This document shows, one piece after another, positions 1 to 49,673 of a DNA stretch of 49,673 nucleotides. A program made the translations under genes and the position numbers. Source of the DNA: Terriglobia bacterium (GTDB lineage Bacteria; Acidobacteriota; Terriglobia; Terriglobales; Acidobacteriaceae); NCBI GenBank assembly GCA_020073105.1, contig JAIQFW010000025.1:1-49673 (forward strand). The letters run 5' to 3'. Position 1 is the first letter of the stretch. Each line of letters starts with the position of its first letter. The notes under the pieces were generated by a model. It worked only from the letters and a program-made list of their open reading frames with translations, did not search any database and was not told where the DNA came from.

Positions 1-299
1 TTGTCCTTGCCCCAACGCGGAAACTGCAACCGCAAAGTCAAAACCTTCCTTTCTAAAGGAAAAGACCAAGTGGGCTGGCGACGATGATGAGGACAATGAC
101 TGCGCTCTTCCAGGCTGGTCAGATCCAGCGGCTGGTAGCGTCGCAGCCAGCGGTAAAAGCTCTGGCGGGAGATTCCGAAATGACGGCAGGTCAAGGCCAC
201 GTTCTGGGTGCGATGGTAGAAATCCATCCAGCCCAGGCGGACCTGTGCCGCCCGGCTCAGTTCCACCCGGCTTTCCGTTCTTGGGTTGCATGCGGACAC
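1..299 (-). CDS. IS481-like transposase/integrase, N-terminal part (runs off window)
   Basis: The minus strand reads from a GTG at 299 off the left edge as an open frame of 99 codons. The protein has an HTH region of the type seen at the N-terminus of IS481/IS3-like DDE transposases: RLGWMDFYHRTQNVALTCRH, then FGISRQSFYRWLRRY, then a DLTSLEERS segment followed by a His/Arg-rich stretch. The DDE catalytic core would lie outside the window. A second in-frame GTG lies seven codons upstream, so the start is uncertain. The C-terminal side is cut only by the window edge, so completeness cannot be judged. The element sits next to several decayed genes, which fits a region shaped by transposition. 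Family assignment is by recalled motif pattern. Confidence 0.75.
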   Translation of the reverse strand, partial: MSACNPRTESRVELSRAAQVRLGWMDFYHRTQNVALTCRHFGISRQSFYRWLRRYQPLDLTSLEERSHCPHHRRQPTWSFPLERKVLTLRLQFPRWGKD

Positions 300-314
300 T
301 CTACTTGAGAGTGT
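296..314. promoter_or_regulatory. Inverted repeat over the transposase start
   Basis: ACACTCT-ACTTG-AGAGTGT is a perfect 7-bp inverted repeat with a 5-nt centre. It overlaps the GTG start of the partial transposase, so it could be an operator or a hairpin occluding translation. It could also be part of the element's end. Function is inferred from position only. Confidence 0.3.
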
Positions 315-701
315 CACTCATCATTCTGAACGAGAACACCAAACCTCCGAAACGGTGGTGGCTTGGTTTTCGACCCTTCCCCCCAGCGTCTTCGCGAGTC
401 ATGGCCTGGGACTCATCAGCACGCGCGGGAGACTGAAATAAGTGAACGGCGAGTCTTCCATCAAGTCGGAACCCAGCCGTGGACTACGGTGAACGGCATA
501 GTTTCCGAGTTGCCAACCCTCCATAGGGAGACGACCGAAGCGTTGCCAGTCCACAGCGCGTTTCAAATCCGCATGAGCTTGTTGCTCCAGCGTTTCGGAG
601 CGGAACAGGTTGGTTCCTGAGCTGGCTTTCTAGAAATGCCCTCCCGTTCAAGACCAAGCGGAAGGGCATCACTCTTACAGTTAGCGGTCAGAAAATGTCT
701 G
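315..701. other. No supported gene
   Basis: Short open frames exist on both strands, but none has a convincing ribosome binding site, a recognisable motif or a coding-like composition. This is probably flanking DNA of the insertion element. Confidence 0.5.
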
Positions 702-1166
702 TTACTGCTTGTCGTACACTGCAGTGTTCTCGACCTTCATGCCCATGGCATCGGTTCCGCTGGTATTGACGGTGCGGCTCTTGCCATTCTTCGACACGGC
801 AATTCGGCCTGTAATAGTCACCTTGCCGTCCTTCTTCGAGGTTAATTCCAGCGTATGGTCATCGACCCTTTTGTAGGACCGCATGTCGGAAGTCGGATCG
901 CCGATGACGGGGTAGTCCTTCCCATCGAACTTGCCCGTCCACTCGTTGTGCGTGGGCTTACCGTCGCTGCCTGTCCCATCCACTGTAACTTTCACGTTGT
1001 CACCGGCTGCCTCGTAGACAACTGTGTGGTTCTTGGTCGCCCCCGGGGCGAACTTCGATTTAGACTCGTTCAGCTTCCAGGTGCCCATATTTGCGTCGCT
1101 TGCGAAGCAAACTGCTGCTGCGAAAAAGTACATTGCGAGAGTCAATACGGTTGTTCTTGCTTTCAT
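702..1166 (-). CDS. Secreted small lipocalin-like protein of unknown function
   Basis: The 154-aa protein begins with a clear signal peptide (residues 1-23, ending in CFASDA). The mature part has the pattern MGTWKLNESKSKF, alternating beta strands, a Lys-rich centre and TITGRIAVSKNGKSRTV. This resembles small secreted proteins with a lipocalin-like fold that are common in Acidobacteria. It is probably periplasmic or extracellular. The start is well supported: AGGAGGAGA lies directly before the ATG. It stands alone on the minus strand with no operon partner. No catalytic residues are evident, so a binding or stress role can only be guessed. Confidence 0.85.
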   Translation of the reverse strand: MKARTTVLTLAMYFFAAAVCFASDANMGTWKLNESKSKFAPGATKNHTVVYEAAGDNVKVTVDGTGSDGKPTHNEWTGKFDGKDYPVIGDPTSDMRSYKRVDDHTLELTSKKDGKVTITGRIAVSKNGKSRTVNTSGTDAMGMKVENTAVYDKQ

Positions 1167-1278
1167 TTCTCCTCCTGATTGAGAAGCAAACTATCAGACT
1201 GATTTGGCTCGGGGTCATTCTAGTGCTGGGGGGCGTATTGAGCAATTCGCAATGCTTTCCAACGTCTAGGTCTAAGGC

Positions 1279-1571
1279 TCACGGTCGGCATGTGTGAAGT
1301 GCTGGCGGAGGAGACGAAGCGGGTGACGGAAAGTTGATTCCCCAGAAATTCTCTTTCACCGCATCGGCTTCGAGAAACTCAACCCCATAGGTGTAGACAT
1401 CCTGAAGTGCGCACACCTGTGTGACCACTCGGGCCGAAACTTGAGCGTGGTGATTGTTTCGCAACACGATGGTCGAACCGACCGACAGTTCACGATTCAG
1501 TTGAAGGGCAGCCCCGTGTCTATTTAGCTTGGTTGCTCTGGCGAGGCGGCGTATGCCGGAAACGCGAATTG
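1279..1571 (-). pseudogene. PilZ-domain fragment
   Basis: The minus-strand frame reads IRVSGIRRLARATKLNRHGA, then ALQLNRELSVGS, TIVLRNNHHAQVSARVV, and YTYGVEFLEADAVKENFWGI. This matches the shape of acidobacterial PilZ-like c-di-GMP-binding domains, including the LNRHGA and GVEFLE segments. No ATG start with a ribosome binding site is present. Compared with remembered family members, residues appear to be missing after IRVSGI. The RxxxR motif that binds c-di-GMP at the N-terminus is not visible. It is probably a 5'-deleted remnant. A GTG at 1467 could give a 62-codon product, which would contain only the C-terminal half of the domain. Confidence 0.6.
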
Positions 1572-1626
1572 AGCTGGCTGGATGGAATGAAGGGAGCCTA
1601 CTCCCGGTTATGGGAGGTAACCACAG

Positions 1627-2060
1627 ATGACCCGCTGCAAATTGTTTGCCTGTTTGCCACTGGTCGTCGCGAGTCTGTTCTGCCCGTTGAGCTGCGGAGG
1701 TGGTGGGAGTTCCGGCGCCTCCAACGGTGGGATGCCGCCGCCCGACTCGCCGCCACCAGCGTTTGCCAATTTCGAGCCAGCTCAGACTAACGCGATTCGC
1801 CCTTCTGCGGATGGAACACGGCTGTTCGCGGTCGACACCCCTAACAATTCGTTGTCAGTATTTGATGTGACCCAGCGACGCAGTCCCGCACTGGTTGCCG
1901 AAATTCCGGTGTGAGTGGGGCCCGTCTCGGTGAATCCACGGACCAACTAAGAAGTTTGGGTCGTCAATCAGGTGTCTAACAGCGTGAGCGTGGTCTCCGT
2001 CTCCCGGGGTATCGTCACCGAAACCATCAAAACCGGAAATGGCGGCCCAAACGCCTTACT
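1627..2060 (+). pseudogene. YVTN beta-propeller lipoprotein, nonsense-mutated remnant
   Basis: A good ribosome binding site (GGAGG, 9 nt spacing) precedes ATG at 1627. The product starts with a lipoprotein-type signal (LFCPLSC, then GGGG). It continues into a YVTN-like propeller repeat: FADVTPNNSLSVFD-type residues around 1840-1870 and VAEIPV before a TGA at 1912-1914. The same frame continues after the stop as VGPVSVNPRTN, meets a second stop (TAA) near 1951, and continues as EVWVVNQVSNSVSVVSVSRG and IVTETIKTGNGGPNA. Homology then ends near 2060. Two nonsense changes plus loss of the remaining propeller repeats mean this is a pseudogene and not a sequencing artefact. Family proteins are usually several hundred residues long. 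Confidence 0.8.
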
Positions 2061-2436
2061 TCAGTCCAGTTCTGATATATTGATGTATATCAATGTATAG
2101 GCTACCGTCAGGCTACCACGAAGGTTAATTAGTGCTTCTCTATTGGACTTCAAATGGAACGACGGTTCGATAAATGCAGGGATCCTCTCGAAGACCTCGA
2201 GTTTAACCGCGGTGCGCGAGCGAAAGCGAGCGCAAACCGGCTGACATTCTTTTCGTTGTTGACGAGTCATGGTTCGCCGATCCATTTCTCATTCACAGCG
2301 GACAAACACTCAATGAGTAACACACATACCTGCGCAAATCACGACTGCTGATGTCAAGCAACTATTTGCTCTTGGGGAACGGAAGCGAGTACCTCGCCGC
2401 CTGCTTGGCTTTGTCATTGATCTCAAAGGGTTCCGG
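2061..2436. other. Intergenic region with a short palindrome
   Basis: No gene is supported. A TTGAT-GTAT-ATCAA inverted repeat at 2080-2093 extends outward with A/T pairs to about 2075-2098. It could be an operator or a weak hairpin. Confidence 0.4.
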
Positions 2437-2613
2437 CTACTTTCCAAACGGTGAATCTCCGAAGAAAGTCTCCGAACTCACCTTCCCGGTATTCCGTTCG
2501 CGGACGTTGACCGTGGTCACATCATTCAGCTGGTTGATGGTGACACTTTTTTCGCCGGATATGGCAACCGTAAGAGACCCGATGTTCTCGCCTTTGTTGT
2601 TTCGATAGTCCAT
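2437..2613 (-). CDS. Small hypothetical protein, 58 aa
   Basis: ATG at 2613 is preceded by GGAGGA with about 8 nt spacing, and the frame runs 58 codons to TAG at 2437. The product is a beta-rich polar peptide: MDYRNNKGENIGSLTVAISG at the N-terminus, a VTINQLNDVTTVNVRERNTG centre, and a SETFFGDSPFGK end. It starts 4 nt after the stop of the 254-aa gene, which suggests co-transcription and coupled translation. I do not recognise the family. Confidence 0.55.
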   Translation of the reverse strand: MDYRNNKGENIGSLTVAISGEKSVTINQLNDVTTVNVRERNTGKVSSETFFGDSPFGK

Positions 2614-2616
2614 GTG

Positions 2617-3381
2617 CTATTCCTCCCGTTTGAGTGGGTTCTTAAAACCTGCCCGCGGACTCGCCTCCCAGCGCAGGTTCTGCTCGTTCCAGACAACCAT
2701 CCTGCGGCCAATGCGGACAACGCTATGGTTCTCCAGCAGGGTGTGCAGTTGTTCACTATCTACATCCGCAACTACGGCGATGCCCGACCCCAGAATTGCG
2801 ATTCGGTCACCACGGTGGGGTGTTTTTTCACGGGTGCGGCGGTCATACCAATGCTGCCCTCGGCTCATCAGGAAATCCAACCCAGCCGATTCAAACCCCG
2901 AATTCTCTCGCCAGAGAGCGATGCGAACACCATGGTGACTGATGAAAATGTCCTTGCGATACGAAATCAGAGCTTGAACGCGAGAGCGAATTTCTGCGAG
3001 CGTCACTGGCAGGGTGTCGGAGAGCAGATAAAGCGCCTTCGGGTAAGCGAACTGCGCACGCCACCCGAAGGCGCACTCCACAAGCGAACCCCACAGGTAG
3101 ACTTCTCCGTACACTCCATATTTGTCGTACCCAGACTGGCGCAAATGATCAAGGTTCTTAGCGGCATAGACTCCGCATGTGCAGTCCATCTGTGGGGCGC
3201 CGTGCGCGCCATGCACCGCCCTGACACGACCGACTGGCCTGGCAACATTCGATGCCCGGCATGCCGCCGCCAGGGGCCTACCCGCAACCCACTGCTCACC
3301 GTTCAGCGAGCGGAGCCCGTGGGCATCCCACTGCCAAGCGCGATATGCAACCAGTGGGAAGAAGTAATCCGGGACTTTCAT
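2617..3381 (-). CDS. Hypothetical protein with Cys pair and GWRAQFAYPK motif, 254 aa
   Basis: The 254-aa frame has coding-like composition and lies between two small genes in the same orientation. Visible features are a DCTCGVYAAK segment near residues 66-75, YGEVYLWGSLVECAFGWRAQ followed by FAYPKAL near 91-117, and a C-terminal DRIAILGSGIAVVADVDSEQ region. The pattern of one Cys-rich site plus the G-W-R-A-x-x-A-Y-P-K string resembles a family of uncharacterised proteins found sporadically in bacteria. I cannot name a function. Its ATG overlaps the TGA of the upstream small gene (ATGA), which indicates translational coupling. There is no signal peptide, so it is probably cytoplasmic. Confidence 0.75.
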   Translation of the reverse strand: MKVPDYFFPLVAYRAWQWDAHGLRSLNGEQWVAGRPLAAACRASNVARPVGRVRAVHGAHGAPQMDCTCGVYAAKNLDHLRQSGYDKYGVYGEVYLWGSLVECAFGWRAQFAYPKALYLLSDTLPVTLAEIRSRVQALISYRKDIFISHHGVRIALWRENSGFESAGLDFLMSRGQHWYDRRTREKTPHRGDRIAILGSGIAVVADVDSEQLHTLLENHSVVRIGRRMVVWNEQNLRWEASPRAGFKNPLKREE

Positions 3382-3566
3382 TGAGTGACTGGCACCGTTT
3401 CAAGCTCAGCCTCTGGCTGCACAACTGGTATAGGTTCGGGAGCAACCTTAGATTCCTTCACCGGAAGCTCAAGCGACTCCACCACAATGGTTCGAAGCGG
3501 CTTACCGATCTGCAAGTTCACCTCCTCCGTCCACCTCAAAATCTTTCTCGGATGAAGTACAAACAA
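3378..3566 (-). CDS. Small hypothetical protein, first gene of a three-gene cluster
   Basis: The frame is open for up to 62 codons from a TTG at 3566 and ends in a TGA that overlaps the ATG of the next gene. A start at the TTG before QIGKPLRTIVVESLEL (about 45 codons) is also plausible because a GGAGG lies just upstream. The C-terminal half is Pro/Glu/Val-rich (APEPIPVVQPEAELETVPV) and probably disordered. Support comes mainly from the stop-start overlap. No family is recognised. Confidence 0.5.
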   Translation of the reverse strand: MFVLHPRKILRWTEEVNLQIGKPLRTIVVESLELPVKESKVAPEPIPVVQPEAELETVPVTQ

Positions 3567-3573
3567 TCCCAGC

Positions 3574-4206
3574 GTGCTGGGCAGCGGAGTGACGGGAAAA
3601 GAGACAGTCGCAGATCAAGCATCGGTGTACATCCCGGTTAATAACCTGGAATACTTTGCCAACCCGGTCTGTGGGAATGAGCGCTGCGCTCTGACTTCTG
3701 TTTTCCATGCGAGACTGCGTTACAGAGGCGCGTTGCCGGTAGGTTCTCATTTGCCAGTGGAAGTATACAAATGGACCGGGCAAAACGGCCAAATCGCGAG
3801 TGTGGTTACCAAAGATTTTTCAAGATCTCCCCAAGAACTGGCCATTTCCGTCCGTCTGCTTTGTATACTCACGAAGGAAGCGCGTTTCACTCCGGGCCAA
3901 CCCATGCAACTCCCGCGTTTCCAACTGATAATTCTTCGAGGAGACATGATGGAGAACTCCTGCAGTGTGTATGTGCTCACCAGGCTTTTTTTCGATGGCC
4001 AGGGGAATGTCTCCAGCAGGAATGTCGGTGTTACCTTCAGCCTGCACGATGCCGAGGCTCACAGGGCAGGAGGCGTCCAGAACGAGTTCGAGGAATTCCT
4101 GGTCAGCGATGACTGGCGCGAGGACACCGTGACGACGGCTTTGGTGAAAGCCATGCGCAGCTTCCGAGGCATGGTCGAGGAAATGCAGGAAGCCGCGCTG
4201 CGGTAG
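3574..4206 (+). CDS. Hypothetical protein, about 210 aa
   Basis: The plus-strand frame begins at GTG 3574, or possibly GTG 3586, and is divergent from the three-gene cluster. The product has mixed alpha/beta character and ends with an amphipathic helix (DWREDTVTTALVKAMRSFRG). It ends 12 nt before the receiver-like gene, which suggests an operon. No domain is recognised. Open frames also exist on the opposite strand here, but they look less protein-like. Confidence is moderate because neither start has a strong ribosome binding site. Confidence 0.5.
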   Translation: MLGSGVTGKETVADQASVYIPVNNLEYFANPVCGNERCALTSVFHARLRYRGALPVGSHLPVEVYKWTGQNGQIASVVTKDFSRSPQELAISVRLLCILTKEARFTPGQPMQLPRFQLIILRGDMMENSCSVYVLTRLFFDGQGNVSSRNVGVTFSLHDAEAHRAGGVQNEFEEFLVSDDWREDTVTTALVKAMRSFRGMVEEMQEAALR

Positions 4207-4218
4207 AGCGGGAAACAC

Positions 4219-4572
4219 ATGAAGGTGCTAGTCGTCGATGACGCCGTGGGCGTCCAATGGATTGGAGAACAGCTTGAGCCTAGGGGCTTCGAGGTCGTGC
4301 CCGCGCCCAGCCTCGACGCTGCATTCTACCTGTGGCGGACGTACGGGCCTTGGGACTTAGTACTGACCGAACTTTGGCTGGTGCAGGGGCAAGGGCTCAA
4401 GACCGGCCTGGAGCTCATCAGGGTAATACGCGCGCTATCTCCGTCACAAAGAATGGCGCTATACACCGCAGACCGAAGTATCTTAGCGTCTCCCGTCGCG
4501 GTTCTGAGCAAACCGTGCACGGTCAACCGCTTGTTGCGACTGCTGAGGCTACCCGTCTTGCCGTTGAGCTAG
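4219..4572 (+). CDS. Receiver-like (CheY-fold) protein with Glu at the phosphoacceptor site
   Basis: The 117-aa product is a single receiver-type domain: MKVLVVDDAV at the N-terminus (acidic pair D7-D8), LVLTELWLV at the usual phosphoacceptor strand, ALYTAD (Thr83 in the beta-4 position) and SKPC (Lys98). The conserved Asp after strand beta-3 is replaced by Glu51. In other response regulators an Asp-to-Glu change can mimic the phosphorylated state, so this may be a constitutively active or phosphorylation-independent receiver. No output domain is attached. It lies 12 nt downstream of a hypothetical gene and may act with it. The SKPC region and the acidic pair make the fold assignment fairly secure; the functional inference is not. 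Confidence 0.7.
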   Translation: MKVLVVDDAVGVQWIGEQLEPRGFEVVPAPSLDAAFYLWRTYGPWDLVLTELWLVQGQGLKTGLELIRVIRALSPSQRMALYTADRSILASPVAVLSKPCTVNRLLRLLRLPVLPLS

Positions 4573-5067
4573 CTCCCCGCAGCGGAATGACGGTGAGCCA
4601 CACTGGAGTTGAAAGGGAAGAGAACGTTGGGTCCCTACTACGAGGCGATGACCAGGGCGTGGGATTGATGCTGAGCGATCCTCAAGGAAAACGTGGCCCC
4701 AGAATCCGGAATCAGTTCTCCCGGAAGGAAAACCGAGGTCTAAGCGAACATCCGTCAAATCGCGCATTCGCTGTTCTTGAAATGTGATCATCGAGAAATC
4801 CAGGTGGACAGGGTTCAACAGGAGAAGCCACTCTCCGCCAAAAGCTGCTGGGGGACGATCAGCGGCACAGTCTCTCCGGCCTTCACACACTCCTCCGGCA
4901 GACGCTTGCCAGGGTGGCGAGTTGGGTGCGTCGGCGGCCGGGTTGAGCCACGTTGTCCAACCTCGCGCAACGCGAGCCGGGTTTCGCACTCGAAGAGAAG
5001 ATAGGCTGTCAGGCCTTGGGAAGCGGCCAATCCCGGTGAGTCGGCATCTTCCACATCGACTTCTGTA
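4573..5067. other. No supported gene
   Basis: Several overlapping open frames exist on both strands, but none has a convincing start or recognisable motif. The right end abuts the terminator of the neighbouring minus-strand gene. Confidence 0.5.
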
Positions 5068-5105
5068 AAGAAAAAAGCAAGATTCCAGCGGGTTGCTGGA
5101 ACCTT
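5068..5105 (-). terminator. Rho-independent terminator of the STGP-motif gene
   Basis: On the minus strand the RNA would be AAGGTTCCAGC-AACCC-GCTGGAATCTT followed by GCTTTTTTCTTT. This gives an 11-bp stem with one mismatch and a U-rich tail, 30 nt after the stop of the upstream gene. Confidence 0.8.
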
Positions 5106-5135
5106 GCCTTTGGGAGGGGCGGTCGGTGCTCTGGG

Positions 5136-5825
5136 CTAGGCCACCTTGGGGTTGTGGACGTCGAGGGCGGGGGCTGACGCTGGGTCACCGGCAACCGGTT
5201 CCAGCGATGGCGAACCATGCTTCGACCGGTTCGGAGGCCCTGGGATGGCGGACCCATTTCCCGGGACTGGGTGGAGTGTTGTTTCGCGGGACGATCTGGC
5301 ATTTCCGGTGTCGGGGATGTTGCTGGCAGCCTGCGGGCTGGGTGAGAGTTGGGGCCGGAGCTTTTCGAGCATCTCGAAATGCTTCAGCAAAGCCCGCTGG
5401 CTACCGCTCATATAACGTTGAAGATTGGTCATACCCCCCTGCGGACCGAAGTGGACGTCGGATTCGTTGAGAAACTGAACCTCGAACTTGAGACCTCGTG
5501 CTTGCCGCCAATAGTCGGTCACGATCGACTCCAGTAGTAATTGGACGAGAATGTCATCACGTCCGTACTGCTCCTGTAAGTCTTCAAGCAACTTCAGCAA
5601 ACTCTGATCGAGTAGCTCGTGGTGCGGGCAGGACAAGATACGCTTCGCACACAGTCCGTGTTTCAGAGCATTGAAGCGGCTGTTGGCTTTTCCCCGGGCT
5701 GTCGTGGGTCCGGTGGACTTCTTGGCATTGTTGCGATTTGAGGCTCGCTTGCGTGCGGAGACGGTTGGGGGACGGTGGCCCCCGACGTTCTGCGCCGCAG
5801 TTTCGGCGTGGTGATGGCTCTTCAT
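5136..5825 (-). CDS. Conserved hypothetical protein with STGPxTxxGKxxSRxNALKHGL motif
   Basis: ATG at 5825 is preceded by AGGAGA with good spacing; an upstream ATG at 5861 is possible but less likely. The N-terminus is basic and carries SNRNNAKKSTGPTTARGKAN followed by SRFNALKHGLCAKR. This signature belongs to an abundant uncharacterised family in Acidobacteria and Planctomycetes. The middle (LLDQSLLKLLEDLQEQYGRD and onward) is helical, and the C-terminus is Pro/Ser-rich and probably disordered. The cationic N-terminus suggests nucleic-acid binding, but that is inference. It is monocistronic with its own terminator. The upstream region is unusually AT-rich. Confidence 0.8.
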   Translation of the reverse strand: MKSHHHAETAAQNVGGHRPPTVSARKRASNRNNAKKSTGPTTARGKANSRFNALKHGLCAKRILSCPHHELLDQSLLKLLEDLQEQYGRDDILVQLLLESIVTDYWRQARGLKFEVQFLNESDVHFGPQGGMTNLQRYMSGSQRALLKHFEMLEKLRPQLSPSPQAASNIPDTGNARSSRETTLHPVPGNGSAIPGPPNRSKHGSPSLEPVAGDPASAPALDVHNPKVA

Positions 5826-6462
5826 AGAGCTGATCTCCTGGTTTGAAATCACCGAGGGCACTTCTCCGGGACCCTGCCCACCCGAGGAATCAGGCCCCCG
5901 GGTGAGGCAGTTGATGCGGATAGCTCCTGGTCACCAGTTAGATGCAAATAGTTAAAGTAATGGTTCATAGAGAGATGTCTAATAAACTATATATAAATAT
6001 GTTAATTGATAGCACGATTGAAAATCCCCAACGGCCTGCGCGCCCTATCGTCGTCGCTTCTGAAAGCTGAGGAAGATGCCAGGTTCGAACCCGAGGTGGA
6101 AGCAGTTCGAACGCAAAGACGACGAGGAAGCTCACCCATCAGCAAGCAAGAGATGGGGGCGTAACTGGCTGCACCCTGAGCTTCTCAGAGAGGGTCACGA
6201 TGCTGGAGAAGCTCAGCGACCGCGGCCTCACAAGGAAGCGTGCAGTTTGATTTTGCGAAACGAAGCCAAGAAATAGCCTTTTATCAACCACATAGGGTTT
6301 TATCGAGAAAAGTGCCTCGATCCGGACAACAAGTGGGCCGAAATGATTCCCCGCCAGGCTTTCCCGCTCCACTGATTGCTTTTCCGTGTACACTTCCAGC
6401 GGGCGTCTCAGCCCGCCAGGAGCGGCATTTGGCGGGTACCACCCGGTTTGAGGTCTGCTCCC
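5826..6462. other. Intergenic region with AT-rich island
   Basis: Positions about 5940-6030 are far more AT-rich than the surroundings and lie upstream of the minus-strand STGP gene, so they may hold its promoter. Positions 6060-6400 contain short frames with no recognisable family. A stretch reading NHIGFYREKCLDPDNKWAEM near 6290-6345 is bounded by stops and could be a gene relic, but I cannot identify it. Confidence 0.4.
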
Positions 6463-8382
6463 ATGATGCTGAACTGCTCCGTATATCGTCTTGCTGTCCT
6501 AGGTCTCCTCGCCGTAGTTTTGCTTTCGATTGCGCCCGCCGTGGCCGCACAAGTTGCACCGAAGCCGTCGCCAGGCACGCCGCAAGACGTCCTGACCTAT
6601 CACGGCGACAACTTCCGCACCGGATGGTTTCCTTCCGAGAAGTGCTGACAACGAGCAACGTGAATGGGCAGTCTTTCGGCTTGCTGCAAACCGTCACCCT
6701 CGACGGACGCGTCGATGCCGAACCGCTAGTCGCACTCCAACAGGCGATCGATGGCCAGGGAGTTCACGACGTGGTGTATGTCGCCACGGAAAACAACAGC
6801 GTCTACGCCCTCGACGCCGGTGACGGTTCGACACTATGGCAGCGGAATTTCGGAACACCAGTCCCGTATCAATACAAGAACTTCGACGATAACGTTTACC
6901 CCGTGATGGGCATCCTGGGGACGCCGGTGATCGATCGTACGGCGGGCGCGATGTACGTGGTCGCGGACGTCTATAACGGGTCGGTGGATGCCTTCCAATT
7001 GCATGCTATCTCGCTAAGCAGCGGGAAGGACCTCGGTAAAGCCGCGACCATTCGTTTCTCCGCAAAGCTGCTGGACGGAACCACCTGGACGTTCGATCCC
7101 AAGTACCACTTGCAGCGCGCGGGCTTACTTGAAGCCAATGGCGGAATCTATGTGTCGTTCGGCAGCAACGGCGATATCAATCCCGACATCTCCCGTGGCA
7201 CCATCGTGCGCTACGATGCCGCGACACTCAAGAGGCTCAGCGGCGGCATCACCGACAGGCTTGGCGAAAATGCATCCAACTACTATCTCTCATCCATCTG
7301 GCAGTCGGGCTATGCACCGGCCGCAGATCAGGCTGGTGATATTTACTTTTCGACAGGCAACAGCGACCCCAGTCGTCCGACATATTCTGGCAGCGGTAAC
7401 CGCCCGGACAGCATGATCCGTGTGTCCGGAGATCTGAAAAAGCTGCGCGGCAGCTTCACTACCTACAACTACTTCCAACTGGACCAGGTTGACGCCGACA
7501 TGGGGTCGGGCGGCATGCTCGTGCTTCCCGATCAACCCGGATCAATCCCGCATCTGGCAGTCGCCGGCGGCAAGGATGGGCGCGCTTTTCTGCTCAACCG
7601 TGACCACCTGGGTGGCTATACGCAGGGTGGCCCGGACAAGGTGGTCCAGATAGTCGACATGGGCTCATGCTGGTGTGGTCCCGCATACTTCGTGGGCTCA
7701 GACGGCGGAGCGCGCGTGCTCACTGGCGGGAACCAGGGCATTACCAGTTGGAGACTTCAGACTTCACCGTCGGCGCAGTTGGTGTTTGAGAGTTCCACTG
7801 GTCCGGGGCCTGTTTGTGCAAAGACCAGCTAGCTCCTCGGACCAGGATCCGGGCACTCCCATTACACTGCGCGCTTTTGCCGCTTCCGATCTGAGTCAGG
7901 AATTGTTCTCCAGTCCTGCAGGAACCTGGAGGCACGCCGTGAACAGCAATGCCAACCTTGTGCCTACGGTTGCGAACGGAAAGCTGTACGTTGCCAGCAA
8001 CAAGCAGTTACAGATTTTCGGACTGTTCTCGGGTCGCCCCACGTCCAACAAGGCAGCCACGCCAAACCCGCCCGCACCCTCAATGCCAGACGTCATCACT
8101 TGTCCAGTTGAGGTGTCTCCGCTGGCAGTCGCCGGGGGCGTTGCTGGCGGAGTGCATACATTCCGCGGCACGGTCTGCGCCGTAACAGGGAATCAATTGC
8201 GAGTCGCGTTGCCTGGACAACGAAGTATTTCGGTCGACATTAGCGAGGCTGTTTCCCATCATCGCTCGGCCCTGCTGACTCCCGGCAGGCCGATCAAGAT
8301 TCGTGCAACAATCGATGAAGAGGGACTTGCCCACGCCCAGCGGGTTTCGCGGTCACATGCAATACCGGAACTTGTGCCGTGA
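6463..8382 (+). pseudogene. Secreted PQQ-like beta-propeller protein, frameshifted
   Basis: ATG at 6463 starts a signal peptide (LAVLGLLAVVLLSIAPAVAA) and the mature start VLTYHGDNFRTGWFPSEK. The frame hits TGA at 6646, and homology continues in another frame (VLTTSNVNGQSFGLLQTVTL), consistent with loss of one G near 6643. The long middle part has PQQ-repeat features: VYVATENNSVYALDAGDGST, HLQRAGLLEANGGIYVSFGS, and AVAGGKDGRAFLLNRDHLGG. A second break near 7780-7832 moves homology to a third frame (ITLRAFAASDLSQELFSSPA, then ANLVPTVANGKLYVASNKQL), with some propeller sequence apparently missing. The C-terminal tail to 8382 is an extra domain of unknown function. Two breaks and a deletion argue for a pseudogene. 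An intact-bodied paralogue lies at 38713-40604. Confidence 0.8.
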
Positions 8383-8576
8383 GCGAATGTGTGGAGCGCG
8401 GAGCGGTTCGGGAAAAAGGATCTCGGCAAGGCTAGAGCGCAGGTCACCTAAGCATCGAGGGTTCTAGAATCGTCTGCTAGGGCCCGACTCAGCCCTTCGT
8501 TTCGGCAGGTTACGACTCCCCCGTCATCATTGTTAAGGCCGGTTGCTGAGAAGCTGCTGTGTTATAAATCTCACAC

Positions 8577-9479
8577 ATGCCGAGCGCTCGCCAAGGGTCA
8601 GTTCATCTGTTTCGCGCCGCTGGGATTGATGTCTTCCTGCATTGGTCCTGGTTCTTGGTGGCTACGTTTGGGATGAGTGGCCGAGCGAAAAGCTATTCCT
8701 CTCTGATCTTCAACGCGCTGGAGTATTTGGCGCTGTTTCTCATTGTGATGCTCCATGAGTTCGGCCACGCGCTAGCCTGCCGGCAAGTTGGGGGGACGGC
8801 AAACCAGATCGTGCTGTGGCCACTTGGTGGGGTGGCATACGTGAACCCGCCGCCACGGCCGGGAGCTACACTCTGGAGCATCGCTGCCGGGCCGCTGGTA
8901 AATGTTGTACTTCTTCCAGTCTCGTTATTGATCGGCATGTTAAGCCGGTCCTTGGGATGGTCGGAGGCCATGCCCAATGCTCACGCGTTGCTACGGACGA
9001 TTGCGTTCATCAATGTGTCCCTGCTGGTCTTCAACCTGCTGCCCATCTATCCGCTGGATGGCGGTCAAATTCTGCGGTCCCTGCTCTGGTTTGTGTTGGG
9101 ACGTGCCCGCAGTTTGATGGTGGCTACGATCATTGGCTTCCTCGGCGTGGCTGGGTTCATCGGTTTGGCTTTGTGGATCCATTCCGCCTGGTTTGGAATT
9201 CTCGCGGTCTTTATGCTGATGAATTGCTGGAGCGGGCTGCGGCAAGCGCAGGTGTTGTTGCGCTTGGCGAAGTTGCCGCGTCGTGATGGGTTTGCCTGCC
9301 CGAACTGCAGAACGGCGCCACCGGTGGGAGAGCTCTGGAAGTGTGGGCAGTGCGAGCAGCCGTTCGACACCTTCCAAACCCAGGCTGTCTGTCCGCACTG
9401 CGCGGCCCAGTTCGCCGGCACGCGATGTCTGGACTGCGGAGCACTGCGTCCCGTAGGCGAATGGGTTGTTCCGGTCTAA
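8577..9479 (+). CDS. Site-2 protease family (M50) membrane metalloprotease with C-terminal zinc ribbons
   Basis: The 300-aa protein has several hydrophobic segments and both catalytic signatures of S2P proteases: HEFGH at residues 60-64 (zinc-binding His residues and catalytic Glu) and NLLPIYPLDGG around 153-163 (third zinc ligand Asp161). It would cleave transmembrane substrates within the bilayer. After the last membrane segment (about residue 217) comes a roughly 70-aa tail with four CxxC pairs: CPNC 241, CGQC 256, CPHC 272 and CLDC 284. This would form two zinc ribbons on the cytoplasmic side. PDZ or CBS domains are more usual accessories in this family. No regulated neighbour (anti-sigma factor) is adjacent. 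The ATG at 8577 has only a weak ribosome binding site. Confidence 0.92.
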   Translation: MPSARQGSVHLFRAAGIDVFLHWSWFLVATFGMSGRAKSYSSLIFNALEYLALFLIVMLHEFGHALACRQVGGTANQIVLWPLGGVAYVNPPPRPGATLWSIAAGPLVNVVLLPVSLLIGMLSRSLGWSEAMPNAHALLRTIAFINVSLLVFNLLPIYPLDGGQILRSLLWFVLGRARSLMVATIIGFLGVAGFIGLALWIHSAWFGILAVFMLMNCWSGLRQAQVLLRLAKLPRRDGFACPNCRTAPPVGELWKCGQCEQPFDTFQTQAVCPHCAAQFAGTRCLDCGALRPVGEWVVPV

Positions 9480-9520
9480 TTCGCGGCCACAGCGGCTTTC
9501 TATGCCTGCGGAGTGCTGCA

Positions 9521-9550
9521 GAAAGAAAAGGGCAACCGGTTGGCTGCCCC
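9521..9550 (-). terminator. Terminator of the BNR-repeat gene
   Basis: Minus-strand RNA would read GGGGCAGCCAACCGGTTGCC, then CTTTTCTTTC. This is a GC-rich hairpin with a small bulge and a U-rich tail, 32 nt past the stop of the BNR gene. Confidence 0.6.
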
Positions 9551-9581
9551 TGTCTTCCCAACGTTAGCTTCAGGCTCCAGT

Positions 9582-11171
9582 TTACGGCTCGGGAACGCTG
9601 CTGAATTCCACGTTCTGCACCGGAACGCCTGACACCGCAACCCGTCCATCGGTCCAGGTCACGAAGGCATTGCCGTTCAATGCGGTGCTGTAGTCGTAGT
9701 CGCCGGCATAGCAAGGCTGCACGCCGGTGTCGTTCTGTGTCGGTTCGGGGATAATGACGTCGCTGATGGCGAAATTGGGTCCCCACGTAGCGCCGTTATC
9801 CGGAGATTGAATTCCGTAGCGCTGATAGTTGCATCCTGCATCCCCCGGATTGTTACAGGCCGAGGTGGCTTGACGGCGATCATACCAGGAGACGGTTACC
9901 TGGCCACGCTGCGCGCCGCCCAAGGCGCTATAGTTGACCGAAACCGAGGGCATCCAATGGGTCTGGAACCCGGTCCCGGGATCGTTGAGAACGATGGGAG
10001 ACGACCAGGTCTTACCGTTGTCAGTGGAGCGGACGTAGTAGATGTCGCCATTCTCAGACGCCCCTTTACCCGCGTACGCGTAGTGGACTACCCCGCGCGG
10101 CCCCGCTGCGGGCTGGCCCCAGCCCATGTGCCGCCAGATCGGGTTTATCCGGGCAAAGTAGCTGTTAGACGGGCAGGTCGAATCCCCAACCGCATTGAAT
10201 CGCGGACCGAGGGTGACAGACGTCCAGGTGGCGCCACCGTCCAGAGACCGATACACAATGTTCTGGCGCGTGGCAAGACCGCCCCCACCCTCATCCATGC
10301 CAGCCAAAAACACCGCGGGGGTCCCGCGCGACGTCGTCGACAGCGGGCCCGGAGGCGTACCCGTGAGTTGCACATCGCGAATGAAGCTTGATGCGACCTG
10401 TACCTTGGTCCAGTTGGTGCCGTCATCGGAGTGGGTTACGAACAGCGCGCCCCCGTTGACGTTGAAGTCGTTCCAAGAGATGTACATGCGGCCGTAATGC
10501 GCACTGAACGCATTGTTGTCGACCCACATGGACTCACGGTCGTCGCCTGAGTTGGAATGGGCACAGGCACCAGAGGTCCAGCTGATGCCGTCGGTCGAGG
10601 CCCACAGACCGATGCCCTGACCACCGCAGCCGCTCACCAGGTCGCCGGCAAACCACTTGCTCAATTTCTGGTTGTACACCACGATGGGATCGCCATAGTT
10701 GGTGCCATGGCTGGTGCCGAAGGGTGGCGGCAAAATCTGGGTGAAGGTGGCGCCGTCATCCGTGGAATAGGACGTGCCCGAATACTGGTTAGAATTGTGG
10801 TCGTTGTAGTTCACCACGACCGTGTGATCGTCGGCCTTCATGCTGTGGTACACGAAGCTCTCGCTCTTAGTGCAACTGCTGCTCGAAACGCAAGTCCGGT
10901 TGCTGACCAGAATGTTGGGAGGCGCGGGTTCCTCGCGGCTGGTCTCATCGCCTGACCCAGTGGCCTCAGGTCTCGCTATTACTCCGCATTCCATCAGGGC
11001 CAAGCCGGCCCGCATATTGTCCTGCTGCAGCAAGTGCAGTGCGGCAATCTGCGAGCAGTCGATGCCTGTGGATGTCATCTGAGCCTGGACCGGCATCGAC
11101 CCAAGCACGCACGCCGCCATGATAAGGACTGGAAGCGCGACATAGCAAAACACCTTATTTCTGTCGTTCAT
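9582..11171 (-). CDS. Secreted BNR/Asp-box (sialidase-like propeller) protein
   Basis: The 529-aa protein starts with a signal peptide (LPVLIMAACVLGSMPVQA, cleavage near residue 30). It has several Asp-box motifs (S-x-D-x-G-x-T-x-W/F): STDDGATF, SLDGGATWT, STDNGKTWS and SPDNGATWG. These mark a six-bladed propeller of the sialidase/exo-alpha-type fold. The catalytic Arg triad and Asp/Tyr/Glu of true sialidases are not obvious, so it may be a carbohydrate-binding or structural exoprotein. Its start overlaps the end of the PpiC-like gene by 17 nt, which suggests co-translation with a periplasmic chaperone. A paralogue is at 37165-38697. Confidence 0.88.
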   Translation of the reverse strand: MNDRNKVFCYVALPVLIMAACVLGSMPVQAQMTSTGIDCSQIAALHLLQQDNMRAGLALMECGVIARPEATGSGDETSREEPAPPNILVSNRTCVSSSSCTKSESFVYHSMKADDHTVVVNYNDHNSNQYSGTSYSTDDGATFTQILPPPFGTSHGTNYGDPIVVYNQKLSKWFAGDLVSGCGGQGIGLWASTDGISWTSGACAHSNSGDDRESMWVDNNAFSAHYGRMYISWNDFNVNGGALFVTHSDDGTNWTKVQVASSFIRDVQLTGTPPGPLSTTSRGTPAVFLAGMDEGGGGLATRQNIVYRSLDGGATWTSVTLGPRFNAVGDSTCPSNSYFARINPIWRHMGWGQPAAGPRGVVHYAYAGKGASENGDIYYVRSTDNGKTWSSPIVLNDPGTGFQTHWMPSVSVNYSALGGAQRGQVTVSWYDRRQATSACNNPGDAGCNYQRYGIQSPDNGATWGPNFAISDVIIPEPTQNDTGVQPCYAGDYDYSTALNGNAFVTWTDGRVAVSGVPVQNVEFSSVPEP

Positions 11172-12207
11172 CTCGGTCTTTCTCCTCTCTGGTTACAGAA
11201 TTGGTTGGGGCCGAAGGGTTAGGTAGCGTACTGGAGGTCGACGCCGGCGTAGCCGCTCCAAAGTATTGCTCATCCAGCCAGAGACCGCTGGTCTTTTTCA
11301 GATCTTCCATCTGACTACGCAACTTCTGGCTTTGCAGTTTTTTCTCGATGACCGGCGATATCTCATGCAGGTCCCGGCGGTAGCGTTTCACAACATAAAT
11401 CAAGACAAGAGCATCGGGCGTCTGTTCCACAACACTCCATTGGCCTGGCTGGAGGCCGAACGCGGCTTCGTTCAACTTGCCCGGCAACTCTCCTCGCTGA
11501 AAGGGGATGGGTTGTGGATCAAGCAGGACATCCTTCTTGCCTTGCACCAAGTTCGCCGCATCGCCTCCGTTGGCAAAAGCCTGACGAACGGCGGCGATCA
11601 GGGCCTGGGCGTCCGGCGGACTCATTCCTTTCCCATCCTTCGAATTGGTGCTGTTCTGCCATACGAAAAGCCGGCGAAGGTCCACCACGTCGTAGTCGTC
11701 GCCATGGGCGGAGTAATAGGCGCTGATCTCTTCCGCCGTGGGCTTGGCCCGGTTCTTCAGCCTGGCAAACTCAGCATTGGAGAGTATCTGATTGCGGTCA
11801 ATGGCCAACTGGCGGATGACGTCGGGGGAGGAGTCCAGATGATTGGCGATCGCCTGCTGGGCCAGCATGAGCAGCGACGCGTAGTTCTCGCCTATGGCTC
11901 GACGACTTAGATCCGCCGGACCTTGCTGCTCCTCCAGGGTGGCCAGCAGTGACTCGAAATCCGACTGGGTAAGCTGCAGGTTCCCGACCTTGATCACTAC
12001 CTTTTCACTGGGTGGAGTGGCAGATTTCGCGGGTGCTGATGCTGCGGCAGCCGAGGTTGGAGGGGAAGGCGCTTGTGCTTGGCTCACTACGGTCAGAATG
12101 CTGGCCAGCAAGAGGTTGAGAACCAATCGTGGTTTGACCGGTGCAGTGTGAAACCGAAACAGATATGAGAATATGCCGACCAGCCCTTTCGCCCCAGGGA
12201 TCTTCAA
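11155..12207 (-). CDS. PpiC/SurA-like periplasmic peptidyl-prolyl isomerase
   Basis: I place the start at TTG 12207 because GGAGG lies 8 nt upstream and a signal-type segment (RLVLNLLLASILTVVSQAQA) follows; the frame stays open to a GTG at 12315. A low-complexity Ala/Pro/Ser linker leads to VVIKVGNLQLTQSDFESLL, a SurA/PpiC N-terminal helical domain, and then a parvulin-type region (DLRRLFVWQNS, FQRGELPGKLNEAAFGLQPG, QWSVVEQTPDALVLIYVVKR). The GELP...FGLQPGQ pattern is typical of parvulin folds. It would assist folding of exported proteins, and its overlap with the BNR gene suggests that gene product as a client. The Ser/Thr/Pro tail is probably disordered. Confidence 0.85.
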   Translation of the reverse strand: MKIPGAKGLVGIFSYLFRFHTAPVKPRLVLNLLLASILTVVSQAQAPSPPTSAAAASAPAKSATPPSEKVVIKVGNLQLTQSDFESLLATLEEQQGPADLSRRAIGENYASLLMLAQQAIANHLDSSPDVIRQLAIDRNQILSNAEFARLKNRAKPTAEEISAYYSAHGDDYDVVDLRRLFVWQNSTNSKDGKGMSPPDAQALIAAVRQAFANGGDAANLVQGKKDVLLDPQPIPFQRGELPGKLNEAAFGLQPGQWSVVEQTPDALVLIYVVKRYRRDLHEISPVIEKKLQSQKLRSQMEDLKKTSGLWLDEQYFGAATPASTSSTLPNPSAPTNSVTREEKDRDERQK

Positions 12208-12422
12208 AAGCACGTCCTCCACGCCGGAAGGAATTTGTCCCTGGGTGCTTTCCGCAGCGCAGAGTGTGAAAGCTATCCTCCTCCACGACGGGGCAGGCCA
12301 GGAAAGACCAGCCACAGGAATCTACTGCCATCGACAGTAGTTCGTCAATGAGTAAGAGATACCAACGAGAAACACTAACTAGAGTAATTAGGCTCTATTG
12401 GTAGCAGCTGCCAGCAGGAACG

Positions 12423-12674
12423 CTAAAGCGGGCCCCGAGAGGGCTCCACGAGTCGAGGCAGGTATTCTCTGACCGCATCGTGCAGGCGCTGGTTTTGTTC
12501 TCGCATGATGAACCGGTCGCGTCGCGAGATGTTGTAGATGTGCATGGAATGTTCCACAACCATCCGATCCAATGCCACGAGGATATCCAGTACCTTGCTG
12601 AGGTCGTTCTCGCGGATGACTGGATTGTCCGATTTGTGCCATTTCCTTTCGTTGCGCTGTGTCATTCGGTTCAC
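12423..12674 (-). CDS. Small helical hypothetical protein, 83 aa
   Basis: The frame starts at GTG 12674 (the later ATG, MTQRNERK, is an alternative). It encodes a polar, helix-forming peptide including LSKVLDILVALDRMVVEHSM and FIMREQNQRLHDAVREYLPR. The heptad-like spacing of Leu/Val/Met suggests a short coiled coil. No signal peptide or known domain is seen. It sits alone between two secreted-protein genes. It could be a real small cytoplasmic protein; support is amino-acid composition only. Confidence 0.5.
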   Translation of the reverse strand: MNRMTQRNERKWHKSDNPVIRENDLSKVLDILVALDRMVVEHSMHIYNISRRDRFIMREQNQRLHDAVREYLPRLVEPSRGPL

Positions 12675-12942
12675 TCTGGCACCGCTCTGTCATCCTGAAG
12701 AAATGATTCGGCTCCGCGATCTTGCTCTCAAAGTATTGACGCGACGAACCGCGGACCGGTCGCTGATTACACTGGCGACCAAGGGCTGAACCTGGGAGTG
12801 AAACTAGCAAATCGAACTCAGGAATGGAAATCGAAACAATTTATCGGTCCCATAAACGAAGATGGTTTGCGTAAAGGCATGAAAGCAACTCGAGTGAAGT
12901 GTTGCGGACCACCATGTGGCGCTTGTTCGATACTCGCCAGGT

Positions 12943-14235
12943 CTAGTGGTTAGCAGAACCGAAGAGTTCCGGAGGATCGAAATAACAGCGACGCCACAGG
13001 GCCTCGTCTGACAAGGTGCCTGCCTTCCACTGCTGAAGAACCGGCATGGTCGCGGCCAGCATCCCGCCGTCCGAGGAGTCAAAGATCACGACCACGCCGG
13101 CGGCGGTCGACGAAGACTGCGTAAGCTCGACATATTCCTTGTCCAGCAGCGATTTTGCGAACGCTAGTTTGGCCTGCGAGCCGGTGTCCGCCGTACGCTC
13201 GCCCGTTTTCTGGAGGGAGATAATCTTCACGGTTCTGCCGCGCAACGGTTCCCAGTCGGCGGGAAAAGATGCCACCTGCTCATCCTCGATCCGAAATCCC
13301 AGCTTGCCGGCTGCAGCGGGCTGACTGACCGGGGCGATTTCGGCCGGCGCGGTTTCTGTTGGTGAGGCTTCCGGCATTTCCAGATTTGATCGAAGGATCC
13401 ACCCGCGCGAGAGCCCGGAAATTCGAACGTGTACCCAGCTCGCATTCGTATCGAGGATCTCGTACTCATCCTCGGCGGCTGCGAAAAACATGACTTTCGC
13501 TCCTTCACTCGGGCTGACAAAGACCGGAGTGCCTGACTTCCTGACCGCGACCAAGTTGTTGGGATGCGACTGGTTGCGCAGGATCTCCTCCAGGCTCTTG
13601 GCTTCCCGGCTCAGTTCTTCGGTGTGCTGGTCCGCATTTGCTGGTTGGGTTGCGGAAGAAACGCCCGGGCCCAGCTTGAAGTGCAAATCGACATCAGTTC
13701 CGCGCGGCATCGGCGCAGATAGGGTTGGGGCGGATGCGTCTCTGCTCCCCGCTTTTGGAGGCGCTGGTTTGGAGGGCGGATTGGCAGAACCCGAGGCGGT
13801 CCTTTCGCGGAGCGTGTCCGCCAATCGTTCCAGGAAATCAGACTCCAGGCGCCCGTTGGATGCCAGCACGCGATAACCGGACTTCGAGGCCTCGGTATCG
13901 GCATACCAGGCGGTGATCTTGGCGCTGACCCGCACCAGCGCTCCGCCAGACGGGGTCGAACTGACCCGCACCGTACACTGGTAGTAGGCGTGTTGAAACC
14001 GGTCAAGCGGAGAATCTCCGGACACAGCAAACCCATCCAGGACGGGAAGATGCCCGGCAGTGCTGGATTTCAGGTCACGGACCGCTTTCTCCACCGCAAT
14101 CTTGGACTGCGGGAATGTCCGCTCGTAGGGAGTGTCTTGACCTCGGCTGGCGGAGGAGAAGAGAGGCGCCAGCGCCGCGAAGTAGACGATGGCCGACAGC
14201 AGATGGTTGTGAACGGTTCGGTTCACTAGCCTCAA
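12943..14235 (-). CDS. Secreted SH3-like domain protein
   Basis: The 430-aa product begins at a TTG whose TTGA overlaps the TGA of the upstream gene; a GTG three codons later is possible. It has a signal peptide (LLSAIVYFAALAPLFSSASR), an N-terminal alpha/beta domain (about 35-150), a Pro/Ala/Ser linker, and a bacterial SH3-like segment (TPVFVSPSEGAKVMFFAAAE, then WVHVRISGLSRGWILRSNLE). The C-terminal domain (about 320-425) is unrecognised. SH3b modules often bind cell-wall peptides, so it may act in the envelope. Tight coupling with the upstream SH3-type gene suggests the two products work together. Confidence 0.8.
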   Translation of the reverse strand: MRLVNRTVHNHLLSAIVYFAALAPLFSSASRGQDTPYERTFPQSKIAVEKAVRDLKSSTAGHLPVLDGFAVSGDSPLDRFQHAYYQCTVRVSSTPSGGALVRVSAKITAWYADTEASKSGYRVLASNGRLESDFLERLADTLRERTASGSANPPSKPAPPKAGSRDASAPTLSAPMPRGTDVDLHFKLGPGVSSATQPANADQHTEELSREAKSLEEILRNQSHPNNLVAVRKSGTPVFVSPSEGAKVMFFAAAEDEYEILDTNASWVHVRISGLSRGWILRSNLEMPEASPTETAPAEIAPVSQPAAAGKLGFRIEDEQVASFPADWEPLRGRTVKIISLQKTGERTADTGSQAKLAFAKSLLDKEYVELTQSSSTAAGVVVIFDSSDGGMLAATMPVLQQWKAGTLSDEALWRRCYFDPPELFGSANH

Positions 14236-15176
14236 GGCAGCAGCTCCACTTGCGAGTGATTGACCCAGCTGTGCTGACCGTCATGGGTCTCCACGCCGTA
14301 CCAGTAGGGAGTGGTGATCAGAATTACCAACTCCGTCCCGGCATCGAGGGTTTTCAAGCTCGATGCGCTCTGGAAAGGAGCGGATTTGAGCGTGGCGCCC
14401 GGCGCCTTGACGATTCGCTCCACCTGCCGCCGCAGGTTCTGGACATGCTGTTCCAGGGTTGTGGGAGACGTCTGCGCTGCGGAAACGACGGTGGCCTCCT
14501 CTTGCACACGCTTTCTTTCCAGAGCCTGTTTACCCAATTCCTCCTGGCGGTGTCTCGCACTCTCCTCCGCCTGCTTCTTCTGCAACTCGAGGGCATCCAC
14601 GTGGTCCTGGATGTCCCGGTACTCGGCGTTTTCCACGCTGCCGTCGGAGGAGTGTGCGGCGCGGCGAAAATCCTCCACGAAAACCGCGTCAATCCGCAGG
14701 ATCGTTCTGGACGCGTCCTTGCTTTGTACGATGTAGCGCACCGCCAGCGTGCCTTCGTCCTGAGACTCTTTGAAATTGGCTGGCGCCAACACGTGGGTGC
14801 GCACTTTGTAATAGACCTTTCCGGCTTCTTTCCATGTGGGGAACAATGGCGAAGACGTGGCCGAGGAGGCCTTCTCGATATACTTGTCCTTGTTATATTC
14901 CTTGCTGCCCTGGATGATACCGTCGTTTACCACTTCCTCTACCGCCTGCAGAACCATGCTCTCGGGCGATGAAATCTCGGTGGAAAAACTTGTCCCATAA
15001 TCTGGCTTCGTTCGGTGTTCATGCCCGTGAAGCGGTGCGGTTCCGGTCAGGAGCAGAATCTGTAGAAACGCTGCGACGGCCAATCCGCCAGGCAACGACG
15101 GTCCTCGACGTGAGGAGGTCCACTTCACGGCGGGAAGGGAACTAAGAGGTCTTGTTCTTCTGGGAAATATTTCCAT
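14232..15176 (-). CDS. Exported coiled-coil protein with C-terminal SH3-like domain
   Basis: The 314-aa protein has a long N-terminal region with a membrane/signal segment (GLAVAAFLQILLLTGTAPLH, about residues 31-50). A middle domain contains YYKVRTHVLAPANFKESQDE and onward. A coiled coil rich in Gln/Glu/Lys/Arg follows (about 190-225), and then an SH3-like C-terminus (LKTLDAGTELVILITTPYWY, then GVETHDGQHSWVNHSQVEL). Its stop overlaps the next gene's start. It is the first gene of a two-gene minus-strand unit, divergent from the TetR gene. No enzymatic motif is visible. Confidence 0.8.
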   Translation of the reverse strand: MEIFPRRTRPLSSLPAVKWTSSRRGPSLPGGLAVAAFLQILLLTGTAPLHGHEHRTKPDYGTSFSTEISSPESMVLQAVEEVVNDGIIQGSKEYNKDKYIEKASSATSSPLFPTWKEAGKVYYKVRTHVLAPANFKESQDEGTLAVRYIVQSKDASRTILRIDAVFVEDFRRAAHSSDGSVENAEYRDIQDHVDALELQKKQAEESARHRQEELGKQALERKRVQEEATVVSAAQTSPTTLEQHVQNLRRQVERIVKAPGATLKSAPFQSASSLKTLDAGTELVILITTPYWYGVETHDGQHSWVNHSQVELLP

Positions 15177-15378
15177 TGGCTCCGAAGGTTACTCCTGCGC
15201 AGACCGCTGCTGGGTACTCCTTGTACGCTCTCATACTCTCCGGGCCGCGAGCCTGTCAACTCTGGAGCTAAGTGAAACCCGCCCACTCTGCTGCCAAACC
15301 GCGATGCGCCCGGTGCGCCCTGGTTCCGCAGACTGAAGGTTCTGACAATTTTTTTACAAATTAAGGCCGCTTAGGCTC

Positions 15379-15407
15379 TTGACACCGCGCCCGAAAGAGG
15401 CGATACC
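15379..15407 (+). promoter_or_regulatory. Possible promoter of the TetR gene
   Basis: TTGACA at 15379-15384, 17 nt, then GATACC at 15402-15407. The -35 box is perfect but the -10 box is weak. The start point would fall at or just before the TTG at 15420, implying an almost leaderless mRNA or a later start codon. Confidence 0.35.
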
Positions 15408-15419
15408 GTCGTTTGCGGA

Positions 15420-16109
15420 TTGGAGACCGTAATCTTGAATAGCCTGAACCCAGTCAGCTTCGGGCCTCAAAGTCGGCGTATCGCGACCGCCAAACCGGGT
15501 GCCGTCGCACTCCAGGTGCAAGCCAGGAGAAAGCGGGACCGTGCCGGCAAACAACAGGCCCTCATCCAGGCTGCCCTCAGGCTGTTCGCCACCAAGGGGT
15601 ACGAAGCCACCACCACGCGTGAGATCGCGGCCTCCGCCAACTGTGCGGAGGGCTTGATTCACCGTTACTTCGGGGGCAAAGCTGGGCTGCTACCCGCCCT
15701 GGTCGAAGATCAGATATCCAAAGAAGTCGTCGATCTCGGTCATCGGGTGCAGCCTGCCCCGACCATGGAGGAAGAATTCATTCAACTGGTGGTGTGGGAA
15801 GTCGAACGCATGTGGGAGAACCGCGAGTATCTTGGCGTGTTTATCCCGCGCGCCATTGTCGATCCGTCGGTACGGAACGTGTTGCACCGTGCAGTTCTCT
15901 CCATCCGCGTCGAGGCCGTCGCAAAACGTCTGCGACGCTACAAGGGTGGCGCGTCTCTCTCCGAGGACGAGCTGGCCGCATTGTCCGAATCTGTAGGTGT
16001 GCTCGGTTTGGTATTCGGTTTTATGCGACCCATGGTTTTGGGACAGGACCGTTCTCGCGCCAAGGAGATGGCCGCCATCACCGCAAGAATGCTAATTCAA
16101 AGGCGATAA
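15420..16109 (+). CDS. TetR-family transcriptional regulator
   Basis: The frame opens at TTG 15420; the true start may be later, since the first ~35 residues precede the domain. The DNA-binding helix-turn-helix is clear: ALIQAALRLFATKGYEATTT, then REIAASANCAEGLIHRYFGG with K following, near residues 46-88. The rest is a helical ligand-binding domain with no recognisable effector pocket. It ends 57 nt before the promoter of the respiratory operon and reads in the same direction. A palindrome over that promoter's start is a candidate binding site, so it probably controls the cytochrome/oxidase operon. It would act as a dimer in the cytoplasm. Confidence 0.9.
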   Translation: METVILNSLNPVSFGPQSRRIATAKPGAVALQVQARRKRDRAGKQQALIQAALRLFATKGYEATTTREIAASANCAEGLIHRYFGGKAGLLPALVEDQISKEVVDLGHRVQPAPTMEEEFIQLVVWEVERMWENREYLGVFIPRAIVDPSVRNVLHRAVLSIRVEAVAKRLRRYKGGASLSEDELAALSESVGVLGLVFGFMRPMVLGQDRSRAKEMAAITARMLIQRR

Positions 16110-16165
16110 GTGCCCCGCCGCTGATCGATTTTTTTGTCCATCTGATCAGCATTTCTTATTTTTTC

Positions 16166-16195
16166 TTGACACGAATCTGTCGAACGTGATACTAA
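16166..16195 (+). promoter_or_regulatory. Promoter of the respiratory operon
   Basis: TTGACA at 16166-16171, an 18-nt spacer, then TACTAA at 16190-16195. TG two bases before the -10 gives an extended -10 (TGATACTAA). This is the strongest sigma-70-like promoter I can see in the window. Confidence 0.65.
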
Positions 16196-16213
16196 GTGCG
16201 TCCACGCGCACTT
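16194..16213. promoter_or_regulatory. Operator-like palindrome at the respiratory promoter
   Basis: AAGTGCG-N6-CGCACTT is a perfect 7+7-bp inverted repeat. It overlaps the end of the -10 box and the expected transcription start, which is where a repressor would block RNA polymerase. The adjacent TetR regulator is the natural candidate. A long untranslated leader (16214-16435) follows, with no riboswitch that I recognise. Confidence 0.5.
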
Positions 16214-16435
16214 GTGGGGTTATATTCGACGGCTCGGTTCCTTAATGTATTGCGATCAGGGGAATGAGAGTCTTCCGTCGGTCTGCTCGGGTGATTGTAG
16301 AAGCTGAGTATTTTAGCGAGCAATCCGGCCATTCGCCGTGGCCGTCAGCAGCGGAGGAACGCTCCCATAGTCTGAGCGCAACTCCATTCAATTAATGAGT
16401 AAGTAGTGCCTGTGATTTCGTGTCAGGAGGACGCC

Positions 16436-17809
16436 ATGACCTCTCCCCGGAGGCATTTTGCGGGTCTTTTGGTGCTGGCTTTTTTTCTGGTAGGGACGCT
16501 GCCCCAAGCTAACGCGCTTCCTGCCTTTGCCCGCAAGTACGGTTTACGTTGTTCGGCCTGTCATGAGGCCTGGCCGATGCTTAATTACTTTGGCCAGAAG
16601 TTCAAGGACAACGGGTACCAGTTGATGAATGACCGGGACGCCCCCATCTGGCAGAATCCCTCGTACTGGCCGGTTACCTTCCGCATTACGCCGTTCTGGC
16701 ATCGGGAAAGTACCGACAAAGTGGCAGTGGATACTCCCACGGGGGGAACAATCAACCGCCAGATCAGTTCTTCCGGTTTCGACCACGGCGGGTTGGACAT
16801 CCTCAGCGGCGGCACCCTGGAAAAGAACATTTCTTTCCTGCTGGTGCCTTCCTCTGACGAAAATGGCGCGTTCCACATGGAATCGGCCAACGTCCGGCTG
16901 GATAACCTTTTCCGGAGCCCGTGGTTCAACCTGAAGTTCGGTAAATTTGAACTCGATAATATCGTTTCCGAAAAACGCGGCTTAACGCTCTCGGCGAACG
17001 GCGGCGCATACCAGATCTACCACTTTATTCCGGCGGGGGACGGCAACATCTTCGGGCAGATCGGGGACAATATGCTCGGACTGGAGTGGATGGGACACTC
17101 GTTCAACGATCGCACGCGCATTTCCGCCGCGCTGTTGAGTACGACCGACGGCAGTCCGGACCTGTCATACGGCAGCAACGCCTACAGTGCATTCTTCGCT
17201 GCTAGCCAGGCATTTGACGTGGGCAAGCTGGGAACAGACCGGGTAGGCTTCTACGCCATGGTTGGGGAGGCCCCGACGACATACCTGACTCAGGGGGGCG
17301 TACCCATCGCAAGCTCGGGCATTGGAAACAAGTCCTTCCATCGCGAAGGCTTTGTCGGGCTGTTTTATTTCGGCAAGCTGGATTTTCAAGTCGTAACCCA
17401 GCATGGTTGGGACAGTGAATGGTTCGGGGCCGGCTACGGCGCGTTCGATCCCGGCAGTGGCGATCTTCCTCTCAACAACACGCCCGGAACCACCCTGCCA
17501 ACGGGAGCACGCGCACCCACATGGAACGGTGCGTTCGTGGAGACCCACTACGTGCACAACCCACAGCTGATTTTCATCCAGCGGTCGGAGTGGGTACGGA
17601 TGTCGCAACAGGCGCTACCCGGCACACCATCCGATCTGGGAAGCATCGATAACTACGTGTTTGGCGTTCGCTGGATGCCCATCATGACCAGCCGGGCGGG
17701 CTTCGCCTGGCATAATGAATTTTCATGGATTCGCCTGGCTGGCTTCGCTCCCAACGGGACCGACCTGACCAGCAATAGTCTGATGTCTGGATTCGACTTC
17801 GATTTCTAG
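16436..17809 (+). CDS. Exported heme-binding (CxxCH) beta-barrel-like protein
   Basis: I start at ATG 16436 because CAGGAGG lies 5 nt upstream; an earlier in-frame start at 16406 lacks this. A signal peptide (residues 1-28) is followed by FARKYGLRCSACHEAWPMLN, a single c-type heme site close to the mature N-terminus. The remaining ~400 residues alternate hydrophobic and polar residues and end in FDFDF, with a terminal Phe, as in outer-membrane beta-barrels. This suggests a porin-cytochrome-like protein in the outer membrane. As first gene of the operon it may bring electrons to, or support, the downstream diheme cytochrome and oxidase. The barrel assignment is inference from composition. Confidence 0.85.
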   Translation: MTSPRRHFAGLLVLAFFLVGTLPQANALPAFARKYGLRCSACHEAWPMLNYFGQKFKDNGYQLMNDRDAPIWQNPSYWPVTFRITPFWHRESTDKVAVDTPTGGTINRQISSSGFDHGGLDILSGGTLEKNISFLLVPSSDENGAFHMESANVRLDNLFRSPWFNLKFGKFELDNIVSEKRGLTLSANGGAYQIYHFIPAGDGNIFGQIGDNMLGLEWMGHSFNDRTRISAALLSTTDGSPDLSYGSNAYSAFFAASQAFDVGKLGTDRVGFYAMVGEAPTTYLTQGGVPIASSGIGNKSFHREGFVGLFYFGKLDFQVVTQHGWDSEWFGAGYGAFDPGSGDLPLNNTPGTTLPTGARAPTWNGAFVETHYVHNPQLIFIQRSEWVRMSQQALPGTPSDLGSIDNYVFGVRWMPIMTSRAGFAWHNEFSWIRLAGFAPNGTDLTSNSLMSGFDFDF

Positions 17810-17822
17810 AGGGAAATCAGCG

Positions 17823-18683
17823 ATGCTTACAAAATTGCTCCAGAGGCCGCTATGGGTGTGCGGAGTTGCGGTTCTCACTCTGACTGCGAACTCCTCGGCT
17901 CAGCTCACGACTTACGACCTGCAGGAACGCCTCGCTACGGAGAGCCATGCGGGCAAATTGCACGGCCATGCCAAGGACAGTGCCATGAATTATCGGCGGT
18001 ATTGCGTGGGCTGCCATGGTGAGTTAGGGGACGGCAACGGCGAAAATGCTCAGTGGCTTGACCCCAAGCCAAGGGATTTTCAGTTGGGGATCTTTAAGTG
18101 CCGCTCCACGCCGACCGGCACCTTGCCCACCGATCAGGACCTTTACGATACCATCGGCCGTGGCCTGGACCGCTCCAATATGCCGGTTTGGAATGCGCTC
18201 TCGGCCCAGGACAAGATTGACCTGGTCGCATGGGTCAAGCACTTCTCTCCCCGCTGGGAGAGGGAAAAAGCGGGAACGCCGATCCTGATTCCGCCTGAGC
18301 CCGAGGTGACTCCGGAACGGGTGAAGGCCGGGCAGGAAGTCTTCGGAAGAGTGCAGTGCTGGAAATGCCATGGTGTGCAGGGAATGGCCAACGGGCCTTC
18401 GGCCTCCACGCTTACTGACGACCTAAACCGGCCCATCCTTGCGTACAACTTCACGGATGGATCTCGACCGAAGTGTGGAAACACGGACCAGGATATCTAC
18501 AGGATCTTCATGACCGGGCTGGATGGCACGCCCATGCCGTCGTTCTCCGACAACATCAAGCCGGAAGAGGCGTGGGATTTGGTGTTCTATCTGCGTACGC
18601 TGCAGCCCATGAACGGCTTCAATACCAAGGAGAGACAGATCGCCAAGCAATTGGGACTCAAGCCGGTCAGACCGACCCAGTGA
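17823..18683 (+). CDS. Diheme cytochrome c
   Basis: The 286-aa exported protein has a signal peptide and two c-type heme sites, CVGCH near residue 61 and CWKCH near residue 179. Each is followed by a Met-containing region (SNMPVWNALS and TPMPSFSDNIKPEEAWDLVF) that supplies the likely sixth ligand. The two halves look like tandem cytochrome c domains (periplasmic or lipid-anchored). It lies 13 nt after the barrel-like heme protein and upstream of oxidase subunit II, so it is the probable electron donor to the CuA site. Confidence 0.92.
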   Translation: MLTKLLQRPLWVCGVAVLTLTANSSAQLTTYDLQERLATESHAGKLHGHAKDSAMNYRRYCVGCHGELGDGNGENAQWLDPKPRDFQLGIFKCRSTPTGTLPTDQDLYDTIGRGLDRSNMPVWNALSAQDKIDLVAWVKHFSPRWEREKAGTPILIPPEPEVTPERVKAGQEVFGRVQCWKCHGVQGMANGPSASTLTDDLNRPILAYNFTDGSRPKCGNTDQDIYRIFMTGLDGTPMPSFSDNIKPEEAWDLVFYLRTLQPMNGFNTKERQIAKQLGLKPVRPTQ

Positions 18684-18723
18684 TCCCGCATGGCGAGTAT
18701 TCTTTGCATTCAGGAGAAGGTAA

Positions 18724-19420
18724 ATGAAAAGTTTGCACGGGTGTAGGTTTGCCGCCATGCTACTAGCCGTTACAGTTGTTTGTGCCGGAGCGCTGATTCT
18801 AGGACAAAAGGTCAATGCCGCCGCAGAGGGCGCCATCACCGGCACCGTGAAGCTTAGTGGGACAGCTCCGCACATGAAGGGCATCGACATGTCCAAAGAC
18901 CCCTACTGTGTGAAGCAGCACGAGAACAGCCCGGCCCACCTGGAGAATGTGGTAGTTGGTCAGGGTGATGGGTTGGGAAATGTGGTTCTGTACATCTCTG
19001 AGGGCTTGACGGGAAATGAGGCGAACGCGGTCCCGTCGGAGGAGCCGATCTTCGACCAAAAGGGCTGCGTGTATGCCCCACACGTGTTGGCCATGGACGT
19101 CAACCAAAAGTTCAAGGTGATCACCAGCGATCAGACCACCCACAATATCCATCCGCTGCCGAACGCCCGAAACCAGCTGGAAGACAGCGGAAATGATTTC
19201 GGTGAAGTGCAACATCCATCCTTGGATGCACGGCTATTTCGCTGTAGTGAAGGGGCCCTATGCGACCACCGACAGCAACGGCGCTTACACGATTCATAAC
19301 GTGCCGGCGGGAAGTTACACCGTAACTGCCTGGCAAGAAGAAATGGGGACCCAGACAGCGAAGGTCACTGTGGCCGCCGGGGGGCAAGCCAAGGCCGACT
19401 TTACCTTCAAAGCGAAGTAG
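18724..19420 (+). pseudogene. Carboxypeptidase-regulatory-like (cupredoxin-like) protein, frameshifted
   Basis: ATG at 18724 follows AGGAGAAGG. The protein has a signal peptide, then GAITGTVKLSGTAPHMKGID, PYCVKQHENSPAHLENVVV and SDQTTHNIHPLPNARNQ. From about 19160 the original frame becomes noise and ends at 19299. A second frame takes over at about 19170 with ETSWKTAEMISVKCNIHPWM, HGYFAVVKGPYATTDSNGAY, TIHNVPAGSYTVTAWQEEMG and FTFKAK to 19420. Family members keep an extra stretch between HNIHPLP and VKCNIHPW, so a small deletion with frame change is likely. The HNIHP and CNIHPWM motifs resemble copper-binding plastocyanin-type sites, fitting an electron-transfer or copper role. Because the rest of the operon is intact, a sequence error cannot be excluded. 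Confidence 0.8.
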
Positions 19421-19464
19421 GCAGAATCGATCTCACGAGACGCTGCAAGCGATTCGAGGGCACC

Positions 19465-20268
19465 ATGGGGAAATTTTTCGCAGTTACCATCGTCGTGATT
19501 GCGATCGCTTCGGCGATTCCGATCCTGCGGCACACCTGGTGGATGGCGCCGGACATCTCAACCCACGGAGCGCCGATCGATGAGCAGATGTCAGAAACCA
19601 TGGCCGAAGCGGGGATTTCCTTCTTAGCTTCGCAGATCATCCTGGCCCTGTTCATTTGGAAGTTCTCCAGTTCGCGCCCCAGCGACCCGATCAAGAGCTT
19701 CCCGGGCGGAGCTAAAGCCATGGTCTGGGCGGCATTCCTTCTGGTGGGGACCGAAGTTCTGGCGCTGGGGGTGTTCGGAGTGAAGGCGTGGGCCAACGTC
19801 TATTTCGCTCCGCCGGCGGCCAACGCCATGCCCGTGCAGGTGCAGGCCGGGCAGTTCGCGTTTTACTTCCGCTATCCGGGCCCGGATGGGACCTTTGGCC
19901 CGCTCCACCCTGACCTCATCAGCGAATCCAACGCAAATTTCTACGGTATCGATGTCGACCACGATCAAGACTCGAAAGACGACATCGTGACCGCGGAAAT
20001 GGCGATTCCCGTGAACCGAGAAATTCATTTGCTCATGCATGCCAAGGACGTTGGACATTCTTTTTTCGTGCCGGAATTGCGGGTGCAGCAGGACTTTGTC
20101 CCGGGTTTGGATCTCTCCATGCATTTCACTGCAACCAAGATCGGGAGATACGAGATTGTCTGTACACAGCTTTGCGGTCTGGGCCATTACAACATGAAGG
20201 CATATCTTTCCGTGATGTCCCAGGAAGACTTCGACAACTGGCTGAAGAAACAAGCGGCCATGCAGTAG
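19465..20268 (+). CDS. ctaC: Cytochrome c oxidase subunit II (CuA)
   Basis: The 267-aa protein has N-terminal membrane segments (about 3-21, 50-67 and 86-106) and a periplasmic cupredoxin domain with a complete CuA site: His198 (GHSF), Cys233 and Cys237 (CTQLC), His241 and Met244 (GHYNM). Position 235 is Gln where most A-type oxidases have Glu; Gln is seen in ba3-type enzymes. The segment before the domain reads GQFAFYFRYPG, so the usual aromatic patch near the electron-entry Trp appears to be Phe-based. It receives electrons from cytochrome c and passes them to subunit I. The gene symbol is by family. Confidence 0.93.
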   Translation: MGKFFAVTIVVIAIASAIPILRHTWWMAPDISTHGAPIDEQMSETMAEAGISFLASQIILALFIWKFSSSRPSDPIKSFPGGAKAMVWAAFLLVGTEVLALGVFGVKAWANVYFAPPAANAMPVQVQAGQFAFYFRYPGPDGTFGPLHPDLISESNANFYGIDVDHDQDSKDDIVTAEMAIPVNREIHLLMHAKDVGHSFFVPELRVQQDFVPGLDLSMHFTATKIGRYEIVCTQLCGLGHYNMKAYLSVMSQEDFDNWLKKQAAMQ

Positions 20269-20318
20269 GGCGTCCATCCGCGCCGTCAGGGAGACGAGAC
20301 ATTTCTTTGAGGTGAGAT

Positions 20319-22103
20319 ATGCACGACATGTCCCACACCGTACATCACCACGCGCCGCCGACGAGCTTCATTCGGAAGCACATCTTCAGCCTGGACCACA
20401 AAGTTATCGGCAAACAATACTACGGGCTGGCGCTCGTGGCGGTCTTGGTTGGAATGGTGCTTTCCTGGATCATGCGCATCCATCTGGGCTGGACCAACTA
20501 TGCGATCCCAGGGCTGCATTTGCTGTCCAGCAACGGTGCGCCGGGGAACGTAATGACGCCGGAATACTACCTGCAGTTAATGACCATGCATGCCACCATC
20601 ATGGTCTTCTTCGTGCTCACCACGGCGCCGTTCGCGGCCTTCGGCAACTACTTTCTGCCCATCCAGGTTGGCGCGGAGGACATGCCGTTTCCGCACTTCA
20701 ACATGATGTCGTTCTGGGTCACGTTCGTGGCCTTCCTGGTCCTGGTTGCTTCCTTCTTTGTAGGCGACGGCCCCACGCTGGGCGGTTGGACCCAGTACGC
20801 TCCCCTGAGCGCGGTGGGAGCGGTCGGCGGTCCGGGCGAGGGGATGGGCGTGGTCCTCTGGGCGGCCTCCATCGCGATTTTCTGCGTTGGCCAGTTGCTG
20901 GGCTCATTGAACTTCATCACCACCACACTCGATATGCGGACCCGCGGCATGAGCCTGTGGCGCCTGCCGCTCAGCGCCTGGGCATGGTTCATTACCTCCT
21001 GCATGGGCCTGACCGCGTTCGCGGTGTTGATGCCGGCCTGCATTCTATTGATTCTCGATCACGTCGCAGGAACCAGCTTCTTCGTACCGTCCAACCTCGT
21101 GATCAACGATCAATTGCAGCCGCATTCGGGCGGCTCAACGCTTCTTTGGCAGCACCTTTTCTGGTTCTTTGGACACCCTGAGGTGTACATCGCCATTGTG
21201 CCCGGTATGGGGATCGTCTCACACGTGCTCATCACCAACATGCGCAAGCCGATGCTGAGCCACCGGGTGATGGTCTACTCCATGGGAGCGTTGGCTGTGC
21301 TCAGCTACATGGTCTATGGCCACCACATGTTTGTCAGCGGGATGAATCCGGTTTCGTCCCTGGCTTTCTCCTTCCCCACGCTGATCATCACCATCCCGTC
21401 CACGATCATCGTGCTCATCTGGCTGGGCAGCCTTTACGGAGCCAAGCTGCGCATCAACACCGCCTCGCTGTTCGCGTTGGGCTTCGTCTCGATGTTCATC
21501 AGCGGCGGGGTCAGCGGGTTTTTCCTGGCCCAGCCGTCGATCGACATCATGCTGCATGCCACCTACTTCGTCGTCGGGCACTTCCACATGGTGATGGGTG
21601 TGGCGGCGATGTTCGGGATCTTTGCTGGAACCTACTTCTGGTTCCCCAAGATATTTGGCCGCATGATGAACGAAACCCTGGGGAAAGTTCACTTCTGGCT
21701 CAGCTTCGTGGGCACCTACTGCATCTTCATGCCGTTCCATTACTTGGGCATGGCGGGCAATGTGCGCCGCTACCAGGCGTTCGTAATCGAGTACATGCAG
21801 CCGCTGATTCCGGTGCATAGGTTCATCACCGTGGCGGCACTGGTCACTGGCGCAGCCCAGTTCATCTTCCTGTACAACCTGATTCACAGCCGTTTCTGGG
21901 GAAAACCGGCGACGGACAACCCATGGCAGGCGACTTCGCTGGAGTGGAGCACGCCAACGACGCCCCCGCCCCATAACAATTTTGGCGACAAGCTGCCGGT
22001 GGTCTACCACGATCCTTATCAGTATGGAGTGGAAAGCTCGACCGGTGACTACCTGATGCAGGCGTCCCCGGAGCAAGTCAAGACGGCATACGACGAGGCG
22101 TGA
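20319..22103 (+). CDS. ctaD: Cytochrome c oxidase subunit I (heme-copper oxidase)
   Basis: The 594-aa protein has about 12 membrane segments and the expected metal ligands: His91 and His423 (low-spin heme), His421 (high-spin heme), and His286, His335 and His336 (CuB). Tyr290 in GHPEVY can form the His-Tyr crosslink, and Glu288 in the same motif plus Asp121 (GAEDMPF) match the D-proton pathway of A1-type oxidases. The stretch that normally carries the K-pathway lysine (PTGIKVF) reads PSTIIVL, so the lysine position (364) is Ile. It reduces O2 to water and pumps protons. The ATG at 20319 follows GAGGTGAGAT. Confidence 0.95.
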   Translation: MHDMSHTVHHHAPPTSFIRKHIFSLDHKVIGKQYYGLALVAVLVGMVLSWIMRIHLGWTNYAIPGLHLLSSNGAPGNVMTPEYYLQLMTMHATIMVFFVLTTAPFAAFGNYFLPIQVGAEDMPFPHFNMMSFWVTFVAFLVLVASFFVGDGPTLGGWTQYAPLSAVGAVGGPGEGMGVVLWAASIAIFCVGQLLGSLNFITTTLDMRTRGMSLWRLPLSAWAWFITSCMGLTAFAVLMPACILLILDHVAGTSFFVPSNLVINDQLQPHSGGSTLLWQHLFWFFGHPEVYIAIVPGMGIVSHVLITNMRKPMLSHRVMVYSMGALAVLSYMVYGHHMFVSGMNPVSSLAFSFPTLIITIPSTIIVLIWLGSLYGAKLRINTASLFALGFVSMFISGGVSGFFLAQPSIDIMLHATYFVVGHFHMVMGVAAMFGIFAGTYFWFPKIFGRMMNETLGKVHFWLSFVGTYCIFMPFHYLGMAGNVRRYQAFVIEYMQPLIPVHRFITVAALVTGAAQFIFLYNLIHSRFWGKPATDNPWQATSLEWSTPTTPPPHNNFGDKLPVVYHDPYQYGVESSTGDYLMQASPEQVKTAYDEA

Positions 22104-22128
22104 ACTGAGAACACAGAGAATACAGACG

Positions 22129-22806
22129 ATGGCAACCACGATCCATGAGCCGCCGAAAATCGAAAAGCAGGGAAGTGCCCCACACCCGGTGGGCGGCAAT
22201 GGCGGCGGACGGAACCTGGTTCCGGCCGGGGCCGACCTAGCCCGGGTCAAGGACTATGCTCCCCCACCGGCATCCACCGGAATCTGGGTTGTGCTCGCGT
22301 CTATCAGTATGACATTTGCGGCGTTCACCAGCGCCTTGATTGTCCGACAAGGATCGGCGCCGGATTGGCGGCATCTCGCCCTCCCACAGATCCTGTACTT
22401 CAATACTCTGGTGTTGATCGCGAGCAGCGTTACGCTGGAGATGGCCAGGCGCCAGGTTGGCGCGTACATGGCGGGGCCGAGAGATCAAACTGCCGCGCCG
22501 GCCCGCTGGCTCTATATCACGCTGCTCCTTGGCCTGTTTTTTGTGTCGGGTCAGTACGTCGCGTGGCTTCAACTGCGTGCGCAAGGACTGTATCTGGCCA
22601 CGAACCCGAATAGCTCATTCTTCTATGTGCTGACCGCGATGCACGGCTTGCATCTTCTGGGGGGCTTGGGCGGGTTGGTCCGCGTCATTCGCAGACTGGA
22701 TAGGTCCATCCTGCGGAAGAGCACGTTGGATGCGACCTCACGTTACTGGCACTTCATGGATGTCCTGTGGGTGTATTTGCTGTTGTTGCTGTGGATGAAA
22801 CTTTAG
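22129..22806 (+). CDS. Heme-copper oxidase subunit III, copy 1
   Basis: The 225-aa protein has a ~45-aa polar N-terminus followed by five membrane segments. The last part has the family signature: YVLTAMHGLHLLGGLGGLVR and YWHFMDVLWVYLLLLLWMKL, both typical of subunit III (HGLH and WHFxDxxW). It binds lipids and stabilises proton uptake by subunit I. It is followed 17 nt later by a second subunit III gene. Five segments, not seven, are usual when the first two belong to another subunit. Confidence 0.9.
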   Translation: MATTIHEPPKIEKQGSAPHPVGGNGGGRNLVPAGADLARVKDYAPPPASTGIWVVLASISMTFAAFTSALIVRQGSAPDWRHLALPQILYFNTLVLIASSVTLEMARRQVGAYMAGPRDQTAAPARWLYITLLLGLFFVSGQYVAWLQLRAQGLYLATNPNSSFFYVLTAMHGLHLLGGLGGLVRVIRRLDRSILRKSTLDATSRYWHFMDVLWVYLLLLLWMKL

Positions 22807-22823
22807 CCGCATAGGAGGCGTTC

Positions 22824-23444
22824 GTGAGCCAAGCCGACTTGACGATGGGAGGACGTCCCGCGGGCCTAACGGCGGGACCGGCTTTCTCGGTTCCGGCCAA
22901 GAAGATGGCGATGTGGCTGTTTATCATCGCCGATACTGCCACCTTTGCTGCCTGTCTCGTAGCCTACGGATTCATTCGCAACGCCACTCCCAACTGGCCT
23001 AGGCCGTTCCACAGTATCACCAACGTGGCGATCATGACTTTCATTCTCGTCACTAGCAGTCTGACCATGCTGATCGGCGTGCGGGCCGCTCGCGCCGGGG
23101 ACAAAGCCGGAGCCCTGCGCTGGACCTTCATCACCGCCGCAGCTGGCATTCTTTTCGCCCTGCTGCATGTTCGCGAATGGCTCGCACTGATAGCGGAAGG
23201 CATGACGCTGTTCAAGAATCCCTGGGGGACCGGATTGTTCGGCTCGGCATTTTTTAGCATTACAGGTTTGCACCTGACCCACGTTACCGGCGGTGTCATT
23301 GCGCTGATCGTGGTGGGGATCCGATACAAAGGCAGCCGCTACAACGCCGACGACCTCGAAATCCTTGGCCTTTACTGGCACTTCGTGGACATGGTTTGGA
23401 TGTTCGTGGTCCCGTTGGTCTATCTTTTGAATCTGGCGCACTGA
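22824..23444 (+). CDS. Heme-copper oxidase subunit III, copy 2
   Basis: GTG start at 22824 with GGAGG upstream. The 206-aa protein has five membrane segments, an AMWLFIIADTATFAACLVAY first helix (as in the MWLFL start of CoxC), and the family motifs ITGLHLTHVTGGVIALIVVG and YWHFVDMVWMFVVPLVYLLN. It differs substantially from copy 1 despite a similar layout. Both may join one complex, or they may be alternatives. Adjacent tandem subunit III genes occur in related acidobacterial operons, as I recall. Confidence 0.9.
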   Translation: MSQADLTMGGRPAGLTAGPAFSVPAKKMAMWLFIIADTATFAACLVAYGFIRNATPNWPRPFHSITNVAIMTFILVTSSLTMLIGVRAARAGDKAGALRWTFITAAAGILFALLHVREWLALIAEGMTLFKNPWGTGLFGSAFFSITGLHLTHVTGGVIALIVVGIRYKGSRYNADDLEILGLYWHFVDMVWMFVVPLVYLLNLAH

Positions 23445-23470
23445 GAGGAAACAGGTAGGAGCACAGAACT

Positions 23471-23782
23471 ATGACTACTGCCGAAGAACATAAGGCTAAG
23501 GGGAGCGGGAAGGACCTGGTGGTCTACCTTTGCGTCCTGGCGCTGGCGGCGATACAGTTCGTGATCGCCTATCAGAATATTGATGGATCGCAGATGTTTG
23601 TGCGCATGCTAATCGTTGCAGTGATCGAGGCCGGATTGGCACTTCTGTTTTTCATGCACCTCGCGGAGAATCGCGGACTATTGTGGTTTGTAGTCATCTT
23701 CACGGTGTTTGTGCTGCTGGCCATGCAATACGGGTGGACGGACAGCTTCCGGTTGTCAGTCGGCGTGGCGGGGGCAAAATGA
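23471..23782 (+). CDS. Cytochrome c oxidase subunit IV
   Basis: The 103-aa protein has three membrane segments, with the LLFFMHLAENRGLLWFVVIF stretch typical of the CoxD/prokaryotic COX4 family. It supports assembly or stability of the oxidase. It lies between subunit III copy 2 and a small CxxC membrane protein. Confidence 0.85.
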   Translation: MTTAEEHKAKGSGKDLVVYLCVLALAAIQFVIAYQNIDGSQMFVRMLIVAVIEAGLALLFFMHLAENRGLLWFVVIFTVFVLLAMQYGWTDSFRLSVGVAGAK

Positions 23783-23807
23783 CCCAGGCGGCGTATGGGG
23801 GCAGGGG

Positions 23808-24083
23808 ATGAACACCGGGATTCCGCGGCGGTTGATCTACCTGGCGCTTCTGGGTGTGGCTTGTCTTGCTCTATCTCTCCCGGCTTCTTCCCAAAACTGC
23901 GCGCTCTGCTATACTCAAGCGGCTTCGGCAGGGGCCAGGATGATTCAGGCATTGCGCAGTGGAATTCTGGTTCTCATCATCCCTCCCACGCTCGGCTCGA
24001 TCGGCATGATTTTTATTGTGCACCGTAAACGCGATCAGTTTAGACGCCCTGAGGGAGCGCGCGAATCCGGGCAAGACTGGTAA
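23808..24083 (+). CDS. Small membrane protein with signal segment and CxxC
   Basis: ATG at 23808 follows GGGG and encodes 91 aa. The sequence has a signal-like segment (LIYLALLGVACLALSLPASS), then NCALCYTQAASAG, a second hydrophobic helix (GILVLIIPPTLGSIGMIFIV), and a basic tail. The CALC pair near the mature N-terminus could be a metal or thiol site relevant to copper insertion, though that is inference. It overlaps no gene and ends 1 nt before CtaB. I do not recognise a named family. Confidence 0.7.
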   Translation: MNTGIPRRLIYLALLGVACLALSLPASSQNCALCYTQAASAGARMIQALRSGILVLIIPPTLGSIGMIFIVHRKRDQFRRPEGARESGQDW

Positions 24084-24084
24084 A

Positions 24085-24981
24085 ATGGCGACCACCACTG
24101 TGATGGCAAATCTGATCTCCCAAACAATGAGGACCAAGTTCCGCGATTACGTCACTCTGACCAAGCCGGAAGTAAATCTGCTGATTCTGATGACCACGTC
24201 GGCTGGATATTATCTTGCGGCACGCGGACCGCTCAAGATCAGCGGGCTGGTGAATACATTGCTGGGCACGCTGCTGGTGGCCAGCGGTACGGCGACACTG
24301 AACCAGTGGATGGAGCGAGTGTGGGACGGGCAGATGCGACGCACCGCCTCGCGCCCACTGCCGGCAGGCAGAGTGGGGGCTGGGGAAGCACTGGGTTTTG
24401 GCTTGCTGCTCAGCATCGTGGGTGGGTTGTATCTGGCGCTGGCGGTGAACCTACTGTCTGCCATTCTTGCCCTTTCGACCCTGCTTTCGTATCTGCTGGT
24501 GTACACCCCGCTCAAGCGCAAGACGCCCCTTTGCACATTGCTAGGAGCGTTCCCGGGCGCCATGCCGACGCTGATCGGGTGGGCGGGAGCGTCGGGAAAG
24601 ATTGAGGGCCAGGCCTGGTTTCTGTTCGCCATTTTATTCCTCTGGCAGTTCCCTCACTTTCTGGCGATTGCGTTGATGTATAGGGAAGACTACGCGCAGG
24701 CGGGATACAAGATGCTGCCGGGCTTCGATCGGGATTCCCGCTTCACCCGGGCGGAGATTGTCGGCTTTACGGTAGTTCTGATCGTGACCACGATGCTGCC
24801 CCTGGCGGGCCGCGGTGGACTGGTGTATTCGTTGCTCATGGCAGTGGCAGGAGTGTTCATGCTATATCACGTCGCCAAGCTGACCAGGTCGGCTTCGAAG
24901 GTCCTGGCCAGTCGCGTGGTCCACGCTTCTGTGCTCTATCTTCCAGTGGTTCTTTTGGTGGTCGCGACTTTCAAGTCCTAA
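24085..24981 (+). CDS. ctaB: Protoheme IX farnesyltransferase (heme O synthase)
   Basis: The 298-aa polytopic UbiA-family enzyme begins at ATG 24085 (MATTTVMANL). It has the first Asp-rich motif in NQWMERVWDGQMRRTASRPL and the second in LMYREDYAQAGYKMLPGFDR. It adds a farnesyl group to heme b to form heme O for the oxidase. Its place at the end of the operon ties cofactor production to subunit synthesis. No ctaA (heme A synthase) is present in the window. Confidence 0.93.
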   Translation: MATTTVMANLISQTMRTKFRDYVTLTKPEVNLLILMTTSAGYYLAARGPLKISGLVNTLLGTLLVASGTATLNQWMERVWDGQMRRTASRPLPAGRVGAGEALGFGLLLSIVGGLYLALAVNLLSAILALSTLLSYLLVYTPLKRKTPLCTLLGAFPGAMPTLIGWAGASGKIEGQAWFLFAILFLWQFPHFLAIALMYREDYAQAGYKMLPGFDRDSRFTRAEIVGFTVVLIVTTMLPLAGRGGLVYSLLMAVAGVFMLYHVAKLTRSASKVLASRVVHASVLYLPVVLLVVATFKS

Positions 24982-25121
24982 AGTGCGTGCACTCCTAGCC
25001 CTTGTCCGACCCTTTCCACTCATCCATTCTTCGACATGCTACGAGATTGAGGTATACTCGCGCCGTCTTGACTTCAAACTATTCGTCATCCTTGCCTAGA
25101 AAGCTTGCCGGAGGACATCTG

Positions 25122-27005
25122 GTGCGCCCATCTATCATCGGTCTCGTTCTGACTTTGCTGCTCGTACTTCCTGCCCGAGCGCAGGAACCCGCGGCCAAGC
25201 CAATCTTCAGGCTTCAAGAAGTCATGATCCCCATGCGGGACGGAGTTCACCTGCAAACCGTGATCCTGACGCCGGTTGATCAAAAGGGGCCACTGCCGAT
25301 CCTTTTCCGGCGGACGCCCTATGGAGTCCCGGCTGAACCACCTAAGGAGATGCCGCCGAGTACCAAGGAGCTGGCGCAGGATGGGTACGTCTTTGTCCTT
25401 CAGAACCTGCGCGGGCGATTCAAGTCTGAAGGTGTGTTCAAACTCTCTTCCGAGGTCAATCTGGATGACCCCAAGGCGACCAACGAGACGACGGATGCCT
25501 ACGATAGCATCGATTGGCTGGTGAAAAACGTTCCGGGCAACAACGGGAAGGTCGGCATGTCTGGTGTCTCCTATGACGGCCTGACCACCGCGCTGACGCT
25601 TCTTCACCCGCATCCGGCGCTTAAAGCCATCAGCGAGCAGGCTTCACCCGCCGACCAGTGGATGAACGACGATGACCATCATTACGGCGCGCTGCGCGAA
25701 AGCTACAGTTTCGAATATGCGGTGCTGGAACAGGCGGACAAGAACAAGAACACGCACTTCGATTTCGAGACCTACGACACCTACCAGTGGTATTTGGATC
25801 TCGGGCCGCTCTCAAACATCAACGCGAAATACCTCCACGGCTCAGTTCCTTACTGGAATGAAACCGTCGAGCACCCTGACTATGATGACTTCTGGAAGAA
25901 GGAAGCCTGGGTCAGGCAGCTTCATGCCTCAACTGTCCCCAACCTGAATGTGGCCGGCTTCTGGGACCAGGAAGATCCATGGGGTCCCTGGCAGATCTTC
26001 CGCCACTCCGAGGAGCATGACCCCGACCACACCAATTTCATGGTGGCGGGTCCCTGGTTTCATGGCCAGTGGAAGACGGCAAAAGCCGACAGCATTGGGA
26101 TCATTCCCTTCGGGGGTCACGAGACGGCGCGTGAGTTCCGAGAAAACATCGAGGCGCCATTCTTTCGCTACTATCTGCATAGCAAGGGCGAGAAGCCGCG
26201 TTGGCAGGCCAGCACTTTCCAGAGCGGCTCCAACACCTGGCGCACTTACGCGGTTTGGCCTCCGAAAGAGGCCCAGCCGACGAATCTGTACCTGCACTCC
26301 GACGGTACCTTGTCCTTCACTGCGCCTTTAGCGGTCGAAAGCGCCGGGGCTGGCCAGTACCGGGAGTATGTTTCCGATCCAGCCAGTCCTGTGCCGTACC
26401 GCCAGCGACCGATTTCGCCTACCTATCCAGGTGGCGACTGGCGCACCTGGGAGGTGGCCGACCAGCGCTTTGTCGATCACCGGCCTGATGTTTTGACGTT
26501 TGTGAGCTCAACTCTGGACCACGACATCACGGTCACCGGTCAGCTGGCGGCGGTGCTCTTCGCTTCCACTTCAGGCACCGACAGCGATTTTGTGGTGAAG
26601 CTGATCGATGTTTATCCAGAGAATGCCCAGAAAGCCGATTGGGACCCAGAGGAGGGACCGAAGCCGGGCCAGTTCGCGCAGTCCCTGAATGGATATGAGT
26701 TGCCGATCGCCATGGAGGTTCGGCGCGGCCGATATCTCGCCAGCTATGAGCAAGCGCACCCTTTGACACCAGATGAGCCGGTGAAATGGGGCATCCCGCT
26801 ACGCGACCACGACCACGTGTTTGTGAAGGGTCATCGCATCATGGTTCAGGTTCAGTCGACGTGGTTCCCCCTGATCGACCGCAACCCACAGAAGTTCGTG
26901 CCAAGCATTTACCAGGCCACGGCTGCTGACTTCGTAAAAGCAACCCAGCGCGTATATTGTTCGCCAGCGATGCCCTCACATATTGAGCTGCCGGTCGTGC
27001 CCTAG
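25122..27005 (+). CDS. CocE/NonD family (S15-type) secreted hydrolase
   Basis: I choose GTG 25122 because GGAGG lies upstream and a signal peptide (LVRPSIIGLVLTLLLVLPAR, AQ) follows directly; an upstream start would put 40 polar residues before it. The 627-aa protein has the alpha/beta-hydrolase nucleophile motif GVSYDG (Ser150), an acidic residue in GFWDQEDPWG (about Asp282), and the catalytic His in GPWFHG (His314). The C-terminal jelly-roll domain (LTFVSSTLDHDITVTGQLAA onward) is typical of CocE/X-Pro dipeptidyl peptidases. It would hydrolyse peptide or ester substrates in the periplasm. Confidence 0.92.
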   Translation: MRPSIIGLVLTLLLVLPARAQEPAAKPIFRLQEVMIPMRDGVHLQTVILTPVDQKGPLPILFRRTPYGVPAEPPKEMPPSTKELAQDGYVFVLQNLRGRFKSEGVFKLSSEVNLDDPKATNETTDAYDSIDWLVKNVPGNNGKVGMSGVSYDGLTTALTLLHPHPALKAISEQASPADQWMNDDDHHYGALRESYSFEYAVLEQADKNKNTHFDFETYDTYQWYLDLGPLSNINAKYLHGSVPYWNETVEHPDYDDFWKKEAWVRQLHASTVPNLNVAGFWDQEDPWGPWQIFRHSEEHDPDHTNFMVAGPWFHGQWKTAKADSIGIIPFGGHETAREFRENIEAPFFRYYLHSKGEKPRWQASTFQSGSNTWRTYAVWPPKEAQPTNLYLHSDGTLSFTAPLAVESAGAGQYREYVSDPASPVPYRQRPISPTYPGGDWRTWEVADQRFVDHRPDVLTFVSSTLDHDITVTGQLAAVLFASTSGTDSDFVVKLIDVYPENAQKADWDPEEGPKPGQFAQSLNGYELPIAMEVRRGRYLASYEQAHPLTPDEPVKWGIPLRDHDHVFVKGHRIMVQVQSTWFPLIDRNPQKFVPSIYQATAADFVKATQRVYCSPAMPSHIELPVVP

Positions 27006-27156
27006 ATTGGGACGGAACGCGATTGTGTTCTCCCAGGGTTAGCCGAGTTGCAGGATAGGCAGATCCATTGCCAACGGCTATTAAATCGATTTAAATAGCC
27101 ATTCAATGTGAAGTCCGGGAAGTCAGTTTTTCCTCCAAGGCAGCAAAGGTGAGAAC

Positions 27157-27520
27157 ATGGCAAAGCAAGGCGTCCGGTGTGTCAGCAACATAGCCCTGAT
27201 CGTCGCTCTGGGCTTTTTCTCAACTGCTCAGGCACAAACTATCCGCGTCGATGCCGCACCCGATCACGCCACCAATTTCTTTATCCCCACCCAAGCCTTG
27301 GCGCGGGCATCGATCGCATTCCATCCGCAGCTGCCGAGAAGTTTTTTCTCAACCTGCACTGGATGCTGTGCTCTCTGCCGGATGGCAAACCGTCACCTAC
27401 CGGCAAAATACCGAGCTTTTTGTGGAGGCCTGGCACTGGAACCCGCAAGGCACGTGGAGCCAACGCCGAGATAGAATACGGCCAGAGCGGCGAGCCAATG
27501 GGGGAGGGCCATAACGCCGT
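27157..27520 (+). pseudogene. Secreted protein pseudogene with multiple frameshifts
   Basis: ATG at 27157 starts a signal peptide (SNIALIVALGFFSTAQAQ) and then DAAPDHATNFFIPTQAL. Homology moves to a second frame near 27300 (GAGIDRIPSAAAEKF, loss of one G in TTGGCG), then to a third at a poly-T run near 27345 (FSQPALDAVLSAGWQTVTYR, QNTELFVEAWHWNPQGTWS), and then appears to end. The assembled pattern resembles large secreted acidobacterial proteins in which AGWQTVTYRQNTEL is followed by EAWHWNPxGTWS. At least two frameshifts and loss of most of the gene show real decay. The exosortase gene follows 220 nt later. Confidence 0.7.
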
Positions 27521-27738
27521 CCTTTCAAACCCAGTATCTTTCCGGATAGCGGTGTGGTCTGTGATCCGGATCACTAGCGTGCTTTGGGAGTCAATTTGCA
27601 CCCGAAGGGATCCGTGATGCCGGACCAGTTCACGGCAACGTAACTGGAGCCAGAACAATCACTGCTCTGTCGAACTGGCAAGGCGCGTATATTTGTGGAC
27701 AGGCTGGTGCTAGCTCTGAGAACTCGACCCGACCGCCA

Positions 27739-28638
27739 ATGACCAGATTTAGCGCGGCATCCAAGTTCGCCTTTCTGTTCGGGGTTTCCCTGGTCGCGGG
27801 GTGGCGGCCCCTAGCGGATACGATCAATCTCTCCCTGAGTAATGAGGAGTACACCCACATCCTTTTGATTCTTCCTCTTGTCGTGGCACTGATTGCGCTG
27901 GACAGGCATATTCTGAAGTCTCAGCCAGAGGCTGGTTTTCAGGGTGGTGTTGCGCTGCTCATGGCTTCCGCGGCGGTCGTCACGCTGGTACGATGGGGCC
28001 CCGGATTTCACCCCGATGTCCAACTCTCGCTCGCCATGCTTGCCCTGGTGCTGTGGTGGGTTGGAGCTTTCGTTTTTTGCTTCGGGAGCGAAGTGTCGCG
28101 ATCCCTGTTGTTTCCGCTGTGTTTCCTCTTGTGGCTGGTTCCATTTCCTACGTTTATCCTGGACTGGATCATCCGGCTCCTGCAGCGGGGGTCAGCCTTC
28201 ACTGCGTGGCTTTTGTTTGAGTCTGTGGGGATTCCGGTGTCGCAAGACGGTCTCTTCCTGACTGTTCCCGGCGTTACGCTCGAGGTCGCAAAAGAGTGCA
28301 GCAGCATTCGTTCCAGTCTGATCTTGATAGTTACAACCATGGTAATGGCGCAGTTATTTCTGCGCTCACCTTGGCGAAAGACGCTGGTGATTGCGGCTGC
28401 CGTTCCTCTGTCCGTGGTCAAGAATGGATTGCGTATTTTTACGATTGCGATGCTGGGAACCCGGGTTGACCCAGGCTACCTGACAGGACGATTTCACCAC
28501 AACGGGGGAGTCGTGTTTCTATTGGTCGCCTTGATTGTTGTGTTTGTGCTGCTTTGGATCTTGCGACGCGGAGAAGGCCAAGCCTCGATTGCAGCGCGTT
28601 TCGGCTCCGTTGTGCCCCTAGAGTCCACGCACGACTGA
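27739..28638 (+). CDS. Exosortase (EpsH/XrtA-type) membrane transpeptidase
   Basis: The 299-aa protein has about eight membrane segments and the three catalytic signatures: Cys187 in AKECSSIRSSLI, Arg232 in KNGLRIFTI, and His253/254 in GRFHHNGGVVF. Exosortases cleave C-terminal PEP-CTERM-type signals and usually accompany exopolysaccharide genes. No EPS genes and no obvious sorting-signal protein occur in this window, so substrates must be elsewhere. The ATG at 27739 has no strong ribosome binding site, and the frame upstream is open without another start. Confidence 0.92.
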   Translation: MTRFSAASKFAFLFGVSLVAGWRPLADTINLSLSNEEYTHILLILPLVVALIALDRHILKSQPEAGFQGGVALLMASAAVVTLVRWGPGFHPDVQLSLAMLALVLWWVGAFVFCFGSEVSRSLLFPLCFLLWLVPFPTFILDWIIRLLQRGSAFTAWLLFESVGIPVSQDGLFLTVPGVTLEVAKECSSIRSSLILIVTTMVMAQLFLRSPWRKTLVIAAAVPLSVVKNGLRIFTIAMLGTRVDPGYLTGRFHHNGGVVFLLVALIVVFVLLWILRRGEGQASIAARFGSVVPLESTHD

Positions 28639-28796
28639 TCTGCGGTGTTGACCGCGGTAAACGATTAGGGATATGACATGGTAGCAACGGCAGAGCTCAA
28701 TCTTGGGGCAGGCTGCCGTGGCGACGTCCGCAGTGATTCTGCGGCGTTGTCTTGAGGGGGAGTAAAAGAATTTCGGCAATGTAGGGGCCTGCTGAG

Positions 28797-29180
28797 ATGA
28801 GCCGATCGCTAATTTGGATAGAGGACGATCAGAACAAGGGTTGGGCCTGCTCGTATTGCCCCTGGCGTTTCCCTGTGCCTACGTTGCTCTCCGACCCGGA
28901 AGCAAAGAATGCATATGATCGGCTCGCCACCACAAAGTTTCGCGAACATAAGTGCGAGACCAGCCTCCCCGTGGTAAAGCCAGCTCCGTCACCGGACTCC
29001 GACCACGCTTTTGAGGAGCGTGCGCGAACGCTGGTAACGCGAGGATACAAGCCGAAAGACGCCGTCGAAATCGTTCTTCAAGATCTGGCGCTCGAGTATC
29101 TCAGTGATTCCAGGCGGATGGAAAGGGCGCGTGCTGCTGCCGAGGATTTCCTGCGCAAGGTCCGGAAGGGACTGATCTGA
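28797..29180 (+). CDS. Small cytoplasmic Cys-containing protein of unknown function
   Basis: The 127-aa product starts MSRSLIWIEDDQNKGWACSY, with C18 and C21 (CSYC), and a third Cys at KFREHKC near residue 53. This could be a zinc site. The C-terminal half (EERARTLVTRGYKPKDAVEI onward) is helical and highly charged. It resembles a conserved uncharacterised family in Acidobacteria, recognised by the CSYCPWRFPVPTLLSDPEA segment. Function unknown. Confidence 0.8.
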   Translation: MSRSLIWIEDDQNKGWACSYCPWRFPVPTLLSDPEAKNAYDRLATTKFREHKCETSLPVVKPAPSPDSDHAFEERARTLVTRGYKPKDAVEIVLQDLALEYLSDSRRMERARAAAEDFLRKVRKGLI

Positions 29181-29249
29181 GAGCCCGGCTTGCCAACCGG
29201 CAGCTAAGTAGTTTCCAACCTATTCATGCCGTGCTACTTCGCCAGGCAA

Positions 29250-30257
29250 TCAGGGGATTGCCGCTGTCGCCTCATTCGAATACGTGCTCTCGCTATTGTT
29301 CGAATCGACGGATGTTGCAACGTAGTAATACGTCGTCCCGGAGCCAACGGTCGTATCTGTGAAGCTGGTACCAGCCTGCGGCGAAGATGTCAGTTTCGTC
29401 GGATAGGGGCCACCGGACTGGGTGCCACGGTAGACGTTGTATCCGATCACACTGGAAGTACTTGGATCCCATGAAAGAGCAACACTGTGTTGGCTTGCCT
29501 GCACTCCGTTGCCCGTAAGGGTTTGGGTCGAAGGGGAGTTCGTGGCGTCGCTGACAAAAGAAATCGTTCCCGGAGCGTTGCCCGGAGCTTGTGGCGTGAA
29601 AGTCACGGTATAGTTCACACTCTGCCCGGCCGGCACGGTTACGGGAAAGGTAATTCCGCTCACCGAATATCCCTGTCCGTTCCAGGCCGCGGAGGACACC
29701 GTGATGTCCGACGCTCCGGCCGTCAGCGTTCCGGTCTGGTTGGCGCTATTGCCCACCGTCACGTCGCCAAAATCCATGGTGGCGGGAGAGACGCCAAGCT
29801 GGCCAGCAGTCAGGCCATTGCCCGACAGCGGCACGGTAATGTCAGTGTTCGACGCGTCTGACGTAATAGACAACGTACCTGTCGACGACCCTTCGGACGT
29901 CGGTGAAAACGTAACCGCTGCGCTCGCAGTCTGCCCGGGAGACAGAACGAGTGGTAGCGGAGGAACAGAGCTTAAGGTGAAGTCGGCGCCGCTGATGCTC
30001 ACCTGAGAGATGGACACACTTCCTGCGCTGTTCGCGTCATTGGCCACAGTCACAGAGATGGTCTTGGTGCCACCCACCGCAACGTCGCCAAAAGCTAGGC
30101 TGGTGGGATTTATAGTCACCGTCGACTGTCCAGAGCCTGGATTCGCAGGCGAACCCGACGAGACGCCTGAACAGCCAGTCAGCAGAGCAATGGCAAGAGC
30201 GGCCACCAGGCCGCCAAGCAAGGGTAACGGTAACCGGGATTGGAAACGAGTCTTCAC
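29250..30257 (-). CDS. Choice-of-anchor-D / FnIII lipoprotein (2 anchor-D repeats)
   Basis: I start at GTG 30257; the 17 codons before it lack a signal. The signal peptide ends in a lipobox (ALLTGC), so the protein is a lipoprotein. Two ASPM/HYDIN-like Ig repeats follow (INPTSLAFGDVAVGGTKTIS and VSPATMDFGDVTVGNSANQT), then a fibronectin III module (SVALSWDPSTSSVIGYNVYR, TSFTDTTVGSGTTYYYVATS). Such proteins are extracellular or surface-anchored. It is the smallest of three paralogues arrayed on the minus strand. The FnIII module is the most conserved segment among them. Confidence 0.9.
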   Translation of the reverse strand: MKTRFQSRLPLPLLGGLVAALAIALLTGCSGVSSGSPANPGSGQSTVTINPTSLAFGDVAVGGTKTISVTVANDANSAGSVSISQVSISGADFTLSSVPPLPLVLSPGQTASAAVTFSPTSEGSSTGTLSITSDASNTDITVPLSGNGLTAGQLGVSPATMDFGDVTVGNSANQTGTLTAGASDITVSSAAWNGQGYSVSGITFPVTVPAGQSVNYTVTFTPQAPGNAPGTISFVSDATNSPSTQTLTGNGVQASQHSVALSWDPSTSSVIGYNVYRGTQSGGPYPTKLTSSPQAGTSFTDTTVGSGTTYYYVATSVDSNNSESTYSNEATAAIP

Positions 30258-30460
30258 GGGACGATTATCCAGGCAAGCTTCCGGTCGGTCTAGAGAGCCA
30301 AAAGCCATGGCCGGTTACTCAACGCAGTTACAACTTCAGTAACTTAGGCTGGTCTGGCTGCTGGCTCATACCAGGAACGGGTCTTGGGATTAGTAAAGTG
30401 GACTACGCCGAGGCAACTACGGTATCACAGCTTTGGTTTCGACGGGAAAGTCTGGTTACC

Positions 30461-30474
30461 CGATAGTACTAGTC
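30461..30474. repeat. Inverted repeat, left copy (flanks 30570-31055 gene)
   Basis: CGATAGTACTAGTC. The exact reverse complement occurs at 31089-31102, and similarity continues about 10 nt further inward with one gap (CGAGAGGTCA against CTAGAGGCCA). It lies 96 bp beyond the stop of the gene between the copies, and about 205 bp upstream of the start of the next minus-strand gene. Confidence 0.65.
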
Positions 30475-30569
30475 TCGAGAGGTCACAATCTGGTGGTAGG
30501 CTTGCCGCTGTTCGCCATATGGCCGGTAAAACGGGCTGAGTACCCGACCGGCCAAGGGCTTTTTTTCCC

Positions 30570-31055
30570 TTATCGGTGAGTCAGACCGTAGGTCACCGCT
30601 ACCGCCGAGGCACCGATATTCACCACAGAAGTCATCCGTTCCAGCTTGTGATGGCCAGTCTTGTGGAAGAAATAGCTGAGTCCGATTACTCCGGCAGTCT
30701 CGCCCGCGAAATTGGCTGCCAACCCGGCGGTGCTGCCGCTGAACACCCGCGTAACAGGATTTAGTTCTCTGCCACCGCTTTGCAGGTTTGCATTCGTAAC
30801 CGCGAAGTCGGCCGCGCTCATGCCTGCTACTGCCCCGAACAGAAAAACATTCTGTTTGTCCCAAAAGCGGTGTTCGCTCGGAGCAATGGGCAAACGCTCC
30901 AGGGGTGTGTTTCTGACCACCGGGGAAGGTTGCAGTGCAGCCGGTTGAAGCAGAGCCAGCGAGACATCTTGGGATGATGCCAACACGGAAACGGCCAGAA
31001 CGAACAGGAGTGTTGCCGTCCCGTACTTGAAAGCCGCTTTGAATTTAGTCTGCAT
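30570..31055 (-). CDS. Exported membrane-associated hypothetical protein
   Basis: ATG at 31055 (MQTKFKAAFKYGTATLLFVL) gives a signal or anchor segment; an earlier in-frame start at 31130 would bury it. The 161-aa protein has a polar region, then hydrophobic stretches (FLFGAVAGMSAADFAVTNAN, FAGETAGVIGLSYFFHKTGH) and ends in GASAVAVTYGLTHR. Compact Gly/Ala-rich helices suggest a small membrane protein; no family is recognised. It is flanked by a perfect 14-bp inverted repeat. Confidence 0.7.
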   Translation of the reverse strand: MQTKFKAAFKYGTATLLFVLAVSVLASSQDVSLALLQPAALQPSPVVRNTPLERLPIAPSEHRFWDKQNVFLFGAVAGMSAADFAVTNANLQSGGRELNPVTRVFSGSTAGLAANFAGETAGVIGLSYFFHKTGHHKLERMTSVVNIGASAVAVTYGLTHR

Positions 31056-31088
31056 AAACTTTGGTGAGGGCTCGGTACTGGCCTCTAG

Positions 31089-31102
31089 GACTAGTACTAT
31101 CG
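31089..31102. repeat. Inverted repeat, right copy (flanks 30570-31055 gene)
   Basis: GACTAGTACTATCG, reverse complement of 30461-30474. It lies 33 bp upstream of the ATG at 31055, so it could overlap the promoter. Confidence 0.65.
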
Positions 31103-31319
31103 CATCTGCCGTGCCCAGCGGCAATGGCACCTTCGTACCAGTAAGCCATTTAAATTCATTACGTTGGGAAACTGCAGAGGTTACTGGAGTTACCGTGGAA
31201 GCGGCAATCTTTTGCAGTGTTTTCCCGAGGATGCGCCCGCTGCCGGTAGACAGCGCCGGTTAGGGGCATTGTGCTACAGAAGGCAATTCAGATGGTCAGC
31301 GGGTGCGCAGGCGTATAAA

Positions 31320-31820
31320 ATGGCCCGCTTAATGAAGCCAGGCGGAGTGTGGCCGATCATTTTCGGGATGGTTCTGATCCCTGGCGGGATCCATTTCCGG
31401 GCTATCGCCAGCCGTAGCTATTTTCAACCTGCATCTGACGCCGATCTACAGCCAACAAGTGGCAATCAAGCGAGAATCCAGCAAATTGCGGTGGCTAGGC
31501 CTCTGCTCGGCGGTGTGTTGCTCCCACAATCCCCGATCTCCCAACCTCCGAGCAAACCGCACAGGATGATTTAGTCTTGGGATCCCAGCCTTCCCGCCAG
31601 TGTGGAGGTAGGAAATAACATCGTCGGCTACAATGTGTATCGCCGCAGATGGGGTAGGCAGTGGGTAAAACTCAACTCCGATCCAGTTCCCGACACATCC
31701 TATACCGATGTACGTGTCCGTAGCGGCCAGAGCTGCTCCTATGCCATCAGGTCGGTAAACATCAGGGGAGCAGAGAGCAAGCCTTCGAACCTGATTTGGG
31801 TCCTGATCCCGTCTCCATGA
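31320..31820 (+). pseudogene. Secreted FnIII protein relic with in-frame TAG
   Basis: The plus frame from ATG 31320 has a hydrophobic segment (VWPIIFGMVLIPGGIHF) and reaches TAG at 31572-31574. It continues after the stop as SWDPSLPASVEVGNNIVGYN and VYRRRWGRQWVKLNSDP, then SYTDVRVRSGQSCSYAIRSV. This is the same FnIII module that ends the three neighbouring anchor-D proteins. The TAG falls where the paralogues have Leu (VxLSWD), consistent with a TTG-to-TAG change. It reads opposite to its paralogues, and anchor-D repeats are absent upstream. A short protein starting at 31602 is possible but would lack export. Confidence 0.65.
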
Positions 31821-31954
31821 AGTGGTTGCCGGGATTCGTTGGCATAGAATTCAACGATCCACGCTGCGAGAGCAGTGCTTCCGAGCCACCGTACTCCCTG
31901 GCTTCGAATTGCTAGAGTGCGAGTACGAAGGCAGGATTTGAGAAGAGGAGGGGC

Positions 31955-33226
31955 TCAAGGAATCGCAACCTGAACCTCATTCGAGAAGCCGCTTTCGTCG
32001 CCAGCAGAATTGAGGGCTGTGGTGACGTAGTAGTAGGTCTGGCCGCTGGCTATGGCACTATCAACGTACGTGGTGCTGGGATCCAGAATGGCATTGATCC
32101 TCGCATACGGGCCACGTGAAGTCGCGCTGCGATAGACGTTGTAACCTACTACTTCGGAAACGCTCGCATCCCACGAGAGGCTGACGGTGTGCTGTGTGGG
32201 TGGAGTGCCGTTGCCTGTGAGTGACTCGATCGTTGGGGAGTTTGCAGCATTGCTGACGAACGAAACCGTGGCGGATGCCGTTCCGCTGTTCTGCGGCGAG
32301 AATGTGATGGTGTACGAGGTGCTCTGGCCGGCCATGAGATTCAGGGGAAGCGACATTCCGGACAGAGCAAATTCTGGGCTGCTGCTGGTGGCCGAAAAGA
32401 CGGTCACACTTGCACCGCTCGCGCTAAGGGTTCCGGTTTGGATGGCGCTATCCCCGACCGTCACGTTGCCGAAGGGCAGAGTCGCAGGAAAAACCGTCAA
32501 CTGACCCGCATCCGTTCCGTTTCCCGTTAACGGCACGGTCAACACCGGACTCAAGGGGCTGGTTGCGAGGATGCTGCCGCTTGCCGGGCCGCCGGTTTGC
32601 GGCGCGAACGTTACTCTGAAGGTGTAGCTTTGCCCCGCGTCTAGGGTGAGAGGCAAAGTCACTCCGCTGACCGAGAATCCGGTTCCCGACAATCGGCCCG
32701 ACGAAACGGTGGCGCTCGAGGTGCCCGAGTTGACCACCGACAGCGGCAAGGTCACTCGGTTTCCCACTTGCACGTTGCCGAACAAAAGGCTGCTTGGATT
32801 GGCACTCAGCGACCAGTTGTTTACGCCCTTTCCACTGACCGGGAGGCTCAGCGTGCCGCCAGGCATGGTACCGGTAAACACGACGACTCCGTCCGCGCTG
32901 CCAACCATCGTAGGGGAGAAGGTGACGGTGAAGTTGATTTTCTGACCTGCAGTCAGGGTCACAGGCAGGATCAGATTGTCCACCCTGAAAACCGGCACAC
33001 TGACAGTCATCTCTGAGACGGTGACGCTGCTCGCACCGTTGTTAGTCATGGTGACGGGCAACGTGGCCATCTGGCCGGCCACGACTTTGCCAAACCGGAG
33101 ATTCGCTGGACTGCAGGTGACTTGCTGTCGGCCGGCGTACACCGACGGCACCATAGCACCCAACAAGAGGATAACGGCGACTGTGCGAGAAACGACGGAC
33201 TTCGAGCTGGCTTGGGGGAGGGCCAT
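31955..33226 (-). CDS. Choice-of-anchor-D / FnIII exported protein (3 anchor-D repeats)
   Basis: I start at ATG 33226 (MALPQASSKSVVSRTVAVIL), which begins a signal peptide ending in VYAG; upstream codons have no signal. Three anchor-D/HYDIN-like repeats follow (TCSPANLRFGKVVAGQMATL, ANPSSLLFGNVQVGNRVTLP, VFPATLPFGNVTVGDSAIQT), then a terminal FnIII module (TVSLSWDASVSEVVGYNVYR). No lipobox is seen, unlike its two neighbours, so it may be soluble after cleavage. It is likely extracellular, with a role in adhesion or surface organisation inferred from the family. Confidence 0.9.
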   Translation of the reverse strand: MALPQASSKSVVSRTVAVILLLGAMVPSVYAGRQQVTCSPANLRFGKVVAGQMATLPVTMTNNGASSVTVSEMTVSVPVFRVDNLILPVTLTAGQKINFTVTFSPTMVGSADGVVVFTGTMPGGTLSLPVSGKGVNNWSLSANPSSLLFGNVQVGNRVTLPLSVVNSGTSSATVSSGRLSGTGFSVSGVTLPLTLDAGQSYTFRVTFAPQTGGPASGSILATSPLSPVLTVPLTGNGTDAGQLTVFPATLPFGNVTVGDSAIQTGTLSASGASVTVFSATSSSPEFALSGMSLPLNLMAGQSTSYTITFSPQNSGTASATVSFVSNAANSPTIESLTGNGTPPTQHTVSLSWDASVSEVVGYNVYRSATSRGPYARINAILDPSTTYVDSAIASGQTYYYVTTALNSAGDESGFSNEVQVAIP

Positions 33227-33472
33227 GCAGCGAGTGTGCAGGCTTCCCAGCCCGGAGAAAAGGTCTCGATGGTACATCTGGCGCGGTATTTGCCCGGCCA
33301 GTTCGGTTTGTGGAATAGGTCCTTTCTGAACACCGCCGTCGGGATGGTACCAGCGTGGGAACTTGGCTAAAGCCAGGGAGACGGAGGTACAAGTCAAGCC
33401 CTGGCACCCGGACAAAATCCGCCCGTAGTGGGCAGGAAAGGCAACGCTGATTCTACGTTGCCAAGAGGAAGG

Positions 33473-36361
33473 TTAGGACGGTGGAATTACGGCTACGGCT
33501 TCATTGGAGTTGACGCTCTCCTGGTTGCTGGAATCCACTGCCCGCGTCACGTAATAGTAGGTCTTGCCGTTTGCCACCGAGGTGTCGGTGTAGCTGGTGT
33601 CGGGATCCAGAGAGTCAATCTTAGAATACGGACCGCCGGATGTGTTGCCGCGGTAGACGTTGTAGCCGACCACCCCCGACGAGATGCTGGCGGTCCAAGA
33701 GAGCAACACGCTGTGCTGGGTCGGGGAAGTGCCATTGCCGGTCAACGTTTGAACCGTCGGGGAATTCGCGGCATCGCTGTTGAAGGTGAGGGTTGCGTCG
33801 GCCACGCCTGCCGCTTGCGGCGTGAAGGTAACCGTGAAACCTGCGCTATTGCCTGCCTGTATCGTGACGGGAAAGGTTAGCCCGCTGAATGTAAACTCCG
33901 AGCTGCTGGAACTGCCGGACGTGACCGTGACGCTGGCGCCGGTGGCATTCAGGGTGGCCGGCAAACTAGCGTTGTTCCCCACCACAACATTGCCGAAATC
34001 TAAGCTGGTGGGTGTAACGGAGAGCTGCCCAGCGGGCGTGCCCGTACCGGAAAGCGGAATGACCAGGCTTGGATTGGACCCGTCCGAAATGATGGTCAGG
34101 TTGCCATTAACGTTGCCCGACGATTGAGGGGTGAAGATCACGCTGAAGGTGACCTGCTGCGATGGAGTGAGAGTTAGCGGCAGGTTCAGCCCACTCACAC
34201 TGAAGCCGGTTCCGGTGACAGTGTCCTGCGAAATGGTGACATTGGAGCCGCCGGTGTTGGTCAGGGTTTCCGAAAGTGACTTGTTGTGGCCGACCTGTAC
34301 ATTCCCGAAATTAAGACTGGTGGGGTTCGCGCTCAGCGTACCTGGCGTCACACCGGTACCAGAGAGTGGAATCACCAGACTGGAGTTGGACGCGTCCGAG
34401 ATGATGGTCAGGTTGCCGTTGACGGTCCCCGGCGACGGAGGAGTGAAAATCACACTGAAGGTGACCTGCTGCGACGGAGTAAGAGTCAGCGGCAGGTTCA
34501 GCCCACTCACACTGAAGCCGGTTCCGGTAATGGTGTCCTGCGAAATGGTCACATTGGAACCGCCGGTGTTGGTCAAGGTTTCCGACAGCGACTTGTTGTT
34601 GCCGACCTTCACGTTTCCGAAGCTGAGGCTGGTCGGGTTCGCGCTCAGGGTACCCGGCGCCACACCCGTACCGGAAAGCGGAATCACCAAGCTGGGATTG
34701 GAGGCATCCGAGATGATGGTCAAGCTTCCGTTCTTGTTCCCCGGTGACGGAGGAGTAAAGATCACGCTGAAGGTGACCTGCTGGGATGGGGTAAGAGTCA
34801 GCGGCAGGTTCAGCCCACTCACGCTGAAGCCAGTCCCGGTGATGGTGTCCTGCGAAATGGTGACATTGGAGCCGCCAGTGTTGGTCAAGGTTTCCGACAG
34901 CGACTTATTGTTCCCGACCTTCACGTTTCCAAAGTTGAGGCTGGTTGGATTCGCGCTAAGCGTACCTGGCGTCACACCCGTACCAGATAGTGGAATCACC
35001 AAGCTGGGATTGGAGGCATCCGAAATGATGGTCAGATTCCCGTTGACGTTCCCCGGCGCCTGAGGAGTGAAGATCACGCTGAAGGTGACTTTCTGCCCCG
35101 GCGTCAGGGTCAGCGGCAGACCGGGGCCGTTCACGCTGAAGCCAGCACCAGTCAGTGTGTGCTGCGAAATGGTGACGTCGGCTCCACCGGTGTTAGTCAA
35201 GGTTTCGGAAAGCGACTTGTTGTCACCGATATTCACGTTGCCAAAACCGAGGCTGGTCGGGTTCGCGCTGAGCGCGCCCGGGGCCACACCTGAGCCGGAA
35301 AGCGGAATCGTGAGGTTGGCATTAGAAGCATCGCTGACGATGGAGAGATTGCCGCTCGCCGATCCGGTCGATTGGGGTGCAAACACTACGTTAAAACTGG
35401 CGCTCTGGCCGGCTGGAAGAGTCACTGGCAGGTTCAGGCCACTGATACTGAAGTCCGCGCCGCCAACCGTGGCTTGGGTGATGGTGACACTGGCACCGCT
35501 GGAGTTGGTCAGGGTTTCAGGAAGCGTTCGGTTGTTCCCTACCACCACGTTCCCAAAGTCGAGACTCGCAGGATTCGGCGAAAGTGAACCCGGCGCAAGC
35601 CCCGTTCCAGAGAGTGGCAGATTCAAAGTGGGGTTGGAGCCATCGCTCACAAACGCGACGTTCCCGTTTACTGCACCCGCCGCTTGAGGAGCGAAAGTGA
35701 CGCTGAAATTCGCGCTCTCGCCGGAGGACAGGGTAAACGGCAATGTTAGACCACTCAGGCTGAATCCGGCCCCGGTCACCGTGGCCTGGGAAACCGTGAG
35801 GTCACTGCCACCCGAGTTGGTGAGCGTGCCAGATTGCTTTTGGCTGCTTCCTTCCAGGATGCTGCCGAAGACCATGCTGGTCGGATTTACCGAAAGACTT
35901 CCGGGCAACTCACCGTCACCGGAGAGCCCTAACCCCGCAGGACTGTTTGCAGCATCGCTGGTCACCGAGATCGTAGCATTGACGCTTCCCGCCCCGGTGG
36001 GGGTGAAGCTGACGCTCAGGCTGGCACTTTGGCCTGGCGAAATAGTCAGGGGGAGGGCGGGTTTGCTCAGGATGAACTGCTTAGCAGTACTGACGGCTTC
36101 GGTGATCGTGACCGCGGATGAGCCACCGTTGGTGGCGTTCACCGTCATGGTCTTGTTCCTGCCCACGACGACCGCGCCGAAGTCCAACTTGGAGTTGTTC
36201 AGAGCCAGATCGCCACTGGGCGCCGGTGGATCCGAAGGAGTGCCGGCGCTCAAACCCTGACATCCCACTAGGCCCAAGAGCGCTAGCAGGACCAAGAGAG
36301 CGGAGCAATAAGCGGTGAAGTGCTTGCGGTGGCGTCCTCTGGGTTGGGGGCATTCAATCAT
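33473..36361 (-). CDS. Large choice-of-anchor-D / FnIII lipoprotein with near-identical repeats
   Basis: The 962-aa lipoprotein starts at ATG 36361 with a signal ending in LVGC (lipobox). About eight anchor-D/HYDIN-like Ig repeats follow, each near 104 aa, for example ANPTSLNFGNVKVGNNKSLS, with VTISQDTITGTGFSVSGLNL and LTIISDASNPSLVIPLSGTG. Four consecutive repeats in the middle are nearly identical, reflecting recent duplication. A terminal FnIII module follows (SVLLSWTASISSGVVGYNVY). The protein is probably a long surface stalk. The repeat array could change length by recombination. No enzymatic domain is seen. Confidence 0.92.
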   Translation of the reverse strand: MIECPQPRGRHRKHFTAYCSALLVLLALLGLVGCQGLSAGTPSDPPAPSGDLALNNSKLDFGAVVVGRNKTMTVNATNGGSSAVTITEAVSTAKQFILSKPALPLTISPGQSASLSVSFTPTGAGSVNATISVTSDAANSPAGLGLSGDGELPGSLSVNPTSMVFGSILEGSSQKQSGTLTNSGGSDLTVSQATVTGAGFSLSGLTLPFTLSSGESANFSVTFAPQAAGAVNGNVAFVSDGSNPTLNLPLSGTGLAPGSLSPNPASLDFGNVVVGNNRTLPETLTNSSGASVTITQATVGGADFSISGLNLPVTLPAGQSASFNVVFAPQSTGSASGNLSIVSDASNANLTIPLSGSGVAPGALSANPTSLGFGNVNIGDNKSLSETLTNTGGADVTISQHTLTGAGFSVNGPGLPLTLTPGQKVTFSVIFTPQAPGNVNGNLTIISDASNPSLVIPLSGTGVTPGTLSANPTSLNFGNVKVGNNKSLSETLTNTGGSNVTISQDTITGTGFSVSGLNLPLTLTPSQQVTFSVIFTPPSPGNKNGSLTIISDASNPSLVIPLSGTGVAPGTLSANPTSLSFGNVKVGNNKSLSETLTNTGGSNVTISQDTITGTGFSVSGLNLPLTLTPSQQVTFSVIFTPPSPGTVNGNLTIISDASNSSLVIPLSGTGVTPGTLSANPTSLNFGNVQVGHNKSLSETLTNTGGSNVTISQDTVTGTGFSVSGLNLPLTLTPSQQVTFSVIFTPQSSGNVNGNLTIISDGSNPSLVIPLSGTGTPAGQLSVTPTSLDFGNVVVGNNASLPATLNATGASVTVTSGSSSSSEFTFSGLTFPVTIQAGNSAGFTVTFTPQAAGVADATLTFNSDAANSPTVQTLTGNGTSPTQHSVLLSWTASISSGVVGYNVYRGNTSGGPYSKIDSLDPDTSYTDTSVANGKTYYYVTRAVDSSNQESVNSNEAVAVIPPS
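34131..35378 (-). repeat. Tandem 312-bp coding repeats
   Basis: Matching anchor points (G-T-G/A-A-A-R-A-T-C-A-C-R-C-T-G-A-A-G on the plus strand) recur at 34131, 34443, 34755 and 35067, exactly 312 bp apart. Each unit encodes one 104-aa anchor-D repeat. The first three units are the most alike; the fourth has diverged further. Confidence 0.9.
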
Positions 36362-36633
36362 AAGCAGGCATTAACGACTGCGCTGATTTCCCATTGGTAA
36401 CTGGTGGTAGTGTCTACCAAGGCAACCCAAGTCAGATAGATCGCGGAAGGACATGGGGGGTTACACCGTATGGGCCGGGGGTTGGCCTCCAAGAATCACG
36501 CCGGACGGTGGCGCTTGGCACATGCTCGAGCAGGTTCCAAAGTAATCGGTTGGACATCACTGAAATTCTCTTGGGAACGGAGTTTAATAACCAAGCTAGA
36601 GAGGCTGGGCGATCGCTGGCCTTGCCCACAAGG
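36362..36633. other. Intergenic region upstream of the large anchor-D gene
   Basis: It holds the promoter region of the minus-strand lipoprotein gene. No -35/-10 pair or riboswitch could be assigned with confidence, and I see no other gene. Confidence 0.4.
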
Positions 36634-36646
36634 AAGGAGGCTGGCC

Positions 36647-36784
36647 TTGAAGACACTGCTACATTTCCGGACGCACGAGGGCGGCTATTTCCACACCCAT
36701 CCGTTTCATGCGATGTTCTCGCTGCTGGCGAGCTTTGTCCTGGCGCTGCTGATCGTGCTGTTGCTGGTCGCCTCCGCCAGGTGA
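36647..36784 (+). CDS. Putative 45-aa single-pass membrane protein
   Basis: TTG at 36647 is preceded by AAGGAGG with 6 nt spacing. The product has a His-rich polar N-terminus (HFRTHEGGYFHTHPFHA) and one membrane helix (MFSLLASFVLALLIVLLLVA), ending in SAR. Five His residues in the first 21 positions suggest metal or pH sensitivity, but this is inference. The strong ribosome binding site and TM helix are the support; the same frame is open further upstream, so a longer form is possible. Confidence 0.45.
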   Translation: MKTLLHFRTHEGGYFHTHPFHAMFSLLASFVLALLIVLLLVASAR

Positions 36785-37164
36785 GGACACGATAAGCAGG
36801 AATAGCAGCGAGAACCGGCTGCGGGTGTCCGAGCCATCGCGCCGGCTTACGGGGCGGCCTCTGGCACAGATTGCGCCTGCGCCATCACGGCCAGCAAAAC
36901 TCCGGCGAGGAACATCAGCACCATCCGAACTGGAGATTTCCTTCGCACTCTTGCCCTCTGCCTCAGCGGCTGAAGCCGTCATTCAACCTGGGCCATCTCC
37001 GCAGCGCTGGAACCGCTGCGCCACCCCACCCCAAAACACTCCCCACCTGGTTCGCGGCCAGTCAACCCATCTCTGCTCTCTCCCACTTGTCATTCCGACG
37101 AGCGCAGGCGAGGAGGAATCTGCTGTTACCTGCGTCGCTGCACGGGCGAGATGCCGCGCTTACA
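36785..37164. other. No supported gene
   Basis: Open frames here are proline/arginine-rich in all readings and look non-coding. A dispersed repeat is present at 37087-37124. Confidence 0.5.
37087..37124. repeat. Dispersed intergenic repeat-like sequence
   Basis: TTGTCATTCCGACGAGCGCA followed by GGCGAGGAGGAATCTGCT resembles a dispersed acidobacterial intergenic element of the TCATTCCGAGCGCAGCGAGG type, as I recall it. Only one copy of this version occurs in the window. Confidence 0.4.
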
Positions 37165-38697
37165 TCACTTCAGCCGGATGCCGCCCACCATGACTTGCAT
37201 GTCCACGCCGTTGCTGCTGTCCATCCAGGCGGCGAGGAAGTTCGGCCCGGCCCAGGTGTTGCCCGTGTAATCGCCCATCCAAGAATTGCCGGGGTACCCG
37301 TTATTGTTGGGGTTGGAGAACGCTTTGCTGAGTAGCACGTTCGGCTTAAATGTCTGGCCGCCGTCGGTCGAAATCGCAGCAAAGGGCTGATAGTTGACAT
37401 TGGCAGGATCGTTGCGGCGGTCCAGCCAACTCACCCCGACTAGTCCGGTGGGACTGACCGAAAGCCAGGGGAAAAACTGGTCGTGATTGGCACTGGGCGG
37501 CGCGACCGGAACCGGCTTGGACCAAGTATTGCCGCCGTCGGTCGAGCGGATGACCCCAACCCGCATGTAGCTACCCGTCCAGGAGTACATCACGACGTAG
37601 AGATTGCCGGCGTACGGCCCATCGCTGTTGTCCACACCAATCACTGGGTAGTTGCTGACACGGATCCCGTCCGTGTTGGGTAAATCGCCCCACAAGCAAC
37701 GGCACGCATCATTGTTCAAAATGACGGCGGTCATCAGTCTCGGATGAGACCACGTGTTGCCGCCATCAGTGGACGTAGACAAGAGCATGTAAGCTGTGCC
37801 ATTAGCGCAAAAGGCGGCTGGGCCGGATCCAACGCAATGCTGCCAGGTCACGTAGACTGTGCCATCCTTGCCCACTGCTAGGTTAGTGAAGCCATCGTCC
37901 GCTGGATAGGCTTGAGGCGGATCGACAGACGCCGTGCTCCAGTTAGCACCACCATCGTTGGAATGCGCCACGGCAATTTGGACCGTCGCATCGATATCGT
38001 TTGTAACCATGGCGGAAACATAGACGCTGTTTACATAAGGGCTTCCGACATTTGTGTCCACCGCCAGCCAAGGAAAGTCGGAAGATGTGTTGGGCGGTCC
38101 AAGAGCGACCCCCGCTTTGCTCCAGTTGACACCATCACTCGATTTCTCAAACCCGACGAATCCCGTGTCCCCGGTATAGTTGTCAAAGTAGTCCCCCGCG
38201 AGATACGCCGCCCCGTTGCGGTCATAGCCCACCGCCGGATTGATGCTGGGATAATACGACCGTCCTCCCCGTTGAACGCCCCCAGCCATGCAGAAGGGCC
38301 CCGCCCATGTCGATCCCCCGTTTGCCGATGTGTACGCCGCCAGTGGGCCGGTAGATCCGGGACAGTTGAAGTCGTTCGCCCCCATAAGGAGGTGTTTCGG
38401 AGTCAGCGGATCGGCCACAACCGGAGTCGTGTTCACCAGAAACCCACCTTCCGACACTTGCCTAAGAGGAAGTACACAGGGGGCGGGTGAGCAAGTCAAT
38501 GTATTGGGGTTGATCGGGGCTGAAGCCGAATTGGGCCCTAGGAGCCCGGAGCGCATCGCCCCAAGCGTCTGAACCCGGTTCTGTCGAAAATCAGCCCCGG
38601 AACTGTCGTTCGATTGGCCCTTGGCGCGATCAACGACGAAGCACCCTGCCAAGATGAGCGAGAGCACCAAGAACAACCCACGGTATGCGTTTCTCAT
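37165..38697 (-). CDS. Secreted BNR/Asp-box propeller protein
   Basis: ATG at 38697 follows AGGAAGG. The 510-aa protein has a signal-type N-terminus (FLVLSLILAGCFVVDRAKG; the AGC could be a lipobox) and Asp-box motifs SANGGSTWA, SNDGGANWS, STDGGNTWSH, STDGGNTWSK and STDGGQTFK. This marks a six-bladed sialidase-type propeller. Catalytic sialidase residues are not evident. It starts 15 nt after the stop of the PQQ-like propeller gene, so the two are probably co-transcribed. A paralogue is at 9582-11171. Confidence 0.88.
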   Translation of the reverse strand: MRNAYRGLFLVLSLILAGCFVVDRAKGQSNDSSGADFRQNRVQTLGAMRSGLLGPNSASAPINPNTLTCSPAPCVLPLRQVSEGGFLVNTTPVVADPLTPKHLLMGANDFNCPGSTGPLAAYTSANGGSTWAGPFCMAGGVQRGGRSYYPSINPAVGYDRNGAAYLAGDYFDNYTGDTGFVGFEKSSDGVNWSKAGVALGPPNTSSDFPWLAVDTNVGSPYVNSVYVSAMVTNDIDATVQIAVAHSNDGGANWSTASVDPPQAYPADDGFTNLAVGKDGTVYVTWQHCVGSGPAAFCANGTAYMLLSTSTDGGNTWSHPRLMTAVILNNDACRCLWGDLPNTDGIRVSNYPVIGVDNSDGPYAGNLYVVMYSWTGSYMRVGVIRSTDGGNTWSKPVPVAPPSANHDQFFPWLSVSPTGLVGVSWLDRRNDPANVNYQPFAAISTDGGQTFKPNVLLSKAFSNPNNNGYPGNSWMGDYTGNTWAGPNFLAAWMDSSNGVDMQVMVGGIRLK

Positions 38698-38712
38698 GTG
38701 GCCTTCCTACTG

Positions 38713-40604
38713 TTAGTGGCACTGTGATGGGTTACCGCAGAGCCCGAAAACATCAACCTCCCCCGTGGTGCCGTAATCCGACGGCAATCCCAATGTTCCC
38801 ATATAGACCCGGCCGTTGAAGATGGTCGGAGTCGAAAATTTGGCTGCCAAGCCCGCGATATTTGGATTTCCATTACTGGTGTAAAGGCCATTCTGGGGAG
38901 TCGAGACATCGGTCGCGTTGTACGCATGCAGGACTGCGGGCAGCCACGTGTCACTGTTGCAGTCTTGTTGCAAGTGTGCATTGACCCTCTCGATCGCCCA
39001 CAGAATTCCGCCTGTGTTTTGGCTGGCGGATATCGAAGGTGTAGCACCATGGGTACAGAACTTGGTTCCCGTGGCTTTGCTGCCAGTCGTTAGAATCGGC
39101 CCCGGTGCGCCGATACTGAGCGGGTACATGTAGAGCGGCAGCGGAGTCGTGTCTTTCCTGATCTGTGCCGAATAATACAGCCAGCGCTGGGTTGTACCTC
39201 CGTTGACGTACTTCCAATAAGCAGGATTGCTGTAATAGGACTGCTTTTGCGCGTCCCACTGGGGGTTCGGCGGCAGCGTGATTTCTTGAACGATGTGATC
39301 AGTTCCGGGAGGCGCGGTGTATCCGCCCAAGTTGTCCCGATCCACAACATAAGTAGACGACTCTTTGTCAGCGCTGACAGCGAGGTTGAGGTACTTTTGC
39401 TGGTTCGGGTCGTAGTAGAAGGCTTCTGGAAAGATCATCGGTCCCCCGGACCCGAAGTCTTCGTCGTTACCATACTCGCAGCGCCCATCTCCATTTGGCG
39501 TGTGATAGGTGAAAACGTCTGAAGGCGTGAAATAGTTGGCCACGGTCAGGGCTCCGCTGGTATTGTCCACCGCCAGTTTGATCAAGCTGTCGCCGTAATC
39601 GGTGCTGGGAGTCGGCTGGATGTTGATATCGAATGTTCCGTTGCCCGTCGCCACATAGATGTACTTGCTGCCGTCATTGCGGATTTCCGCCGCCAACCCC
39701 GCGCCGCTTTCCCAGATGCCGCCACCCGTCCCGTTGGGTGTGGTGACGAAGGTCGCGACTTTGGTGAATCCCGAACTGGTGTTGTACCGGTAGCCAAAAA
39801 TCCAGCCGTTCTGCGTCTCGCCGATGATTGGGGTGAAGGCAACGTAGAGCACGTTCTGTCCGTTGACGGGCAACAGCAGCAAACCGGCCCGCTGCAGGTG
39901 ATGGGTTGGATCGAACGAGACCGTGCCGGCACCCCGGGGTATGGACGTGGTGCAATCGCCGGTCGTCGGTGCTGTTCCGATCACAGTGCCGGTGACTTCT
40001 ATCGGGCTGTTGCTGGCGGCCTCCTGGCCCGTCCGGATGTTAATGGCGTGCAGGTACTGCCGCACATTGTCGCTGCCCGTGCCGTTCGGGATGATCGCCG
40101 TAACCACGTAGAGAATGCCGGCATCCCGGTCGATCACCGGCGTCCCCGTGACCCCAATGTAGGGGTAAAGGGGGTCGGTTGGGATACACTGGCGGAGGAG
40201 CGCAAAGTTTCTGCAATCGACCGGGCTGCCGTTGGTGGCGATGTTGGCGGACCAAACCTGCGTGGAGGAATTGGCGTCAAAGCCGTAGAGCATGTCCTGT
40301 TCGGTGGCGATGTAGACGAGGCTGCACGGAGAACCGGTGCAGTTTGGCAACTGGACCGCTAGGGGCTGGGCGTAAACTTGCCCCTGCACGGAATACTTCC
40401 AAAGCCAACCGAAAGCGCCAGCCGCACCCACAGCGCTCGGGGTGAGCGCGGTCTCGTAGAGTTGCTGACCGGTGCGATTGATGTCGTTGTGCCACGTGGT
40501 TACATTCATATCCGGCGCGAGTTGGGCGTGGGCGTTAAGACTCAACAAAACCAGAACTCCAGCCAGAACGCAGAGAGAGAGAGAGAGAACCGAAGCGACG
40601 ACAT
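38713..40604 (-). CDS. Secreted PQQ-like propeller protein; start codon out of frame across an (AG)8 tract
   Basis: The long frame (38713-40548) encodes a PQQ-type propeller: VYIATEQDMLYGFDANSSTQ, GVTGTPVIDRDAGILYVVTA, HHLQRAGLLLLPVNGQNVLY and AVSADKESSTYVVDRDNLGG. It lacks a signal start. The only ATG with a good ribosome binding site (GGAGG at 40611-40615, spacing 6) is at 40604. It encodes MSSLRFSLSLS and then leaves the frame, hitting TGA at 40542-40544. Removing one AG pair from the tract joins the two frames and gives a textbook signal peptide (MSSLRFSLSLCVLAGVLVLL ending in NAHA before QLAPD). So the gene is OFF at 8 units and would be ON at 7 or 10. It is either phase-variable or the repeat was miscalled. 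A TTG at 40548 could in principle start the body. Confidence 0.85.
40572..40588 (-). repeat. (AG)8A dinucleotide tract in the signal-peptide coding region
   Basis: Plus-strand (AG)8A; on the coding strand this is a CT/TC run. Dinucleotide repeats of this length slip during replication, and any change of one unit shifts the reading frame of the propeller gene. Confidence 0.95.
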
Positions 40605-40615
40605 GGCGGGCCTCC
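40602..40615 (-). promoter_or_regulatory. Ribosome binding site and ATG of the PQQ-like propeller gene
   Basis: GGAGG (40611-40615), 6-nt spacer, ATG (40602-40604). It decides the start of the gene and shows that the upstream ATG is the intended one. Confidence 0.75.
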
Positions 40616-40849
40616 AGGAAAAGGAAGTCAACTGCACCCGGGGTCTGCTACTTACTGCGGTAACGAACCTTAGCGGCAAACCTGCCGCGTGTCAAGAGGC
40701 GAAATCGTACAGTGCAAAAGATTGCATCCTGCTCGAAGCCGCCCTTGCCCATCGTGTCACACACACCTGTGCGCCCTGCACTTTCGCGTGCCCGTTCACG
40801 GCTGATAATAAAAACTGGAAGAGTGTAAGCACAGGAAGGGGGTGCATCC

Positions 40850-41335
40850 ATGCGTCTCTCGTCCTTTCTGTTTGCGCTGGGTCTGGTTGCTGTCCTCGCA
40901 TTCGCCGGATCCCTGCCCTCACGCCGGCCCTCAAGTTCGTCCGAAAGTTCCGTCCAGACTGCTCAAGATACGTCTGGCATGTGGAATGGCTGGGACAGCG
41001 GCCGGATGTGGCGCCGGGCGGAAATTCGCGTCGTGCCTCTTGACCGGGTGAGCGCGAACCGGGCTGAACTGCAGTCTTTCCGGGAGCGGGTTGCCCAAGC
41101 GGAATTGGAGGGCATCGGCCTGGGACTCGCGGATCCCGCCATTCGTCGCCGGCAACTCTATCTCATGAAAGATCTGCTCCGCTTTGCCGAGCGGCAGGAA
41201 TCGAACCAAGCCGAGGGTCCGACTGCCATGGAGGTACAACAACGGCTGAACCGGATCGAAGGGCAGGTCATGTGTGAGGCATGCCACAGCGGAATCGTGG
41301 CAAGGGCCGGTACCAGCACAGCGCTCCGGAAGTAA
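40850..41335 (+). CDS. Exported monoheme c-type cytochrome-like protein
   Basis: ATG at 40850 follows AGGAAGGGGG. The 161-aa protein has a signal peptide (FLFALGLVAVLAFAGSLPS), a polar Ser-rich linker, a helical middle (AIRRRQLYLMKDLLRFAERQ), and a c-type heme site near the C-terminus (MCEACHSGIVARAG). A C-terminal CxxCH with long helical arm is unlike typical cytochrome c. The axial partner cannot be told from sequence. It is divergent from the phase-variable propeller gene. Confidence 0.8.
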   Translation: MRLSSFLFALGLVAVLAFAGSLPSRRPSSSSESSVQTAQDTSGMWNGWDSGRMWRRAEIRVVPLDRVSANRAELQSFRERVAQAELEGIGLGLADPAIRRRQLYLMKDLLRFAERQESNQAEGPTAMEVQQRLNRIEGQVMCEACHSGIVARAGTSTALRK

Positions 41336-41445
41336 CTTCATCGAACAGCCCAGCCCAGGGTCTTGCTGAGAACATCTCCCGACCTCGGCTGGTGCTAGAG
41401 GCGGGGCCTCGAGATTGCGCGTGGCCCGGGAACAAGGAGAGTACC

Positions 41446-41931
41446 ATGTCGCTGACCAGGTTGAAAGAATTTCTCGACGCTCACAACATTCAATACGTGG
41501 TGATTTCCCACTCGGTGGCGTACACCGCGCAGGGAATTGCCGCACTCACACACATACCAGGAAGGGAGCTCGCAAAGACCGTGGTCGTGAAGATCGACGG
41601 TGCGTTGGCCATGGCGGTCGTCCCCGCCAGCTGCCACGTGGATCTGATGCGCCTGAAGCAGGCAACGGGAGCCGCCGGTGTGCAACTGGCCTCGGAAGAC
41701 GAATTCAGGAGCAAGTTTCCGGATTGCGAGACCGGCGCCATGCCGCCCTTCGGCAATCTGTACGGCATGGATGTTTTCATCGACGAGAGCTTGTCACGGG
41801 ACAAGGAGGTCGCGTTTAATGCGGGTTCTCACCGCGAGCTCGTACGCTTGGCGTGGGCGGACCTGGAAAGGCTGGTTCAGCCCAAACTCATGAAGATTGC
41901 CGCTGCGATAAGCACGGCCACGGCGGCGTAG
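41446..41931 (+). CDS. YbaK/EbsC-domain protein (aminoacyl-tRNA deacylase-like)
   Basis: ATG 41446 follows AAGGAGA; upstream codons are noise. The 161-aa protein matches the YbaK/ProX pattern: FLDAHNIQYVVISHSVAYTA, ELAKTVVVKIDGALAMAVVP, and ETGAMPPFGNLYGMDVFIDE, with NAGSHRELVRLAW. The Lys in AKTVV and the GAMPPFG loop line the active site of editing enzymes that hydrolyse mischarged aminoacyl-tRNA. Substrate specificity cannot be assigned. Confidence 0.9.
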   Translation: MSLTRLKEFLDAHNIQYVVISHSVAYTAQGIAALTHIPGRELAKTVVVKIDGALAMAVVPASCHVDLMRLKQATGAAGVQLASEDEFRSKFPDCETGAMPPFGNLYGMDVFIDESLSRDKEVAFNAGSHRELVRLAWADLERLVQPKLMKIAAAISTATAA

Positions 41932-41963
41932 CCGAACCAGTGCGTGAGTTTCAGGAGGACACT

Positions 41964-42161
41964 ATGGAACTGACATTAACTTCTGATGAAAGAGAATTGT
42001 TGATGGAAGTTCTCGAGCAACACCATCACGAGTTGCTGAGGGAGATTTCTCGGGCAAAGCATCGTGAGTTTAAGCTGGCTTTAAGGAATAAGGAGCAGTT
42101 GCTCGGATCGATGGTTGCCAAGTTGAAAGCCGAGAAGGAATCGGCGCTTCAAGCCGCGTAA
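41964..42161 (+). CDS. Small helical charged protein, 65 aa
   Basis: ATG at 41964 follows CAGGAGGAC. The 65-aa product is one long amphipathic helix (LTSDERELLMEVLEQHHHEL, then LREISRAKHREFKLALRNKE). It lies 32 nt after the YbaK gene and is probably co-transcribed. It resembles a small family recurrent in Acidobacteria, but I cannot name it. Confidence 0.65.
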   Translation: MELTLTSDERELLMEVLEQHHHELLREISRAKHREFKLALRNKEQLLGSMVAKLKAEKESALQAA

Positions 42162-42230
42162 CCGGGTTAAGCACGGGTCAGGCGCATCACCGCGGAACCA
42201 GGCGTGATCGCGAGAGGGGGAAGGTGGCCT

Positions 42231-42608
42231 GTGTCGAACCCAGACCGAGAGAAACTTTTGCAGGTGCTCAAGCGCGAGTTGGACTTCCTCGAGGGGGGTG
42301 GTTATCGGTCACCACGGGGCTGGGGAGTCCCTTTGATCTTTGAAGATTCCCCAACCTGTCTGAGAAGTCCCTACTCTAATTGCCCGAGCGATAGCTGCCC
42401 GTTATTGCGGCTTGTGCCCACCGAGCATCGCTCCCGGGCGGCTGCCTGTCGCTATATCGCGTTGAACGATGTCGGCGACACCGTAGACAGCCTCTACCGG
42501 ACCGCTACTCAGCAACAACTCGAGGCGGCACTTCGTGACTGGCTGACCACAACCATAGTCCGTCTGGAAAACCAGGCTCCCGGCCATCCCAGCGAAGCAT
42601 GCCTGTAA
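42231..42608 (+). CDS. Conserved hypothetical protein with four Cys, 125 aa
   Basis: GTG at 42231 is preceded by GGGGGAAGG. The product reads MSNPDREKLLQVLKRELDFL, then GWGVPLIFEDSPTCLRSPYS, NCPSDSCPLLRLVP, and ACRYIALNDVGDTVDSLYRT. The Cys at PTC, NC, SC and AC probably bind a metal. This resembles a conserved but uncharacterised acidobacterial family, recognised by the DFLExGGY and FEDSPTCL segments. An in-frame start at 42204 is less likely because of weak spacing. Confidence 0.75.
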   Translation: MSNPDREKLLQVLKRELDFLEGGGYRSPRGWGVPLIFEDSPTCLRSPYSNCPSDSCPLLRLVPTEHRSRAAACRYIALNDVGDTVDSLYRTATQQQLEAALRDWLTTTIVRLENQAPGHPSEACL

Positions 42609-42769
42609 GCCCCGACTCCATGGTCCTCCGGATGAGGAGGTAGGGCGCTTCCCAAAAACCCTGATTCATGCAATGCTGCTAACCGTCTCAGGAGATACGC
42701 TTTACCCCGCACAGTAACTGCTGAGAGCAGGGGTAGGCGGCGCCTGCGGTTTCGGGTCGAGGCTGTGCT

Positions 42770-43804
42770 ATGCAAAGGATCGGTTCTGACATTGAGGTGT
42801 TCTCAACCTCTCCGCAGTCGATCGCGGTGAGCCGCGAGTCATACCTGGAGAACGTGATCGAGGTCGCCCGCTGGAGTGAGGAATGTGGCTGCCAGGGAAT
42901 TCTCGTCTACACCGACAACGGCCTGGTTGACCCCTGGCTGGTGGCGCAGGTGATTCTGCAGAACACCTCCCGGTTGTGTCCGCTCGTCGCGGTGCAGCCG
43001 GCGTACATGCATCCTTATTCCGTAGCCAAGATGGTGAGTTCCTTTGGCCACTTCTATCGCCGCCGTCTGTACCTCAACATGGTAGCGGGAGGGTTCACCA
43101 ATGACCTGGTCGCGCTCAACGATACCACTCCCCACGACAAGCGTTACGCACGGTTGACCGAGTACACCACCATTATTAAGGGGTTGCTGCAAAGTCCCAA
43201 CCCAGTCACTTTTCGGGGGGAGTTCTTCACCGTCGACAAACTGAAGATGACGCCACCACTCCCCGCGGAGCTGATGCCCGGCATTCTGGTGTCCGGGTCG
43301 TCCGATGCAGGGTTGGCCGCCGCTCGTGCTCTGGGCGCGACTGCCGTCATGTATCCCAAGCCGGCCAAGGAGTATGAGGACGAGCAGGTCCGGGTCAGCC
43401 CTGACACCGGAGTGCGGGTGGGAATCATTGCACGCCAGAATGAGGATGAAGCGTGGGCCGTCGCCCACGAACGTTTTCCGGAGGACCGTAAGGGGCAGAT
43501 TGCGCATAAGCTCGCTATGAAAGTCTCCGACTCTTCCTGGCACAAGCAACTGTCAGAGTTGGCCGATGAAACTGAAAAAGAGAGAAGCCCATATTGGCTG
43601 TTTCCTTTCCAGAACTACAAGACGTTCTGTCCCTACCTGGTGGGAAGTTATGACCGAGTTGCCCTGGAGCTGGCCAGGTATATGGGAATCGGATACCGAA
43701 CCTTCATACTGGACATTCCTCCCAGCCGGGAGGAGTTGGGGCACATTGGCGCAGTGTTCGCTGAAGCCCAAAAGAGAGTGACTCAGGGGTTGGGTCGAGT
43801 GTAA
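42770..43804 (+). CDS. LLM-class flavin-dependent oxidoreductase (SsuD-like)
   Basis: The 344-aa TIM-barrel protein has family segments: FSTSPQSIAVSRESYLENVI, SEECGCQGILVYTDNGLVDP, ISLYLNMVAGG-type YLNMVAGGFTNDLVALNDTT, and LVSGSSDAGLAAARALGATA. It lacks an obvious signal peptide. Members use FMN or F420 to oxidise sulfonates, alkanes or other small molecules. The substrate cannot be told. It is followed 54 nt later by a nitroreductase, also a flavoprotein. Confidence 0.9.
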   Translation: MQRIGSDIEVFSTSPQSIAVSRESYLENVIEVARWSEECGCQGILVYTDNGLVDPWLVAQVILQNTSRLCPLVAVQPAYMHPYSVAKMVSSFGHFYRRRLYLNMVAGGFTNDLVALNDTTPHDKRYARLTEYTTIIKGLLQSPNPVTFRGEFFTVDKLKMTPPLPAELMPGILVSGSSDAGLAAARALGATAVMYPKPAKEYEDEQVRVSPDTGVRVGIIARQNEDEAWAVAHERFPEDRKGQIAHKLAMKVSDSSWHKQLSELADETEKERSPYWLFPFQNYKTFCPYLVGSYDRVALELARYMGIGYRTFILDIPPSREELGHIGAVFAEAQKRVTQGLGRV

Positions 43805-43858
43805 GGAAGCCCGACCAGGGCAATCAGGACCAGATCAAAGATAGTGGAGAATAGCTTT

Positions 43859-44554
43859 ATGGCTGGCGCAGTTACGGAAACGCTTCTGAGCCGGGCAATC
43901 GCGGAGCGGCGGGCGACGCGACATTATGAGCCGACTCCAGTGGACGAGAACGACCTGCGGAAGATTCTGGAAGCGGGTCTGGCCGCTCCCAGCGGCTACA
44001 ACCTTCAGCCCTGGCGTTTCGTGGTGGTGCGCGACCTGGAGCAGCGAAGGCGACTGCGGGAAGCCGCCATGGGCCAGTCCAAAGTGGAGGAAGCGCCGGT
44101 AGTCATCGTGGCTTGTGGTGATCCGCAAGGCTGGAGAAACGGAGACCTCGATGAAGTGCTGCGAATGGCGGCGCAACACGGCCCCGACGGGCCCGCCAAG
44201 CATGAGTCCGTACGGCGGAATGTCATCCGGTTTCTGGGCGGTGTGCCCGGCAATCAGGGTGGCATCGGGCCGGATCTGGCGGTATGGGTGAACCGTCAGG
44301 TCATGGTTGCGTTCACCACCATGATGTGGATGGCGGAGGTGTTGGGCTACGAAACCGCACCCATGGAAGGCTTTTGGGAGGACAAGGTCAAAGCCGTTCT
44401 GAAGATCCCGGATTCCGTTCGCGTGGTCGCGCTTCTGGCCATCGGTCACGGTAAGCAAACCGATAAGCCGTTCGCCGAGCGTTTCCCCATGTCGCGCGTC
44501 GTATTTGCGGAAGAATGGGGCAAATCGATCCGGGTGGCAGGAGATCGCCAATGA
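43859..44554 (+). CDS. Nitroreductase-family protein
   Basis: ATG 43859 has GGAGAA upstream; a GTG at 43844 is an alternative start. The 231-aa protein has the FMN-binding RRATRHYEPTPVDENDLRKI segment and APSGYNLQPWRFVVVRDLEQ, the typical nitroreductase N-terminal signature, and the middle WMAEVLGYETAPMEGF. It would reduce nitro or quinone compounds with NAD(P)H in the cytoplasm. The stop overlaps the start of the PPK2 gene (ATGA), so the two are translated together. Confidence 0.9.
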   Translation: MAGAVTETLLSRAIAERRATRHYEPTPVDENDLRKILEAGLAAPSGYNLQPWRFVVVRDLEQRRRLREAAMGQSKVEEAPVVIVACGDPQGWRNGDLDEVLRMAAQHGPDGPAKHESVRRNVIRFLGGVPGNQGGIGPDLAVWVNRQVMVAFTTMMWMAEVLGYETAPMEGFWEDKVKAVLKIPDSVRVVALLAIGHGKQTDKPFAERFPMSRVVFAEEWGKSIRVAGDRQ

Positions 44555-45432
44555 GTTGGGCTAGCAAGCTGGTGAAACCGTATCGCGTCGAGGACGGCAA
44601 GAAATTTCGACTGAAGGATTTTGATCCCGGAGACACCGGACAGCTGCACTCCAAGGAGCACGCCGAGGAACTCCTACAGCGGGGAATCGCTTCCATGGCT
44701 GAGTTGCAGGACAAGCTCTACGCGCAAGATCGCTGGGGTGTGCTGATCATTTTTCAGGCGATGGATGCGGCCGGGAAAGACGGCGCCATCAAACACGTGA
44801 TGTCCGGCGTTAACCCGCAGGGCTGCCAGGTTTATTCCTTCAAAGTACCGTCGGCCGAAGACCTTGACCACGACTTTCTCTGGCGCACCAATCGGTTGCT
44901 GCCGGAGCGGGGCCGGATTGGCATCTTCAACCGCTCCTATTACGAGGAAGTTCTGGTGGCCCGGGTTCATCCCGAGATATTGCAGAACGAAAGGATACCG
45001 GCGCCCCTCGTGACCAAGGACATCTGGAAGGAACGCTTCGACGACATCAATGGCTGCGAAAAATACCTGACGCGAAATGGTATTGTCACGCGCAAGTTCT
45101 TTCTCCACCTTTCGAAGAAGGAGCAAAAGCGGCGTTTCCTCGAACGCCTGGAAAAACCAGAAAAAAACTGGAAGTTCTCCGCTGCTGACCTGCGTGAACG
45201 CGAGCACTGGGACGACTATATGAAAGCTTATGAAGATATGATCGTCCAGACCGCCACCGAGCATTCGCCCTGGTATGTGATTCCCGCGGACAACAAGTGG
45301 TTCACTCGCCTGGTGGTGGCGGCGGCCATTGTGGAGACCCTCGAGGACTTGAAGCTAGCCTATCCCAAGGTTGGTCCTGAGAAGCGGAAAGAATTGGAGG
45401 CCGCGCGGGCCAGCCTGGAAGCGAAGAAGTAG
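44551..45432 (+). CDS. Polyphosphate kinase 2 (PPK2) family phosphotransferase
   Basis: ATG 44551 follows GGCAGGAGA. The 293-aa protein has the PPK2 Walker-type motifs: FQAMDAAGKDGAIKHV (about residues 69-83), then DFLWRTNRLLPERGRIGIFN and RSYYEEVLVARVHP (about 108-141), and the lid-type WKERFDDINGCEKYLTRNG. PPK2 enzymes move phosphate between polyphosphate and nucleotides, forming NTP from NDP or AMP. The one-domain length fits class I or III; class cannot be settled by eye. Coupling to a nitroreductase is unusual. Confidence 0.92.
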   Translation: MSWASKLVKPYRVEDGKKFRLKDFDPGDTGQLHSKEHAEELLQRGIASMAELQDKLYAQDRWGVLIIFQAMDAAGKDGAIKHVMSGVNPQGCQVYSFKVPSAEDLDHDFLWRTNRLLPERGRIGIFNRSYYEEVLVARVHPEILQNERIPAPLVTKDIWKERFDDINGCEKYLTRNGIVTRKFFLHLSKKEQKRRFLERLEKPEKNWKFSAADLREREHWDDYMKAYEDMIVQTATEHSPWYVIPADNKWFTRLVVAAAIVETLEDLKLAYPKVGPEKRKELEAARASLEAKK

Positions 45433-45635
45433 CCGTTCCGGCTTCTTCGGCGATTGCCGTTGGTCCCGGAAATCGAGCCAGGGCCGTTACTCTCCGGTTA
45501 CCGCGGCGGTTCCCACCCCAAACTTTAGTGCTACGTCTATGGCCCATCCGGGGCTTGTACCACCGGTGTGAGCTTGCTACCGTGGGCGCAGTGAGCCTCC
45601 CCCAAGGTGCGGATGCATCTTTTCGGGGGTGATCC

Positions 45636-45758
45636 ATGAAGTTGGTTCATCTGTGCTACGCGGTGTTGGGCTATGCGGTGGCGCGCTGGGTGTTCCGGCG
45701 TGAGCCGGTTCCTGTGACGGATCCGGTGGCGCGTTTTCGGTCCTCTGGCTTGCTGTAA
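45636..45758 (+). CDS. Putative 40-aa small membrane-associated protein
   Basis: ATG at 45636 is preceded by GGGGGTGATCC. The product (MKLVHLCYAVLGYAVARWVF, then RREPVPVTDPVARFRSSGLL) has one short hydrophobic segment. It is followed 16 nt later by a strong terminator, which supports a transcribed short unit. It lies in an otherwise empty 480-bp gap. It could also be part of a small RNA. Confidence 0.35.
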   Translation: MKLVHLCYAVLGYAVARWVFRREPVPVTDPVARFRSSGLL

Positions 45759-45774
45759 GGTGGTTGCCTCCTTT

Positions 45775-45831
45775 ACGGGCGTGCGTAAGCCCCGTTGTGT
45801 GCTGCTTCGTCACGCACGCCCGTCCTCTTTT
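45775..45831 (+). terminator. Strong rho-independent terminator
   Basis: A perfect 12-bp stem: ACGGGCGTGCGT (45775-45786) with ACGCACGCCCGT (45812-45823), a 25-nt loop, and CCTCTTTT after it. Confidence 0.75.
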
Positions 45832-45917
45832 CCTGTCCACTAAGGTTCTACGACCTTGGTTTGCCTGTCTGCTCGGCCTCTGACCCGGATTCTGGTTACA
45901 ATTTTTGGCAGAGTTCC

Positions 45918-46637
45918 GTGAAGCGCACCTTCCAATTCCGTCTAGCTTTGGTTTTGTTGGGGTTGTTATCCCCGGTTTGTGCGCTGGCGCAATATGACGG
46001 CCCCATTTCCCTGGGTGATTTTGCCCGCTCTCTGCGCCGCGAAAAACAACCGGCGGCGCCCGTAACGATCGACAATGACAATCTCTTTCAAGTCTTGGAG
46101 CAAGTCCAAAGCCAGCGGCTCGGACGGGGTCCGCTGTTCTCCTGGAACGGCTCCGGAAACACCTTTCAAGCGACTTTTCCTGACGGAACCTGCAGCCTCT
46201 CCTTCAACGCCAATGCAACGTCGCTTCTGACCGTTCCGTACGTAGCAGAGGAACTGCCTCAGGACCAGCTCGCGAGGCTCGACGGTCCCGCGAGCATCGA
46301 CGGAGACACCTTGCAAGTCTCGATCTACAACGGCACGGGGTGGAGCTTGAAGGAAATTACGGTAGGCTTGACTATCGTGCGCCGTCCCGAAAACAACACC
46401 GCCTACTACGGGGCTGCCAAATTGCTGCCTGCAGTCGCGGACAATCCTCCGGCCGCCACGAAGCCCTCTGACTTGACACTGCTGCTTCACCTAAAAGGCA
46501 CGGTTGTCCCCCTAGGCACGACCATACTTCAGGAAAAGCTGCCTGCTGTCCTGGCCCCCGGCCAAGAATGGCACTGGGCCATCGTACAAGCCAAAGGGAT
46601 CCGGCCCAGCCCGCTGCTAGCTCCACTCCGCTACTAG
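45918..46637 (+). CDS. Exported hypothetical protein, 239 aa
   Basis: GTG 45918 begins a signal peptide (VKRTFQFRLALVLLGLLSPV, CALA). The mature protein contains an N-terminal helical part with RSLRREKQPAAPVTIDND, then a beta-rich domain (LLTVPYVAEELPQDQLARLD, LQVSIYNGTGWSLKEITVGL, LLLHLKGTVVPLGTTILQEK). It resembles an immunoglobulin-like periplasmic protein. Function unknown. The stop codon TAG is the first three bases of an inverted-repeat element. Confidence 0.8.
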   Translation: MKRTFQFRLALVLLGLLSPVCALAQYDGPISLGDFARSLRREKQPAAPVTIDNDNLFQVLEQVQSQRLGRGPLFSWNGSGNTFQATFPDGTCSLSFNANATSLLTVPYVAEELPQDQLARLDGPASIDGDTLQVSIYNGTGWSLKEITVGLTIVRRPENNTAYYGAAKLLPAVADNPPAATKPSDLTLLLHLKGTVVPLGTTILQEKLPAVLAPGQEWHWAIVQAKGIRPSPLLAPLRY

Positions 46638-46751
46638 CAGGCTGCGGAAAAATGCAGGTATTGGGTGGAGCAGCGCTGCATCAAGCCGGTCCTTTTCATT
46701 GTGCCCTTTAGGGCCCGAGGTACTTACAGCGCATTTCTCCGCAGCCTACTA
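46635..46751. mobile_element. MITE-like element with 21-bp terminal inverted repeats
   Basis: The left end (46635-46655, TAGCAGGCTGCGGAAAAATG plus C) and right end (46731-46751) are inverted repeats with 19 of 21 matches. The whole is 117 bp and encodes no protein. The interior carries GGGCCC/GCCCTTTAGGGCCC-like self-complementary sequence, so the RNA can fold. Insertion overlaps the TAG of the upstream gene exactly. The end sequence GGCTGCGGAAAAA is familiar from IS-derived ends, so this may be an IS-mobilised miniature element. Confidence 0.65.
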
Positions 46752-46806
46752 GATCGTTCATCCAGAAATCTTTCGCGTTCCTTCTTGTGCTAACCTCCGG
46801 GCGTAC

Positions 46807-47745
46807 ATGCCTGGAGCGGGTAGAGTTCGCGTTGGCACGGCAGGCTGGTCTTACAAGGACTGGGAGGGCATCTTCTACCCTCCAGGAATGCAGCGGCGGA
46901 GGCAGCACCCGCTGGAAATCCTGGCGCGGTGCTTTGACGTCGTCGAGATCAACACTTCATTCTACGGACATATCAAGCCCGAGTTAGCCAGACTGTGGGT
47001 GAAGAAGGTGGAGGCGGTGAATTCCGCTTTCATGTTTACCGCCAAATTGCATCGTTCGTTTACCCATTCTCCCCTGGCGGTGATGGAGCCCACTTCGGCG
47101 GCGACCATCAAACCTACCGACGAGGATGAGCGCCTGGCGCGCGAAGGGCTGGACGCGTTGGCCGCGACCGGCAGGCTGGGAGCGTTGCTGATTCAATTTC
47201 CGTTTTCGTTCAAGAATACGTCGCTCAATCGTGAGTACCTGGAGACGCTGCTACGCCAGTTTATCGAGTATCCCAGGGTGGTCGAAGTGCGCCACGAGAG
47301 CTGGGACAGTCCTGAGACCATTCACGAGTTCGAACAGAAGAATGTTTCCTTCTGCAATATCGATCAGCCGCTGATCGGGCGGTCTTTGGATGCTACCGAG
47401 CACGTGACTTCACCCGTCGGCTATGTGCGGTTGCATGGGCGCAACTACGACCAGTGGTTCGAAGCGGAAAGAGGCGAAGACCGCTACAACTACTTGTACC
47501 CGGAAACCGAACTGGCCGCATGGAAAGATAAGATCAATCGCATGGCGGGGAAGGCCGAGGTGACCTACGTGATCACCAACAATCACTTTGAAGCCAAGGC
47601 CGGAGTGAACGCACTGCAGTTGAAACACATGCTTAGCGGCGAAAGAGTGAAAGCGCCCGAGACGCTGCTGAAGCATTATCCGGAGCTGAAGGGAATCGCC
47701 GACCCCCTACCGGAGGACGAGTCGGACTTGCCGTTGCTGGCGTAA
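46807..47745 (+). CDS. DUF72 (YecE-like) protein
   Basis: The 312-aa TIM-barrel-like protein has the family start VRVGTAGWSYKDWEGIFYPP, followed by EINTSFYGHIKPELARLWVK, FMFTAKLHRSFTHSP, GRLGALLIQFPFSFKNT, VVEVRHESW and GYVRLHGRNYDQWF. DUF72 proteins have unknown activity. The ATG at 46807 lies 55 nt after the MITE-like element. Confidence 0.9.
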   Translation: MPGAGRVRVGTAGWSYKDWEGIFYPPGMQRRRQHPLEILARCFDVVEINTSFYGHIKPELARLWVKKVEAVNSAFMFTAKLHRSFTHSPLAVMEPTSAATIKPTDEDERLAREGLDALAATGRLGALLIQFPFSFKNTSLNREYLETLLRQFIEYPRVVEVRHESWDSPETIHEFEQKNVSFCNIDQPLIGRSLDATEHVTSPVGYVRLHGRNYDQWFEAERGEDRYNYLYPETELAAWKDKINRMAGKAEVTYVITNNHFEAKAGVNALQLKHMLSGERVKAPETLLKHYPELKGIADPLPEDESDLPLLA

Positions 47746-47922
47746 CGGAATAAAGGGCGGCCCACCCGCCGGTTCCTTCCCGATTTGGAAACAGCTTCAT
47801 CGATGATGGTCATCCATCACATCCACTGGCCCCAGAACTGTCCGAGGATCGTTTGGGATCTGTGGTGGGTTCGGCACGCGAGGGTGGGAACGTACTCTAT
47901 TCCGGCCGGCGAAACAGGTAAT

Positions 47923-47996
47923 GGCCCCGTAGCTCAGCCGATAGAGCGCTTAGGTTCGCACCTTAGAGGTCGTGAGTTCGAATCTCACCGGGGCCA
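47923..47996 (+). tRNA. tRNA gene with unusual D-loop and anticodon arm; identity uncertain
   Basis: The 74-nt sequence starts GGCCCCGTAGCTCAGCCGAT and ends GAATCTCACCGGGGCCA. Acceptor (GGCCCCG/CGGGGCC), D-stem (GCTC/GAGC) and T-arm (GTGAG-TTCGAAT-CTCAC) are perfect. The D-loop (AGCCGATA) lacks the usual GG pair, and the region between the D-stem and the variable loop is one base too long. The best anticodon stem (TTAGG/CTTAG, two wobbles) gives loop TTCGCAC and anticodon CGC (Ala), but the third acceptor pair is C-G and not the G-U expected for tRNA-Ala. An Arg-type origin is possible. CCA is not encoded. Confidence 0.75.
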
Positions 47997-48065
47997 CTCT
48001 AGCGCCCAATTACGAAGGTACGTTCTGGCTTGACATCGAATCGAACCAGAGAGAGACTTCAGTTG

Positions 48066-48088
48066 TAAGGTGCGAACCTAAGCGCTCT
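48066..48088 (-). repeat. Inverted 23-bp copy of the tRNA anticodon region
   Basis: This sequence is the perfect reverse complement of tRNA positions 47943-47965 (from the end of the D-stem through the anticodon to the 3' side of the anticodon stem). It lies 100 bp downstream, before the terminator. Confidence 0.9.
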
Positions 48089-48104
48089 GCTTGGGAAAGT
48101 TCTT

Positions 48105-48132
48105 AAGGCGGCCCCACGGCCGCCTTTGTTTT
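48105..48132 (+). terminator. Rho-independent terminator after the tRNA
   Basis: AAGGCGGCC-CCAC-GGCCGCCTT with TTGTTTT after it: a perfect 9-bp GC-rich stem and a U tail. Confidence 0.85.
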
Positions 48133-48177
48133 ATGTAGGCGCGGTCCTCGCCCGGACAATCGATATCCCCACAATCT

Positions 48178-48244
48178 TGTCATCCTGAGCGAAGCATCTC
48201 GATTCGCATTGCGAATCGGGATACGTAGTCGAAGGATCCCTACT
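48178..48244. repeat. Dispersed hairpin repeat (TGTCATCCTGAGCGAAG type)
   Basis: The sequence begins TGTCATCCTGAGCGAAGC and contains the hairpin CTCGATTCGC-ATT-GCGAATCGGG (one wobble), then GTAGTCGAAGGATCCCTA. A related copy with a different hairpin is at 49459. Sequences of this type are frequent in Acidobacteria, as I recall. Confidence 0.6.
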
Positions 48245-48368
48245 CCCTCACCTGCAGCGCGAATGCATCAGGGAGTTCTCCCCGGCAATTGGGCGGGAAC
48301 ACTGCGGACAGCGAATGGACAAAGCTGAAGAAGGCTGCCGTCGCGGTCCCAGCACCCGCCCATCGATA

Positions 48369-49394
48369 TCACAGTGAGACTTCGCCTTCCATGATCTGCA
48401 CCGCATGCCCCCCCACGCGGACATTTGAAATGCTGTCTCCACTCTTGCTCGATCGAACGAAGATCTTGCTCGGCCGCTTCATTTCTACACCTTGCAAAAT
48501 CAGCACGGTTTCATCCGGCTGGGCCATGCCATACTTGACCATCCATGCGGAAGTGCATCCTGCGGCGGATCCTGTAGCGGCGTCTTCGCCCGTGGAATAA
48601 AGGCCTCGGGCACGAAGGCCGACCTTCGGGTCGCCGGTTTCGCGGCTAATAAAGTAAAAATCACTCGCTTCGGCCTGCTGGCTCTTCAGACAAGCGGAAG
48701 CCTTCTGAAAATCGAACTGCAAAGCTTGCAGCGTGCTCAACCGCCGAATGGGGACGATGGCAAACGGCAGGCCTGTGGAGACCGTCTGGACCGGAAATCC
48801 GGAGTCGATTTCCGCGGCATCGAGCCCCAAGGCCTCTGCCACTGCGCGACGATCCAGCACAGGGCCGAAAATCGGGGGCACCTGACGCATCTCGCCGAAC
48901 ACGCCATCCGCCTCTTCGCGAAACGACACCGGAATCTTCCCGACCTTTAAGTCCAGTACGATCGTCGACGCCGCGGCCTCGCTTGCCTTGACCATGCCAC
49001 TGTCCAGTCGCATGGTTCGGAGGATAGTTGCCGTGCCCAGGGTGGGATGCCCGGCAAACGGGACTTCCTCATAAGGAGTAAAGATGCGGACTTTCACTCC
49101 CTCACGCGCTTCGATGGCAGTCTCACGAGGAAACACAAATGTGGTTTCTTGCAGATTGGTTTCACGAGCCAGGTCCTGCATCTCTGCATCGCTTAGCCCG
49201 CGGGCATCGGTGAAGACCGAAAGCGGATTGCCCTGCAATCGCTGGGACGCGAACACATCCATTTGTACGAAGTGAAAGTGTCGAGAACTTCCATTGGGAT
49301 TAGGTTCCGCGGAAGTTCGCGCACCGTCGAGCAGGACGGGTGCAACCGTTGAGACAGCAAGGGTTTTTAGAAACCTGCGCCGCGTGTCTTTCAT
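48369..49394 (-). CDS. PhzF-family isomerase-like protein with Tat signal
   Basis: I start at ATG 49394 (MKDTRRRFLKTLAVST), which gives a twin-arginine signal (RRRFLK) and a hydrophobic segment; the longer frame to 49436 would hide it. The 341-aa protein has PhzF features: FVQMDVFASQRLQGNPLSVF, NLQETTFVFPRE (catalytic Glu about residue 83), RIFTPYEEVPFAGHPTLGTA and STGEDAATGSAAGC. PhzF proteins are pterin-like-fold epimerases or isomerases, most with unknown substrates. Tat export of such an enzyme is unusual. It lies on the minus strand with no partner. Confidence 0.9.
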   Translation of the reverse strand: MKDTRRRFLKTLAVSTVAPVLLDGARTSAEPNPNGSSRHFHFVQMDVFASQRLQGNPLSVFTDARGLSDAEMQDLARETNLQETTFVFPRETAIEAREGVKVRIFTPYEEVPFAGHPTLGTATILRTMRLDSGMVKASEAAASTIVLDLKVGKIPVSFREEADGVFGEMRQVPPIFGPVLDRRAVAEALGLDAAEIDSGFPVQTVSTGLPFAIVPIRRLSTLQALQFDFQKASACLKSQQAEASDFYFISRETGDPKVGLRARGLYSTGEDAATGSAAGCTSAWMVKYGMAQPDETVLILQGVEMKRPSKIFVRSSKSGDSISNVRVGGHAVQIMEGEVSL

Positions 49395-49458
49395 GGGTAA
49401 GGATTGTACGCTGGGACTCACTCTCCCACATTGCATGCGCGCCGAAATCCCCCATATT

Positions 49459-49504
49459 TGTCATCCTGAGCGAAATGGCCGTTTCGCGAAGCGAAGCGGC
49501 CACG
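49459..49504. repeat. Dispersed hairpin repeat, second copy
   Basis: TGTCATCCTGAGCGAAA is followed by TGGCCGTTTCGC-GAA-GCGAAGCGGCCA (49476-49502), a 12-bp hairpin with one wobble pair. It shares the leading 16 nt with the element at 48178. Confidence 0.6.
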
Positions 49505-49673
49505 GAGCGCCGCGTCTATCAACGACCCTCACAGTCTGTCATCCTTCTATGAAAACGGGCGTACGTGTCCATAGGGAACTTTGCGGCGCTGCGGACAGGC
49601 TTCTATTCGTGCTCGAGGCACATAAGGTATGTCCGGTCTCCGCCGCTCCATCTGAGCGTCGTTCTCGAAGAAC
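49505..49673. other. Window edge, no supported gene
   Basis: No open frame or motif is convincing in the last 170 bp. Confidence 0.5.

Follow-up and report, generated by a model that had tools for sequence, protein, structure and literature searches.

Positions 47923-48132 of the window, by which we mean the whole analysed stretch of 49,673 nt (contig JAIQFW010000025.1 of the Terriglobia bacterium assembly GCA_020073105.1), hold a tRNA-like gene followed by a putative small antisense-RNA gene whose start is complementary to the anticodon arm of its neighbour. This anatomy recurs in three tRNA bodies (families A and B, and module C), and the antisense co-varies with the anticodon arm. We lean, with some reserve, towards reading the pair as an RNA-RNA module of toxin-antitoxin-like or stress-release type, in which the antisense would mask the anticodon of a dual-identity, mistranslating tRNA.

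The tRNA-like gene (47923-47996; all window features given here lie on the + strand) scored 59.2 bits against Rfam RF00005, exceeding the gathering threshold of 29, and was called tRNA-Ala(cgc) by ARAGORN. Its body carries C3:G70, not the alanine-type G3:U70 of the source genome's other tRNA-Ala(cgc), a canonical gene found elsewhere, and comparison with ordinary tRNAs placed tRNA-Arg bodies nearest to it. CCA is encoded in 42 of the 43 ordinary tRNAs of the source genome and is absent here. The scoring check suggested by the initial annotation gave a divided result: the score is above threshold, whereas the missing G3:U70 and CCA argue against an ordinary tRNA. The 12-bp acceptor branch (8/4 or 9/3) of allo-tRNAs is absent, the window gene and family B both being 7/5. 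Two irregularities already described for the gene were borne out by the alignment of nine family A units. The D-loop lacks GG (CCGATA, compared with GGATA or GGATG in the other eight copies), and the anticodon arm (47949-47966), which folds with a U.U mismatch and the stem AGGU-UCGC-ACCU, has one extra base, measuring 18 nt against 17 in six of the eight others; the remaining two are G061, with 18 nt, and L002, in which the arm is shortened. The same alignment delimits a conserved leader of the tRNA-like transcript (47855-47922), for which no clear or convincing consensus fold was obtained; six of the nine leaders contain GGTGCGAA, a sequence able to pair with the anticodon loop; the window leader has one mismatch. 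A TCATCCATCACA-like motif (47810-47821), seen by eye in eight of the nine units and absent in G146, is a possible part of the tRNA-like promoter.

The exact inverted copy that had drawn attention to the locus was confirmed: 47943-47965, comprising the 3' half of the D-arm and most of the anticodon arm, is 100% complementary to 48066-48088 over 23 bp, 100 nt apart. By arithmetic alone, the chance expectation of a 23-bp match within a few hundred bp is ~1e-9. In relatives the target is shorter than these 23 nt and still kept. The complementary segment lies within a candidate antisense small RNA gene (48064-48132) whose 5' end was placed from promoter-like boxes at 48030-48058, consisting of TTGACA (48030-48035), a 17-nt spacer and GAGACT (48053-48058). 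The -35 box is perfect and the -10 box weak, with 3 of 6 consensus bases. Because a strict consensus scan of 47740-48160 yielded no promoter, the promoter reading draws on conservation in relatives, where the boxes are aligned across family A and likewise across family B, there with a stronger -10. The antisense RNA is predicted to fold a hairpin, CCTAAGC-GCTCT-GCTTGGG (48077-48095), and at the equivalent position L041 and L060 have a different hairpin that is again self-complementary. An intrinsic terminator (48105-48132; 48105-48126 plus a T-tract), aligned in family A, would end the antisense RNA and any read-through; it lies 3' of the inverted copy, as first reported, and is the sole terminator-like site on the + strand of 47740-48160. 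Since no such site separates the tRNA-like gene from the antisense, read-through from the former is possible. Nevertheless, because the promoter-like boxes are kept across families and copies exist without a tRNA, the inverted copy is best read as a separate small antisense-RNA gene, not merely as the tail of the tRNA transcript. Cofolding of the window pair gave -81.5 kcal/mol versus -60.8 kcal/mol for the separate RNAs, favouring the duplex by ~21 kcal/mol. The antisense RNAs of the window and of six other loci matched no curated family in Rfam 15, in which the tRNA alone reached a gathering threshold. Farther downstream, the window also contains two copies, 85% alike, of an interspersed repeat, CCC..TTGTCATCCTGAGCGAA (48168-48193 and 49449-49474), and similar stretches are seen at other loci of these genomes.

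We identified ten family A modules with both parts, in 8 acidobacterial genomes (the window, L002, G061, G133, G146, G109, G276, two in G065, and G268). The source genome carries family A twice, family B twice and module C once. Family A carries C3:G70, with base 73 variable. In G061 the upstream neighbour of the window's module is retained as well (83% over 289 aa), and in both the window and G061 the antisense matches the extra base (U) of the anticodon arm; in G146, CCAGG in the tRNA is met by CCTGG in the antisense. The second family A copy of the source genome, L002 (78% over 220 nt), has lost part of its anticodon arm and kept its antisense intact; this antisense has 15 nt of complementarity to the window tRNA and 8 nt to its own. 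The rest of the tRNA is conserved at this locus (L002:1517-1720), which may be a toxin-dead, antidote-only copy. The antisense part was matched in 12 of 300 same-family genomes, some matches covering the terminator alone. A 14-mer common to tRNA and antisense occurred at 22 places in 15 of 398 same-family genomes, with 10 places for a reversed control pattern; three of these 15 genomes (G083, G212 and G406) showed no tRNA or small-RNA context and were dropped as chance matches. When named genomes were scanned for the tRNA motif, 6 contigs were obtained, each from a MAG titled Acidobacteria, Acidobacteriaceae or Terriglobia. A phage origin was considered, since 17 viral contigs (L078-L094) contain the 14-mer AGGTTCGCACCTTA, and was set aside because, by eye, no tRNA of this type stands in the contexts displayed, the matches being attributable to chance. 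Addiction modules are often plasmid-borne; no plasmid copy of an A, B or C unit was found.

Family B has a different body (GGGCCYG TGGTGTA..., with G3:U70 and A73) and an antisense of the anticodon arm ~100-150 nt downstream. Its first units were L136 and L137, in the source genome, and L141 (G381), which adjoins an orphan family A antisense. By DNA search, 24 of 250 same-family genomes contained the tRNA or the antisense of this type, and a covariance model, R1, was built from 24 family B tRNA-likes. Ordinary tRNAs of the source genome reached at most 57.8 bits with R1, compared with 73.5-93.5 for seven B tRNAs, most of which were training members. Matches were obtained in 38 of 348 same-family genomes and in 11 of 339 genomes of the class, two of the 11 being ordinary tRNAs that were discarded (L199, a tRNA-Lys, and L198, a tRNA-Glu with CCA). 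The class draw contained modules with antisense in four genomes of a second taxonomic family (L192, L194, L195 and L197) and in one genome of a third (L196). Six matches from a phylum search outside the class were dropped, the two examined (L202 and L203) being ordinary tRNA-Ala(GGC). After removal of an ordinary tRNA-Gln (L175) from 51 extracted rows, our counts rest on 50 units; L162 and L172, truncated tRNA-likes without an antisense match, were left out, and 12 further units, with L173 and L248 taken as one, stand outside the 50. Family B units recur upstream of a gene that by eye appears to be rpmB (L154, L155, L162 and L167), where L167 is antisense alone and L162 a truncated tRNA-like alone, so that gain and loss could be followed at this site.

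The alanine determinants are nearly invariant in this family. G3:U70 is present in 48 of 50 units, the exceptions being L156, a register effect of an extra base, and L154 (G3:C70), and it stays in L170 although the neighbouring pair is changed; A73 is likewise found in 48 (L229 has G73). CCA is encoded in one unit. For four B tRNAs compared with ordinary ones the closest body was tRNA-Ala(ggc), in one case tied with tRNA-Lys over the whole length. The anticodons are mostly those of Asp, Arg or Gly, namely GUC (33 units), GCG (8), AUC (3) and GCC (3); the last three units read TGC (twice, Ala) and TGT (once), probably misread by our automatic rule, which for TGT seems to sit one base off; ARAGORN reads GCC for L179. 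Drawn with a bulge, the anticodon stem is paired in 92.5% of cells, with double changes in 5/5 pairs, compared with 71.7% for the canonical stem, in which pairs 27-43 and 28-42 fail in 20/24 and 11/24. Eighteen of the 50 units have C or A at position 33. The bulged stem and C33 or A33 are warnings that decoding may be unfavourable, and tRNA-ProX, according to the accessible part of its literature, has A33 yet works. Alanyl-tRNA synthetase charges its substrates independently of the anticodon. Its dependence on G3:U70 is stated in the accessible part of a review, and because G3:U70 and not the anticodon is recognised, B tRNAs should carry alanine to Asp, Arg or Gly codons. Family B thus appears to keep alanine identity with foreign anticodons, a dual identity written in its sequence.

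Next, we assessed whether each antisense fits its own tRNA. Downstream of the anticodon arm, 44 of the 50 B units have an exact complement to it that measures 10 nt or more, and in 36 it measures 12 nt or more, while non-cognate comparisons between dissimilar B units reached 10 nt in 33 of 2264 cases (mean 6.0 nt; the dropped tRNA-Gln row is included in this control). The 12 additional units behaved similarly, eleven with 11-18 nt of exact antisense and L241 with 9. L212, which gave no antisense signal, has an N gap at the antisense position. If G.U pairs and one mismatch are allowed, L156, L224 and L225 pair over 15-22 nt, a length of 15 being reached in 18 of 259 non-cognate comparisons; L161 and L168 pair over just 11-12 bp, which 88 of the 259 also reach. 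Twenty-six of the 50 units lie outside the loci of the DNA search and 23 of these have exact antisense, therefore the search did not select for it. For 29 ordinary CCA-ending tRNAs, mostly tRNA-Arg of relatives, the longest complement within 250 nt downstream was just 5-9 nt. For the family B antisense promoter, 43 of the 50 units scored 9 or more out of 12 and five others scored 8; of 1000 shuffles, 20 reached 9 and another 109 reached 8. Its spacer is 17 nt in 37 of 50. A further, shorter stretch complementary to the anticodon lies in the trailer of the B tRNA (mean 6.4 nt in cognate and 4.7 nt in non-cognate comparisons); in ten units that were folded and judged by eye, it mostly occupies a hairpin loop of the trailer. 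The initial annotation had raised the possibility that the tRNA is controlled through pairing of its anticodon region with the downstream segment. This pairing is conserved and re-made when the arm changes, which sustains that part of the proposal to the extent that sequence allows; its description as part of the tRNA transcript needs amendment, the segment being more than a transcript tail. The arrangement looked for in related genomes is present there, in families A and B, with the inverted segment conserved; the lack of conservation that the initial annotation had named as refuting was not observed.

The two parts also differ in how they occur alone. We met seven antisense-only loci in passing, four of family A and three of family B, a tally that is not systematic; the family A antisense without a tRNA of that family is found at L036, L058, L059 and L061. 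No B tRNA-like clearly lacks an antisense, the only one of the 50 without a signal being that with the N gap. In toxin-antitoxin pairs, the antitoxin gene is generally expected to be able to persist without the toxin, and not the reverse. Seven antisense-only loci without a clear reverse case would fit a toxin-antitoxin-type asymmetry.

A palindromic box of the form TTCCC-N5-GG(R)AA lies upstream of the window tRNA-like gene (47777-47791, 0 mismatches to TTCCCRWWTYGGRAA) and may be an operator or promoter element. With up to 3 mismatches, TTCCCRWWTYGGRAA was found 131-150 nt upstream in 8 of 9 family A units and in 29 of 45 family B units, in 28 of them 77-87 nt upstream, compared with 2 of 38 ordinary tRNAs and 20 of 900 shuffles; four units tested from other families matched it, at best, with 3-6 mismatches. 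Genome-wide, with at most one mismatch, the box occurs 15 times forward and 13 times in reverse (2 and 3 for a reversed control). Besides the two A modules, box sites precede PDDEXK_5 (PF11645) genes, five of them tested in Pfam and L254 judged by eye, and one precedes an HTH gene, assigned from a weak Pfam match that fell below cut-off, whose product might be the regulator; further sites stand at other genes. NCBIfam gave no name for the regulator-like protein or for two nuclease-like proteins. The PDDEXK_5 genes and the HTH gene, which have this box in common with the tRNA modules (L252-L255, L258, L265 and L251:1658-2506 in the source genome), look like a regulon with its own regulator.

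The box site at L252 revealed a third tRNA-like, the allo-tRNA-like module C, a class that consists of this one locus. It matches RF01852 with 53 bits (gathering 47), is called Tyr(gta) by ARAGORN, has an acceptor that appears Ser-like by eye, and lacks CCA. Its antisense (18 nt, 94%) follows TTGACA-N16-TATGAT. Two successive antisense units are apparent at L252:1530-1850, each with promoter-like boxes and a terminator-like hairpin, and the second antisense-like unit pairs via G.U exchanges.

The mechanism that we favour treats the two adjacent RNA genes as a lock. RNA 1 would be a non-canonical tRNA without genomic CCA, transcribed from a region with the common palindromic box. A tRNA lacking CCA would mature via RNase Z and CCA addition, and the genome has an RNase Z-like ORF, far below the curated cut-off (93.6 versus 293 bits). 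RNA 2 would be an antisense RNA of ~65-70 nt, with complementarity at its 5' end to RNA 1's anticodon arm. We infer that a sigma70-type promoter of its own drives constitutive synthesis of RNA 2, which would pair with RNA 1 and hide the anticodon; the bound tRNA-like could not decode because the antisense covers the anticodon loop. In family B, the trailer hairpin with its anti-anticodon may additionally keep the anticodon covered in cis, up to the removal of the 3' end. Induction of RNA 1, or decay of RNA 2 faster than that of the stable tRNA, would leave free tRNA to enter translation. Since the bodies of families B and C look like those recognised by anticodon-blind synthetases, this free tRNA should be charged and mistranslate: Ala-identity (G3:U70, A73) or Ser-like bodies with foreign anticodons would insert the wrong amino acid. 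The outcome might be a toxin and an antitoxin that are both RNAs, the second restraining the first, or a mistranslation switch released under stress; the charging, toxicity, expression and timing of tRNA-likes and antisense RNAs are predictions from sequence. A more specific proposal, which we consider plausible while stopping short of calling it probable, is an RNA-only toxin-antitoxin class combining an Ala- or Ser-body mistranslating tRNA as toxin, a dedicated anticodon-arm antisense as antitoxin and a cis anti-anticodon hairpin, with induction through the palindromic operator alongside PD-(D/E)XK nuclease genes in a stress or defence response.

Other explanations account for parts of these observations. 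An inverted att-type scar left by an integrated element, or the decay of a tRNA pair, had been suggested for the window; integration often takes place at tRNA genes, and small indels are present in the window copy. Yet A, B and C, with their unrelated tRNA bodies and in different contexts, all show one order of genes together with promoter boxes and a terminator, which would be unexpected of a scar, and G061 keeps the window's module in place beside its upstream gene. We regard this origin as extremely improbable. Self-control by a single transcript, as put forward in the initial annotation, is improbable as the whole explanation. It would have read-through continue to the terminator and the downstream copy fold back onto the anticodon arm, blocking tRNA maturation. 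Positions 47923-48132 do fold as one long hairpin (-99 kcal/mol versus -67.5 +/- 4.5 for shuffles, z -7), and the missing intervening terminator and the weak -10 box of the window would suit it, whereas the promoter boxes kept directly 5' of the antisense in families A and B, and the seven loci with antisense and no tRNA, argue for an independent RNA; read-through may occur in addition.

That the small RNA has orphan copies, and that its first bases are unpaired in the fold, is also what might be expected of a trans-acting regulator of mRNAs for which the tRNA-like serves as decoy. We regard such a sponge as quite improbable, given that the complementary segment of family B changes with the neighbouring tRNA, which is unexpected for a regulator with conserved mRNA targets. 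A specialist tRNA acting outside translation is unlikely in our estimation, while deserving serious attention: charged with Ala or Ser, it would serve as amino-acid donor or regulatory RNA, with the antisense tuning its level or processing and no toxin involved. The bulged anticodon stems and C33 or A33, which suggest weak decoding, together with the retained acceptor identity, are consistent with this idea, and the available part of the literature on tRNA-Other of B. cereus describes a precedent, a tRNA-like within a larger regulatory RNA outside translation. However, the anticodon loop of such an RNA should drift freely, yet GUC, GCG, AUC or GCC recur; the antisense is aimed at the anticodon arm, not at the acceptor; and antisense-only loci are hard to explain for a benign donor tRNA.

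Bacterial tRNAs with a "wrong" anticodon are known, and their purpose and containment in the cell are an open question. A code-breaking tRNA of this kind is possibly harmful, and the antisense gene resembles a switch or antidote that would keep it in check. An antisense specific to each tRNA, re-matched when the anticodon arm changes, constitutes sequence evidence that the anticodon is a controlled site. Both the mistranslation and the toxin hypothesis can be tested by deleting or expressing one 70-nt RNA. If they are true, antisense masking of the anticodon joins the known ways of tRNA control.

Type VIII toxin-antitoxin systems pair a small-RNA toxin with a small-RNA antitoxin, as in CreTA and SdsR/RyeA. 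An RNA toxin with an RNA antitoxin would work alike in our modules; the difference is that RNA 1 is tRNA-like, the antidote is antisense to its anticodon arm, and the toxicity is predicted. With type I systems, as far as the available text describes them, the modules share an antisense RNA adjoining its target gene, and depart from that type in that the target is a tRNA-like and not the mRNA of a small peptide. The tRNA-Other of Bacillus cereus is similarly a tRNA-like outside the normal set within a longer regulated RNA; an adjacent covarying antisense module is not described for it in the available part of its literature. Among the titles and abstract openings listed, in which subscription papers are mostly absent, we found none that deals with antisense RNAs directed at tRNA anticodons in bacterial modules, and earlier notice of them is possible.

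The closest likenesses are to allo-tRNAs and tRNA-ProX, for which, as for tRNA-Other, we relied on the accessible parts of PMC10365949, PMC11415595, PMC7609411, PMC7590224 and PMC3399842. Allo-tRNAs (8/4 and 9/3, including those of Acidobacteria) resemble our tRNAs in combining non-cognate anticodons with Ser or Ala identity, and GCG and GUC are given there among the most frequent anticodons of the 8/4 type, as in family B. Module C shares the match to RF01852, whereas the 7/5 bodies of families A and B differ. An allo-tRNA amber-suppressor variant is described as toxic in E. coli, as is tRNA-ProX, and one allo-tRNA group as having failed to work in that host. The word antisense does not occur in the accessible part of the allo-tRNA review, and links of some allo-tRNAs to toxin-antitoxin systems are reported, in what is accessible of another, merely as a guess. 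tRNA-ProX and some allo-tRNAs are stated to insert the amino acid of the body, not that of the anticodon; a review describes the role that tRNA-ProX plays in its host as unknown. Like the modules described here, the tRNA-ProX / ProRSx system of Streptomyces and Kitasatospora joins the body of one amino acid to other anticodons and has a rare base 33, A33 there and C33 or A33 in the 18 B units noted above. Our bodies are Ala-, Ser- or Arg-like, unlike that of tRNA-ProX, and mistranslation is a prediction for them. The partner differs as well, a special synthetase being co-encoded with tRNA-ProX and an antisense RNA with the tRNA-likes reported here.
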